DNA from: Verrucomicrobiota bacterium
Lineage (GTDB): Bacteria; Verrucomicrobiota; Verrucomicrobiia; Opitutales; UBA953
Assembly (NCBI GenBank): GCA_026397965.1
Contig: JAPLTU010000070.1
Location: 1 to 48,936 of the forward strand
Direction of reading: 5' to 3'
DNA: 48,936 nt
In this document: positions 1 through 48,936 of the stretch, piece after piece
Layout of the letters: each line of letters opens with the position of its first letter
How positions within the stretch are numbered: the stretch's first letter is position 1
Translations under genes and position numbers: made by a program
The notes under the pieces: model-generated
Database searches by the model: none
Seen by the model: the letters and a program-made list of their open reading frames with translations, nothing else
Told to the model about the DNA's origin: nothing

Positions 1-1
1 C

Positions 2-292
2 ATCATGCATGTGCTGAGCCTCTGCGGCTTCTCGCTCATCGGCCCCCTGATCGTCTGGTTGGTAAAGAAAGACGACAGTGCCTTTATTGACGCCCAAGGC
101 CGTGAACTGCTGAATTTCCAGCTCAGCTTTGTCATCTATGCGATCGTTTCAGGTATCCTTTGCTTGATCCTAATCGGCTTTGTGCTGCTGGCGGTCCTGG
201 CGGTACTCTGGTTCATCTTCACCATCATCGGCCTAGTCAAAGCCACCGAAGGAAAGGTTTATAAATTTCCCCTCACCTTGCGGATGCTCTGA
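2..292 (+). CDS. DUF4870-like small membrane protein, 5' end cut off
   Basis: The reading frame is open to the left window edge. An internal ATG at position 5 exists, but the family normally has a short segment before this point, so the gene is probably partial. The visible 95 residues carry the family pattern: GPLIVWLVKKDDS, then a buried DAQGRELLNFQ stretch, then two hydrophobic helices at about residues 38-80. Proteins of this DUF4870/Tic20-like type are small inner-membrane proteins of unknown function. It ends just before a hairpin terminator and faces dnaA tail to tail. Family assignment is from remembered motifs; no function is proposed. Confidence 0.75.
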   Translation: MMHVLSLCGFSLIGPLIVWLVKKDDSAFIDAQGRELLNFQLSFVIYAIVSGILCLILIGFVLLAVLAVLWFIFTIIGLVKATEGKVYKFPLTLRML

Positions 293-313
293 CCCCAGCC
301 GGCTTGAACACAA

Positions 314-340
314 AAAAGCCCGAAAGAACATCGGGCTTTT
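314..340. terminator. Bidirectional hairpin terminator between DUF4870-like gene and dnaA
   Basis: A 10-bp perfect inverted repeat (AAAAGCCCGA / TCGGGCTTTT) encloses a 7-nt loop. It has an A-run on one side and a T-run on the other, so it can act as an intrinsic terminator for both converging genes. Confidence 0.85.
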
Positions 341-359
341 CTCGGTCATGAAAGACGGC

Positions 360-1718
360 TTAGCGATTCATCGACAACTGAGCGCGCAGATACTCGACCG
401 TGCGGCGCACGTTGGCGTCGACTTCCATCTGATTCACGACCGTCTTACGGGCGTGAATGACGGTGCCGTGGTCGCGACCGCCGAAAACTTGGCCGATTGA
501 TACAAGGGACATGCCAGTAAGCTGCGTCGAGAGATACATGGCGACCTGACGTGGAAAAGCGATGTTCTGCATCCGGCGCTTGGAAGTCATGTCCGACATC
601 TGGATGCGGTAGTGCTCGGCCACCTTACGCTGAATCACTTCGGCGGTAAGCGTATGGCTGGCTTCTTCGACCAGAATATCGTGCAGTAACTTTTCGACTT
701 GGGCGATTTCGAGCGGCTTACGGGTCATGCCCATCAGACCGACGATACGCGTGACGGCACCTTCGAGATTACGGACGTTCCGGGAAACGCGGGAAGCAAT
801 GAACTCAGCGATTTCAGGCTGAAGTTCGAGGCTACGAGCCGCGGCTTTCTTGCGCAGGATGGCGATACGGGTTTCGAGGCCAGGGGCCTGAATCGAAGCC
901 ACCATGCCCCACTGGAAACGCGAAACCAGACGTTCCTGGAGTTTGGCGATTTCCGAAGCCGGACGATCGCTCGTGAGTACTACCTGCTTATGGTTGTTAT
1001 GCAGCTCGTTAAAGGTGTGGAAGAATTCATCCTGCGTCGACTCCTTGCCAGCGAGGAAATGAATGTCGTCGATGAGCAGCAGATCCAATTCGCGGTAACG
1101 TCGGCGGAACGGAGCCACGCTGCCGGACTGCAAGGCCGTAATGAAATCGTTGGTGAAAGTTTCGGAAGAAATATAAGCGATACGGGCCTGAGGATTGGCG
1201 GCATAAACTGAATGCGCAATCGCATGCATCAGGTGCGTCTTACCCAGACCCGTCGGACCGTGGATGAACAGCGGGTTGTAATAATGACCAGGCTCTTTGG
1301 CGACCGCGAGCGAAGCGCCATGGGCCATTTCATTTTCCGGACCAACGATGAAATTCTCGAAAGTATTATTGGCCTTGATGGCCGGGGGGGGCGAAACCGA
1401 AGTTTGGCGCGAAGCCCGAGAAGCCGGAGCGGCCACCGACGGCAGTTGACGCGAAGCATCGATCGATGCCGTCAGGCGGTAGTCCATGTTACGGCCGGCG
1501 ACGAGCGTCAGTTGACGACGGAGCACTTCGCCGTAGTTACTGTTCACCCAAGCCTCCGTGAGGACGGAAGGAGCTTCGAGCACCAGCACATTGCCTTCGG
1601 CGATCTCGAGCGGCTGTAAGGTAGAAATCCACGTATCGTAGTCGGCACGAGAAAAAGTGTTACGAAGTTCGGATTTAGCGGTCTCCCAAAGGGAAAGATG
1701 ACTGTCAGGGCTGGCCAT
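360..1718 (-). CDS. dnaA: Chromosomal replication initiator DnaA
   Basis: DnaA binds DnaA boxes at the origin, melts the DNA and recruits the helicase. Numbered from the ATG at 1718 (452 aa), residues 1-80 are the N-terminal protein-interaction domain, followed by a variable linker to about 117. The AAA+ domain follows, with Walker A GPTGLGKT at 154-161, Walker B LLLIDDIH at 213-220 and a sensor-2-like VRNLEG at 315-320. The C-terminal DNA-binding domain ends with the DnaA signature GGRDHGTVIHA at 413-423. Length is normal. A GTG at 1751 would add 11 residues; neither start has a clear Shine-Dalgarno sequence. dnaN is not adjacent: the next gene upstream is dus on the same strand, after a long non-coding gap. 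Confidence 0.97.
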   Translation of the reverse strand: MASPDSHLSLWETAKSELRNTFSRADYDTWISTLQPLEIAEGNVLVLEAPSVLTEAWVNSNYGEVLRRQLTLVAGRNMDYRLTASIDASRQLPSVAAPASRASRQTSVSPPPAIKANNTFENFIVGPENEMAHGASLAVAKEPGHYYNPLFIHGPTGLGKTHLMHAIAHSVYAANPQARIAYISSETFTNDFITALQSGSVAPFRRRYRELDLLLIDDIHFLAGKESTQDEFFHTFNELHNNHKQVVLTSDRPASEIAKLQERLVSRFQWGMVASIQAPGLETRIAILRKKAAARSLELQPEIAEFIASRVSRNVRNLEGAVTRIVGLMGMTRKPLEIAQVEKLLHDILVEEASHTLTAEVIQRKVAEHYRIQMSDMTSKRRMQNIAFPRQVAMYLSTQLTGMSLVSIGQVFGGRDHGTVIHARKTVVNQMEVDANVRRTVEYLRAQLSMNR

Positions 1719-1751
1719 AGGAAAGGGGGAAGGTTGAGGAAGGTTGTTCAC

Positions 1752-2106
1752 AGGCGATTTGGAAGCCTGAAAGTGGTTTAATTTCGTAAAAGGGAAGTTA
1801 AAGAGGGTGGAAGGTCGAAACTACAGGTCTCGGGCCGGCCAAAGCGCCCGGCTTGGTTAATATGTAAGTCATTGTAACAATGAAAGTTAGGCGGTGTGTT
1901 TATGTATTTTAAATAAATGACCGTAGCCGACGGCTTTTTTCGATCTGCGGGGGGACAAATCTGACCCCATTGATGAAGGCGCGCCGGACCCGCACAAGTT
2001 CAAGCCCTGCACAGGTTATTAACACTTAGCCTGTAGATAAGAAAGTGAAGTTTTTGTTGCACAGATGACACACAATTACCGATGCCCTATGAATAGGGTG
2101 AATCCT
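1752..2106. promoter_or_regulatory. Long non-coding region upstream of dnaA; possible regulatory region or origin
   Basis: This 355-bp gap is the longest without a gene in the window. It contains sequences one or two bases away from the DnaA box TTATNCACA: TTATTAACA at 2016-2024 and the inverted TGTAGATAA at 2032-2040. TTGTTCACA lies at 1743-1751, just inside the longer dnaA frame. An AT-rich stretch lies around 1900-1920. An imperfect inverted repeat (ACAGG ... CCTGT, 2011-2034) surrounds the box-like pair. These fit DnaA autoregulation or an origin, but no perfect box is present, so the origin idea is speculative. Confidence 0.4.
1870..1882. promoter_or_regulatory. Perfect palindrome upstream of dnaA
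   Basis: CATTGT and ACAATG are exact inverted halves separated by one A. It lies about 120-150 bp upstream of the possible dnaA starts, a plausible position for a repressor or activator site. The binding protein is unknown. Confidence 0.3.
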
Positions 2107-3111
2107 TCATGCAATGGATGCAGAAAGATGCGCGTCCCGAAGGCGGCGTAAGTCGTCAAGCGTTAAACAGTGGCGAAGTTGATCCCGTAATTTACGCGAA
2201 CCAGGCAGGCCATGCGTCAAAGGATGCAACCGATCGAGCATCCACCGCACATCGCGTGAGCCGAGTCGCGAGGCGTGAACGTCGATGGTTAATTCCGCCA
2301 AGCGGAGCATACAATCCCAGCGCTGCGTGGTACCGATCACGGGCAACTCGTCGGCCGAACCGGCGAGGGCGGCTTTGATTTGCCGGAAAATCCAAGGATT
2401 ACCCAGAGCTGCCCGTCCAATCATCAACCCGGACACACCGGTCTCACTCTGGCGAAGAAGCGCCGAAACGCCGTCTTTAATATCCCCGTTGCCGATCACG
2501 GGGATTTTTACGGCCGCGGCGACCTGCGCGATCCACCCCCAATGGGCTGCTCCGGAATACCCCTGCTCCTTGGTCCGGCCGTGGACGGCGATCGCCTCGA
2601 CGCCCAGCTCCTCCAAGCGGCCGGCCACTTCGACGGCGACGATGGTCGAATAATCCCAACCAATCCGCATCTTAGCGGTAAGCGGCACATCGGGAATCGA
2701 GTCTTTGACCGCTTTTACCAAATCGTAGAGCAATGGCGGGCAGCGCAAAAGCCCCGAGCCCGCATTTTGTTCGATGACCTTGTGAGCGGGACAGCCAAAG
2801 TTTAGGTCGAGGAAATCCGGCTTCATCCGATCGCAGACCAGCCGGGCCGCCTTGGCCATGGAAGCCGGCGTCGCTCCGAAAATCTGCACGCCCATCGGCC
2901 GTTGGGTTTCGGTAAAATCAACCATCTCCCAAGCTTTAGCATTATCTCGGATGAGCGCCTCAGATTGGACGAACTCGGTCACCATCACGTCGGCCCCTTG
3001 CTCCTTACAAAGCTGGCGAAACGCCACATCGGTATGCCGCGCCATCGGGGCGAGATAGAGGGGGAACTTACCTGGGCCAAACCAAGGCAAACGGGGGGCG
3101 TGCTTGCTCAC
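2107..3111 (-). CDS. dus: tRNA-dihydrouridine synthase (Dus family)
   Basis: This enzyme reduces specific uridines in tRNA to dihydrouridine using FMN and NADPH. Starting at the GTG at 3111 gives 334 aa. That GTG overlaps the rarA stop by four bases (GTGA) and follows a purine-rich AAGGAAGG about 8 nt upstream, which is why it is preferred over a start 15 codons earlier inside rarA. Visible features are the N-terminal YLAPMARHTD FMN site (19-27), DLNFGCPAHKV with the likely catalytic Cys107, NAGSGLL, the AVHGRTKEQGYSG loop, and the phosphate-binding IGNGDI and MIGRAALGNPW motifs. The subfamily (A, B or C) cannot be decided here. It is the last gene of the glnD-msrA-rarA-dus run. Confidence 0.93.
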   Translation of the reverse strand: MSKHAPRLPWFGPGKFPLYLAPMARHTDVAFRQLCKEQGADVMVTEFVQSEALIRDNAKAWEMVDFTETQRPMGVQIFGATPASMAKAARLVCDRMKPDFLDLNFGCPAHKVIEQNAGSGLLRCPPLLYDLVKAVKDSIPDVPLTAKMRIGWDYSTIVAVEVAGRLEELGVEAIAVHGRTKEQGYSGAAHWGWIAQVAAAVKIPVIGNGDIKDGVSALLRQSETGVSGLMIGRAALGNPWIFRQIKAALAGSADELPVIGTTQRWDCMLRLAELTIDVHASRLGSRDVRWMLDRLHPLTHGLPGSRKLRDQLRHCLTLDDLRRLRDAHLSASIA

Positions 3112-4466
3112 GGCTGCCCTTCCTTCTGGCGAATCGAGGCCTTGAGGGCCCGCCAACGGACCAGACGTTCGGCAATCTGGGCTTCGGCCCCCGCTTCGCC
3201 GGGTTGATAAAGGGCCAACGGTTTGGACAGATAATCCTGCCCGCTGATGCCCTCGGCATAGTCGTGACTATAACGATAAGTACCCCCCTGCCCTAAGCGC
3301 TGGGCGACTTGCGTGTGAGAATCCTTCAGGTGCAAAGGCACTTCTTGGCGAGGTTGGGTACGAACGGCCTCTTTGGCGGCGGCGAGACCGGTCGTCGTAC
3401 TATTACTCTTAGGCGAAAGCGCCAAAAAGAGGGCCGCATGGGCAAGTGCATATTCGCATTCGGGAGCGCCCACCATCTCGCAAGCTTGGAAGGCGGCCAC
3501 GGCGACGCCCAAGGCGCGTGAATCCGCGAGACCGATATCTTCCGATGCGCAGATCACCAGACGGCGGGCGATGAACCGGGGCTCTTCGCCGCCTTCGAGC
3601 ATCAACGCCAACCAATATAAAGCCGCATCGGGATCGCCCCCGCGGAGAGATTTTATGAAAGCCGAAGCCGTGTCGTAATGATCATCGCCGCCATCGTCAT
3701 AACGGATGCGACGCTCGCGGGCGAATGAAGCGACCGCTTCATCCGTCACCGTCCCTAAGGCTGGAGCGGACAGCACCAACGTCTCCAGACAGTTAAGCGC
3801 CCGCCGAAGATCACCCGAAGCCATTTCAGCCACTTGCAAGAGCACCTTATCGGAGGCCTTGATACCCAAAGCGCCTAACCCGTTTTCCTTCTCCGTCAAA
3901 GCGCGCCCAAGGAAGGCCGCAATTTCAGGTACCGAAAGCGGGTCGAGGCGAAAAAGGTGACTACGACTCAATAACGCTGGGACGACATAAAACCCAGGAT
4001 TATGAGTGGTGCAACCGATGAGGCGAACCACGCCGGATTCGACATCGGGTAGGAGGAGATCCTGTTGGGCTTTGTTGAAGCGATGAATCTCGTCGACCAC
4101 CAAGACCGTCTTGCTCTCAGGATGTCGACGGGCTTCGGAAAGAACCTCACGCAACTCAGCGGCCCCGGAAAGGACTGCGTTCACCCTGACCACCTGCGAT
4201 TGCGTCTCGGCAGCAATGACTTCAGCCAGTGTGGTTTTACCACAGCCGGGAGGGCCGTAAAATATCAGCGAACCAAAATTATCGGCTTTAATCAGGCGAG
4301 GCAGCAAAGCCTCGCTACCGAGCAAGCCCTTGTGCCCTACGACTTCGGCGAGGCAGGTCGGACGCATGCGGGCGGCCAACGGCCGGCGACGAGGAGGCAA
4401 CGCTTCGCCCGCCTCCTGCTCAAAACCAGGTAGCGCCCCCTTGGAACCTGATCGCCGTTCGGCCAC
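3108..4466 (-). CDS. rarA: Replication-associated recombination AAA+ ATPase RarA/MgsA
   Basis: RarA (MgsA, Mgs1/WRNIP1 family) is a clamp-loader-like AAA+ ATPase acting at stalled replication forks. From the GTG at 4466 the protein has 452 aa, with Walker A GPPGCGKT at 71-78 and Walker B VLVVDEIHRF at 121-130. After these comes the family-typical NKAQQD, then the C-terminal oligomerisation domain with EDIGLAD and YRYSHDYAEG. The chosen GTG lies just after the msrA stop, with a GGAGA sequence about 11 nt upstream; a TTG at 4505 would extend it into msrA. The usual TTENP motif after Walker B reads TTHNP here, a small deviation. The 3' end overlaps dus by 4 nt, so translation is probably coupled. 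Confidence 0.93.
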   Translation of the reverse strand: MAERRSGSKGALPGFEQEAGEALPPRRRPLAARMRPTCLAEVVGHKGLLGSEALLPRLIKADNFGSLIFYGPPGCGKTTLAEVIAAETQSQVVRVNAVLSGAAELREVLSEARRHPESKTVLVVDEIHRFNKAQQDLLLPDVESGVVRLIGCTTHNPGFYVVPALLSRSHLFRLDPLSVPEIAAFLGRALTEKENGLGALGIKASDKVLLQVAEMASGDLRRALNCLETLVLSAPALGTVTDEAVASFARERRIRYDDGGDDHYDTASAFIKSLRGGDPDAALYWLALMLEGGEEPRFIARRLVICASEDIGLADSRALGVAVAAFQACEMVGAPECEYALAHAALFLALSPKSNSTTTGLAAAKEAVRTQPRQEVPLHLKDSHTQVAQRLGQGGTYRYSHDYAEGISGQDYLSKPLALYQPGEAGAEAQIAERLVRWRALKASIRQKEGQP

Positions 4467-4471
4467 GAAAT

Positions 4472-5077
4472 TTACTTCTCCTCGGCGAAGGGCACGAGAT
4501 GACAATAGGGGCGAGATCCGCGCAGTGCGTAATGCTTCTGATGGTAGGCCTCGGCTTTCCAGAAAGTAGGCGCCACTTCGATTTTGGTCGCGATGGGCTT
4601 AGCGAAAGTCTTGGCCGCCGTGAGGGTGGCTTTGATTTCGTCGGCGACCTTCTTCTGCTCTGGCGAATAGGTGAAAATCACGGAACGGTATTGATCCCCG
4701 ACATCTGGCCCCTGGCGATTGACCTGCGTGGGGTCATGCATGATGAAGAAATATTCGACTAACTTGCGGTAACTGATTTTAGCGGGATCAAACGTGACTT
4801 GAATCACCTCGGCATGTCCGGAGGTATGGCTGCAGACATCTTCGTAGGTCGGGTTTTCGATACTACCGCCCGCGTAACCACTGAAGGCCTCCAGGACGCC
4901 CGGAATCTTCGCATATTGATATTCGACCCCCCAGAAGCAACCGGCGCCGAACATGGCCTTTTCAAGTTTAGGAGGTGTCGTCATAGGTTTGGAGTCAGCA
5001 GCGAAGAGTTGAGCGATCGATAGACCCAGAAGGGCAAGGGCCTTAAGAGGGGTAGGCAGGGTACGCATGGGAAACAT
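4472..5077 (-). CDS. msrA: Peptide methionine sulfoxide reductase A, secreted form
   Basis: MsrA reduces the S-epimer of methionine sulfoxide in proteins. From the ATG at 5077 (201 aa; ATG 5068 is equally possible), the first 26 or so residues form a signal peptide with a hydrophobic core and a likely cut after QLFA. The enzyme therefore probably works outside the cytoplasm, unlike most MsrA. The catalytic GCFWG (Cys47) is followed by VEYQYAKIPGV, SGYAGG, the GHAEVIQV strand and QYRSVIF, all typical. A C-terminal Cys (in PYCHL) may serve as the resolving Cys. It sits between glnD and rarA on the same strand, with 46 nt from the glnD stop. Confidence 0.93.
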   Translation of the reverse strand: MFPMRTLPTPLKALALLGLSIAQLFAADSKPMTTPPKLEKAMFGAGCFWGVEYQYAKIPGVLEAFSGYAGGSIENPTYEDVCSHTSGHAEVIQVTFDPAKISYRKLVEYFFIMHDPTQVNRQGPDVGDQYRSVIFTYSPEQKKVADEIKATLTAAKTFAKPIATKIEVAPTFWKAEAYHQKHYALRGSRPYCHLVPFAEEK

Positions 5078-5123
5078 CGTAAAGTTAAGCCACTTTCCCC
5101 GGAGATGCAAGGGACAGAACACG

Positions 5124-7805
5124 TCATGACACCACCTCCCGTAACGCCCCAGCCAAAGCCTCGACCGGATGCGGGTCGGTAACTAGGCCACGCTCCGGGG
5201 TAAGGTAGAAAGTATCGATGGCAAAACCTTGTTCGGTCGCGACGTTGGCGAAAGTGATCGCATAACCAGCCTCGCGGATGGTGCGCCCGACCCGGAAAAG
5301 CAGTCCCAAGCGGTCGTTGCACTGCAACTCGATCACGGTGCGGTCGAGATCTTCCTCGAAATAGACTTCCACCTTAGCCGCCAAAGGCACGTAAGCCTTA
5401 CGACGTGGCGCAGTAAGCAGTACATGGGCTTCTTCCTGGGCGACGTCGTCCAGTAAATCGGAACCTTCGACCAACGATTTGGCCAGCGCTTCGGTAAAAC
5501 GTTGCTGCGCCGCCAGCTCCTTGCCGGGAGGCAAGACGACCTTGAAGAAGTCGATGGCCACGTCATCCGTCCGGGAGAACGCCCGACAAGAAATAATATT
5601 AATACCCGCCACGGCGAAAGCGCCGGCCATACGACTGAAGAGACCAGCGCGATCCCAAGTCACAACGGTCACCGAAGGCTGGGAAGATCCCACATCATCG
5701 AACCATTCGACAATCGGACGAAGGGAGATTTCGCCATCTGCCTCGGACACCGACGCGATGAGTTGGTGAATCATTAATAAATGGTGGGCGGCATCCTCCG
5801 GCGAGGCGTGCAGGAAATAGCCCTTGGGCATTTCGGTGAAATGCGCTTCGATTTCATCAATCGGCAAACGATGGCCCAAGATCTTAGCGGTCGCCGCCCT
5901 GAGCTCAGCGGTAATGGCAGTGGCACTGAGTTCATCTTCGCCCGCCAACTTCGCTAAGGTGCGGCGATAGAGAGTCCAATGTTGGCCGTCTTTGAAATCT
6001 GTCCACAAATCCGGCGAGGTCGCTCGGGCATCACAACGTGTATGCACATGGAGGCTTCGTAAAACTTGTTCATCGCCCGTTAAACGGGCGAAACGCTCGA
6101 TATTGACGGGGTCATCGACGTCGTGTCGTTGCCAGTAGAGCCCCATGACCAAGTGATGCCGGATGACGCCACTGGCGATGAGACGTTCACGGGCATCAAA
6201 GCCCAATCGTTCCAAGATGATATCGGCGACGGGTACGCCTCTTTCCGCATGGCCTTCGATACCGCCCGATTTCGCGATATCGTGCAGGAAGAGAATCGCA
6301 TAAAGCAACGAGGGGGATTCCGAACCTAGAACGACCTCACGGTATTTTTGATCGATCTCAGACTTGCCAGCGTAAATCTGATCAAGCTCCCAAAGACAGC
6401 GCAGCGTGTGGACATCAGCGGTCCAGCGGTGATAGAATTCGAATTGAACCAAGCAGTGCAAGCCGGCGAATTCGGGAATAATCCGGTATAACAGATCATG
6501 TTCCCGCAAGGCGTTGATCGCGCCGTGGACATGCCCACCGGCAGTAAGCATGGCGCGGAAGGAACTGGCAGAGGCCTCGGAAAGGGCGACCTCTGGGGTA
6601 AGCAGGTGGGCGCGCTCTCGAACCAAAAGAGATAAAGTCCGCCCTGGGCGGGCTTCGTGGATTTGGCAAAGTCGGAACAGCCTTACTAATCGGCCGGGAT
6701 CTTCTTCAAAAACGAGCCGATGTTGGGCCGATGCCGTTCCGCCCGGAACGATGATAAAACCATCCAAAGTCAAAGGCTCTCCCCAGCCCACCGGCTCAGG
6801 TTCGCCCATCACCGTGCCTTCGATGATTTCAACGCACCGACGGACATGGTCCGCAGCATCGAAGTATTCGCGCATCATGGAACCGATACGCTCCGTCAGG
6901 CTTCCTTGATACCCCAAAGCGGCTGATAAGGTATCTTGGCGTTCAAGGGATAAGTGTTCCGTAGGACGGGTGACCTGGAAGTGGAGTTCACAGCGCAGGC
7001 GGAGTAGGCAGGCGCGCGCTTCGAGGAATTTCTGAAAATCACCGGCGGGCAAAAAACCGGTCGAGGCGAGACCAGCCGGGCCCGAGACGCCACGAGCAAT
7101 CCGGGCTAACCAAACGCAACCTTGGACGTCACGAAGGGCCCCGACGCCCACTTTCAAATCAGGCTCCTGCAGGTAAGCACTCCCACCTGTCTTTTCGCGA
7201 CGACGACGCTGGGATTCCACGATCAACTTCGCAAACGGCTGCCAAGCCTGTCCGCTCAGCATCAGCGATAACTTGGCTTCTAATTCATCAAACAACTTAG
7301 GATTCCCGCATAGCAGGCGCGTCTCTAGAAGCGCGACCCGCATATGTAGATCGTCGAGGGCAAAACTGGTCGCCTCCGTTACCGTCCGGACAGATTGACC
7401 AACCTTAAGCCCCAGATCCCATAACGGATATAAGATCGCTTCGACCAGGGTTTTGATTTCGGGCGAATGGGCGGGCACCAAAACCAAGAGATCGATATCG
7501 CTTAAGGGACAAAGCTCAGCCCGCCCATAGCCACCGGTGGCCACCAGGGAAATCTGAGACGCCGACGGACCGGCCCTTAGGAAAAGTGCGTCGAAAATGA
7601 TATCGATCGCATCTGAGCGTAATCGAGCGACTTCGCCGCCTGGTGCGCCTGCCCGATGGGCGGCCAACTGAATTTCGCGAGACTCCAACAAAAAGGCTTT
7701 GGCGCGGGGCAGAAATTCATCAGCCAGAGAGGCCTCCCCCGCCAAACCATGCTGTAAGGCGGATCGACGGAGGTCGATGGCGGCAGATTCGGATTCAGGA
7801 GACAT
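5124..7805 (-). CDS. glnD: Bifunctional PII uridylyltransferase / uridylyl-removing enzyme
   Basis: GlnD senses glutamine and adds or removes UMP on the PII signal protein, thereby controlling nitrogen metabolism. At 893 aa it has normal length and all domains. The nucleotidyltransferase carries GGYGRAEL at 91-98 and the metal-binding DID at 103-105. The HD hydrolase domain has LHDIAK near residue 505, followed by GHAERG. Two C-terminal ACT domains that bind glutamine start near 710 and 820 (VVTWDRAGLFSRMAGAFA; LQCNDRLGLLFRVGRTI). The ATG at 7805 heads a four-gene run with msrA, rarA and dus. A short AT-rich gap separates it from the divergent DedA gene. Confidence 0.96.
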   Translation of the reverse strand: MSPESESAAIDLRRSALQHGLAGEASLADEFLPRAKAFLLESREIQLAAHRAGAPGGEVARLRSDAIDIIFDALFLRAGPSASQISLVATGGYGRAELCPLSDIDLLVLVPAHSPEIKTLVEAILYPLWDLGLKVGQSVRTVTEATSFALDDLHMRVALLETRLLCGNPKLFDELEAKLSLMLSGQAWQPFAKLIVESQRRRREKTGGSAYLQEPDLKVGVGALRDVQGCVWLARIARGVSGPAGLASTGFLPAGDFQKFLEARACLLRLRCELHFQVTRPTEHLSLERQDTLSAALGYQGSLTERIGSMMREYFDAADHVRRCVEIIEGTVMGEPEPVGWGEPLTLDGFIIVPGGTASAQHRLVFEEDPGRLVRLFRLCQIHEARPGRTLSLLVRERAHLLTPEVALSEASASSFRAMLTAGGHVHGAINALREHDLLYRIIPEFAGLHCLVQFEFYHRWTADVHTLRCLWELDQIYAGKSEIDQKYREVVLGSESPSLLYAILFLHDIAKSGGIEGHAERGVPVADIILERLGFDARERLIASGVIRHHLVMGLYWQRHDVDDPVNIERFARLTGDEQVLRSLHVHTRCDARATSPDLWTDFKDGQHWTLYRRTLAKLAGEDELSATAITAELRAATAKILGHRLPIDEIEAHFTEMPKGYFLHASPEDAAHHLLMIHQLIASVSEADGEISLRPIVEWFDDVGSSQPSVTVVTWDRAGLFSRMAGAFAVAGINIISCRAFSRTDDVAIDFFKVVLPPGKELAAQQRFTEALAKSLVEGSDLLDDVAQEEAHVLLTAPRRKAYVPLAAKVEVYFEEDLDRTVIELQCNDRLGLLFRVGRTIREAGYAITFANVATEQGFAIDTFYLTPERGLVTDPHPVEALAGALREVVS

Positions 7806-7884
7806 GCGACGACCCTACCCTGCAGATAATTTAGCCCACTTTCAAGGTGATTGCTTTTAACGTCCCTCGGTACTCTTATGCCCC

Positions 7885-8574
7885 ATGGAAACTTGGTTCG
7901 CAGAACTCATGGTAGCCCTACGTTCGATGTCGGACGTCGAGGCGATGATCAAACTGGGTGGCATTGCTGTCATGACCTTGATTGTCTTCGCCGAGACTGG
8001 ATTACTCTTCGGGTTCTTCCTTCCGGGCGACTCGATGATTGTCGTGGCCGGCGTACTCACGACCGCGAACGGCGAGCGACCAGCCCTGTTAAACCCCTGG
8101 GCTCTCTGTTTCTGGCTGATAGCCGCCGCAATCATTGGTAATCAGCTGGGGCGATGGCTTGGGCTGAAATTCGGCAAGCGAGTCGAAAAGTGGTCGGATG
8201 GTTGGCTATATAAGAAGCGCTACCTTGAGATCGCGCGCGAATATTATGCCGAAAAAGGCGCAGTGTCATTGGTCATAGCGCGCTTCATCCCGATCATTCG
8301 AACCTTTGTACCTTTCGTCGCCGGAATGGGACGTATGCCCGCCGCACGCTTTCTTTACTGGAACATCTTCGGTGCGATTCTTTGGATCGTCTCTTTAGTC
8401 GGCCTTGGCCATATCATCGGCGGGACTAAATTAGCCAAAAAGCTCGGTGTCGTAACCGTTCCTTCCCGTGTTATGGAAGATCTTCCAGAACTGGCTTACT
8501 TCGCGGCGGGCATCCAAAGCTTGAATACCGTGCCGGCCGGACCGGTCGATTCGACAATGATATCACCTCGGTGA
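7885..8574 (+). CDS. DedA-family (VTT domain) inner-membrane protein with unusual C-terminus
   Basis: DedA proteins are polytopic membrane proteins implicated in lipid carrier (undecaprenyl phosphate) recycling and membrane homeostasis. The two family motifs are clear: ETGLLFGFFLPGDS at 37-50 and RFIPIIRTFVPFVAGMGRM at 133-151. Several hydrophobic helices are visible up to about residue 178. The family normally has one more hydrophobic helix after this point. Here residues 179-229 are not strongly hydrophobic, and residues from about 204 onward are encoded by DNA that is also, on the other strand, the end of the histidine kinase gene. The protein may be C-terminally shortened. Confidence 0.88.
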   Translation: METWFAELMVALRSMSDVEAMIKLGGIAVMTLIVFAETGLLFGFFLPGDSMIVVAGVLTTANGERPALLNPWALCFWLIAAAIIGNQLGRWLGLKFGKRVEKWSDGWLYKKRYLEIAREYYAEKGAVSLVIARFIPIIRTFVPFVAGMGRMPAARFLYWNIFGAILWIVSLVGLGHIIGGTKLAKKLGVVTVPSRVMEDLPELAYFAAGIQSLNTVPAGPVDSTMISPR

Positions 8575-10214
8575 TCGCGCATGATCCGTTTGACGATCGC
8601 GAGACCCAGACCGGTACCGTCTTCGCGCGATGTGAAGAAAGATTCGAAAATCTTCGGTAAAATCTCCGGAGCGATACCCGTACCCGTATCAGCGATGCGA
8701 ATGACCACGACCTCCCCTTGCGGTCCGGGCTCGACGTCGACCTTGACGACCAAGTTTCCACCGGCGGGCATCGCTTGCACCGCATTCAGCATGAGATTGA
8801 GGAAAACTTGCTGGATCTGACCGGGATTGCCTTCGACCAACGGAATCATCGGTTCGCCTTCGACGGCGAACTTTACGCCGAGCTGTTGCAACTTAAGTCG
8901 CAGGAGGACCATCGCCTTATCCGCCGACTCACGCAGATTGATCGGCTTAAAGGCACCTGATTGTGCCTTGCTCATACCCAAGACGCGGGAGACGACGCCT
9001 TCCATGTGGGAGATTTTCTCACGCATCACGCCGAGGTCTTCAAGTCGCGGATCATGAGTACCCATCCCTTGCGCGAGCGTGTCCGAGAGTAGTTTCATCA
9101 CTGTGAGAGGATTACGAATCTCATGGGCGACTTCCGCCGAAAGCATGCCGAGGGCAGTTAGACGTTCGCTGCGCCGCAACCCCTCTTCCACCGCAAAAAC
9201 CTTAGCGTAAAGCCGGGCATTCTGAATCGAAGAGGCTCCGAAAGAAGACAAGGCCGTGACGAGATGCTTGTCGTCATCGGAAAAGCGGTAAGCGCCCATC
9301 GCCACGCAGACCAGGACGCCGAAGGTGTCATCCTCGTAGCGGACGGGCACGGCCAGAAGCGAAGAACTTGCGACCGGGTCGATCAGCTTGGAAAAAAGGT
9401 TTTCTTCCGTCTTGCCCGCGATTGGTACCACCAAGGTGCGGCGACGCGTGGCGACCGTCCCCAGCGAAGTCACGTCGACCGATAGTTTCGGGATGAAGAC
9501 GCTGCCGGCACAGTCGCCATCGAGACTCGTCAGGATCAGGTCCCGGCCTTCTAGTTTAAAGTACGCACAGGCCCGAGCACCCAGGAGTGCACGGGTGTGC
9601 CGGGCCAGGTCTAAGGAAATGCCCGGCTCATCACGCTCACGGGCCAGACCTTGCGCGGCACCCACTAGGGCCTCGAGCTGCGCGGCTTTTGAGCGCAGCT
9701 GCCGAAGCAGCCAAATGCGACCGACGGCTTTGGAGGCCTCGTTAGTTAATAAAGATAAGAACGCGACATCTTGCTCCGTGAAAGCATCTAACCGGTCAGA
9801 ATCGCAATTCACGACCCCGATCACATTCCCCATGAGTTCCATCGGGACGGCGAGTTCGGAGCGGATGCCTTGGCGGATTTCAACGTAACGCTGATCCTTG
9901 GAGACATCTGGGATACGTTGCGGCTTCGCATAAAGAGCGACCCAACCCGTGATCCCCTGCCCCTGAAGGATGATCTGCTTGGCGGACTCGGCATCGAGAC
10001 CATTACTGACCTCGATACGCAATGAGCCGGTGGCCGGTTCCACCAGCGCGATGGAAGCGCTGGAAGCCCCCAAGGTCTGAACGATTTCGGCTAAGATGAA
10101 ATCGAGCGCCTCCCGCGGATCTTCGGTCGCATTGACGAAAGCCCCGACGCGATAAAGGCAATCTAAGACGCGAGCGTCGCCCGGACGTTCTTGCGACTTA
10201 AAAGAATGGGGCAT
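8496..10214 (-). CDS. Soluble GAF-domain sensor histidine kinase
   Basis: The protein has 572 aa and no membrane segment or signal peptide, so it senses something in the cytoplasm. Two GAF domains occupy roughly 25-165 and 185-340. A HisKA dimerisation domain follows with the phospho-acceptor His near 365 in AEVAHEIRNPLTVMKL. The ATPase domain has the N box NLMLNAVQAMPAGG near 475 and G boxes DTGTGIAPEI near 508 and DGTGLGLAIVKRI near 535. No response regulator is in the window, so its partner is elsewhere. Its start is 3 nt after the cysE stop, so the two are almost certainly co-transcribed. Its last 79 nt overlap the convergent DedA gene. Ligand unknown. Confidence 0.92.
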   Translation of the reverse strand: MPHSFKSQERPGDARVLDCLYRVGAFVNATEDPREALDFILAEIVQTLGASSASIALVEPATGSLRIEVSNGLDAESAKQIILQGQGITGWVALYAKPQRIPDVSKDQRYVEIRQGIRSELAVPMELMGNVIGVVNCDSDRLDAFTEQDVAFLSLLTNEASKAVGRIWLLRQLRSKAAQLEALVGAAQGLARERDEPGISLDLARHTRALLGARACAYFKLEGRDLILTSLDGDCAGSVFIPKLSVDVTSLGTVATRRRTLVVPIAGKTEENLFSKLIDPVASSSLLAVPVRYEDDTFGVLVCVAMGAYRFSDDDKHLVTALSSFGASSIQNARLYAKVFAVEEGLRRSERLTALGMLSAEVAHEIRNPLTVMKLLSDTLAQGMGTHDPRLEDLGVMREKISHMEGVVSRVLGMSKAQSGAFKPINLRESADKAMVLLRLKLQQLGVKFAVEGEPMIPLVEGNPGQIQQVFLNLMLNAVQAMPAGGNLVVKVDVEPGPQGEVVVIRIADTGTGIAPEILPKIFESFFTSREDGTGLGLAIVKRIMRDHRGDIIVESTGPAGTVFKLWMPAAK

Positions 10215-10217
10215 GAC

Positions 10218-11024
10218 TTAGAGTGAATGATCCATGTCGAGCGCGGGCGCATCGACATTAGTCCGGCCGATCATCACCGCTGGCACGCCAGCGACGCTCG
10301 TATGCGCCGCGACATCCTTCAGCACCACGGAACCAGCGCCGATCTTGGCGCCTGCGCCGATGGTGATATTACCGAGGATCTTAGCACCGGCACCCACCAA
10401 GACGCCGGAGCGAATCTTAGGGTGACGATCGCCGCGGGCCTTGCCCGTGCCGCCTAAGGTGACCTCATGCAGGAAAGAAACGTTGTCATCGACCACGGTG
10501 GTCTCGCCAGCGACGAAGCCCGTGGCGTGGTCGAGCAAGATACCTACGCCAAAACGCGCGGCGGGGTGGATATCGACCGCGAGGTTCTCCGAAGACAAAG
10601 ATTGCAGATACATCGCCACATCGCGACGTCCAGCCTTCCAGAGCACATGGGCTAAGCGATGGGCAGAGATGGCATGAAAGCCCTTAAACCAGAGAAAAGG
10701 AATCAGCGCATGCTCGGTCGCTGGATCGCGCTCTAAAGTCGCCCGAATGTCGGCACGCATCTGAGCCAGCACTTCGGGGTCGGCGGCCACGGCTTCCGAC
10801 AACACCTGGACGATCAAAGTCACATCGTGACCGGACGAGGACAATCTCTCCGCCAAACGACGAACGATTCCTTCACCGAAGTTCTTCGGCTCTAATACAT
10901 AGCGCTTAAGCAAAGGAACCAACGCAGGTTCAGCCTTCGCCACGGCAAGCGCGCGTACGCCGAGCTCCTCCCAGAGAGAAATCTCCGTGGCGCAAACCAG
11001 AGCGATAGAGCGTGCATCGGCCAT
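10218..11024 (-). CDS. cysE: Serine O-acetyltransferase
   Basis: CysE makes O-acetylserine from serine and acetyl-CoA, the first step of cysteine synthesis. The 268-aa protein has the N-terminal SATase helical domain (about 1-130) followed by a left-handed beta-helix of hexapeptide repeats. Active-site stretches are LLDHATGFVAGETT near 165 and HEVTLGGTGK near 186. The C-terminus ends in Asp-His-Ser-Leu rather than the Ile that usually docks into O-acetylserine sulfhydrylase, so complex formation may differ. It is the first gene of a pair with the downstream histidine kinase. cysS and a MetY-type enzyme, also in sulfur metabolism, are nearby. Confidence 0.95.
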   Translation of the reverse strand: MADARSIALVCATEISLWEELGVRALAVAKAEPALVPLLKRYVLEPKNFGEGIVRRLAERLSSSGHDVTLIVQVLSEAVAADPEVLAQMRADIRATLERDPATEHALIPFLWFKGFHAISAHRLAHVLWKAGRRDVAMYLQSLSSENLAVDIHPAARFGVGILLDHATGFVAGETTVVDDNVSFLHEVTLGGTGKARGDRHPKIRSGVLVGAGAKILGNITIGAGAKIGAGSVVLKDVAAHTSVAGVPAVMIGRTNVDAPALDMDHSL

Positions 11025-11135
11025 AATCAGGTCAGTTAATTCCCCCTTTTAATGCTTTTTGGCAACCCATGAGTCAAAACAGGGTTAAAAACGACCGAAA
11101 ACCTGCCCCAAAGTAACTCCAACCAACTGTCGGTG

Positions 11136-11163
11136 TTGAATGTAGGTAAAACAACCCTATAAC
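11136..11163 (+). promoter_or_regulatory. Candidate sigma-70 promoter for the redoxin-like gene
   Basis: TTGAAT (11136-11141), a 16-bp spacer and TATAAC (11158-11163) match -35 and -10 elements well. This would give a leader of about 20 nt before the ATG at 11192. It lies in the 167-bp gap shared with the divergent cysE gene. Confidence 0.5.
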
Positions 11164-11191
11164 TTCACCCCTAACCCTAAACATCACCCAC

Positions 11192-11776
11192 ATGCGTATT
11201 GCCTCCACCCTCCTCGCTTGGTTCGCCGTTGTCGCCGCTTTTGCCGCGGCTGAAATCGGCCAGCCTGCTCCTGCCTTTACCGCCAAGACCCTCGACGGAA
11301 AAACCGTCAGCCTCTCGGATTACAGCGGAAAAATCGTCGTACTTGAATGGTATAACCCAGGCTGCCCATTCGTGAAGAAATTCTACGATACCGGCAAGAT
11401 GCAGGAATTCCAAAAAGATGCCATCGGTAAAGGTATCGTCTGGCTGGTCATTAACACGGGCGGCCACAATCTCGAGAACGCGACCTACTACCCTGGCACC
11501 GTCATCCAAGACGAGACCCAGAGCATCGGACGTGCCTATGACGCCAAAGTAACTCCTCACTGCTTTGTTATAGATACCAAGGGCGTCCTTGCCTACAAGG
11601 GTGCGATCGACAGCGATGCGGACGATAACAACGGTCGTGCCTCTACCAACTCCGCTAATATAGACAAAGCGAACAATTATGTCCTGGCAGCCGTCAAGGC
11701 GCTGAAGGATGGAAAGAGCCCAGTTAAGACGGAGAGCAAGCCGTATGGCTGCGGAGTTAAGTATAAAAAGTCTTAA
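11192..11776 (+). CDS. Exported thioredoxin-fold redoxin-like protein (AhpC/TSA type)
   Basis: The 194-aa protein starts with a clear signal peptide (about 1-19, cut near FAAA), so it is exported. It then shows a thioredoxin-fold redoxin pattern: GQPAPAFTAKTLDGKTVSL, IVVLEWYNPGCPFVKKFY and TPHCFVIDTKGVLAYKGAID. The active-site region has a single Cys (Cys58, GCPF) rather than the CxxC of a classical thioredoxin, as in 1-Cys redoxins of this subfamily. The C-terminal YGCGVKYK is also typical. A likely role is peroxide or disulfide chemistry in the periplasm; the substrate is unknown. It stands alone between a candidate promoter and a strong terminator. Confidence 0.85.
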   Translation: MRIASTLLAWFAVVAAFAAAEIGQPAPAFTAKTLDGKTVSLSDYSGKIVVLEWYNPGCPFVKKFYDTGKMQEFQKDAIGKGIVWLVINTGGHNLENATYYPGTVIQDETQSIGRAYDAKVTPHCFVIDTKGVLAYKGAIDSDADDNNGRASTNSANIDKANNYVLAAVKALKDGKSPVKTESKPYGCGVKYKKS

Positions 11777-11794
11777 GAACTATCCCACGTTTAC

Positions 11795-11824
11795 AAAAAG
11801 GGCGTCCAATCGGACGCCCTTTTT
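11795..11824. terminator. Strong bidirectional terminator
   Basis: A 13-bp perfect stem (AAAAAGGGCGTCC / GGACGCCCTTTTT) with a 4-nt AATC loop lies between the redoxin-like gene and the convergent alkaline phosphatase. It has A- and T-runs for use in both directions. Confidence 0.9.
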
Positions 11825-11844
11825 TATGGGACGGATACCCAGTC

Positions 11845-13230
11845 TTAAGCCGAAAGCCCCATGGCCTTGAGCAAGATCGCATGCACTTCATCGTTACGCA
11901 AGTAGGGCGTAAAGAGGCCGGAACCAGGCCCGTAGGCGCAGAATTCCACCATTTCACTGGTGTGATTACGACTCGTCCAACTGATGCCGATATATTTAGG
12001 GAGAACACTTAAGAACGACTTCACGTCCTTAATCGAACTCAAGTCGGCGGCCTTAAATTCCAGCCCAGTCTTTTCCACCACGAGCCCGGCCAAGCCTTTG
12101 GGTCCGAATTCCTTCAGGCGACGCATCATCATTTCATGTGACATGGTAAACTTGGTCAGACGCATGAACGCGGGCGTACTTTCGCTGTAAGCGGACCCCT
12201 TACCCACGAGATCTTCGGAGCCTATGCCGTTCAGCTGTAATCCGCCAGTGCCGTGGTCGGTCGTGATCACCAGCAAAGTATCAGGATGTTTCTCGATGAA
12301 TCGCAGGACGGTCGTGATGGTCGCGTCAAAGGCGATTTGATCATGGATCGTGGCCGCAGCGTCATTATCATGAGCAGCGTGGTCGACGCGACCCCCTTCC
12401 ACCAGCAGGAAGAAACCGTCCGGCGAATCCTGCAGACAACGCAGGGCCGCGTCGGTCATCTCGGAGAGAGTCGGCGTATGGGCGGCGATGGCTGGATCAT
12501 TAAGCCGATCGATTTCAAAAGGAATATGACTCTTATCAAAAAGCCCGAGTAAAGGCGCCCCCCCCTGATAGGCCAGCAATTCGATACGATTAAGGGCGAT
12601 GGCGTATCCCGCCTTACGGTAATCCCCCATCAGCGCATCGCTGAAATACTGTGTCCCGCCGCCGAGAACGACGTCGACGCCGCGCTCGAGGTACTGCGGA
12701 GCGATTTCCGCCTGCTTGGCGCGAGAGGCGATGGTCGCCACGAAGCCAGCCGGGGTGGCATGCGTCGCCGTGGCGGTAGTAACAAGCCCGGTGCGCTTCT
12801 TAGCTTTGCGCATCTTCTGCATCATCGTGACGGGCTTCCGGCCGTCGGGCGTGATATTGATCACCCCATTGGTAATACGCTCACCGATGCCCCAGCAAGA
12901 AGCAGCGGCGGCGGAATCTGTCACCAGGCTGCTGGCTGATTGGGTTTCACAAAGCGCGCGGACAACAGGTAGCTCACGGTAAAGCTTCATCCATTGACTC
13001 GTCTGATTCACCGTCCGTTGGAGATACGTATGCGCGAGCGAGAGCGCGGCGATATTCATCCCGTCGGCGACCATGAAGATTACATTCTTGGCCGGAGATT
13101 GGGCGGCATTCGCCGCAGCCTCCCGCGGAGCGGCCCCGAGCGCAGGCGTGGCGGCAGCCCCAAGGGCCAAGCCGCCCAAGCCAGCCATTTTAAGAAAATT
13201 ACGACGAGAGGAATCGCGAGACGAAGACAT
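11845..13230 (-). CDS. Tat-exported alkaline phosphatase
   Basis: Alkaline phosphatases release phosphate from organic monoesters outside the cytoplasm. From the ATG at 13230 the protein has 461 aa and begins with a twin-arginine signal (SRRNFLK, Arg9-Arg10) followed by a Gly/Ala-rich hydrophobic stretch, which is why this start is chosen over one 16 codons upstream. The PhoA-type active site is visible: MVADGMN with metal-binding Asp56, TDSAAAASCWG with nucleophile Ser106, EGGRVDHAAHDND, TTDHGTGG, and a late NHTSEMV His. Cofactor loading before export, as in other Tat substrates, is inferred. It sits alone; no pho-type neighbours are seen. Confidence 0.92.
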   Translation of the reverse strand: MSSSRDSSRRNFLKMAGLGGLALGAAATPALGAAPREAAANAAQSPAKNVIFMVADGMNIAALSLAHTYLQRTVNQTSQWMKLYRELPVVRALCETQSASSLVTDSAAAASCWGIGERITNGVINITPDGRKPVTMMQKMRKAKKRTGLVTTATATHATPAGFVATIASRAKQAEIAPQYLERGVDVVLGGGTQYFSDALMGDYRKAGYAIALNRIELLAYQGGAPLLGLFDKSHIPFEIDRLNDPAIAAHTPTLSEMTDAALRCLQDSPDGFFLLVEGGRVDHAAHDNDAAATIHDQIAFDATITTVLRFIEKHPDTLLVITTDHGTGGLQLNGIGSEDLVGKGSAYSESTPAFMRLTKFTMSHEMMMRRLKEFGPKGLAGLVVEKTGLEFKAADLSSIKDVKSFLSVLPKYIGISWTSRNHTSEMVEFCAYGPGSGLFTPYLRNDEVHAILLKAMGLSA

Positions 13231-13330
13231 AACAGTAATTACCACCCCTAAACGATGAGGGCAAGAGCCGTTCCCCACCCAATCGTTCGACTATGCATAT
13301 CGTTGCCGCATAGGCACCCTGTCGTCGCTA

Positions 13331-15214
13331 TCAGGCTCCAGGAGCGGCGGGCGAACCAGCGGCCGGTGCGACCGGAACGTGCGCCTTGAGGCGGCGTTCT
13401 GCGACTTCGGCCGTGATCAGCGAGATGAAATCCGCGAGCGTACGGTTACCCTCGAAAGATTTGTCAGCCCGGGAGCGGACATTCACCACGCCGGCTTCCT
13501 TCTCCTTCGCACCGACGACGAGCATGTGCGGAACCTTGGACATCTCGGCGCGCCGAATCTTGGCTCCGAGCTTATCCGAAGAGCTGTCGACGGAACAACG
13601 GATCTTCGCAGCTTTCAGCTGTTCAGCCATGGCTTCACAATCGGCATTCATATCATCGTTTAAAGGAATCAGACGGACCTGTTCAGGGGAAAGCCAGGTC
13701 GGGAAATCGCCGGCGAAGTGTTCGATCAGGATGCCCACGAAACGTTCCATCGAACCGAAAGGCGCACGATGGATCATTACGGGGCGGTGCGGCTTATTGT
13801 CCGGACCAATGTAAGAAAGCTCGAAACGTTCGGGCAGATTGAAGTCGACCTGCACGGTGCCTAATTGCCACTCACGGCCGATGACATCGCGCACGACGAA
13901 ATCGATCTTAGGTCCATAGAAAGCGGCTTCTCCAGCCTCTTCGGTGAAAGCGACGCCAAGGGTGGCGGCAGCGGCACGACAAGCGGCCTCGGCCTTATCC
14001 CAATTCTCCGAAGAACCAGTGTACTTATTCGAATCAGGATTTCGCAGTCCGACCCGGACGCGATAATCATTCAGACCCAGGGTCTTGAGCACGACCTTCA
14101 CGAGTTCCAGACAGCCCAGCACTTCTTGGCCGACCTGATCTTCGGTGCAGAACAAGTGGCCATCGTCCTGGGTGAAACCCCGGACGCGGGTCATGCCATT
14201 CAGCTCACCGGATTGCTCCCAGCGATAAACCGTGCCGAACTCCGCCAAACGCACAGGCAGATCGCGATAAGAATGAGGCTGCGACGCGAAGATCCGGATG
14301 TGGTGAGGGCAGTTCATCGGCTTCAGCAAGAAACCTTGGACGGTGCCGTCCTCGAGTTTGTTAGTCAGTTCGCCGCAGGCGCAACCTTCCTTGGAAAGCA
14401 GCTCCATCGCCTCGCGTTCGACCAACGGTGGGAATTGCGCGTCCTTATAATAAGGGAAGTGCCCCGAGGTCCGATAAAGATCCAAGTTGCCGATGTGGGG
14501 CGTGAATACCTGCTTATACCCGGTCAGGAACAACTGTTCGGAAATGAAGTTCTGCAGCTCCTGGCGGACGATGGCACCATTGGGTACCCAGAGCACGAGG
14601 CCTTGGCCGACCTTTTCGTCGATATGGAAAAGCTTCAGCTCCTTGCCGAGTTTGCGGTGGTCGCGCTTCTTGGCCTCTTCGACTCGCACCATGTGCTGCT
14701 CCATCTCATCCTTAGTAGCGAAAGCCGTACCATAGATACGCTGCAACTGTTTGTTCTTTTCGTCGCCCCGGTGATAGGCCCCGGCGATATTAAGCAGTTT
14801 GAAAGCCTTGACCTGGGAGGAATAGCGAACGTGCGTGCCCGCGCAGAGATCGACGAATTCGCCGTTCTTATAAAATGAAATCGTCTCGCCGGCCGGGATG
14901 TCCGCCAGACGTCCGAGCTTATAGGCATTCTGTCCGCGTTCACGGAGCAACTTATCCGCTTCTTCGCGCGTGCATTCAAAGCGTTCAAACTTCTGGTTCT
15001 CCTTTGAGATGCGACGCATCTCTTCTTCGATCTTCACGAGGTCGTCGGCCGTGAACAAATGGTCCACGTCGAAGTCGTAATAGAAACCATTGTCGGTGGG
15101 CGGCCCGATATCCAACTGCGCCTGCGGAAAGAGGCGGAGAACGGCGGCACCCAGCATATGGGCGGCGGAATGTCGGATCTCCTCAAGGGGAGTCATCGTC
15201 GGGCGGGTGGACAT
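13331..15214 (-). CDS. thrS: Threonyl-tRNA synthetase lacking the N-terminal TGS domain
   Basis: ThrRS charges tRNA-Thr. From the ATG at 15214 it has 627 aa. It begins directly with the editing domain (HSAAH, His15 and His19; CAGTH, Cys124 and His128), whereas E. coli-type ThrRS has about 60 more residues of TGS domain first. There is no room for a TGS domain, because the cysS stop is only 73 nt upstream. The class II core has zinc ligands Cys302 (KPMNCPHH) and His353 (TQDDGHLF), plus a late MIHRA. An insert at about 264-294 contains a Cys pair (GCACGE). The anticodon-binding domain closes the protein, with an extra Ala/Pro-rich tail. infC does not follow it, unlike in many bacteria. Confidence 0.96.
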   Translation of the reverse strand: MSTRPTMTPLEEIRHSAAHMLGAAVLRLFPQAQLDIGPPTDNGFYYDFDVDHLFTADDLVKIEEEMRRISKENQKFERFECTREEADKLLRERGQNAYKLGRLADIPAGETISFYKNGEFVDLCAGTHVRYSSQVKAFKLLNIAGAYHRGDEKNKQLQRIYGTAFATKDEMEQHMVRVEEAKKRDHRKLGKELKLFHIDEKVGQGLVLWVPNGAIVRQELQNFISEQLFLTGYKQVFTPHIGNLDLYRTSGHFPYYKDAQFPPLVEREAMELLSKEGCACGELTNKLEDGTVQGFLLKPMNCPHHIRIFASQPHSYRDLPVRLAEFGTVYRWEQSGELNGMTRVRGFTQDDGHLFCTEDQVGQEVLGCLELVKVVLKTLGLNDYRVRVGLRNPDSNKYTGSSENWDKAEAACRAAAATLGVAFTEEAGEAAFYGPKIDFVVRDVIGREWQLGTVQVDFNLPERFELSYIGPDNKPHRPVMIHRAPFGSMERFVGILIEHFAGDFPTWLSPEQVRLIPLNDDMNADCEAMAEQLKAAKIRCSVDSSSDKLGAKIRRAEMSKVPHMLVVGAKEKEAGVVNVRSRADKSFEGNRTLADFISLITAEVAERRLKAHVPVAPAAGSPAAPGA

Positions 15215-15287
15215 GTCGTGAAAAGCTATCCTTTCGCTAGGGACTCTCGAGGCGGAGGGCAAGGACGGAGGCAAAACCCATGCCCTA

Positions 15288-16718
15288 TTATGCTTTCTTC
15301 AGGTCGTAGCCGTCTTTGCGGTCAAGCATCGTCCAGCCCAGCGCGGACAAGTCCTTACGGAGCTGGTCGGCGGCGGCGAAATCCTTCGCTTGCTTGGCAG
15401 CCCAGCGACGGGCACCGAGCTCGACCACTTCGACAGGAATCGCGGCTTCGGCCTTGGGGACAAACAGGACTAACCCAAGGGCTTGCAGAAGCTTGGCCAG
15501 TCCGCAGACGTCTTGGCGAGACTGAGCCGGAGTCGGATCTTCGCGCTCTCCGACGACGGTGAAAATCTGCCCCAAACAACCGGGGATATTAAGGTCGTTC
15601 TGCAATATTTCCCACGCCGGGGCAAACCTACCCCACGTCGTCTGTATTTCATGAACTTGTGGCGCGATAAACTCCGCCCGCGAGAAGCCGGCGACCGGCA
15701 GGATGCGATCTACCCAGCGTTCAAGCTTAGCGATCGCCGAACGGGCATTTTCGACCCCATGAAGCGTGAAGTTAAGCGACGTACGGTAATGGCCGCTGAT
15801 CAAAGCGTAGCGCACTTCATTGGGCGTGAAGCCTTTTTCGATTAGCTGCTCAAGGGTGTAGAGGTTACCCTTACTCTTGGACATCTTATCGCCCTCGACC
15901 AGCAAGTGGGCGCTATGGAACCAATGGGCGGCGAAGCCCTTGATTCCCGTGGCACATTCCGTCTGGGCGATTTCGTTTTCGTGGTGAGGGACGCACAGGT
16001 CAAAGCCGCCGCCATGGAGGTCAAAAGTAGCGCCGAGGTGTTCCAAGGACATGGCAGAACATTCGATATGCCAGCCGGGACGACCCTTACCCCAGGGGCT
16101 GGGCCAGAAATTTTCGCCATCTTCCGGCTTATAAGCCTTCCACAAAGCGAAGTCATTCGCGGACTCGCGGTCATACTCATCGGCGTCGTTGGCTTGGCCG
16201 GCGCTATTGGTATCCTGCGTCTGCAACTTCGAGCGATCGAGGTGGCTTAATTTACCGTAATCCGAACAGGAACAGACCTTGAAGTAAACCGACCCATCCT
16301 TCGCCACGTAAGCATGCCCGCGCTTGATCAGAGCCTCGATCATCGCCACCTGCTGAGGGATATGAACGACAGCACTGGGTTCGACGTGCGGAGGCAAGAG
16401 ACCGAGAGCCGTGCAATCCTTATGAAACTTATCTGTCCAACCTTGCGTGAAGGTCGCCAAAGACTGACCCGCCGCCAAGGCCCCGCGTATCGTCTTATCA
16501 TCCACATCGGTAATATTACGTACGTGCTTAACCTTGATGCCGAAGGCTTCTAAAGTGCGGCGAAGAACATCCTGCAGGATAAACGTCCGGAAGTTGCCGA
16601 TATGCGCAGGGCCGTAGACGGTCGGACCGCAACAATACATCCCGAAAGAAGCCTTGTCGGGCTTAGTCAGGAGCGGCCGAAGCTCGCGACTCATCGTATC
16701 GTGCAAAAAGACGGGCAT
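15288..16718 (-). CDS. cysS: Cysteinyl-tRNA synthetase
   Basis: CysRS charges tRNA-Cys. The 476-aa protein is a class I synthetase with GPTVYGPAHIGNFRT at the N-terminus (HIGN replaces HIGH, as is usual for CysRS) and KMSKS near residue 278. Zinc ligands that discriminate cysteine are visible: Cys30 in YCCGPT, the Cys in WHIECSAM, and the His and Glu in PHHENEIAQTE. It lies upstream of thrS on the same strand with a 73-nt gap, probably one operon of two synthetases. The C-terminal helical region is a little divergent but complete. Confidence 0.97.
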   Translation of the reverse strand: MPVFLHDTMSRELRPLLTKPDKASFGMYCCGPTVYGPAHIGNFRTFILQDVLRRTLEAFGIKVKHVRNITDVDDKTIRGALAAGQSLATFTQGWTDKFHKDCTALGLLPPHVEPSAVVHIPQQVAMIEALIKRGHAYVAKDGSVYFKVCSCSDYGKLSHLDRSKLQTQDTNSAGQANDADEYDRESANDFALWKAYKPEDGENFWPSPWGKGRPGWHIECSAMSLEHLGATFDLHGGGFDLCVPHHENEIAQTECATGIKGFAAHWFHSAHLLVEGDKMSKSKGNLYTLEQLIEKGFTPNEVRYALISGHYRTSLNFTLHGVENARSAIAKLERWVDRILPVAGFSRAEFIAPQVHEIQTTWGRFAPAWEILQNDLNIPGCLGQIFTVVGEREDPTPAQSRQDVCGLAKLLQALGLVLFVPKAEAAIPVEVVELGARRWAAKQAKDFAAADQLRKDLSALGWTMLDRKDGYDLKKA

Positions 16719-16812
16719 GGAGGACTTTAGATAGGGAAAATTAGCCAGCGGGGGCGAGACGTAACTGCGCCCCGCGAAGCGACCGACAGAGCTGTCATAG
16801 GCCTTAAATCGC

Positions 16813-16841
16813 TTGTTTTGTTGTTAGAATCATCTGATATT
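16813..16841 (+). promoter_or_regulatory. Weak candidate promoter for the MetY-type gene
   Basis: TTGTTT and GATATT are separated by 17 bp and end 14 nt before the ATG at 16856. The match is only partial and would give a very short leader. No SAM riboswitch-like structure is seen in this 137-bp gap. Confidence 0.25.
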
Positions 16842-16855
16842 AGCCGCCTCACCCT

Positions 16856-18145
16856 ATGAAACTCGGAACCAAATCCCTCCACGCTGGCCAAAAACCTGAC
16901 CCGACGACCGGGTCGCGCGCTGTCCCCATCTACCAGACTACCAGTTACCAGTTCCGCGACACGGAACATGCGGCCAATCTTTTCGGCCTCAAGGAGCTGG
17001 GGAATATTTATACGCGCATTATGAATCCGACGACCGACGTCCTCGAGCAACGTATCGCCGCCCTCGAAGGCGGTTCAGGTGGGCTCGCGCATGCGTCGGG
17101 CCAAGCCGCCATCACGGCATCCATCCTAAACATCGCCAGCGCTGGCGACCACATCGTCTCGGTCGCGCAACTTTACGGCGGAACGTACAACCTCTTCCAC
17201 TACACCCTGCCTAAGCTCGGCATCCAAGTATCGTTTGTCGACGGAGACGATCCCGAGAACTTCCGCAAGGCACTTCGCCCCAACACCAAGGCTTTTTACG
17301 GGGAAGGGCTCGGCAATCCACGCCTCAACATCCTTCCCTTCGCCGAAGTCGGCAAGATCGCCCAGGAAGCCGGCGTTCCATTGATTGTCGATAACACCGC
17401 CCTCTCGCCCTACCTGAATCGTCCCTTTGAGCATGGCGCGAATATCGTCGTCCACTCCGCGACCAAACATCTTGGCGGCCACGGCACGAGCATCGGTGGT
17501 GTCGTCGTGGACGGCGGTAATTTTAACTGGGGCAATGGCAAGTTCCCGGGCTTCACCGAACCAGACATGTCCTACCATGGCCTCCCGCACTGGGAAGCCT
17601 TCAAGGCTTTCGCACCAGCAGGCGGTGCCAATATCGCGTTCATCATGAAGATGCGCCTGCAGTTCCTGCGCGACGTCGGCAGTTGCATCTCCCCCTTCAA
17701 CGCCTTCCTCATTCTGCAGGGCGTCGAAACCCTCCACCTCCGGATGGAACGTCACTGCGCCAATGCGTTAAAAGTCGCCCAATACCTGGAAGCGCACCCG
17801 AAGGTAAAGTGGACGAACTACCCGGGCTTGAAGTCATCGAAGTACCACGACCTCGCCAAGAAATACCTGACTAACGGCTTTGGCGCACTGGTCGGCTTCG
17901 GACTGAAGTCCGGCTTCGAAGGTGGCAGCAAATTTATCAATTCGCTTCAGCTTCACAGCCACGTCGCCAACATCGGCGATGCTCGCTCCTTGGCGATCCA
18001 TCCGGCTTCGACCACGCACTCTCAACTCTCGGCGGAAGAGCGTCAAAGCGCCGGGGTCACCGATGATTACGTACGCCTCTCCGTGGGAATCGAAGACATC
18101 GAAGACATCATCGCCGACCTCGAACAAGCACTCGCGAAAGCCTGA
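16856..18145 (+). CDS. metY: O-acetylhomoserine sulfhydrylase-type PLP enzyme (MetY family)
   Basis: This Cys/Met-metabolism PLP enzyme most likely makes homocysteine from O-acetylhomoserine and sulfide for methionine synthesis. The 429-aa length and the start [20 protein letters not shown] match MetY rather than the shorter cystathionine gamma-synthases. PLP-site motifs are [20 protein letters not shown], the [11 protein letters not shown] loop and the Schiff-base Lys near 204 in [10 protein letters not shown]. The conserved Arg-bearing C-terminal [12 protein letters not shown] is present. Family members overlap in activity, so gamma-lyase activity cannot be ruled out. It stands alone, divergent from cysS, and ends in a hairpin terminator. 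Confidence 0.9.
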
Positions 18146-18168
18146 GACTGATTTCAGCGAAACAAAAG

Positions 18169-18195
18169 GACAGGCCGAATGGCCTGTCTTTTTTT
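18169..18195. terminator. Hairpin terminator shared by metY and the convergent acyltransferase gene
   Basis: An 8-bp stem (GACAGGCC / GGCCTGTC) with a GAAT loop is followed by a run of seven T. The T-run overlaps the stop codon of the convergent gene, so the hairpin also lies directly after that gene. Confidence 0.85.
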
Positions 18196-19996
18196 ATTTC
18201 CCGGGACGCGAATCCTCGAAATCGTGGAAGTCCAAAAAGCCCTTCACACCCTCTTCGCCCATATACGCAGCAAGTAACTTCCGATCGGTCTGGGTAAGGT
18301 CGACGACGATTAGGCCATCCAAACAACCCCCGAAAGTCTCGTCGACATTGAAAGCGATGAGTCGTCCGTTAAGTTTAAGATAATGTTTGAGCAGGACGGG
18401 GACCGATTTGGCATCAGGCTCCAAATCGCTGACCAGCCCGGAAACGTGATCAAGGTCGAAAGCACAACGTTGCAACACGTCCAAATCGGCGTCGCGCAGA
18501 CTCATCGCCCGAGGCGGATTCTTAGCCCGCACCAACGGAGCGAGGTCATCGGCCGAGCGATTATTCTTAAGGTAGGATAAGATGAGATCCTTGGAGGCCT
18601 GGCCATACTCTGGATTAATACTTACCGGCCCGAACAAGAGGTGATATTTCGGAAAGCGGACGACGTAACGACCGATACCCCGCCAGAGCAGCGGCAAGCT
18701 CGTAGGCTTACGTTGATATTCCTGCCGAATGAACGATCGCCCCATCTCCAAGGCGGGATCCATGCGCCGGAAAAAATCACCCTTAAATTCAAACAGTGTC
18801 GAAGTATAGAGACCATGTTTTCCCTTGAGTGGCAGGATCCGGTCCGTGGGGCCTAACCGATAACCCCCGACAATCTGCGAAGTCTTATCATCCCACAGAA
18901 TCATCTGATCGTACCATGCATCATAAGCGTCCAAATCACACTCCAAGCCCGTCCCCTCCGAAACCGACCGAAAAGTCGTTTCCCGAAGTCGTCCGATTTC
19001 CCGTAAAGTATGCGGCAAATCTGCGCCCAAGAAGCGGTAAACCCGGAAATCTCCGCTCGTAAGCAAAAGATCTTCAGGCGGAAGACTCTCCAGTTCAGCC
19101 CGGAGGAGCGTAGGATTTACGGGTGAAATGATCGGCGCCAGAACCGACGGCGTCGACTTGGTACCGCTGGCACGGGAAGTGTGATCGCGCGCTGGAAGCA
19201 ATTCACAACGCAGCCGGAGAAAACTGGTGGCCTCTTCATCATCCGGATGATCTTGCAATTGAGCTGGCATGACCGGATTTGCGACACGAAGGCGGATGAC
19301 CTTACCGCGATGGCGGAAAAATTCCCGCAAGAGTAACGCGGTACGCAGTCGCGGGTGAATGAGGCCCGCGCTTTGAAATAAGGTAGAATTCTTGCCCTCG
19401 ATATGCAGCGGTAAAACGGAAGCGCCGACCTTACGGGCCAACCGGATGACCTGCGGCGACCAGACGGAGTCTTCCACGCGACGAGCTTTTAACTTCAGAC
19501 TGGAAACTTCACCCGCAGGGAAAGTGACGATACATCCGCCGGCCTTCAGGTGAGACATGATACGGCGCACCCCGGTCATGTTGCCCGTGTCTTCCTCTCC
19601 GGTCTTGAAAGGGTTGACCTCGATGAGCCATGGGCGAATCCCCGGGATCTGGCTTAGCCAACGGTTCCCCACCACCAAAGCATCCGGCCGGGCACGTAGG
19701 ATAAAATCCATCGCCACCAACCCATCTGCCAGGCCATGCGGATGATTAGCCGTCACCACCAATGGCCCCGTGCGCGGAATACGAGCGAGACAGGTATCTT
19801 TCCAAGAACTGGAAACCCCCGATTGCTCTAAGGCCGAAGTAAAAAAATCCGGCCGGCCGGCCGCGTGGATGCGAGCAAGGAAATCGTCAAACGCGCGGAC
19901 TTTGAAAAAGGTATCAAGCAGAGGCTCGGCTAAATATAGCGGCCCTAAGGCTGCCTTGAACTCGTTTTTATTGGTAAGTATCGCCCTTTGTGACAT
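18194..19996 (-). CDS. PlsC-type acyltransferase fused to OlsB-like GNAT; candidate bifunctional ornithine-lipid synthase
   Basis: From the ATG at 19996 the protein has 600 aa (a TTG three codons upstream is less likely). The N-terminal half is a glycerol-phosphate-type O-acyltransferase with NHPHGLADG near 84-92 and FPAGEVSS at 159-166. The C-terminal half, from about 310, resembles OlsB-type N-acyltransferases: LRETTFR, a DLDAYD acidic stretch, VGGYRL, LEMGRSFI and a late LLFGPVSI. This order and size match OlsF, where the C-terminal part acylates ornithine and the N-terminal part adds the second acyl chain. The product could be an aminolipid other than ornithine lipid. It is downstream of tatD on the same strand, with a small hairpin between them. 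Confidence 0.75.
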   Translation of the reverse strand: MSQRAILTNKNEFKAALGPLYLAEPLLDTFFKVRAFDDFLARIHAAGRPDFFTSALEQSGVSSSWKDTCLARIPRTGPLVVTANHPHGLADGLVAMDFILRARPDALVVGNRWLSQIPGIRPWLIEVNPFKTGEEDTGNMTGVRRIMSHLKAGGCIVTFPAGEVSSLKLKARRVEDSVWSPQVIRLARKVGASVLPLHIEGKNSTLFQSAGLIHPRLRTALLLREFFRHRGKVIRLRVANPVMPAQLQDHPDDEEATSFLRLRCELLPARDHTSRASGTKSTPSVLAPIISPVNPTLLRAELESLPPEDLLLTSGDFRVYRFLGADLPHTLREIGRLRETTFRSVSEGTGLECDLDAYDAWYDQMILWDDKTSQIVGGYRLGPTDRILPLKGKHGLYTSTLFEFKGDFFRRMDPALEMGRSFIRQEYQRKPTSLPLLWRGIGRYVVRFPKYHLLFGPVSINPEYGQASKDLILSYLKNNRSADDLAPLVRAKNPPRAMSLRDADLDVLQRCAFDLDHVSGLVSDLEPDAKSVPVLLKHYLKLNGRLIAFNVDETFGGCLDGLIVVDLTQTDRKLLAAYMGEEGVKGFLDFHDFEDSRPGK

Positions 19997-20032
19997 CGAT
20001 GCCAATCATGAGGCAGACGTGTGTTAAAGGCG

Positions 20033-20048
20033 CGTCACCTGAGTGACG
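20033..20048. other. Small perfect hairpin between tatD and the acyltransferase gene
   Basis: CGTCAC and GTGACG form a 6-bp stem with a CTGA loop in the 67-bp gap. There is no strong T-run, so it may be a weak terminator, an operator or an RNA-processing element. Confidence 0.3.
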
Positions 20049-20063
20049 ATATGGCATCAAAGT

Positions 20064-20858
20064 TCAGAAACCGAAGAAAACTTTAGAATTACGGGTGGAA
20101 ACCTCGGCCACCTCATCGGCGGGTAAACCGAGCAGCATCGCCGCTTGAGCACAAATCTCGGGAAGATTTACCGGGGCGTTTTCTTTTCCGCGGACAGATT
20201 GCGGTGCCAAGTAAGGGGCATCGGTCTCCAACATCAGGCGGGCCAAGCCTTGCGCCTGCAGTGCGGCCCGGATCTCGACGGACTTAGGATAAGTAATGAT
20301 GCCGGTGAACGAAGCCCGGCCGCCGCGCGCATTGATTTGGCGAACCTGCTCCGGCCCTTCGACGAAACAATGAAAGACGACCTTTCGCCAATCGATGCCG
20401 CTTTCGTCGATCAGCCGCACGCAATCGGGAAAAGCATGACGCGAATGAATCACGACCGGACAGCCGAACTGATAAGCGAGCATTAGCTGACGGCGGAAAG
20501 CCTCTTGCTGCCAAAGCTTAAGCTGGGCGGCCTCCGCTGCGTCGGCGGGTAACCGAAAATAATCCAGGCCGATCTCGCCCAAAGCGGCCGGCGTGGTCCG
20601 ATCGGCGAAATAGGGTGCAATCGCCGCTACGGTCTCCTCCCAACCCTCCGTCACATGACACGGATGAAGGCCCACCGTATGGCGGAAAAAAAGTGGGTGC
20701 TTCTGTGCCAGGTCGCGATATGCGGACCAGTCGTTTAAGTCGGTCCCGATGGCCACGACGCCTTCGACGCCAACGGCCTGCGCTTCGCCCATCCAAGACT
20801 CCAGTCGACCAGCCTTCACGGCATAATCGGGGTGACAATGGGAATCCAACAGACGCAT
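20064..20858 (-). CDS. tatD: TatD-family metal-dependent hydrolase (DNase)
   Basis: TatD proteins are TIM-barrel metallohydrolases acting on DNA ends and, in some cases, D-aminoacyl-tRNA. The 264-aa protein has the canonical residues: DSHCH (His7, His9), GEIGLDYFR, VIHSRHA, FHCF and LETDAPYLAPQ, followed by RGKENAP. Length and spacing are normal, so the metal site looks intact. It starts at the ATG at 20858, 85 nt from the divergent EVE-domain gene. No tat genes are adjacent; the name is historical. Confidence 0.94.
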   Translation of the reverse strand: MRLLDSHCHPDYAVKAGRLESWMGEAQAVGVEGVVAIGTDLNDWSAYRDLAQKHPLFFRHTVGLHPCHVTEGWEETVAAIAPYFADRTTPAALGEIGLDYFRLPADAAEAAQLKLWQQEAFRRQLMLAYQFGCPVVIHSRHAFPDCVRLIDESGIDWRKVVFHCFVEGPEQVRQINARGGRASFTGIITYPKSVEIRAALQAQGLARLMLETDAPYLAPQSVRGKENAPVNLPEICAQAAMLLGLPADEVAEVSTRNSKVFFGF

Positions 20859-20943
20859 CGCCCCGATTAGATTGAGGGCTGACCAAAGGGCAAGACCTCA
20901 ACCCTGCCTTGAAATCCGACGGACAACTCGCACCGTGCTACCC

Positions 20944-21390
20944 ATGCGCCATTGGTTGATGAAATCTGAACCCGATGAATTTTCCTTCGAAGAATTACAT
21001 CGGCGTGGCCGCGAACCTTGGACGGGGGTGCGAAATTATCAGGCCCGCAATTTCCTCCGCCAATGCGAAGTCGGCGACCTAGTCCTGTTCTATCATTCGA
21101 ATTGCAAGGAGCCAGGCATCGTCGGAGTGGCCAAGATTTCCAAGGCAGCCTTTGATGACCCCACGCAATTCGACGCAAAGTCGGATTATTACGATGCCAA
21201 AGCATCTAAAGAGAAACCCCGCTGGAGTTGCGTGGAAGTCAGTTTCCATAAGACCCTGAAAAAGCCTTTTACATTGGAAGACCTCAGGACCGACAAGGCC
21301 TTACGGACGATGCTGATATTACGGCCGGGCAACCGTCTATCGGTGACGCCGGTGAGCACTCAGGAATTCAAGGCGATTGCCGGTGCTTAA
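20944..21390 (+). CDS. EVE-domain (PUA-like) protein
   Basis: The 148-aa protein from the ATG at 20944 starts MRHWLMKSEPDEFSFEEL and continues with WTGVRNYQARNFLR, GDLVLFYHSN, GIVGVAKI and RPGNRLSVTPV. This is the pattern of single-domain EVE proteins related to thymocyte nuclear protein 1. EVE domains fold like PUA and are thought to bind modified bases in DNA or RNA. The frame extends upstream by 24 codons, but homologs begin at this Met. Its stop is 2 nt from the stop of the convergent small membrane protein. Biological role unknown. Confidence 0.9.
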   Translation: MRHWLMKSEPDEFSFEELHRRGREPWTGVRNYQARNFLRQCEVGDLVLFYHSNCKEPGIVGVAKISKAAFDDPTQFDAKSDYYDAKASKEKPRWSCVEVSFHKTLKKPFTLEDLRTDKALRTMLILRPGNRLSVTPVSTQEFKAIAGA

Positions 21391-21392
21391 TC

Positions 21393-21905
21393 CTATTTGA
21401 CCGCCCGTCGGGTCCGACGACGAACTAGCAGCGGCTTTTGGCCGAGCTCTTTCAATCGTGGGGATTTTTCCATCAGCCACCAGACCCCAGCGGCCATGAG
21501 CCCCCCCGTAAGGTAGCGCGCCAGCTGCACTGGCAAATCGGCCGAAACCGTATCCCAACCGTATTTGGTCCATTCGGTCGTGAATTCCATGATGAAGAAA
21601 ATCAGGCTCCACTTCAGAAAAACATCCCGCAGGGAGCGCGAAACGAGATCAGTCCGAATAACGAATAGGCAGGCCCCGTAAAAAGGTAGAAGATACATCC
21701 ACTGGTCGTGGACTATCACAGTCGAGAGGCGCTTGATGGTCTCGGCGACGGAAGACTTGAAAGGCACCGGGAGCTCTGCGACCAGTGCCGCTTTCTTATC
21801 CTTGATCACTCCCAAGGCCACATGCCTAAGAATAAAACTGAGCCCGATGGCCAAGGTCAGCGCCTCTATTTTCAGGAAAAGGATGAGCTTATCTTTCAAC
21901 TTCAC
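21393..21905 (-). CDS. Small multi-pass membrane protein, unknown function
   Basis: The 170-aa protein (GTG start at 21905) is not recognised. Hydrophobic segments lie at about 8-30, 68-88, 96-115 and 126-146, separated by charged loops, giving about four membrane helices. The C-terminus is strongly basic (RRRTRRAVK), which suggests a cytoplasmic end. It begins 50 nt downstream of an MFS transporter on the same strand and may share its transcript, but nothing shows a functional link. Its stop nearly touches that of the EVE gene. No catalytic motif is visible. Confidence 0.65.
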   Translation of the reverse strand: MKLKDKLILFLKIEALTLAIGLSFILRHVALGVIKDKKAALVAELPVPFKSSVAETIKRLSTVIVHDQWMYLLPFYGACLFVIRTDLVSRSLRDVFLKWSLIFFIMEFTTEWTKYGWDTVSADLPVQLARYLTGGLMAAGVWWLMEKSPRLKELGQKPLLVRRRTRRAVK

Positions 21906-21955
21906 GACGGGATTAATGGCTTAGGATGCACGAATCGACAATACCTAAGAAAGCG

Positions 21956-23218
21956 CTATCGGGGAGTTTCGATCGCTTCTTCCGTAGGCAACCACAAGGC
22001 CAGGATCGCCGCCGGAATAAAAAGAAAAGAAGCATAGAAGAGACATTGGCTAAAGTCTCCGACCTTGGCGAAGAGCCCGAAAAAGACGGTCCCCGCCGCA
22101 GCAAAAACTCGGCCGATATTATAACAAAAGCCCGCCCCCGTGGTACGGAGCAGCGTCGGGAACAGAGGTGGTAAAACCATCGTGAACAAACCGAAGACAC
22201 CCTGCGTAAAGCCAACCGCCGCAAAGAGCACGTAAGTGACCGAAAGACTCCAAGGCATCAGGAAAGTGGCAAACATGAAGACAAAATAGGCCCCGAAAAA
22301 ACCGGCAAGGGTACGCTTATAACCAAAACGCTGGGCGCAATAGCCCGACGCAAAATTACCGAAAATCGAGGCGAAGATAACACAGAACAAGGCTACGGAA
22401 GTCACATGCGCCTGAGCGGAGACGGAAACTCCCGGGTGAGTCTTAATGAAAGCCTGCTGCCAGAACATGAACGTCCAATGGCCCGTCAGCGAGATCGCAC
22501 AGAGCGTCATCGCGATCAAGGTCGTGCGGCGGATACCTGGGGCGAACAAGTCGGACATCGGCGGAGGCTGGCGTCCTTGCTGGGCATGGGTCCATTCCTC
22601 CGTCTCGGGTACGGCCTTACGAATCCAAAGGGTAACGAACGCCGGCAGGACCCCGATAAGAAAAACCCAACGCGACTCGAAGCCTGGAAAAAGCTTCAGG
22701 ACTTCGACGGAAAAAATCGCGAAAAGAATGCCGAGGTTCACCGCGCACTGCAGGACGGCGGCGATCCAGGGGCGCCACTTCTTGGGCCAAGTTTCGGAAA
22801 GCAGCGAGGCGCCCACGGCCCATTCGCCACCGATGCCGAGCGCCGCCAGGAAGCGGAAGATCATCAGCTGCCACCACGTCTGGGCAAAGAAAGAAAGTCC
22901 CGTAAAGATTGCATAGGTGAGAATCGTCAGGACCAAGGCCCGACTACGTCCGAGTCGATCGCCGACAATACCGAAGGCCGCACCGCCGAAAGCCCAACCG
23001 ACCAAGAAAGCAGCCTGGATGATCGAGCCATACTTGGCCACATCCGGATGTGCGACCGGAGAAGCCAGCAATTGCGCGACGAACACCGTCGCAACGAGCG
23101 TATAGAGATGCAGATCGAGACCGTCAAAGAACCAGCCGAGCCAGGCCGCAAAACCAGACTTCTTCTGGTGCTCGGAGAGCTCACTCCACTTCGTGGCTTC
23201 GGCGGCAGGTTCGCGCAT
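21956..23218 (-). CDS. MFS transporter, organic/aromatic acid symporter-like (first copy)
   Basis: The 420-aa protein has about 12 hydrophobic segments. It carries the MFS loop signature GIVGDRLGRSRAL between helices 2 and 3, preceded by GWFFDGLDLHLY, as in acid:H+ symporters of the MFS (aromatic acid and sugar-phosphate groups). FRFLAALGIGGEWAVGASL, in helices 4-5, matches the second MFS protein nearby (FLAALGMGGEWALGVAL), so the two are paralogs. The substrate cannot be read from sequence; an organic acid is a reasonable guess from the context. A terminator separates it from the upstream ThuA gene, so it probably has its own promoter. Confidence 0.88.
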   Translation of the reverse strand: MREPAAEATKWSELSEHQKKSGFAAWLGWFFDGLDLHLYTLVATVFVAQLLASPVAHPDVAKYGSIIQAAFLVGWAFGGAAFGIVGDRLGRSRALVLTILTYAIFTGLSFFAQTWWQLMIFRFLAALGIGGEWAVGASLLSETWPKKWRPWIAAVLQCAVNLGILFAIFSVEVLKLFPGFESRWVFLIGVLPAFVTLWIRKAVPETEEWTHAQQGRQPPPMSDLFAPGIRRTTLIAMTLCAISLTGHWTFMFWQQAFIKTHPGVSVSAQAHVTSVALFCVIFASIFGNFASGYCAQRFGYKRTLAGFFGAYFVFMFATFLMPWSLSVTYVLFAAVGFTQGVFGLFTMVLPPLFPTLLRTTGAGFCYNIGRVFAAAGTVFFGLFAKVGDFSQCLFYASFLFIPAAILALWLPTEEAIETPR

Positions 23219-23253
23219 GATAAAAGTTTTGGAAAACGTCCATCAACAAACAA

Positions 23254-23272
23254 GGCGGGCTTAGCGCCCGCC
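23254..23272 (-). terminator. Hairpin terminator after the ThuA-domain gene
   Basis: GGCGGGC and GCCCGCC form a 7-bp GC-only stem with a TTAGC loop. On the minus strand it is followed by a T-rich stretch. It lies 12 nt after the ThuA stop and would end the MFS-enolase-ThuA transcript before the next MFS gene. Confidence 0.75.
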
Positions 23273-23284
23273 CTGCTTGAGGAC

Positions 23285-24226
23285 TTACTTTTTGGCTTCG
23301 GCCTTTTTGGCGGGCGCCTTGGCCTTCGGGGCCGGCGTCGCCGTGTAAGGCTGATTGGTCATCGCACCGGGGGCAACCTTCAGAAGATTAGGCGAAAGAT
23401 CCGCCGCCTTGGCATCGCCTAAGGCCCACTTCACGCCGCCCACCAGGATCTGACGGAAGGTCGGGTTCGTCCAAACATCTTCGCGGTGACCCATGGCGGT
23501 GTAAAATACGCGACCTTTGCCTTCGTTGCGCGCCCAGGTGTTGGGGTAAGCCGGACGCTTATAATCATCACCTTCGAGGGCGGGATTATTAAAAACGGTC
23601 AGCACATGGATTTCGGGACGGAAATCCTTAAGCGTGTACCATTCTTCGGCGAAGGTGAATTCGGAGCCGACTTTTTCGAAGCCAGGGAAAGTCGGGTCGA
23701 TGACCTGATTACGACCTTCCTGTTGCTTGCCGTGCCGGATGAATTCCGCACCGAGGAAGCAGACATAAGCGTCGGCCTTATCGCCATGGTTGGTAAAACG
23801 CTCGGGGCCCTTCTTATCTTCATTGTCGGTATGGAAAGTATCGGCCGCCGAGTGCGTGCCGACGAAACCTTTACCAGATCGGACATAATCAAAGAGCGCC
23901 TGTTTACCTGCCATGGACATGGGAGGATTCTTATCGGTGCCTTCGGAACAGAGGTCACCGGTGGTGTAGAACATCACCGTGTCGAACTGGGCGAGATACT
24001 GCGGGGAGAACTTGGAGCCATCCTTCGAGAAGATGAACTCCCATTTGTTTTCGGCGCCCAACTCGAGGAGTTGTTTTTCGGCGAAACTGGGCATGCCTTT
24101 CTTATAGGAAATCACGTCGTGCTCGAAGCCGGATGATTTGGTGAAGAAAAGAATCTTCCGGTGGGGAGCATCCGCGGCAAAAGCGGAGACAGCACAGGCG
24201 GCGAGGAGGAGGAGACGGGGTAGCAT
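23285..24226 (-). CDS. Secreted ThuA-domain protein
   Basis: ThuA domains have a class I glutamine-amidotransferase-like fold and occur near sugar-degradation genes; their reaction is mostly unknown. From the ATG at 24226 the protein has 313 aa with a signal peptide (about 1-18, SAFA cut). That start is chosen over one 12 codons upstream because it directly opens the signal peptide. ThuA hallmarks are KILFFTKSSGFEHD, FDTVMFYTTGDL, GKGFVGTHSAADTFH, EFTFAEEWYTLKDF and WARNEGKGRVFYTAMGH. The C-terminal 25 residues are a Lys/Ala/Pro-rich tail, probably disordered. It is the third gene after an MFS transporter and an enolase-superfamily enzyme, which suggests a carbohydrate or acid pathway. Confidence 0.85.
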   Translation of the reverse strand: MLPRLLLLAACAVSAFAADAPHRKILFFTKSSGFEHDVISYKKGMPSFAEKQLLELGAENKWEFIFSKDGSKFSPQYLAQFDTVMFYTTGDLCSEGTDKNPPMSMAGKQALFDYVRSGKGFVGTHSAADTFHTDNEDKKGPERFTNHGDKADAYVCFLGAEFIRHGKQQEGRNQVIDPTFPGFEKVGSEFTFAEEWYTLKDFRPEIHVLTVFNNPALEGDDYKRPAYPNTWARNEGKGRVFYTAMGHREDVWTNPTFRQILVGGVKWALGDAKAADLSPNLLKVAPGAMTNQPYTATPAPKAKAPAKKAEAKK

Positions 24227-24281
24227 GGGAGGGGAAGCCAAAGAAATGGCATTTCCGTCCAAGCGGGCAAGCGTCTTTGAC

Positions 24282-25688
24282 TTAAGCGGGCGAAGACATC
24301 CGAGCTGCAGGCAAGTTTCGGTCGATTTCGTTCAATCTATAACCGAAACCAGGGCCGGAAAGAGTACCGCCATCGATTTGGCCCGCCTGGCGACGGTAAA
24401 GCCCGGGATGAATCTTGGCCTCCGCCGACGAAGCCTCGGGATAGAACTGCATCGCATTGGTCTCCACGCCGGCGATCGTCGGGGCGTGCGCTGCCAACAG
24501 CAGGTGAGTCATCTGGGCCATCATGGGGTTGGTCAGGTCTTGCACCATCAATTGCATACCATGGGCGCGGGCCCAACAGAGACTCAACAAAGCACCCGTC
24601 TGCGTCTTGCAAGTCTTGAGCGCGACACCGGTCCAGCCTAATTCGCGACCTAAGCGAACGATTCGCCAATCATGGGCGCTCTCGTCAAGAAAGAGCGGTA
24701 TCCGGCCGCTGACCGAGTGGACATCAATCGGATAATCCTCCAATTCGTAAGGGAAAGGCTGCTCGACGTAACTCAACCTCGACCATAGTTCCGGCAGCTC
24801 CGCCTTGATGCGATCGAGCACGCCGTTGACGTAGGCGGGGTCCATCACCGTGCAGTTAAAGTCGGCGGTAAATAATTCGACGCCCAGCGCCAAGCCGATT
24901 TCCGCGATTTGCTTCATGCGGGCGAAATCCCACGGGGCATCATTACCGCGGAGCTTGACCTTCAGCGCCTTCAAACCGTCGCGCTTGATCCATGCGTCAA
25001 GAGAGCTCGGGTAGTCATCTTGCAAGACATGGGCGCCCGCCTCAGCGAGCGTCAGATAATCGAGACCACCGACGAGATGCCAGGCCAGTAGTTTCGTCTC
25101 GACGGGCTGACGGAAAAAATTGACCGGGTACTTACCGCTAAAATTTACCTGTGGAGCATCGGCGGCGGGCGTCAGGTAGGCGGACAGATCGCGGTTCATC
25201 CAGGGGGCCTGATAAGTAAGATAAGTCGGCACCTCGTTCACGACGCCATAGGCATCATGCAGGGCCAAATCAAAGGGCGAGGCGCAGACTAAGGCGGCCA
25301 ACGTGGGCATCACCACGCCCTTCGGCAACGTGGCATTAAAAGCCTGCAGAAGCTTGGGCAGCACCGCTTCGATAAAATCGTAGCCGATTTCCATCGGATG
25401 ACCTTGGGCGGGGAATTGAGCATAGGCCTCGGTCAACACATCGCAGAAATCCTGCATGGCCTTGAAACGCACCTCGTAGGGAACGGCGGAAGGCCAGACC
25501 CATTGCACGCTCAGAGGTGTCTCGCCCCACCCTTCGGCCCGCGAGCCATCGGCCCGCGAAACGGTCAGGCAAACGCGCGCGCAAGCGACGCTCGTCACCG
25601 TCTCGTGACCGAACTTTAAGGGCAGACGGGTCTGCACCGGCAAGGCATGCCAGCGCACAGCGCGAATCTGAATATCATGCGGATTCAT
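24282..25688 (-). CDS. Enolase-superfamily enzyme (MLE-like catalytic pattern)
   Basis: The 468-aa protein has the enolase-superfamily capping domain and TIM barrel. Visible active-site residues are LKVKLRG (a KxK pair near 243), Asp near 274 (TADFN), Glu near 308 (YVEQPF), Asp near 333 (LDESAHD) and Lys near 358 (LKTCKTQTG). The three acidic residues bind Mg2+. Lysines on both faces are the muconate-lactonising-enzyme pattern, which includes epimerases, cycloisomerases and OSBS-type enzymes. Sugar-acid dehydratases of the mandelate racemase type use a His instead. It is longer than most family members. It begins 1 nt after the MFS stop, so transport and catalysis are coupled. Exact substrate unknown. 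Confidence 0.82.
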   Translation of the reverse strand: MNPHDIQIRAVRWHALPVQTRLPLKFGHETVTSVACARVCLTVSRADGSRAEGWGETPLSVQWVWPSAVPYEVRFKAMQDFCDVLTEAYAQFPAQGHPMEIGYDFIEAVLPKLLQAFNATLPKGVVMPTLAALVCASPFDLALHDAYGVVNEVPTYLTYQAPWMNRDLSAYLTPAADAPQVNFSGKYPVNFFRQPVETKLLAWHLVGGLDYLTLAEAGAHVLQDDYPSSLDAWIKRDGLKALKVKLRGNDAPWDFARMKQIAEIGLALGVELFTADFNCTVMDPAYVNGVLDRIKAELPELWSRLSYVEQPFPYELEDYPIDVHSVSGRIPLFLDESAHDWRIVRLGRELGWTGVALKTCKTQTGALLSLCWARAHGMQLMVQDLTNPMMAQMTHLLLAAHAPTIAGVETNAMQFYPEASSAEAKIHPGLYRRQAGQIDGGTLSGPGFGYRLNEIDRNLPAARMSSPA

Positions 25689-25689
25689 C

Positions 25690-27015
25690 TTAGTCTTGGA
25701 GGCCTTGACCCGTAGTCTCCTTACCCAAGAAAGCCACGAACAAACCGACGACGTAGACGAGCGTGATGGCGGCAGCGGCGCTTTGATAACCGCCGAGCGT
25801 CTCGACTAGTTTACCGCTGAGCAGCACGAAGGGGACGGCGACCAGACGGCCGGTGTTATAACAAATACCTTGGCCGGTCGCACGTACGCGCGTCGGGAAA
25901 AGCTCCGGGAGATACAGCGGGAAGAAGCCGAAGAAGGCGGTGGCCGCCATGCCCAAGACAAAAACCTTTACGGCCATCATGAGGGGGAAAATATCGAAGA
26001 GCATCGTACCGGACCATTGGGCGGGAGTCCGATAAATCCAGCACGTGGCGGCGAAGGCCAATACACAAAGGATCTGGTAACCTGTGCGGCGCTTGAATCT
26101 CGCGAGGAACAACGGGGCGAGGGTCGTGCCGACGCAAGCGCCCAGGGAGACGATGACCATGGCTAGTGCCTTGGCCCGGGTGTTATCGGGACCCGCAAGT
26201 TCGGTGATCCAAAGCGGGACCCATTGCACCGCGCCCCAAGTACCGACGAAAACTACCGAGACCATCGCAATGCCGGCGAGGGTCGAACCAAGCAATTCGC
26301 CATTAAAAACCTCTCCGATTTTGGAGCGAGCAGGAGCGGGCCCAGCTGCTTCTTTCTTCATGGAACGTTCCCACTTCTCGGACTCAGGCACAAAGAGACG
26401 AATCAATAAAGTAAGGATAGCCGGCGAAGCACCAATCAAGAAGTGAATCCGCCAGGAGTGCCCATCGGCCGGGTAAGCCAAGGCGACGCAACCTACTAGG
26501 ACCATCCCAAGGTTCGCCGCCACACCGATGGCAGCGGCCATCTTAGAACGGTGCCGTTCGGGCCAGGCTTCCATCACCAGAGCGACGCCCAAGGCCCATT
26601 CGCCGCCCATACCTAAGGCCGCCAGGAAACGCGCACCGGCAAGATGAGTCGGATCGGTCGCGAAATAGCAGACGCCACTAAAGATTGAATAGAAGAGAAT
26701 ACTGAACGACATCGCCTTCACGCGGCCAATGCGATCTCCCAGCCAGCCAAAGGCCGCGCCACCCAGCGCGGCGCCGACCAAGAAAGCGGAAGTGATCCAA
26801 CCCATCCATCCGCCCACCCAGCTATTGATGGCCTTAGAGCCTAAGGCCGCAACTTCTACGGGCACCATGCTCTTGAGCGCGGGCCCAGCGAGCGTCGGAA
26901 AAAGCGCCTGCTCGTAACCATCCATCATCCAACCCAAGAAGCCCGCGAGAAGCGTCAGCTGCATTCCACGGGTAATCGCGTCTTTCGTAGAGACAGGGGA
27001 ATGAAGTTCTTTCAT
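25690..27015 (-). CDS. MFS transporter, organic acid symporter-like (second copy)
   Basis: From the ATG at 27015 the protein has 441 aa; a longer frame upstream lacks membrane-protein character. It has about 12 hydrophobic segments, GFLGWMMDGYEQALFP in helix 1 and the MFS signature GWLGDRIGRVKAM after helix 2. FLAALGMGGEWALGVALVME is shared with the other MFS protein in this cluster, and both have a late ATGQG/TTGAG..CYN.GR motif. It is the first gene of the minus-strand unit MFS-enolase-ThuA, directly beside the enolase gene. This supports a role in importing that enzyme's substrate. The substrate is inferred to be an organic acid only. Confidence 0.88.
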   Translation of the reverse strand: MKELHSPVSTKDAITRGMQLTLLAGFLGWMMDGYEQALFPTLAGPALKSMVPVEVAALGSKAINSWVGGWMGWITSAFLVGAALGGAAFGWLGDRIGRVKAMSFSILFYSIFSGVCYFATDPTHLAGARFLAALGMGGEWALGVALVMEAWPERHRSKMAAAIGVAANLGMVLVGCVALAYPADGHSWRIHFLIGASPAILTLLIRLFVPESEKWERSMKKEAAGPAPARSKIGEVFNGELLGSTLAGIAMVSVVFVGTWGAVQWVPLWITELAGPDNTRAKALAMVIVSLGACVGTTLAPLFLARFKRRTGYQILCVLAFAATCWIYRTPAQWSGTMLFDIFPLMMAVKVFVLGMAATAFFGFFPLYLPELFPTRVRATGQGICYNTGRLVAVPFVLLSGKLVETLGGYQSAAAAITLVYVVGLFVAFLGKETTGQGLQD

Positions 27016-27148
27016 CGAGATAGGGGTGCGTCGCACCAAGCAACTTCTTACATCTGAGCGGATTCCGTCTGGGCTACAAGAAACGAATGAGGGCCACGCT
27101 TTTGAGGCTGGGATATTTCTCATAAAACATCCAAAATGACATCAGACC
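27016..27148. promoter_or_regulatory. Divergent promoter region of the catabolic cluster with inverted repeats
   Basis: This 133-bp gap separates the MFS-enolase-ThuA unit from the DapA-OYE unit. It holds a perfect palindrome, GGTGCG-T-CGCACC (27025-27037), close to the MFS start. An imperfect 8-bp inverted repeat, GGATATTT ... AAACATCC (27111-27132), lies 16 nt before the ATG at 27149. Both are plausible operator sites for a regulator that is not encoded in this window. Confidence 0.4.
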
Positions 27149-28108
27149 ATGAGCACCCCGTTGCATCCCGAGCCCACCACGATGATACGCCGTCAGCGTA
27201 AAATCGAAGGGAGTTCTGCTATCCTCCTACCCTTCCATGCAAACGGCAATATCGACTGGGTAGGTTTCACCGCACACGTCCGCCGCACCGTCGCCGCCGG
27301 GCTAGCTCCGGCCGTCAATATGGATACGGGGTATGGCAATCTCATCGACGACTCGATCCGCCTACGCGCCTTACAAATCACCGAAACGGAGACGACCGGT
27401 AAATGGTTTGTCGCGGGCGCCTTCGTGCTTGATAAGCCTGGAGATGCCTTCGACCTCGGTGCTTACGCTCGCCAGATGGAGATGATCCAGCAACACGGCG
27501 GCACCCCGGTCATCTTCCAAAGCTACGGCCTGACCTCCCAGGCAGATGAAAAAATCGTGGATGCCTATGCCGCGATCGGTCGTCACGCCCCGCGTTTCAT
27601 CGGCTTCGAACTCGGACAGATGTTCGCTCCCTTTGGAAAGATCTATTCCTTGGACGTCTACCGTGGGCTCATGGACGTAAAACAGTGCATCGGCGCGAAG
27701 CATTCCTCATTACGACGCGACCTGGAGTGGGAGAGATTGGCGCTGCGTGATCAGACGCGCCCGGATTTTCGAGTATACACTGGTAACGACCTCGCCATCG
27801 ACATGGTCATGTATGGCAGCGATTACTTGCTCGGTTTAAGTACTTTTGCTCCTGAGGCCTTCGCCTTACGGGATAAGGCCTGGGAAAAAGGCGAGGCGTC
27901 ATTTTACGAAATCAATGACCTTTTGCAGTATCTCGGCTTCCTCGCCTTCCGCCCGCCCGTACCCGCCTACAAACATTCCGCCGCCATGTTCCTGAAGCTC
28001 CGCGGATGGCTGCAATGCGATGACACCCATCCGCTTTCGGCCAATCGTCCGGATTCTGACCGCGAAATCCTGGCGGATATCGCCAAACGCATCGCCGCCC
28101 TCAGCTAA
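27149..28108 (+). CDS. DapA/N-acetylneuraminate lyase-family aldolase or dehydratase
   Basis: Members form a Schiff base between a Lys and a 2-oxo acid to cleave or dehydrate it. The 319-aa protein has the TIM-barrel pattern: a start like other members ([16 protein letters not shown]), [11 protein letters not shown] in place of the usual GTTGE-type motif, and the likely Schiff-base Lys near 183 in [10 protein letters not shown]. After that comes [22 protein letters not shown]. The divergent motif suggests a subgroup distinct from true dihydrodipicolinate synthase, so it should not be called dapA. A Met 11 codons later (27182) is an alternative start. It precedes the OYE-like gene by 4 nt, in one operon. 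Confidence 0.82.
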
Positions 28109-28112
28109 ACCT

Positions 28113-29600
28113 ATGTCCGAACCTTTCAAACTTACCCGCGTCGCGTCGCTTAAGACCGTCGCGGATTTCCGCGCCCATTGCGCTTCCATCGGGATCGAAC
28201 TGCCGATTGAAGATACCATCGAAGCCGGAGCGGGCAACCCCCTCTCCCAGCCTATCTCTCAGAATAAAATCAACGGGAAGACCATCGGTAACCGCATCGC
28301 GATTCATCCCATGGAAGGTTGGGATGGGACGACTACCGGGGGCATCTCCGAAGAAATGAAACGTCGCTGGCAACGCTTCGGCGCCAGCGGTGCCAAACTC
28401 ATCTGCGGGGCGGAGGCCATGGCCGTGCGGGCGGACGGTCGTGCCAACATGAACCAACTCATCATCAATGATGAGAACAAAGCAGGCATCACCGAACTCG
28501 TCGGCATCCTCAAAGCCGAACACCTCGCCCGCTGGGGCTCGACGGATGATCTGGTCATCGGCTTTCAGCTCACGCACTCGGGACGCTTCTGTCGTCCCAA
28601 CGATAAGAAACGCTGGGAATCACGCATCGCCTACCGTCACCCAATCTTAGACAAGAAGTTTAACGTCACTTCCGACGATCAGGTCCTCACCGATGCCGAC
28701 GTCGAAGAATTGATTCGTTGTTATATTAAGGCCGCCCGCGTGGCCCGGGAATGCGGTGCCGACTTCGTAGACATCAAGCACTGTCACGGCTATCTGCTGC
28801 ATGAATTCCTCAGCGCCCACACCCGACCTGGCAAGTTCGGGGGCTCCTTCGAAAACCGGACTCGCATCCTGCGCGACATCATCGCCGGCATCCGGGCTGA
28901 AGGTAATCCCATTGATATCGGGGTGCGCCTCAGCCTCTTCGACTTCGTGCCATTCCGTCCGGACCCGGCGCTTTCGGTTCCAGGGCGACTCGGCCCCGGC
29001 ATCCCCGAAGAGCATGCGCATCTCCTTCCCTACCGTTTCGCCTTTGGGGCGAACCAGGAAAAACCCACGCAACCCGACCTATCCGAAACCTTCCAATTCG
29101 TGAACATGCTCGGCGAACTTGGGGTCAAGATCCTCAATACCTCCGCGGGCTCGCCCTATTACAATCCGCACATCCAACGCCCGGCGGCCTACCCGCCGAG
29201 CGATGGTTACCAAGCCGCGCACGACCCATTGATCGATTTGGCCCGCCAAGTGGATGCCGTGCGTCAGGTAAGATCCCGGGCGCCCAGCAGCCTGATCATC
29301 GTCAGCTCTGGGTTGAGTTATATCCAAGAATACCTGCCGCACCTCGCCCAATTCATTCTACGCAACAAGTGGAGCGATGCCATCGGCGTTGGGCGCGCGG
29401 TACTCAGCTACCCCAGCATGCTAGCGGATGCGGCGAAGAATGGCGCGATGGAGACCAAATTCATCTGCCGCACCTTCAGCGACTGCACGACTGCGCCGCG
29501 CAACGGGCTCATCTCTGGGTGTTACCCGTTAGACAAATTTTATACCGCCAAACCCGAATTCCAGCAGCTCAAAGAGATTAAGAAAAACGTCGGCGCCTGA
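28113..29600 (+). CDS. NADH:flavin oxidoreductase, Old Yellow Enzyme family
   Basis: The 495-aa protein from the ATG at 28113 carries the FMN-binding TIM barrel of the OYE family: IAIHPMEGWDG, QLTHSGRFCRP, the HCHGYLLHEFLS loop with its substrate-binding His and Tyr, and NRTRILRDIIAGIR. Near the end, SSGLSYIQEYLPH and AIGVGRAVLSYPSM match the phosphate-binding part. The 2-enoate reductase-like iron-sulfur domain found in longer members is not visible. Members reduce or isomerise activated C=C bonds in acids, steroids or aromatics. The frame opens upstream inside the DapA-like gene, but the ATG 4 nt after that gene's stop is clearly the start. The substrate is presumably the cluster's intermediate. 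Confidence 0.87.
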   Translation: MSEPFKLTRVASLKTVADFRAHCASIGIELPIEDTIEAGAGNPLSQPISQNKINGKTIGNRIAIHPMEGWDGTTTGGISEEMKRRWQRFGASGAKLICGAEAMAVRADGRANMNQLIINDENKAGITELVGILKAEHLARWGSTDDLVIGFQLTHSGRFCRPNDKKRWESRIAYRHPILDKKFNVTSDDQVLTDADVEELIRCYIKAARVARECGADFVDIKHCHGYLLHEFLSAHTRPGKFGGSFENRTRILRDIIAGIRAEGNPIDIGVRLSLFDFVPFRPDPALSVPGRLGPGIPEEHAHLLPYRFAFGANQEKPTQPDLSETFQFVNMLGELGVKILNTSAGSPYYNPHIQRPAAYPPSDGYQAAHDPLIDLARQVDAVRQVRSRAPSSLIIVSSGLSYIQEYLPHLAQFILRNKWSDAIGVGRAVLSYPSMLADAAKNGAMETKFICRTFSDCTTAPRNGLISGCYPLDKFYTAKPEFQQLKEIKKNVGA

Positions 29601-29604
29601 ACGA

Positions 29605-30252
29605 TTACGGGCGCTCGAAGATCATCAGGTGCTGCCAAGGCAAATCGGGCTTGTTCACCACGAACCTGAAGCCAGCCGCTTCGAATTCCTTACGTGCTTG
29701 GGCTTCGGTCATCTTGTGATGGGGCTTGATGGGGACGTGCGGATCTTCGGCCCGGTATTCCAGGAGATAGATGCGTCCCTTGGAGCGCAGGGCACGACGC
29801 AAGGAGGCCAGCATTTCAATCGGGTGGTCGAATTCGTGATAAGCATCGACCATCAAGGCGGCGTCAAGAGAGCCGTCGGGTAGTTTGACGTCTTCAAGGG
29901 TGCTCAGGTGAGGCTGCACATTCTTTATGCCGAGCTTAACGGATTCCTTCGTCAAAAAATCGATCATCTCTGGCTGGATATCGACCGCGACGACCTTGCC
30001 GCGGGGTAGTTTACGGGCGATGCGGAACGAATAGTAGCCTGAGCCGGCGCCGATGTCGGCAAGGACGGCGTCGGGCGCCAATTCAAGCAAAGCGATGGCC
30101 TTCGAGGGCGCTTCCTCTTTTTCGCGATCGGAGCGTTCGAGCCAACCGATACCCGGATGACCCATCACCTGAGCGATCTCACGGCCTTGATAGACCTTAC
30201 CAATCCCATCGGGAGAAGGCGGACAAACCTCGTAGCTAGGCTTAGTTCCCAT
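29605..30252 (-). CDS. Class I SAM-dependent methyltransferase, N-terminus displaced by a duplication
   Basis: The 215-aa frame has a full Rossmann methyltransferase core: VLADIGAGSGYYSFRIA (motif I), GKVVAVDIQPEMIDFL, LEDVKLPDGSLDAALMVDAYHE, and GRIYLLEYRAED. Both ends look complete except for the start. The ATG at 30252 exists only because of a 43-bp tandem duplication. The preceding 50 codons (30242-30394), in another frame, encode a membrane or signal segment and then the same residues TKPSYEVCPPSPDG. The ancestral gene was therefore probably one frame of about 248 codons ending at 29605, with an N-terminal anchor. Whether the truncated form is made, by restart at the overlapping ATG, is unknown. 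The substrate is unknown. Confidence 0.8.
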   Translation of the reverse strand: MGTKPSYEVCPPSPDGIGKVYQGREIAQVMGHPGIGWLERSDREKEEAPSKAIALLELAPDAVLADIGAGSGYYSFRIARKLPRGKVVAVDIQPEMIDFLTKESVKLGIKNVQPHLSTLEDVKLPDGSLDAALMVDAYHEFDHPIEMLASLRRALRSKGRIYLLEYRAEDPHVPIKPHHKMTEAQARKEFEAAGFRFVVNKPDLPWQHLMIFERP

Positions 30253-30290
30253 CGGGAGAAGGCGGACAAACCTCGTAGCTAGGCTTAGTT
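30204..30290. repeat. Perfect 43-bp tandem duplication in the methyltransferase gene
   Basis: Positions 30204-30246 are repeated exactly at 30247-30289, and one more base also matches. The unit starts TCCCATCGGGAGAAGG. Since 43 is not a multiple of three, the second copy shifts the reading frame and separates the N-terminal segment from the methyltransferase domain. Confidence 0.97.
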
Positions 30291-30394
30291 GCCGGCAACT
30301 CGGGGGTGGCGGAAACTGGCCGAGTCCAAAAATAGAGACCGAAAGCCATGCTCAACAACATGACCGAGTAAATCAGCGGATAACGGTGGAGCAT
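30242..30394 (-). pseudogene. Detached N-terminal segment (signal or membrane anchor) of the methyltransferase
   Basis: From an ATG at 30394 the frame encodes 50 aa: a short basic start, a hydrophobic stretch (about 7-23), a possible cut near PVSA, and then TKPSYEVCPPSPDG, identical to residues 3-16 of the methyltransferase frame. An in-frame stop lies upstream of the ATG, so this is the true gene start. The frame stops at a TAA (30242-30244) created by the duplication. Removing one 43-bp copy would restore a continuous methyltransferase with this anchor. Confidence 0.75.
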
Positions 30395-30509
30395 CTGGAG
30401 AGATTTACGTCAAACCCGACCAGGGGCAAGGCTCCCGATGGAGTCATTTCATTTGGGTACAAAAAAGGCCGAACAAAGTTTAGCCCTTCAAATGGAAAAA
30501 TATGGGTAA

Positions 30510-30749
30510 TTACTTTTTCGCTGGGGCGTTGCACTTTTCGCAAACCTTGCCGTCCGCCGCAGCCTTGACGCAGCAAGGATGTTGGCATTTTTCGCCCTTT
30601 TTATCGGCCTTATCGCAGCAACTACCGGCCTTAAACTTCGAGGACTCTTTGGTCGTCGTAGCTGGTTTGACGTCAGGCGAAGGAGAGGCTGCAAAAGCGA
30701 CCGAAGCGCAGACTAGGGCGACAACCAGCAGGGAGGTGAGTTGTTTCAT
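30510..30749 (-). CDS. Small secreted Cys-rich protein
   Basis: From the ATG at 30749 the protein has 79 aa: a clear signal peptide (MKQLTSLLVVALVCASVAFA), then a Lys-rich region with SCCDKADKK, CQHPCCVKAA and VCEKCNAPAKK. The eight Cys of the mature part come in CC and CxxC arrangements next to a His, which suggests metal binding or disulfides. I do not recognise a named family. It lies 52 nt downstream of the chromate-type transporter on the same strand... more exactly, chrA ends before it in reverse order: this gene is upstream of chrA's neighbour on the minus strand and has no visible operon partner with certainty. Confidence 0.65.
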   Translation of the reverse strand: MKQLTSLLVVALVCASVAFAASPSPDVKPATTTKESSKFKAGSCCDKADKKGEKCQHPCCVKAAADGKVCEKCNAPAKK

Positions 30750-30801
30750 GGTAGGTAAACGTTGGTGCAAAGCTGGAAATTAACAAACTGATTTCACTAA
30801 T

Positions 30802-31995
30802 TTATCGGGCCGCGAACCAGCCCACCGCGGCGCCCAGGGCGACCAAGAGGAGGATATTCGTCTTTTTAAGGTAAAGCGCCGCACCCGCGGCGACTGAAAT
30901 CAAGAGGTAGACCCAGGTCATCTGCGAGAGCACCAAGGAAAGCCCCAGCCAAAATATGGCACCCGCAGCGGCGGCGGTCACCAGCCCGATCACATCATGA
31001 AAACGGACATCCCCTAGCCCCTCGTCAGCCAGCGGAGCGGTGGCGAGCAAGATGAGGGTGGAACAACTAAACGTAAAAATCGCCGGCACCAGGAGACCGA
31101 CCAAAGCGGCCATCCAGCCACCACCCATGCCGAGGCTGCCGTTATAACCAGCCATGCAACCGATGAAACTACCGGCGAGCAGCAGCGGGCCAGGAGTGAT
31201 TTCACCGACCACCAATGCATCGCCAAAAACAGGCTCCTTGATCCAGCCATAAGTTTCGACCGTGCGCGCTTTCCATACTCCCAGCGCAGCGTAAGCGCCG
31301 CCAAAAGAAGTCAGCACCGCGATCAGAGAAACCTCGGCAAGCTTAACGACACCGGAGTCGTGACCGAAAATTGCCCAAAGCACCAAAAAGACGGCACCGA
31401 CTGGAATCAGGAAACGCAGCACCCGGATGGCGGCAGACTTCAAGACTTCGGACGTTTCGGGCACAGCTTCTTCATCGGGCGGACGGATATACCAGGCATA
31501 GAGACCTGCCGCCACCGCCATAAAGGCGAAAGGAGCACTGAAATACATGCCTATCGCAGTGACACCAGCGACCACTCGGCGAGGCGTATCAAAGACGGCG
31601 GTCTTAAACAGACGGTAAGCCATGACCAGAATGACGCCAGCAACCGCAGCTCGGGCGCCAGAGAGCGCACCGCCGATCAGAGGACGTTGACCAAACTGGT
31701 GGTATAAAAATGCCAAGACGGCGCAACAAAGCAGACCCGGAATCACAAAGAAGAGCGTGGCCAAAACGGCGCTGCGCCAGCCACCCTTCTTCCAGGCAAT
31801 CCAAGCGACCAGTTGCTGGGCTTCGGGGCCGGGCAAGAACATGCAAAGCCCTAAGGCGCGGGAGAATTGTTCTTGCGACAACCAAGAGCGCTTTTCGACG
31901 CACTCCTGCTCAAGGGTCGCAATCTGCGCGGCTGGGCCGCCCAGCGAAGTCGCGCCCAAGCGCAACCAAAGGAGCCAATCGGACAGGGGTATCAT
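30802..31995 (-). CDS. chrA: Chromate transporter family protein (ChrA, two-domain form)
   Basis: The 397-aa protein is a membrane protein of the CHR family, which exports chromate in characterised members. It is the long form with two homologous halves, each with its own GG motif: GATSLGGPAAQIATLEQ near 14-30 in the first half and TSFGGAYAALGVWK in the second. The first half also has FLPGPEAQQL and the second VGEITPGPLLLAG, the duplicated PGP motif. About ten hydrophobic segments are visible. Many ChrA homologs are found without chromate exposure, so the true substrate may be sulfate or another anion. The ATG at 31995 starts directly with the first domain. On the minus strand, the 79-aa Cys-rich gene begins 52 nt after its stop. 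Confidence 0.9.
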   Translation of the reverse strand: MIPLSDWLLWLRLGATSLGGPAAQIATLEQECVEKRSWLSQEQFSRALGLCMFLPGPEAQQLVAWIAWKKGGWRSAVLATLFFVIPGLLCCAVLAFLYHQFGQRPLIGGALSGARAAVAGVILVMAYRLFKTAVFDTPRRVVAGVTAIGMYFSAPFAFMAVAAGLYAWYIRPPDEEAVPETSEVLKSAAIRVLRFLIPVGAVFLVLWAIFGHDSGVVKLAEVSLIAVLTSFGGAYAALGVWKARTVETYGWIKEPVFGDALVVGEITPGPLLLAGSFIGCMAGYNGSLGMGGGWMAALVGLLVPAIFTFSCSTLILLATAPLADEGLGDVRFHDVIGLVTAAAAGAIFWLGLSLVLSQMTWVYLLISVAAGAALYLKKTNILLLVALGAAVGWFAAR

Positions 31996-32039
31996 GAGGT
32001 TAAAAAAACCAAACCCATCCCTGAAGCGAACCTAAAACA

Positions 32040-32067
32040 AAAAGGGCCAACGCTAGTCGGCCCTTTT
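32040..32067. terminator. Hairpin terminator after the small Asp/Lys-rich secreted protein gene
   Basis: AAAAGGGCC and GGCCCTTTT form a 9-bp stem with a 10-nt loop and flanking A- and T-runs. It lies between the 75-aa gene and chrA, so chrA probably starts from its own promoter. Confidence 0.8.
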
Positions 32068-32086
32068 GGATGAAATAAAAATGAAC

Positions 32087-32314
32087 TTACTTCTTATCGC
32101 ACTTATGATCCGACTTCTTAGGCTCAATCTTCGAAGTTTTCTTACGATCGCCACGATTGTCGTCATCCTTGTCGCCGCCTTTTTCACATCCACCCTTAGG
32201 CTTGACCACTGGAGGAGGAGGCGTGGTCGGTGTGGTTGGTGTGGTCGTTGTTCCGCCTGCAAAGGCGATGGCGCAGGTGAATAAACCGACGAGGAGGGCG
32301 AAGAGTGACTTCAT
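32087..32314 (-). CDS. Small secreted Asp/Lys-rich protein
   Basis: The 75-aa protein has a signal peptide (MKSLFALLVGLFTCAIAFA), then a Thr/Pro spacer (TTTTPTTPTTPPPP), then a highly charged tail with GGCEKGGDKDDDN and a final HKCDKK. The acidic clusters plus two Cys and a His could bind a cation, but no family is recognised. It is a stand-alone gene ended by its own terminator. Like the 79-aa Cys-rich protein on the other side of chrA, it is tiny, exported and charged. Coding potential is supported by the signal peptide, the terminator position and lack of any competing frame. Confidence 0.6.
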   Translation of the reverse strand: MKSLFALLVGLFTCAIAFAGGTTTTPTTPTTPPPPVVKPKGGCEKGGDKDDDNRGDRKKTSKIEPKKSDHKCDKK

Positions 32315-32385
32315 AGTAGTAAAGATTTATAGAGGTGTATCGGCCGATGGCAACCCCCTAAAATCCTGTCACCCCCGATTAACCG

Positions 32386-32398
32386 TTCCGTAACGGAA
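32386..32398. promoter_or_regulatory. Perfect palindrome upstream of the giant prepilin-like gene
   Basis: TTCCGT and ACGGAA are exact inverted halves around one A, 110 nt upstream of the ATG at 32508 in the 193-bp gap with the divergent small gene. It is a candidate operator; the regulator is unknown. Confidence 0.3.
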
Positions 32399-32507
32399 TG
32401 GTCAAAAGTGTGAGCTGCCTTCGTAAAAGACCTGCGCCGCGGCCACCTTTCGGCCCAAACCCCACGACATTGTGCAGTTGCGACCGTCTCGGACTGGTAT
32501 TAATAAT

Positions 32508-35500
32508 ATGAAAGTGCCCCGTCGGACCCGAAAAAAGCCTCCCAACGACGCCATCAGGCGATCCGGGTTCAGCCTCATCCTCGCGCTCACCGTCATGGCC
32601 TTGTTAGTCATGACAGTCATCATCGTGGCCTCTTTTCTTTCGGTCGAAGCAAGGCTCACGAGCAACCAACATTTGGCGATCAGGGCCAAGTTGAATAGCG
32701 TAGTCGCGCTGCGGCTGGCCTTGGGACATTTACAACAAGAGGCCGGACCCGACCGACGAGCGACGGCCCGAGCTGATATCACGCAGCCCGGAGCGGCCGC
32801 TGCGGGCCTGCGTAACCCGATGTGGACGGGCGTCTGGCGAACCGACAGGCCCAACCAACCTCCGAGTTGGCTGGTGAGCGGCAAGGATTCAACCTACGCT
32901 GGTGGCCAGTCGGTTTCGCTCTCGGGGGCCGATCTCCTGCCGACGACATCAGCCTATCCGACGGCGACTTGGTTGCCCTGGGAGACGGATTACGGCAGCG
33001 CCTTACCCTCCTCCGACAGCCTCGTCACCCTTGTCGGCATAGCCAGCGCCTCGTGGGCGGAAACTCGGCTCCCCAATGATGCCGTGGGCGACAAGCCCAG
33101 CGGCATCGTCGTCGTTCCTAAACTTGAGATACGCGAAAACGATGGCACGGGCTATCGGGTCAACGGCCGCTACGCTTATTGGATTGGCGATGAAGGCATC
33201 AAAGCCCGCATCAACCTAACGGACCCGCGAAGCACGAACAGCGCGGGTTCGGCCGGCAATCTGGCGGCGCTACGCAGCCCTCTTAATCCCGCCCTCGAGC
33301 TCCTGAGCGGTTTCACAAGCCTCTCGACCAATGCGGATTTTCCTAAACTAAACACTAACCGGGACCTGCTCCTCCTGAGTAATTCGCCCAGTTTAGGTAG
33401 CACGCAACGGCTCTTTCATGATATCACCACCAACGCTTCGGGGGTCATCGCTGATTCCTATAACGGCGGATTAAAGCGCGACCTCTCGCTGGCCTTCGAA
33501 CTCTCGGATGCCGAATTCACCAAGACCGAATTCGGCTCCAGCTTCGATACCCCCGTCACCTCCACGGAGAACGGCTTTTCTATCGAGCGGATGCAAATTC
33601 CGCTTAACGGTAACATCATCCAAGTCGCACCGGTCTTCAATCGGTTTACGCCAGAAAAAACGAACCTCCGCGGCCCAACTTGGTGGGCCTTGCGAGATTA
33701 CCACCGCCTCTACAAGCAACTGGGATGGGATGCTGCTGGCGTCCCCTCACTGCAAGCGCGGACCCTATTTCCGAACGCCGGAAATATTCACACCATGTCG
33801 GACGCCACCCCGACCGATAATACCACCCTGAGGCAAAGACAGTACCTCTACTCATCTATTTATACGGGCGATCGCGTTACCCTTAATCCAAATGTCACCG
33901 ACTTGGGCAAAATCGATGAGCCCAATTTAGCCAAGTGGCAGCAAGACCCTACGCCGATTCCCCGTCCCGTCAATTGTGCCGCCAGCCCCTATGTCTACCG
34001 CGTCTTCCTCGTATTTAGTTTCAGCAAAACGACCGTAACCGCCACCCCTGCCAAGTATGACTACGGACTTAACGTCACTCCCGTTGTCGTACTGCATAAC
34101 CCCTATAATATTAAGTTAAAGTCAACGCCTGGTACCGGCCACTCCGCCCTGGCCCTTACTTTTACGGAATGGAATAACTGGACGTTTTCCGTCACTCAAA
34201 CGACCAAAGACGCGAAAGGTAAGGCCGTAACCAAGAGTTACAGTTCGCTCCTCAGTAATTATTACGCACTTGCGGGTGGAGGCATCGTGAATGAGAGCGA
34301 TATGTTCCGCGTCTGCCTGGATTCTTTTGAAATCGGTCCGGGTGAATATAAAATCTACTCGCCCAAAGCCGGCTACCAAGCTTGGTCGCACGTCGTGACG
34401 CTGGAAAATGCCTTAAACTATAACGGTGGGTTTGCCGACGACACCATCGCCTGGACCACTTTATGGCCAGGCTGGACAGCATTGGCTACCGACACTTTCG
34501 CCCTCAGCATCACCACTTCGAGTATCAGCCCCAAGTCGAGCAACTTCCGGACCCGGGCCTCCTTCGCTTGTTGGCCGGGTGATGATATTAATCCGGCCAC
34601 CACCTCCTTCGATCTTTACAATAAATCCAGCGAACTGACGGAATTAACCTATCGAAACATCTCCGATGCCATCAATGGCAAGGCCGCTCCTTTAAAAAAA
34701 CCATTGGCGTCGTTTAAAGAGAAAACCATCGGCGGAATCGCCCAACCCGGTGACGTCATTGCGGTTATTGAATTATCCGGAAAAACAGCAGTCAATTCCA
34801 GTATCCTTAACCTTGGCGTCAATCCGACTACACCCTCAGGCGCGTTCCCGCTCTTCAGCCACTCCAATCCCACGGCCCCTGTGACCCGGGCGGATGGGGC
34901 CGGAAGGTTCGACAACATCGAAGGCCATGGTTACGCGGGTGCCTCCCCCAGCTACCGGCTGAACGTCAGTACGCCTTCCAACGGCTGGCAGGATCTGATC
35001 CAAGCAGACACCGTTCTCACCGGCAATACCTTCGGCGGCTACGCTAACGTCAAAAGCGGCACGCTCGTCGGCAGCCTGAGCAGTATCCACACCGAAATCC
35101 CGCTCGTCGCCCCAACCTCGCTCGGCCAATACGCGCACGCGAATTTCGGCATGCGTGATCAACAACCGCTGCTCTGCATCGGCAATAGCTTCTCCACTCC
35201 GCTCATATTAGACGAGACCAAGACTTACGAAACCAATATGTTAAAGAATTGGACGGATTATGATGCGAGCTACCTGCTGAACAACGCCCTCTGGGATGGC
35301 TTCTACCTCTCAGGCGCAGCCCCGGATATGAAAGTGACAAACACCCCGGCCATCGCCCCTCAACCCTCCGATCCTACCGAGAGCCCACTGAAAGCCAGCC
35401 CTTACACATCGGCCGAGAAACGCAACTTGGCTCGGGTCCTCGATGACTTTTGCGGTATCACCGATCCCGACCTCGGCAACCTCCCCTTGCTCAGCAACCC

Positions 35501-36569
35501 GAGATTCCGGCTGATCGCCTCAGGCCAACCCGCCCGCAGCGCGGTCGGTGATTACAAACGTTCGGCCACCGTCTTACTCAACGACGGCACCTTTAACGTT
35601 AATTCGACTTCCGTCGAAGCCTGGACGGCCTTCATAGGTTCGGCGAAAAAACTCGCTTATGCCCAATACGGCAGCGGACTGCCAACGGCGACGAGCAACG
35701 CCCGTTTCCCCCGTGCGCAGAAACCTGGCACGACGTCCATCGCCACAGGGGCAATGGACGACCCATCTAACTGGCAAGGCTTCTGCAACCTGAGTGACGA
35801 CCAGATCAAAGCGCTCGCCAAAGCAATCGTGAAAGAAAATAAATCCCGCTTCCAAATCCTCTCGCGGACGGAACGCGACTACTCCGGCGCGATCAATGCA
35901 CCGACCAACCGCCTATTCCGCGGCTTAAGTAAAGCCGCCACCCCCTACCTCGGATTAGCGGAGTTCATCAACCGCTTCTTGATAAATAGCACCCCATGGG
36001 CCTCGCATGGCGGCGCCCTGCAAGCCGCCATCTACCGAGTCGATAACCCACCGGCGACCACGCCTTTGACCCCCAGCGCCGGCCTCACCGACCGCCTGAC
36101 CAAGAGTTACACCCTTGGGATGATTTCGAAATCGAATCTGCAAACGACCAGCCTCCTCACCGCGCCCGCAAGCAGCCTACCCTCCCCGCCCACGGCTAAC
36201 CCGCCGTTCGTCAACCCCACCAACATCGAGAGCTACGAAGAAAATTCCCCGACCACCAATCGCACCCATGCGGCGATGGGTGCCCCGGGAAATCTTTTAC
36301 AAAGTGATCTGTTGCAGAGCCTGGGTTGCGCGATGGCGACCCGTTCCGACACCTTCCTGCTCCGGGTCTATGGCGAAGCCTCTTCGATCGAAGGTGCCAT
36401 CGGCAAGAACTGGATCGAAGCCGTCGTCCAACGCCTTCCGGAATTCACCGACCCGGCGGACGCACCGGAAACGCCCCTAAGCAGCCCGACCTTTTCAGTG
36501 ACCAATAAATCACTCGGCCGGCGCTTCAAAATCATCTCCTACCGCCACCTTAAACCCGATGAAATTTAA
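32508..36569 (+). CDS. Giant prepilin-like surface protein (Verru_Chthon cassette protein A type)
   Basis: The 1353-aa protein starts at the ATG at 32508; an upstream GTG adds 12 unlikely residues. A basic leader is followed by a prepilin-like helix (RSGFSLILALTVMALLVMTV, 18-37), then by ALGHLQQEAGPDRRATARAD and MWTGVWRTDRP. I recall this arrangement from the large Verru_Chthon cassette protein A family of Verrucomicrobia. The usual Glu at position 5 after the Gly-Phe junction is absent. The rest is rich in Ser, Thr, Asn and Pro and looks extracellular. Near 820-950 are many short polar repeats-like stretches but no clear repeat. Expected partner pilins are not adjacent. It overlaps the next gene by 11 nt. 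A role in a type II/IV-like surface assembly is inferred. Confidence 0.75.
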   Translation: MKVPRRTRKKPPNDAIRRSGFSLILALTVMALLVMTVIIVASFLSVEARLTSNQHLAIRAKLNSVVALRLALGHLQQEAGPDRRATARADITQPGAAAAGLRNPMWTGVWRTDRPNQPPSWLVSGKDSTYAGGQSVSLSGADLLPTTSAYPTATWLPWETDYGSALPSSDSLVTLVGIASASWAETRLPNDAVGDKPSGIVVVPKLEIRENDGTGYRVNGRYAYWIGDEGIKARINLTDPRSTNSAGSAGNLAALRSPLNPALELLSGFTSLSTNADFPKLNTNRDLLLLSNSPSLGSTQRLFHDITTNASGVIADSYNGGLKRDLSLAFELSDAEFTKTEFGSSFDTPVTSTENGFSIERMQIPLNGNIIQVAPVFNRFTPEKTNLRGPTWWALRDYHRLYKQLGWDAAGVPSLQARTLFPNAGNIHTMSDATPTDNTTLRQRQYLYSSIYTGDRVTLNPNVTDLGKIDEPNLAKWQQDPTPIPRPVNCAASPYVYRVFLVFSFSKTTVTATPAKYDYGLNVTPVVVLHNPYNIKLKSTPGTGHSALALTFTEWNNWTFSVTQTTKDAKGKAVTKSYSSLLSNYYALAGGGIVNESDMFRVCLDSFEIGPGEYKIYSPKAGYQAWSHVVTLENALNYNGGFADDTIAWTTLWPGWTALATDTFALSITTSSISPKSSNFRTRASFACWPGDDINPATTSFDLYNKSSELTELTYRNISDAINGKAAPLKKPLASFKEKTIGGIAQPGDVIAVIELSGKTAVNSSILNLGVNPTTPSGAFPLFSHSNPTAPVTRADGAGRFDNIEGHGYAGASPSYRLNVSTPSNGWQDLIQADTVLTGNTFGGYANVKSGTLVGSLSSIHTEIPLVAPTSLGQYAHANFGMRDQQPLLCIGNSFSTPLILDETKTYETNMLKNWTDYDASYLLNNALWDGFYLSGAAPDMKVTNTPAIAPQPSDPTESPLKASPYTSAEKRNLARVLDDFCGITDPDLGNLPLLSNPRFRLIASGQPARSAVGDYKRSATVLLNDGTFNVNSTSVEAWTAFIGSAKKLAYAQYGSGLPTATSNARFPRAQKPGTTSIATGAMDDPSNWQGFCNLSDDQIKALAKAIVKENKSRFQILSRTERDYSGAINAPTNRLFRGLSKAATPYLGLAEFINRFLINSTPWASHGGALQAAIYRVDNPPATTPLTPSAGLTDRLTKSYTLGMISKSNLQTTSLLTAPASSLPSPPTANPPFVNPTNIESYEENSPTTNRTHAAMGAPGNLLQSDLLQSLGCAMATRSDTFLLRVYGEASSIEGAIGKNWIEAVVQRLPEFTDPADAPETPLSSPTFSVTNKSLGRRFKIISYRHLKPDEI

Positions 36570-37305
36570 CTTTCTACTCGCTAGCTGCCTGTCGCTCATC
36601 GCCTCCCGGGCGGAGGAACCTAAGCCCGAGGAAGTCGAAGCCCACCTGCAATTGCTTTCGATGAGCGGCGTCATCCTCCAACACGGTTACCTGGACGATA
36701 AGAAAATAAAAGCGCTCGATATCATGAGCGCCTGCTTCACGCCTGAATTCACTTATCACGGCAAAGCCCGTTTTGAAATCCTCCCCTACAAAGAGGAAGA
36801 AACCGAAGAAGAGGTTAAATCGAAAAAAGACGCACCGCCGCCTGCCCCCTTGGCCTGGATTGAACTGCCGACGACTCCGGGCCCGCATCATCTACTATTG
36901 CTCATCCGCCCCGAACCAGGCCAAAGCGGCATCAAAGCCATCGCCAACGACGCGAAATCATTCCCGCCGGGCAGCATGAAAATATTCAACCTCTGCTCCT
37001 TTCCAGTCGAAATACACAACCCTCAGCAACGCACGCTCATCCAAGCCAACGCCTCGGCCTTAATCCGCCCTCGGGTCGCCCAAGGGAAATATTTTGATAG
37101 CGAAATCCACTCACTCGAAGACGGCGTAGATCGTCTCGGGTATAACCTACATTATTTCCACATGGACAGCCTAAGAACGCTTTACTTCATTTTTCCGGGA
37201 GAAAAAGGTACCGGGCAGATTATGCTCAAAGGTATCGAAGACCAGCAAGCCACGCCCGACCCAGCCGCGAACGAGGCTGAACCCAAGAAAAAAACCAAGA
37301 AGTAA
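36559..37305 (+). CDS. Secreted partner protein of the giant prepilin-like protein, unknown function
   Basis: The 248-aa protein has a signal peptide (MKFNFLLASCLSLIASRAEE) and no recognised domain. A glutamate/lysine-rich stretch (KEEETEEEVKSKKD, about 74-87) precedes a predicted beta-rich region with PHHLLLLIRPEPGQSGIKAI and FNLCSFPVEIHNP. The C-terminus is charged (EAEPKKKTKK). Its ATG lies inside the last codons of the giant gene, overlapping by 11 nt, so the two are translationally coupled and probably act together at the cell surface. It ends 7 nt from the stop of the convergent recJ. A chaperone, anchor or minor subunit are all possible. Confidence 0.7.
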   Translation: MKFNFLLASCLSLIASRAEEPKPEEVEAHLQLLSMSGVILQHGYLDDKKIKALDIMSACFTPEFTYHGKARFEILPYKEEETEEEVKSKKDAPPPAPLAWIELPTTPGPHHLLLLIRPEPGQSGIKAIANDAKSFPPGSMKIFNLCSFPVEIHNPQQRTLIQANASALIRPRVAQGKYFDSEIHSLEDGVDRLGYNLHYFHMDSLRTLYFIFPGEKGTGQIMLKGIEDQQATPDPAANEAEPKKKTKK

Positions 37306-37312
37306 CCGGTGG

Positions 37313-39025
37313 TCAGTAAGCGTAGCGCCAATCCAGGATTTCCGCCTGCGGCAAGCGCCGGCCCTGCCAGCGATTCCATTGCAGCTTGACGGCCAAATCA
37401 ACCGGGCGACCCGCCTCAGGCATCCGATCCGCCATTCGCCAGGCGACGAAGTTCAACCGGCGACCGCCACCGAGGGAGACTTGGTGACGGAAATTGCCTT
37501 CCCCAAAAGGCGTGGGCGCACGATCAAAGACCAGACCCTTCAACCCGAAGACCGGCTCGGAGTTACCCTCGCCGTAAGGTTGAAGTAAATCGAGGTCATC
37601 CAGGAGATTATCGGTGACCTCCGAGGATTTCATCCAATGGGCGATATCGATGTCGCGACCATCAGCCAAAACCACCCCGGCCTTACGCTGGGCTTCGACG
37701 GCGGCCGCAAAGCGGGCCCGAAAGGCCTCCACGTCGCTCACGTTCAAGGATACCCCGACAGCCATAGGATGGCCGCCGTAAGTCTTCAAAAGGTCAGCAC
37801 AGACGGCCAGAGCCTCCACAAGGTTCGTCCCGGGGACGCTACGACCTGAACCACGCGCCGTCTCGCCTTCCTTACCGAGGACAATCACGGGGCGGTCAAG
37901 CGCTCGACAGATTTTACCGGCCGCGATGCCGACCACCCCGGGATGCCAGTCACCGTGGACGACGTAGCCGGCCAGATCACCCATGGCCGTAGCTTGGGCG
38001 GTGGCTTCCTCGGTGACCTTCTTATCGATCTCCTGGCGTTCGCGATTGATCGCATCGAGCTGAGCGGCATCGCGGAGACAATCGGCGGCGGAATCGGAAA
38101 GCAGTAATCTTAACGGCAAAGAGGCATCCGCCAGACGGCCGCTGGCATTGATGCGAGGGCCGATGCGATAGGAGACATCGACGGAGGTAAGGATCCCACC
38201 GGGCTCCATGCCGCTGACGGCGATCAGAGCACGCACGCCGGGACGCCGGGCTTCACCGAGCGCCCGCAAACCATGCGCAGCTAAGATACGGTTTTCCGAA
38301 CGCAACGGCACCAGGTCGGCGATCGTGCCGAGCGCGGCCAGATCGAGATAGTCCTTCACCAGAATCTGGGTACCACGCTCATCCCCGGCCAGGCGAAGGA
38401 CCTTCAAGACCCCATGGATAAGCTTGAAGACCAAACCCGCGGTGCAAAGCGACTGCCAGGGAGCATCCACCGCATCATTCACGCGAGGGTTGACCAAAGT
38501 ACAAGTCGCGCGCTGATCCTTGGCGACGTGGTGATCCACCACAATCACCTCGACCCCAGCCGCAAGGAGACGATCCACCTCGGGCTTGGAATTTGTCCCG
38601 CAATCCAGCGCCACGAAGAGATTCGGGTTCGCTTCGGCCAAGACACGATCGAGCGCCGCCATCGAAAGACCGTAGCCCTCCTCCAACCGACGGGGCACGA
38701 AGTAAGCAGGGTCGGCACCGAGACGACGCAAAAAGTGGACGAGCATCGCCGTACTCGAAACCCCGTCGACATCGTAGTCGCCAAGGATCGCGATGCGTTC
38801 CTTGCGTTCGGCGGCAAGCACGAGACGTTCCGCCGCTTCGCGCAAGCCGCCGACCGCGAACGGATCGGTGACGTGGGCGAGTTGCGGACGGAGGTGACGC
38901 TCGGCGTCAGCTTCATCGGAAAATGAGCGCGCCAAAACGGACGCGACCGGTTCGCTTATCCCAAGCAAGACTGCGATCCGGCGAGTTAAGCCAGCATCCG
39001 CAGCCCGGTGTGACCAGGCAGCCAT
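37313..39025 (-). CDS. recJ: Single-strand-specific 5'-3' exonuclease RecJ
   Basis: RecJ degrades single-stranded DNA in recombination and mismatch repair. The 570-aa protein has the DHH phosphoesterase motifs: AILGDYDVDGVSST near 79-92, FVALDCGTNS, and VIVVDHHV near 160-168. The NPRVND motif, ALGTIADLVPL and the GPRINASGRL motif follow. The DHHA1 domain carries GSGRSVPGTNL and YGGHPMAVGVSL, and the C-terminal OB-type domain starts near 450. Length is normal. In the DHH sequence the second block reads CGTNS where many have CGxS; this is within family range. It is the last gene of yajC-secDF-recJ, 15 nt after the secDF stop. Confidence 0.95.
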   Translation of the reverse strand: MAAWSHRAADAGLTRRIAVLLGISEPVASVLARSFSDEADAERHLRPQLAHVTDPFAVGGLREAAERLVLAAERKERIAILGDYDVDGVSSTAMLVHFLRRLGADPAYFVPRRLEEGYGLSMAALDRVLAEANPNLFVALDCGTNSKPEVDRLLAAGVEVIVVDHHVAKDQRATCTLVNPRVNDAVDAPWQSLCTAGLVFKLIHGVLKVLRLAGDERGTQILVKDYLDLAALGTIADLVPLRSENRILAAHGLRALGEARRPGVRALIAVSGMEPGGILTSVDVSYRIGPRINASGRLADASLPLRLLLSDSAADCLRDAAQLDAINRERQEIDKKVTEEATAQATAMGDLAGYVVHGDWHPGVVGIAAGKICRALDRPVIVLGKEGETARGSGRSVPGTNLVEALAVCADLLKTYGGHPMAVGVSLNVSDVEAFRARFAAAVEAQRKAGVVLADGRDIDIAHWMKSSEVTDNLLDDLDLLQPYGEGNSEPVFGLKGLVFDRAPTPFGEGNFRHQVSLGGGRRLNFVAWRMADRMPEAGRPVDLAVKLQWNRWQGRRLPQAEILDWRYAY

Positions 39026-39040
39026 GGACGTGGGCTGGAC

Positions 39041-41755
39041 TTAGGCGTCCGAGCCTGCCTCCCAGGAATAGGTGCGCGGAAGTTCCGCGGCATCTACGCC
39101 CTTACGATCGCCCTTGTGCCACCAATAAAAAATGGGGCTGGCAATGAAGATTGAGGAGAAGGTTCCGGTAAGCACGCCGTAGATGAAGACTTCGCCGTAA
39201 AGGCGGACGTCGCCGGCGCCAAAGGCCCAGAGCGAAACGGCGCACAGGAAGACGGTGGAGGAAGTCAGGATCGTACGTGAAAGCGTGCGGTTGATCGCGA
39301 AGTGGATCACATCGCGCAAGGAGCGTTCGGGATTATTGCCCAGTTCTTCGCGGATTCGGTCAAAGACGACGATCGTGTCATTCACCGAGTAACCGATGAT
39401 GAGCAAGATGGCCGCGATGAGCGAGGCGTTGAATTGGCCACCAAAGAAGACGAAGAGAGCGATCGTCATCAGCACGTCGTGGAGCGTGGCAATCATCGCC
39501 GCGACCCCGAAGCCCGTCTCGAAGCGAAGCGAGACGTAGATGCCGATGCCAACGAGAGCGAGCACCACGGACCAGATGGCATTATAGCGCAGTTCATTGC
39601 TGACGGAGCCACCGACGGCCTCCCGCGAGAGCATGAGTTTTTCGACGGGCAAATCTTTGTCTTTCAGGATTTCAGGCATCTGCGCCTTGATTGCCGTGAC
39701 GATCTTGGCCAGGTTGGCGAAATCGCCCTTGGACTTATCCTTGGTCAGTTCGGTTTCGACACGGAGTGTCGGTTCGCCGCCGCCCACGGGGATCTGAATC
39801 GTCACCGTGGTATCGGAAAGACCTACCGAGTTGGCTAGCTTAAGCACCTTACCGGTATCCACCTTCTGGGCGGAATTGACGGCGAGGAGAGTCGATTCAC
39901 CGCCACGGAAATCCTTGCCGAAAGCTTCCTTGCCTTTGAAAGCCAGTTCACTGATACCCAAGGCGACGATCACCCACGAGACGATGAACGCGACGCGCGC
40001 GAAGTTCAGGAACGGAATCGCCAAATTAGGGCGGAAGACTGGCAAGCCGAAGATTCGCGCCATGACGCCGCGCGACAACGCCAGTTCCTGCAGACCGCGG
40101 CAGGTGACCAGCGTCGTGAAGAGCGTGGTAAAGATGCCGAAGGTCAGCGTGATGCCGAAGCCGCGCACCGGGCCCGTCCCCATGAACGTCAGGATCAACG
40201 CCACCAGCAAGTGCGTCAAATTGGCGTCGATGATTGTCCAGGTCGCGCGGTTGTAACCTTCACGCAGCGCCAAGGCACGATCCTTACCGAGGGCCGTTTC
40301 TTCACGGACGCGCTCGAGAATAAGAATATTCGCATCCACCGCCATGCCGAGCGTCAGCACCAAAGCGGCGACCCCAGGCAGCGTAATCGTGGCATTGAAG
40401 TAGGCCATGGCACCCAGCATCAGGAGCAAGTTGAGCACCATGCCGGTGATGGCGATGAAGCCACCCCAGAGGTAGAAGCCCACCATGAAGAAGACCACCA
40501 AGCCGACTGCGACCGCGGAGGCCACGACCGATTTAGCTTGGGCGTCCTTCGCCAAGGAGGGACCGACCGAAGTTACATCCTGCGTGATGAGGGGGAATTC
40601 CAACGGATTATTGAGCACGTTGGAAAGATTCACCGCTTCTTCACGCGTGAAAGAACCCGTGATGGTCGCGCCCGTACTACGGATGGCCTCGCGGACCGTG
40701 GGAGCGGACTGCAATTTGCCGTCGAGGACGATGGCCAATTGACCAATCGAACGTTGATTACCTTCGGCAATCTTGGCGGTGAGGTCGCCGAACTTCTTCG
40801 AACCCTCGTCGGTGAACTTCATGTCCACGTAAAAGGAGATGCCGTCGTCAGAACGCCCCGAGGCGGCCTTGATGATCGCACCCGTCGCATCCGCGCGTTT
40901 GCGGACATAATAACGGCGGATCGTCACTTGGCCGGAGCGACTATCGACATCGCGCAACAGCAGAACTTCGTAGGTTGAAATGGCCGAACCGGCGCCGCCG
41001 AAGCTATCTTCCGGCATCGCCTTCAGCAAATGTTCGCGTTCGGTTTCGGACGGATGCTCGGTGCGGTGAACCTGACGGAATTCGAGTTTGGCCGGTTTCT
41101 TCAAAGCATCGATAACGTCGGGATTATTGGCGGCATCTTCTCCGGGAAGCTGGACTTCCAACGAAAGATCGCCGACGGGACGCAAGACCGGCTCGGCTAC
41201 GCCGAACGAGTTGATGCGTTGCTCCATCACTTGCAGCGCCTGGCTAACCATGGCCGCGTGGGAAACGTTAGCCTTATCCGAAGCCCCCTTCGCGCCAGAT
41301 TCGGCACCCGTGGGGTCGACCTTCAGCGTAAACGATACCCCACCCTGCAAATCGAGACCGAGCTTGAGACGACCCTGCGAGCGCTGCAAAAGCTGCTTGA
41401 GCACCAAGATATTACGCTTCGCCTGATCGGGCTCGCGGACGAATTCGGCTTCCGTGAAGAAGAACGGACGGAGATCGACGCCTTCCTTACGACCGCGCCC
41501 TTCACTGATATCGCGCAAAGCTTGGTAATAAGAAACGGATTTCTTTTCAGCTGGGATGGCGGCATCTTGGTAGGCCTGCACGCGCTCCTTGGCTTCGGTA
41601 TGGATTTTTGCGAAGTCGGCCTGACTGGCGATGACTTGCGACGGGACAAAACTGTCGAGGGGGGTGGGAGCGAAGGGGTAAAACTCGACCCAGGCCACAG
41701 CCAGGGCGATGAGTGAGACCGCAAGCTTCCAGAACCAAGTCCTGGATGACATCAT
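39041..41755 (-). CDS. secDF: Fused protein-export subunits SecD and SecF
   Basis: SecD and SecF use the proton motive force to help SecYEG move proteins across the inner membrane. The 904-aa protein is a natural fusion. The SecD half (about 1-565) has an N-terminal helix, the LGLDLQGGVSFTL motif near 131, the large periplasmic domain and DANILILERVREE. The SecF half (about 575-890) has FGKDFRGGEST near 617 and the matching VNDTIVVFDRIREE near 793. Both halves keep the conserved Asp of the proton path. Fusions are known in several phyla. It lies between yajC and recJ on the minus strand and is certainly part of the export operon. Confidence 0.96.
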   Translation of the reverse strand: MMSSRTWFWKLAVSLIALAVAWVEFYPFAPTPLDSFVPSQVIASQADFAKIHTEAKERVQAYQDAAIPAEKKSVSYYQALRDISEGRGRKEGVDLRPFFFTEAEFVREPDQAKRNILVLKQLLQRSQGRLKLGLDLQGGVSFTLKVDPTGAESGAKGASDKANVSHAAMVSQALQVMEQRINSFGVAEPVLRPVGDLSLEVQLPGEDAANNPDVIDALKKPAKLEFRQVHRTEHPSETEREHLLKAMPEDSFGGAGSAISTYEVLLLRDVDSRSGQVTIRRYYVRKRADATGAIIKAASGRSDDGISFYVDMKFTDEGSKKFGDLTAKIAEGNQRSIGQLAIVLDGKLQSAPTVREAIRSTGATITGSFTREEAVNLSNVLNNPLEFPLITQDVTSVGPSLAKDAQAKSVVASAVAVGLVVFFMVGFYLWGGFIAITGMVLNLLLMLGAMAYFNATITLPGVAALVLTLGMAVDANILILERVREETALGKDRALALREGYNRATWTIIDANLTHLLVALILTFMGTGPVRGFGITLTFGIFTTLFTTLVTCRGLQELALSRGVMARIFGLPVFRPNLAIPFLNFARVAFIVSWVIVALGISELAFKGKEAFGKDFRGGESTLLAVNSAQKVDTGKVLKLANSVGLSDTTVTIQIPVGGGEPTLRVETELTKDKSKGDFANLAKIVTAIKAQMPEILKDKDLPVEKLMLSREAVGGSVSNELRYNAIWSVVLALVGIGIYVSLRFETGFGVAAMIATLHDVLMTIALFVFFGGQFNASLIAAILLIIGYSVNDTIVVFDRIREELGNNPERSLRDVIHFAINRTLSRTILTSSTVFLCAVSLWAFGAGDVRLYGEVFIYGVLTGTFSSIFIASPIFYWWHKGDRKGVDAAELPRTYSWEAGSDA

Positions 41756-41784
41756 AGAAATAAGGCTTAGGGGTTAGAGATGAT

Positions 41785-42135
41785 TTAGGATTGGACGACC
41801 TTAAGGGATTCGTCTTCGGCCTTACCCATCACGGCGGACTTGTGCACGACCATGCGGCCGGATTCGAGTTCGAGCGTGACGCGATCATCTTTAATTGAGA
41901 CCACCCGCGCGTAGATCCCACCGGCAGCGAGGACTTGATCCCCCACGGCGAGCGAAGATTGCAGCTTTTCGAGCTCTTTTTGGCGTTTGCGCTGAGGGGC
42001 AAAGAGCAGAAAATACATGCCTACGAGCAAGAGCCCGTACATGAGCAAAATATTCATGCCGCTGGGACCGTCGGCGGTAGGAGCAGCAGCTGCTTGTGCT
42101 AGTTGTTGGAAGACAACAGTTTGGATGGTATTCAT
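41785..42135 (-). CDS. yajC: Preprotein translocase subunit YajC
   Basis: YajC associates with SecDF in the inner membrane. From the ATG at 42135 the protein has 116 aa; a longer frame starts 19 codons earlier but lacks membrane character. One transmembrane helix (about 27-46, MNILLMYGLLLVGMYFLLFA) is followed by the family core PQRKRQKELEKLQSSLAVGDQVLAAGG, written here in parts: FAPQRKRQKE, LAVGDQVLAAGGI and VTLELESG. Its gene lies 29 nt upstream of secDF, the common arrangement. The ATG is 122 nt from the divergent kup gene. Confidence 0.94.
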   Translation of the reverse strand: MNTIQTVVFQQLAQAAAAPTADGPSGMNILLMYGLLLVGMYFLLFAPQRKRQKELEKLQSSLAVGDQVLAAGGIYARVVSIKDDRVTLELESGRMVVHKSAVMGKAEDESLKVVQS

Positions 42136-42220
42136 TGTGTGTATTGTTTGGAAAGTGTTGGGGCCGAAAGCCTTGAAATGCGAATGAGACACAAAAAGGC
42201 AATCCCGATTGGTTTTGATT

Positions 42221-42244
42221 ACCCCCGAAGGGGTGTCACTGTGA
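42221..42244. promoter_or_regulatory. Two adjacent small hairpins just before kup
   Basis: ACCCC-CGAA-GGGGT (42221-42234) and TCAC-T-GTGA (42236-42244) lie 12-36 nt before the kup ATG. They could affect translation start or serve as operator. They are too short to be a recognisable c-di-AMP riboswitch. Confidence 0.25.
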
Positions 42245-42256
42245 ATAACTCAATCC

Positions 42257-44359
42257 ATGAGCCAAACCACACCGGAGCCAGTCCAAGGCTCTAACTCCAC
42301 GCCCGTCAAGCCGCTGACCATGGCGGCGGCCATCGCGGCACTTGGGGTGGTCTTTGGTGATATCGGAACCAGCCCTCTCTACGCTTTTCGGGAATGCTTG
42401 CGCAATGGCCTGAATAATGGTGGCACGATCGGTCAGATCGTCGTCCCGGCGGTGTCGATGATCATCTGGTCCCTCATTTGCGTGGTGATGGTGAAATACG
42501 TCCTCTTCATCATGGAGGCTAACGAGGACGGCGAAGGGGGCATCATGACCCTGGTCTCCCTGGCCACCAAGAAGGAGAAGGCCGATGACAAGATGGAAGA
42601 AGAGCGGACCCACGTCCAAGCCAAGCGCAAGCACCGCAGCGTACTCGTTCTTCTAGGTGTCTTCGGCACTGCCCTGCTCTTCGGCGACGGCGTCATCACC
42701 CCGGCAATCTCGGTACTCTCGGCGCTGGAAGGCATCAAGGATGCCAACACGAGCCTGAAGGGACCGTTCTCCGAGCAAACCCTAATCGTCCTTATTCCTG
42801 CTATCGCGGTCATCATCCTCGTGGGCATCTTCGCCCTGCAGCGGCGAGGCTCCGGCAAGGTTGGGAGTTATTTCGGCCCCATCACCTTGGTCTGGTTCGC
42901 TTGCATCGCTACCACTGGCATCGGCGCCTTAGTCCAGCACCCAGCCCAGGCCTACGCCATCCTCCACGCCTTCAACCCCTTGGAGTCCATCGGCTTCTTC
43001 ATCGAGCATCCCGGGCTGGCGATGATCATCACCAGCGCGGTCTTTCTCTCGGTCACGGGAGCCGAAGCGCTCTATGCGGACATGGGCCACTTCGGCCAGA
43101 AGCCGATCCGAGCCGGCTGGTGCTTTATCGTCTTCCCTGCCCTCATCCTGAACTACCTCGGGCAAGGCGCCTGGGCCCTCGCGCAGCCAGTGGCGACCTT
43201 TGCGGTAACTAACGGCGTCGACGGCAAGTCCCAATTTGTCCAAGAGATCAACCCGTTCTTCAACCTGGCCCCGAACTGGGCCCAGATTCCACTCGTCATC
43301 ATCGCCACGCTGGCCGCGATCATCGCCTCGCAAGCACTCATCGCTGGTGCGTTCTCCACCACGATGCAGGCTATCCAGCTCAACTTCCTGCCTCGGATGC
43401 GCATCGAGCAGACTTCGGATGAGGAGTCTGGCCAAATCTATATCCCGATTATCAACTGGTTGCTCATGATTGGCTCCATCACCCTGGTATTGCAGTACAA
43501 GTCGTCGCAACACCTCGCCAGCGCCTATGGTATCGCGGTCAGTCTGACGATGTTGGTGACCACCATCCTTTTCGGACAATACCTGCGCCAGCGCTTCAAG
43601 ATTCCGACCGTCACGGCCTACGTCTTTGTCGCACCGGTCATCCTGCTCGAGGTCGTCTTTGTTGCCTCGAACCTCCCCAAAATCCTGGAAAGTGGCTGGC
43701 TGCCACTCACCGCCGGCTTCCTGGTCTACTACATTATGGCCGTCTGGAATAAGGGCCGCCAAGTGATGAAGGAAAAGATGAGCGAAGGCGAAACTTCGGG
43801 CGACTTTGAAAACTTTTTGGACAGCGTCGAGGATCGCTTCATCGCCGGCAAACTGAGCCGCGTCAAAGGAACCGCTGTCTACATGACTGGCTCGACCAAG
43901 TCGGTGCCGATGGCCCTCGCCCATAATCTCAAGCACAACAAATCCCTGCACGACCACATCATCGTGGTGTCCCTCAAGGTCGACGACGAGCGCGCCATCG
44001 TACCTCCGGCCGACCGGATCAGCTTCAACACGCGCGGACCGAAGTTCTGCAAGGTCGAGAGCCACGAGGAGTTTCCGTCGGTCCTCAGCGTGACCGGCAA
44101 ATTCGGCTTCCGCGAAAAACAGGACGTCTTCCCTGTATTGGAAGCGGCCTATAAGGAATTGGGCATCACGCCCAACTCGATGGAGACCACTTACTTTCTC
44201 AGCCGTGAGACCATCGTACGGGCAACGACCGGCTTCTCGCTCAATGCCGTGCAAGAAAAGTTATTTGAGGTCTTGAACCGTAACGCCCTCTCCGCAACGG
44301 CCTACTTCAACTTGCCGCCCGGCCGCGTGGTCGAGCTCGGCATGCAGGTCGAGCTCTGA
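42257..44359 (+). CDS. kup: Kup/KUP-family potassium uptake transporter
   Basis: Kup imports potassium with protons across the inner membrane. The 700-aa protein has family motifs in order: AALGVVFGDIGTSPLYAFRE near 27-46, GEGGIMTLVSLA, LFGDGVITPAISVLSALEG, GAEALYADMGHFG and PVATFAVTNG-like loops among about 12 helices. A hydrophilic cytoplasmic C-terminal domain starts near 500 and includes VYMTGSTKSVPMALAHNLKHN. Length is slightly above the usual 620-650, from the C-terminal part and a charged insert (KKEKADDKMEEERTH) after the third helix. No trk or kdp genes are nearby. Its stop is 3 nt from the stop of the convergent lipoprotein gene. Confidence 0.94.
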   Translation: MSQTTPEPVQGSNSTPVKPLTMAAAIAALGVVFGDIGTSPLYAFRECLRNGLNNGGTIGQIVVPAVSMIIWSLICVVMVKYVLFIMEANEDGEGGIMTLVSLATKKEKADDKMEEERTHVQAKRKHRSVLVLLGVFGTALLFGDGVITPAISVLSALEGIKDANTSLKGPFSEQTLIVLIPAIAVIILVGIFALQRRGSGKVGSYFGPITLVWFACIATTGIGALVQHPAQAYAILHAFNPLESIGFFIEHPGLAMIITSAVFLSVTGAEALYADMGHFGQKPIRAGWCFIVFPALILNYLGQGAWALAQPVATFAVTNGVDGKSQFVQEINPFFNLAPNWAQIPLVIIATLAAIIASQALIAGAFSTTMQAIQLNFLPRMRIEQTSDEESGQIYIPIINWLLMIGSITLVLQYKSSQHLASAYGIAVSLTMLVTTILFGQYLRQRFKIPTVTAYVFVAPVILLEVVFVASNLPKILESGWLPLTAGFLVYYIMAVWNKGRQVMKEKMSEGETSGDFENFLDSVEDRFIAGKLSRVKGTAVYMTGSTKSVPMALAHNLKHNKSLHDHIIVVSLKVDDERAIVPPADRISFNTRGPKFCKVESHEEFPSVLSVTGKFGFREKQDVFPVLEAAYKELGITPNSMETTYFLSRETIVRATTGFSLNAVQEKLFEVLNRNALSATAYFNLPPGRVVELGMQVEL

Positions 44360-44362
44360 GCG

Positions 44363-44884
44363 CTAACGGAGCGGGGCTTCGATGCGAAAGACGAAAGCCT
44401 GCGTACACGGGTGATTTTCTTCGTCGGCCATCTCGCGCGGGGTCGTAAGCACCCAGGTGCCACCCAGTTGTTCCCAAGGTAGTTTTTCGTCCCATCCGAG
44501 AAGCGTGACCTTCGAACCGACGGCTGGATGCAGCACCTGGGAGCGTACCTGTGCGCCGGGCCAACCGAGCGCGATCAGATAAGTCACGCGGCCATCGAGC
44601 GACTGCGTAAAACGAAACGCGCCTTCCGCGGCGGGTTCGAAAGCCCGAACCTGTTGCACGGCTTCGGCGTTCACGTCCAACCAAGTCTCGAGGTAGATAA
44701 AATTGACGGCCTGCTGATCGGCTCCCGGCGTGATGACGGCGTAAGCATCTTCCGGTGCCTGGCCGGCGACGGCGGCTTCGATCAGATTGACGAGCGCCTC
44801 TTCTTTCGTGGCCGGCAGCGAGCGACAAGCCCCCAAGCCGAGTCCTAAGAAAAATAAACCGGCAGCGTAGATCCGGCCAGTCAT
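44363..44884 (-). CDS. Putative lipoprotein of unknown function
   Basis: The 173-aa protein starts with a lipoprotein signal peptide with lipobox LGAC (Cys20), so it is predicted to be lipid-anchored. The body is not recognised; it contains VNLIEAAVAGQAPEDAYAVI, a GRVTYLIALGWPGAQVRSQV segment and a C-terminal LLGWDEKLPWEQLGG followed by TWVLTTPREM. A small mixed alpha/beta fold is likely. It begins 15 nt after the carA stop on the same strand, so they may share a transcript by proximity only. Stop codon is TAG. Confidence 0.7.
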   Translation of the reverse strand: MTGRIYAAGLFFLGLGLGACRSLPATKEEALVNLIEAAVAGQAPEDAYAVITPGADQQAVNFIYLETWLDVNAEAVQQVRAFEPAAEGAFRFTQSLDGRVTYLIALGWPGAQVRSQVLHPAVGSKVTLLGWDEKLPWEQLGGTWVLTTPREMADEENHPCTQAFVFRIEAPLR

Positions 44885-44899
44885 CGGCTTGCCGAGTCC

Positions 44900-46057
44900 T
44901 TACTTGGCGCCCTTGCTCTTGGCGACCAGGTCGTAAAAGCGATCGAAGAGCACATCCGCGTCGTTCGGCCCAGGTCCGGCCTCCGGGTGATATTGGACCG
45001 AGAAGACCGGCTTATCTTTCAAGCGCAAGCCGGAGACCGTGCCGTCGTTGAGATTCAGCTCGGTCACGATGGCTCCGCAGCGCTCAAGTTCGTCGGCCTT
45101 GGAGGCGAAACCGTGATTCTGCGCCGTGATCGAAACGCGATCTTCTTCGCTGTTCTTCACGGGCTGATTTCCGCCGCGATGACCGAACTTCAATTTGTAA
45201 GTCGAGGCCCCGATGGCGTGGGTGATGATCTGGTGGCCAAGGCAAATGCCAAAAACTGGGTAAGTCTTAATCAGGTCGGCCACCGCCTCGTGGGCGTATT
45301 TCAGAGCCGCCGGATCGCCGGGGCCGTTCGAAAGGAAAACGCCATCGGGATTGAAGGCGCGGATTTCGGAGGCGGGCGTGCGGGCGGGGAAGACATGAAC
45401 GTCAAAGCCTGAGGCCACCAAGCGACGGAAAATGGACGTCTTGGCGCCGAAATCATAAGCGGCGATTTTGTACCGGACCGGACGATTCTTGGGCTTGTTA
45501 AGATGCGTGCCCACGACCGTGAAGGCTTCGCAGTCGGCGAGCTTAGGGTCGTAATGATACGGGGCTTTGCAGGTCACCTCTTTGACAAAATCGGCGCCGA
45601 CCGTACCGGACCAGGCACGGGCGCGCTTCAAGGCTTCTTCGTCCGAAATGCCTTCCGTGGAAAGACAGGCCTTCATGACGCCGGCAACGCGAAGTTTTTT
45701 TGTGAGCGCACGCGTATCGACGCCTTCGATGCCAGGAATACCATACTTGGTCAGCCAAGCGCCCAGATCGGTAGTCGCCCGCCAATTGGAAACGATCGGC
45801 GAAAGTTCGCGTACCACGAAACCGGCGACATGGGGGCGAGCCGATTCGAGGTCTTCTTCATTGACGCCATAGTTGCCGATCTGCGGCGCCGTCATCGTCA
45901 CGATTTGTCCGAAATAAGAAGGGTCGGTCAGGATTTCCTGATACCCGGTCATACTCGTATTGAAGACCGCTTCTCCGCAGAGGGTGGCCGAAGCTCCAAA
46001 CGCCTTGCCCCGAAGAATTGTCCCATCTTCAAGAGCGAGCACAGCGTTGCGATTCAT
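44900..46057 (-). CDS. carA: Carbamoyl-phosphate synthase small subunit
   Basis: CarA releases ammonia from glutamine for carbamoyl phosphate, needed for arginine and pyrimidines; it pairs with CarB, which is not in this window. From the ATG at 46057 (385 aa) it matches the family: [33 protein letters not shown] in part, [11 protein letters not shown], and the class I amidotransferase with nucleophile Cys near 274 (GICLGHQI) and [10 protein letters not shown] near 357. The His and Glu of the triad are in the last motif. An earlier frame start adds 26 residues not seen in homologs. It lies between queE and the lipoprotein gene with 123 nt upstream. Confidence 0.96.
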
Positions 46058-46180
46058 GAGGTCGTTTTGAATGACGGTTCCGCTCCCGTGTGAAGCAAAA
46101 AAACACGCGAAATGAAGATAGGTGAAAATTCCCATCGTAGCACCCGGGCGACCCCCCAGGCGGCGGATGGCTGAAAGTCC

Positions 46181-46864
46181 TTAGAATCCCTTGCTCGGGT
46201 CGCCCCCAAGGGGCGCCGACGGACGGGACCGGGGGTCGAAGGTGTCGGCGGCGTAAGGCTTATGAACCTGCCACCCTGCTCGATAGGGAGCCCCGGCTTC
46301 CTTAACCTGCTCGGTGATGGCCTTTAGGACCAAAGGATTGGCCCGCTGCGACCATTCCGGGTGCAACCAGACGCTCGGGGCTAACCAAATACCCCCGACC
46401 GCCTCGGTCCAGCGGGCGATGGATTGAGGCTCTTCGACAATAAGTTTAACTTCATCAGCGCGAGCCAAAGCGGACGGGCTGGGGAGCTTGGCCCACTTGG
46501 GGCTAACGGTCACCCAGCTAAATCCTTCGGCGATGGGATAGGCACCGCAGGTTTCGAGGTGAACTTTGAGTCCGGCCGCCGCCATCGAAGCCAACAAAGG
46601 AGCGAGGTCGTGAATGCAAGGCTCGCCACCGGTGAGGACGACAAATTCGGGACGGGAAGCCAAAGCTTCGGCCGCCAGCTCATCGGCCGTGGCCCGGCGA
46701 ACCTGCTTCGGGACGAATTGCGGATGCCAGGTCGAAGCCGAGTCGCACCAAGTGCATTTGACCGGGCAACCCTGCAAGCGGATGAAAAACGCCTTGCGAC
46801 CCAAATGCACGCCCTCCCCTTGCCAGCTGAGGAAAGTCTCGTTGACCGGGTAAGCGTCAGCCAT
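46181..46864 (-). CDS. queE: 7-carboxy-7-deazaguanine synthase QueE
   Basis: QueE is a radical-SAM enzyme converting 6-carboxytetrahydropterin to 7-carboxy-7-deazaguanine, on the way to queuosine in tRNA. From the ATG at 46864 it has 227 aa: FLSWQGEGVHLG, then the cluster Cys33, Cys37, Cys40 (GCPVKCTWCD), then FVVLTGGEPCIHDL and LETCGAYPI. The start is 2 nt after the queD stop, so translation is coupled. The C-terminal Pro/Gly-rich tail is short and unusual. Queuosine genes queC and queF are not in this window. Confidence 0.94.
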   Translation of the reverse strand: MADAYPVNETFLSWQGEGVHLGRKAFFIRLQGCPVKCTWCDSASTWHPQFVPKQVRRATADELAAEALASRPEFVVLTGGEPCIHDLAPLLASMAAAGLKVHLETCGAYPIAEGFSWVTVSPKWAKLPSPSALARADEVKLIVEEPQSIARWTEAVGGIWLAPSVWLHPEWSQRANPLVLKAITEQVKEAGAPYRAGWQVHKPYAADTFDPRSRPSAPLGGDPSKGF

Positions 46865-46866
46865 GG

Positions 46867-47301
46867 TCAGGCCTTCGGCTGGTAGCTCGCCTTGTTCTTG
46901 GTGTCCTCGTGCAGGATGATCTGTCGGACCCAAGCGCGCCCGCCGGTCTCCTTGCGAACCATCGGATCAAAAGTCTCGAAGAGGAACTGCGCGATGCCTT
47001 CGGTGGAGACGGAGTCGATGACGAGCGGACGGAAAAGCTTCGGGTAATCCGTGAGGAGTTTTTCGCGGATCGGGTCTTCCTTGGCAAAGAGACACGCATG
47101 GTCGAGGTGGTCGGCGATCCAGGTCTTCAGGAAACCAAGGCCGCCGAAGTCCACGACGAAGCCGCGCTCGTCGAGTTTCTCGCAGCCAAACTCAATCTCG
47201 ATGCCCCAGTTGTGACCATGCAGAAACGAGCAATGCCCGTCGTGCCGGTGCTGCCGGTGAGCGAACGGGATATCGCGGTAGGTCTTGCTGCAGGTGAACA
47301 T
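46867..47301 (-). CDS. queD: 6-carboxy-5,6,7,8-tetrahydropterin synthase QueD
   Basis: QueD makes 6-carboxytetrahydropterin from a GTP-derived triphosphate, the step before QueE. From the ATG at 47301 the protein has 144 aa with zinc-binding His15, His28 and His30 (AHRQHRHDGHCSFLHGHNW, in part), and Cys24 as the catalytic Cys. DFGGLGFLKTWI, LDHACLF and the late LHED follow as in homologs. A longer frame adds 33 residues without similarity. It is the first gene of queD-queE. Confidence 0.93.
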   Translation of the reverse strand: MFTCSKTYRDIPFAHRQHRHDGHCSFLHGHNWGIEIEFGCEKLDERGFVVDFGGLGFLKTWIADHLDHACLFAKEDPIREKLLTDYPKLFRPLVIDSVSTEGIAQFLFETFDPMVRKETGGRAWVRQIILHEDTKNKASYQPKA

Positions 47302-47380
47302 GGGACAGCCAGCAGATAGGAGGGCGAACGGCCCGGTCGCAAGGAAGATGACGCCCCTGCCCCGAGCAAATCGCCCAAAA

Positions 47381-47412
47381 GAGGCCTGCCGCATCCTCAT
47401 ACGGCAGGCCTC
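47381..47412 (-). terminator. Hairpin terminator after the outer-membrane barrel gene
   Basis: GAGGCCTGCCG and CGGCAGGCCTC form a perfect 11-bp stem with a 10-nt loop; TTTT follows on the minus strand. It lies 24 nt after the barrel stop and ahead of queD. Confidence 0.8.
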
Positions 47413-47436
47413 GAAAGGCGATGAAGCGGACTTCGC

Positions 47437-48402
47437 TTAGAACGAGTGCGTCAGGCCAAAGGACCAGACATCGGTCGAGTGCACGACATTCACCTCCGCG
47501 CCGTTAGGCTTGTCCGCCAGGTTGTTGTTCTTCAACGAACGGCTGTAGTAAACATACGCGCTGGTGTTGGCGGCCAGCTTGTAGGTCAGACCCGCCGCGA
47601 GGTGCGTCGAGAACGCGGCGGTCTCGAGATCCTCGGCGTAGGCGGTGTAGCCGGCCGCAGCCATGGTGTTCTTATCGCGAAACTGGCGGAGTGCGGTCGC
47701 CTGCAGGGAGAACGCCAGCGGTGAGGCCAGCTCATAGCGAACACCCGCGGTTGCTGTCAGGGTTGCGCCAGGACGGAAGTTCGCGTCGGAGACGACAGCG
47801 CCCTGAGCGCCCAGCTGCCAAAAGCACTGCGGGCGATCGCCGTCCGCCGCATAGTCACGGCGCAAACCGAGGATGAGATCCGTCGATCCAGTTCCGGGCT
47901 GCAGGTAGCGACGCGAAACGTTCAAAGTCATGTCGTCCGTACCCGTCGGCAGTTTGACTCCAGCGATCACGGTGTAGTCCAACCAGGCAAAGCGTGTCGT
48001 CACCGAGATATCGCCCAAACCAACCACCTCCTGGCGGGTATTAACCGGATTGGGAATGGGCACAGTCGGCGCGATATTCGAACGCACGATCCGGTTGATA
48101 CGCGGCACGGCGATGGACCAAGTCTGACCCGCGAGCTGGGTCTCGATCGTACCCGTGAGAATCTTATGGTAGGCGAGGAAGTGCGCGTGGGCGCCGCTGT
48201 TACGTTCGTCTTGATCGATGGTGTCGTAACGGAAGTCGACCGAATAAGCCCCCGGACGGACAGACGAACGGTCGGCGAGATTATCGACGCAGACTTTCAC
48301 GCAGCCGCAGGGACAGGCCGAAGCTTCAGTGTAAGCGCCGAGAGCGAGAAGGGAGAGCAGAGCGAACCGCGCGGGGCGCTCGGAAAGAGTAGAAATCTTC
48401 AT
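47437..48402 (-). CDS. Outer-membrane beta-barrel-like protein with CPCGC N-terminus
   Basis: From the ATG at 48402 the protein has 321 aa. A signal peptide (to about residue 30, ending EASA) is followed by CPCGCVKVC, four Cys in ten residues. The rest has alternating hydrophobic and polar strands, with Tyr, Thr and Asn, and ends in HSF, a terminal Phe as in outer-membrane barrel proteins recognised by BamA. GDISVTTRFAWLDYTV and GVKLPTGTDD are like the 'transporter'/porin-type proteins of this phylum. The Cys cluster may bind a metal at the periplasmic start. The start was chosen at the signal peptide; a longer frame begins 40 codons earlier. It is 133 nt downstream of the CPLC-protein gene. 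Confidence 0.75.
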   Translation of the reverse strand: MKISTLSERPARFALLSLLALGAYTEASACPCGCVKVCVDNLADRSSVRPGAYSVDFRYDTIDQDERNSGAHAHFLAYHKILTGTIETQLAGQTWSIAVPRINRIVRSNIAPTVPIPNPVNTRQEVVGLGDISVTTRFAWLDYTVIAGVKLPTGTDDMTLNVSRRYLQPGTGSTDLILGLRRDYAADGDRPQCFWQLGAQGAVVSDANFRPGATLTATAGVRYELASPLAFSLQATALRQFRDKNTMAAAGYTAYAEDLETAAFSTHLAAGLTYKLAANTSAYVYYSRSLKNNNLADKPNGAEVNVVHSTDVWSFGLTHSF

Positions 48403-48535
48403 GATGAGTGTTTTGCTGATGTCTAGACGCAGGAGTGGCGGCCTGCGCAGGCGACGATGCGCACCGAGTGGGTGCGACTTGGGAAGGATGATGGATGCCA
48501 CGTGCGAGCCGACTGACCGCAACCCGCAACGGTGA

Positions 48536-48936
48536 TCAGCCGAGCGCTCGCGGCGGTGGCACGGGCACCTCAGCCACGCGTGACACGCTCACCTCATCCG
48601 AAGGATGCGTATAATCGCGTCCGGAAAAGAACTTCGCCGCCACGAGCCGGATTTCACCGGTGACCGGGTCGGCCTTGGCCTTCACCTTGGCGACCTCGTC
48701 CTTCGCTAACGGGGCCTGCTCCGAATTCTTACGACCTTCCTGGGCGACCTTGCACAACGGACAAGGGGCGTCCTCCAAGGTCTTCGCGACGGCGTCCGCG
48801 GCCGTCAGCTCGGTGGCGTTATCGACCGACATCTTCGTCCAAGCCACGACCTGCAGGAGGTCCCACGACAAACCGGACGCGGCCAGCCACGCCACGAGGG
48901 CGAGCCAGGCGAAGGGTTTACGAAGACGGCGGAGCA
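48536..48936 (-). CDS. Membrane-anchored CPLC-motif protein, 5' end outside the window
   Basis: The frame is open to the right edge, so the start lies outside. The visible part has a basic then hydrophobic segment (LRRLRKPFAWLALVAWLAA), then DLLQVVAWTKM, ALTAADAV-like helix, APCPLCKVAQEGRK with a CPLC pair, and a Pro-rich end. This is a short protein type I remember as a hypothetical family in Verrucomicrobia, with a single anchor and an HPC/PCPLC motif. It is likely a periplasmic metal- or thiol-handling factor, by inference only. The Cys motif and adjacency suggest it works with the CPCGC barrel protein just downstream. Confidence 0.65.
   Translation of the reverse strand, partial: LRRLRKPFAWLALVAWLAASGLSWDLLQVVAWTKMSVDNATELTAADAVAKTLEDAPCPLCKVAQEGRKNSEQAPLAKDEVAKVKAKADPVTGEIRLVAAKFFSGRDYTHPSDEVSVSRVAEVPVPPPRALG

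Follow-up and report, generated by a model that had tools for sequence, protein, structure and literature searches.

Among the closest described counterparts of the locus analyzed here are pneumococcal capsule genes, in which phase variation by spontaneous tandem duplication has been reported for the type 3 capsule locus, cap8E and tts (Waite et al. 2001, 2003, as cited in PMC4022640). For spontaneous duplications in Salmonella, the cited part of PMC3411829 reports that five of the eight tested were confirmed, all with junction homology of at least 11 bp, none in the test having less than 7 bp. Duplicated sequence may also be produced by assembly. As far as the cited passages of Chen et al. 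(2020, PMC7111523) go, IDBA-UD and CLC assemblies can leave an overlap unmerged at N gaps, which duplicates the sequence, and assemblies from metagenomes can contain wrong repeat numbers; the corresponding passages of PMC6868369 discuss mainly the collapse of tandem repeats.

The present locus, found in a draft genome of a Verrucomicrobiota bacterium, resembles the pneumococcal genes described in those sources in that an exact tandem duplication lies in an open frame, breaks it and could revert. It differs from them in that a complete downstream frame remains, and it is known from one draft sequence rather than from two alleles in a population, reversion or a phenotype. The Salmonella duplications reported in the cited part of PMC3411829 are another kind of event; still, the junction homology of 1 bp observed here is short. 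As in the assemblies treated in the cited passages of Chen et al. (2020, PMC7111523), the same draft holds one N gap with 20-bp duplicates, whereas no N stands between the two 43-bp copies.

The duplicated methyltransferase locus and its relatives

Within the analyzed stretch of DNA (the window, 48,936 bp), Tandem Repeats Finder reported an array of period 43 with a 100% match, consisting of two 43-bp units plus one base, together with a weak overlapping second row, and a lag-43 scan of the array gave 44 matching bases (Table 1). An exact repeat of 43 bases is beyond chance. The duplication is confirmed in the assembled sequence; the original prediction had placed it at 30204-30289, and it extends to 30290. 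A direct scan for exact tandem duplications of period 12-399 found no other in the window, which contains no N letters.

Table 1. Features of the locus and of the own genome discussed in the text
Feature	Position	Strand	Basis or remark
Exact tandem duplication	30204-30246 + 30247-30289 + base 30290	-	Tandem Repeats Finder, lag-43 scan
Severed N-terminal frame, 50 aa	30242..30394 (ATG 30394, TAA 30244-30242)	-	frame list
Methyltransferase frame, 215 aa	29605..30252 (ATG 30252-30250)	-	frame list, profiles, model
Mosaic tract in methyltransferase, 112 bp	29998..30109 (outer limits 29957-30131)	-	diagnostic sites, run test, trees
Small Cys-rich protein, signal-like start	30510..30770	-	upstream neighbour; aligned part conserved in three sisters
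Oxidored_FMN (old yellow enzyme-like) gene	28020..29600	+	convergent; aligned 3' end conserved in sisters
92-bp perfect tandem duplication	L180:15344-15528 (contig C30, own genome)		frames of 625 + 4376 aa
25-bp perfect tandem duplication	L187:11754-11804 (contig C37, own genome)		in 214-aa frame
Nine-N gap with unmerged 20-bp overlap	L124:12047-12096 (contig C13, own genome)

The length of 43 is not divisible by three; the second copy therefore causes a frameshift, and because of it the upstream frame reaches its TAA after a short basic start, a hydrophobic segment and a linker. In the window, the N-terminal hydrophobic segment is thus out of frame with the methyltransferase domain. The two frames share 11 bases, and the ATG of the methyltransferase frame begins 8 bases ahead of the TAA; contrary to the original prediction, it is the frames and not these two codons that overlap. 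No Shine-Dalgarno-like stretch was seen by eye before ATG 30252 or ATG 30394. Upstream, the Cys-rich gene, which gave no Pfam or NCBIfam match, sits between the methyltransferase gene and a chromate transporter gene (30802-31995), and on the other side the stops of the Oxidored_FMN and methyltransferase genes are four bases apart.

The 215-aa product matched the Methyltransf_31, Methyltransf_25 and Methyltransf_11 profiles above cut-off (57.3 bits against a cut-off of 27 for PF13847), and the 25 NCBIfam matches listed, of 30, were all below cut-off. The closest solved protein by sequence is 3dh0 of Aquifex aeolicus (E 1.4e-16), which is also the best fold match (TM 0.81 by query, 0.92 by target) of a model built from a 35-sequence alignment (mean pLDDT 93.7, pTM 0.90). 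Residues D66, G68, A69, G70 and G72 are invariant across the 35 aligned sequences, and the motif D-I-G-A-G-S-G is presumably the Gly-rich SAM loop. Profiles and model together indicate that the protein is a predicted class I SAM-dependent methyltransferase with a Rossmann-like fold and that the 215-aa frame is a complete predicted domain that lacks only the N-terminal segment. It differs from 3dh0, whose titles name no function, in that the two share 23% identity and in that its own relatives bear an N-terminal anchor or signal-like segment. The fold matches also include 3ocj, which has the PDB title "possible exported protein".

Matches at E ≤ 0.001 were present in 50 of 57 genomes, a count that takes in the own genome as well as weaker methyltransferase paralogues. 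We compared 109 relative loci, of which 29 came from the genome search and the others were the best 80 of at least 491 named relatives, with titles that are mostly those of Opitutae, Verrucomicrobia and Akkermansiaceae MAGs; this set includes the same genome from two collections and holds 87 distinct methyltransferase sequences. None of the 109 loci has an exact tandem duplication of period 25 or more, and the exact repeats seen among them have periods of 12-24 only and lie outside the 5' part of the methyltransferase gene. The methyltransferase frame runs unbroken into an N-terminal segment in every one of the 108 loci with a complete 5' end, so that independent gene breaks in relatives, a candidate that was also considered, are rejected there. 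An in-frame hydrophobic segment exceeds the threshold in 105 of the 109 loci; of the rest, L031, L052 and L101 begin with what by eye is a short signal-like segment, and L106 is truncated at a contig end. In a recount by distinct sequence, the hydrophobic cut-off was reached in 81 of 87. Segment charge (64 inside-positive, 14 equal and 3 opposite) is a rough measure, some segments having been chosen upstream of the likely start, and was not used.

In the three closest relatives among the matches listed (UBA7397, PowLak16_MAG4 and Ja_bin-5246; 95% protein identity), the locus aligns along 1.1 kb, 43 bp are missing at the array, and the anchor and the methyltransferase form one frame. In nine further genomes of this genus the frames are open and 254-377 aa long, as judged by frame length only. 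The expectation that ATG 30394 opens a frame with a hydrophobic N-terminus is borne out, the same segment being in frame with the methyltransferase in those three relatives, and their alignments likewise uphold the view that the one-copy gene encodes a single anchored methyltransferase which the second copy splits. The comparison with close relatives that the original prediction proposed gave one copy and a single frame, and the two-copy state is not common to relatives. By sequence comparison, the one-copy, single-gene form is the ancestral state and its N-terminal segment is conserved, and the two-copy form is private to this draft among the genomes read.

The two 43-bp copies are identical, and the unit differs from that of three sisters at 6, 5 and 8 of its 43 bases. 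The duplication hence looks younger than the species split, although 43 bases date nothing more closely. Codon changes in the methyltransferase relative to the three sisters were synonymous in 45 of 52, 49 of 55 and 59 of 66 cases, leaving 7, 6 and 7 non-synonymous ones, and in the severed anchor frame only 3-4 of 34 codons differ non-synonymously. This codon comparison revealed no sign of decay in either frame.

Other duplications, gaps and a mosaic tract in the draft

The window and 60 further stretches, amounting to 1,070,856 readable bases or about half of the genome, contain three exact tandem duplications with a period of at least 25 (namely 25, 43 and 92 bp). Each lies inside an open frame and breaks a gene, and no period is divisible by three. 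The 92-bp duplication sits in a giant surface-protein-like gene, now split; the only good match to this region among ten related genomes, in the sister draft G024, has one copy and an open frame through the 3.4-kb locus. The gene with the 25-bp duplication is full-length in two of ten related genomes (G028 and G024), with one copy and a whole frame in both. In the control, 824,405 bases of related genomes, one duplication of at least 25 bp was found, a perfect 111-bp one in the sister genome G009 (L232:3689-3910). A raised duplication rate in this assembly was considered as well, and the difference was not significant (three in 1.07 Mb against one in 0.82 Mb, p = 0.42), with slightly different scan thresholds and a control total that includes 4,357 N. 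Shorter exact repeats, outside this count, had periods of 20, 20, 18 and 12 in the own genome and 24 in the control.

Seven short internal N gaps occur in the sampled contigs, short N runs being read here as scaffold gaps that could instead be operator masking, and one of them is flanked on both sides by identical 20 bases, which suggests a scaffolding error here. Such an overlap is absent from all 33 internal gaps of G024. In the stretches of G010, a related draft, identical 55-bp ends flank three of seven 100-N gaps (L249, L255 and L257), and these ends are assembler overlap left in the draft. The genome studied here is rated 96% complete with 1.1% contamination. A foreign or contaminating contig was rejected as an explanation, as alignments of the window with three sister genomes extend over 12-19 kb at 92-97%.

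Further examination of the methyltransferase gene revealed a mosaic tract that begins 95 bp downstream of the array. It was delimited with 57 diagnostic sites from a gapped alignment, at which the window was compared with three sisters and seven other members of the genus. Down to 30132 the sites are sister-like with the sole exception of 30178; from 30109 to 29998 all 12 match the other genus lineage; beyond the tract 33 of 35 are sister-like and the other two match neither group. Nine of the ten other-lineage codons are contiguous, which none of 200,000 shuffles equalled, the tract limits having been chosen on the same data that were used for the run test and the trees. Identity of the window to each sister is 78% between 30135 and 29985, where the seven others reach 83-88%; below 29985 the sisters reach 93-95% and the seven others 74-79%. 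Against 30 relatives, the 112-bp tract reaches 87-89% identity to L011, L012, L009, L006 and L008, compared with 74-75% to the sisters. In the tract tree the window groups with L011, L009 and L012 at a low support of 0.50. The flanks share 92-95% identity with the sisters, with which they cluster in the flank tree (support 1.00), a tree in which the seven reference loci form no strict clade.

Private changes are denser in the tract than anywhere else among 555 overlapping scan windows covering 5.8 kb, and the changes in the tract leave the protein sensible. No donor was found for it in a search of 79 family genomes, of which 38 matched (the own genome included), the best foreign match being 89%. 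A divergence scan with a cut-off of 22% missed the tract (21.9% to sisters) and flagged four other patches in the window, all without a duplication. Elsewhere in the genome, the 25-bp duplication directly adjoins an 86-bp patch that is 78% identical to both sisters, with flanks 100% and 96% identical to the nearer one; another divergent stretch, without a duplication of its own, lies about 1.1 kb upstream. When the donor of the 86-bp patch was sought among the 79 genomes, only the two sisters matched most of the query. On one side of the 92-bp duplication the alignment is too divergent for this comparison, which covers the 43-bp and 25-bp cases. Chimeric assembly among related species and real short-tract recombination would each give a duplication and a patch together. 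Because divergent patches also occur without duplications, the neighbourhood of tract and duplication in these two cases may be due to chance.

Origin of the second copy

We favour a local mis-assembly or chimeric join over a real mutation as the origin of the second copy, giving this explanation about an even chance. In its normal form the gene is a single frame: a class I SAM-dependent methyltransferase preceded by a linker and, at the N-terminus, by a hydrophobic anchor or signal segment. A mis-join or chimeric path in a mix of closely related species would have repeated a short overlap and also brought a short stretch of the allele of a related species into the methyltransferase gene; we infer a single assembly process behind the duplications, the tract and the unmerged overlap. 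The cell would then make an ordinary anchored methyltransferase, with the two-frame layout and the restart codon as by-products. Such a fault is suggested by the two further frame-breaking duplications and the unmerged 20-bp overlap in the same assembly, by the lack of any duplication in the 109 relative loci and the unbroken frame in the 108 with a complete 5' end, by the whole, single-copy versions of the 25-bp and 92-bp regions in related genomes, by the closeness of the tract to the array and of the patch to the 25-bp duplication, and by a junction homology of only 1 bp. On the other hand, the join lacks the N of the documented overlap error, completeness is high and contamination low, the duplication rate does not significantly exceed that in related genomes, both flanks of the tract are sister-like and its protein is kept sensible, as real recombination would have it, divergent patches also occur without duplications, and the gaps of G024 are free of unmerged overlaps. 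Short-read assemblers lose repeat copies more often than they add them.

A real and very recent tandem duplication, carried by the strain or by the majority strain of the sample and breaking the gene as an ordinary loss or relocation mutation, is a substantial possibility, if a somewhat doubtful one. Its products would be an anchor peptide of 50 aa and, provided that re-initiation close to the overlapping stop uses the ATG in the repeat, a methyltransferase without anchor in the cytoplasm; slippage between the two copies could restore the gene. The identity of the copies in a unit that has diverged from the sisters is consistent with such an event, as are the otherwise intact anchor and methyltransferase with their mostly synonymous codon changes, the complete predicted domain, a duplication rate like that of related drafts and a neighbouring tract that could be real recombination; intragenic tandem duplications do arise in bacteria, as the cited passages of PMC4022640 describe for pneumococcal wchA. 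The other gene-breaking duplications and the unmerged overlap in the same assembly argue against it, and so does the lack of a purine-rich Shine-Dalgarno-like stretch before the inner ATG, although ATG 30394 lacks one as well. It is also conceivable, though unlikely, that real cross-species exchange of very short tracts among related bacteria living together leaves adjoining small tandem duplications, repeatedly breaking genes and, by slippage, restoring them, which would here free into the cytoplasm a methyltransferase that is otherwise exported or bound to the membrane. Of the three causes in the original prediction, a recent mutation and an assembly error both stand, the latter having gained some support, while the reversible switch gained none. 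Such a localisation switch, in which the enzyme would be anchored when there is one copy and free in the cytoplasm when there are two, the population containing both forms, is permitted by the layout, in which an out-of-frame exact repeat is followed by a complete second frame with an ATG just before the upstream stop; the length of the exact duplication within an open gene is not a multiple of three, the one-copy allele of the closest relatives, which are other species, is intact, and pneumococcal capsule genes are reported to vary in this way (Waite et al. 2001, 2003, as cited in PMC4022640). We nevertheless consider it very unlikely. Exact repeats are absent at the site in all 109 relative loci, which rejects a conserved switch, and proneness of the site to duplication across the lineage was seen in none of them; the one-copy sequence offers only 1 bp of homology as a seed, and nothing marks the site as built for slippage. 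A start codon near the join would mean little, start codons being common, and the two other frame-breaking duplications in the assembly argue for an unspecific cause. The least probable reading is a fixed and selected gene split, by which the lineage would have given up the anchor and used the methyltransferase in the cytoplasm: an intact and conserved methyltransferase frame would fit, but the severed anchor frame is without visible decay, the two copies are still identical, and all 108 relatives with a complete 5' end bear a hydrophobic or signal-like N-terminal segment, three of them judged by eye.

Bearing on drafts and on the methyltransferase family

If the favoured assembly fault is the cause, the locus is a caution: exact tandem duplications would account for three apparent breaks of genes in roughly half of a draft, and a split gene in a draft of this kind is not to be taken for a switch without reads. 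A real duplication would be an example of duplication beside short-tract recombination between species. For the family itself, a search of the open-access literature with a few phrases found no exported methyltransferases of this kind in print, which is not proof of absence. SAM is a cytoplasmic cofactor. The anchor or signal-like segment present in nearly all loci read of the family, which comes mostly from Verrucomicrobiota drafts, is odd for an enzyme that needs such a cofactor, and it poses a question about these predicted methyltransferases.
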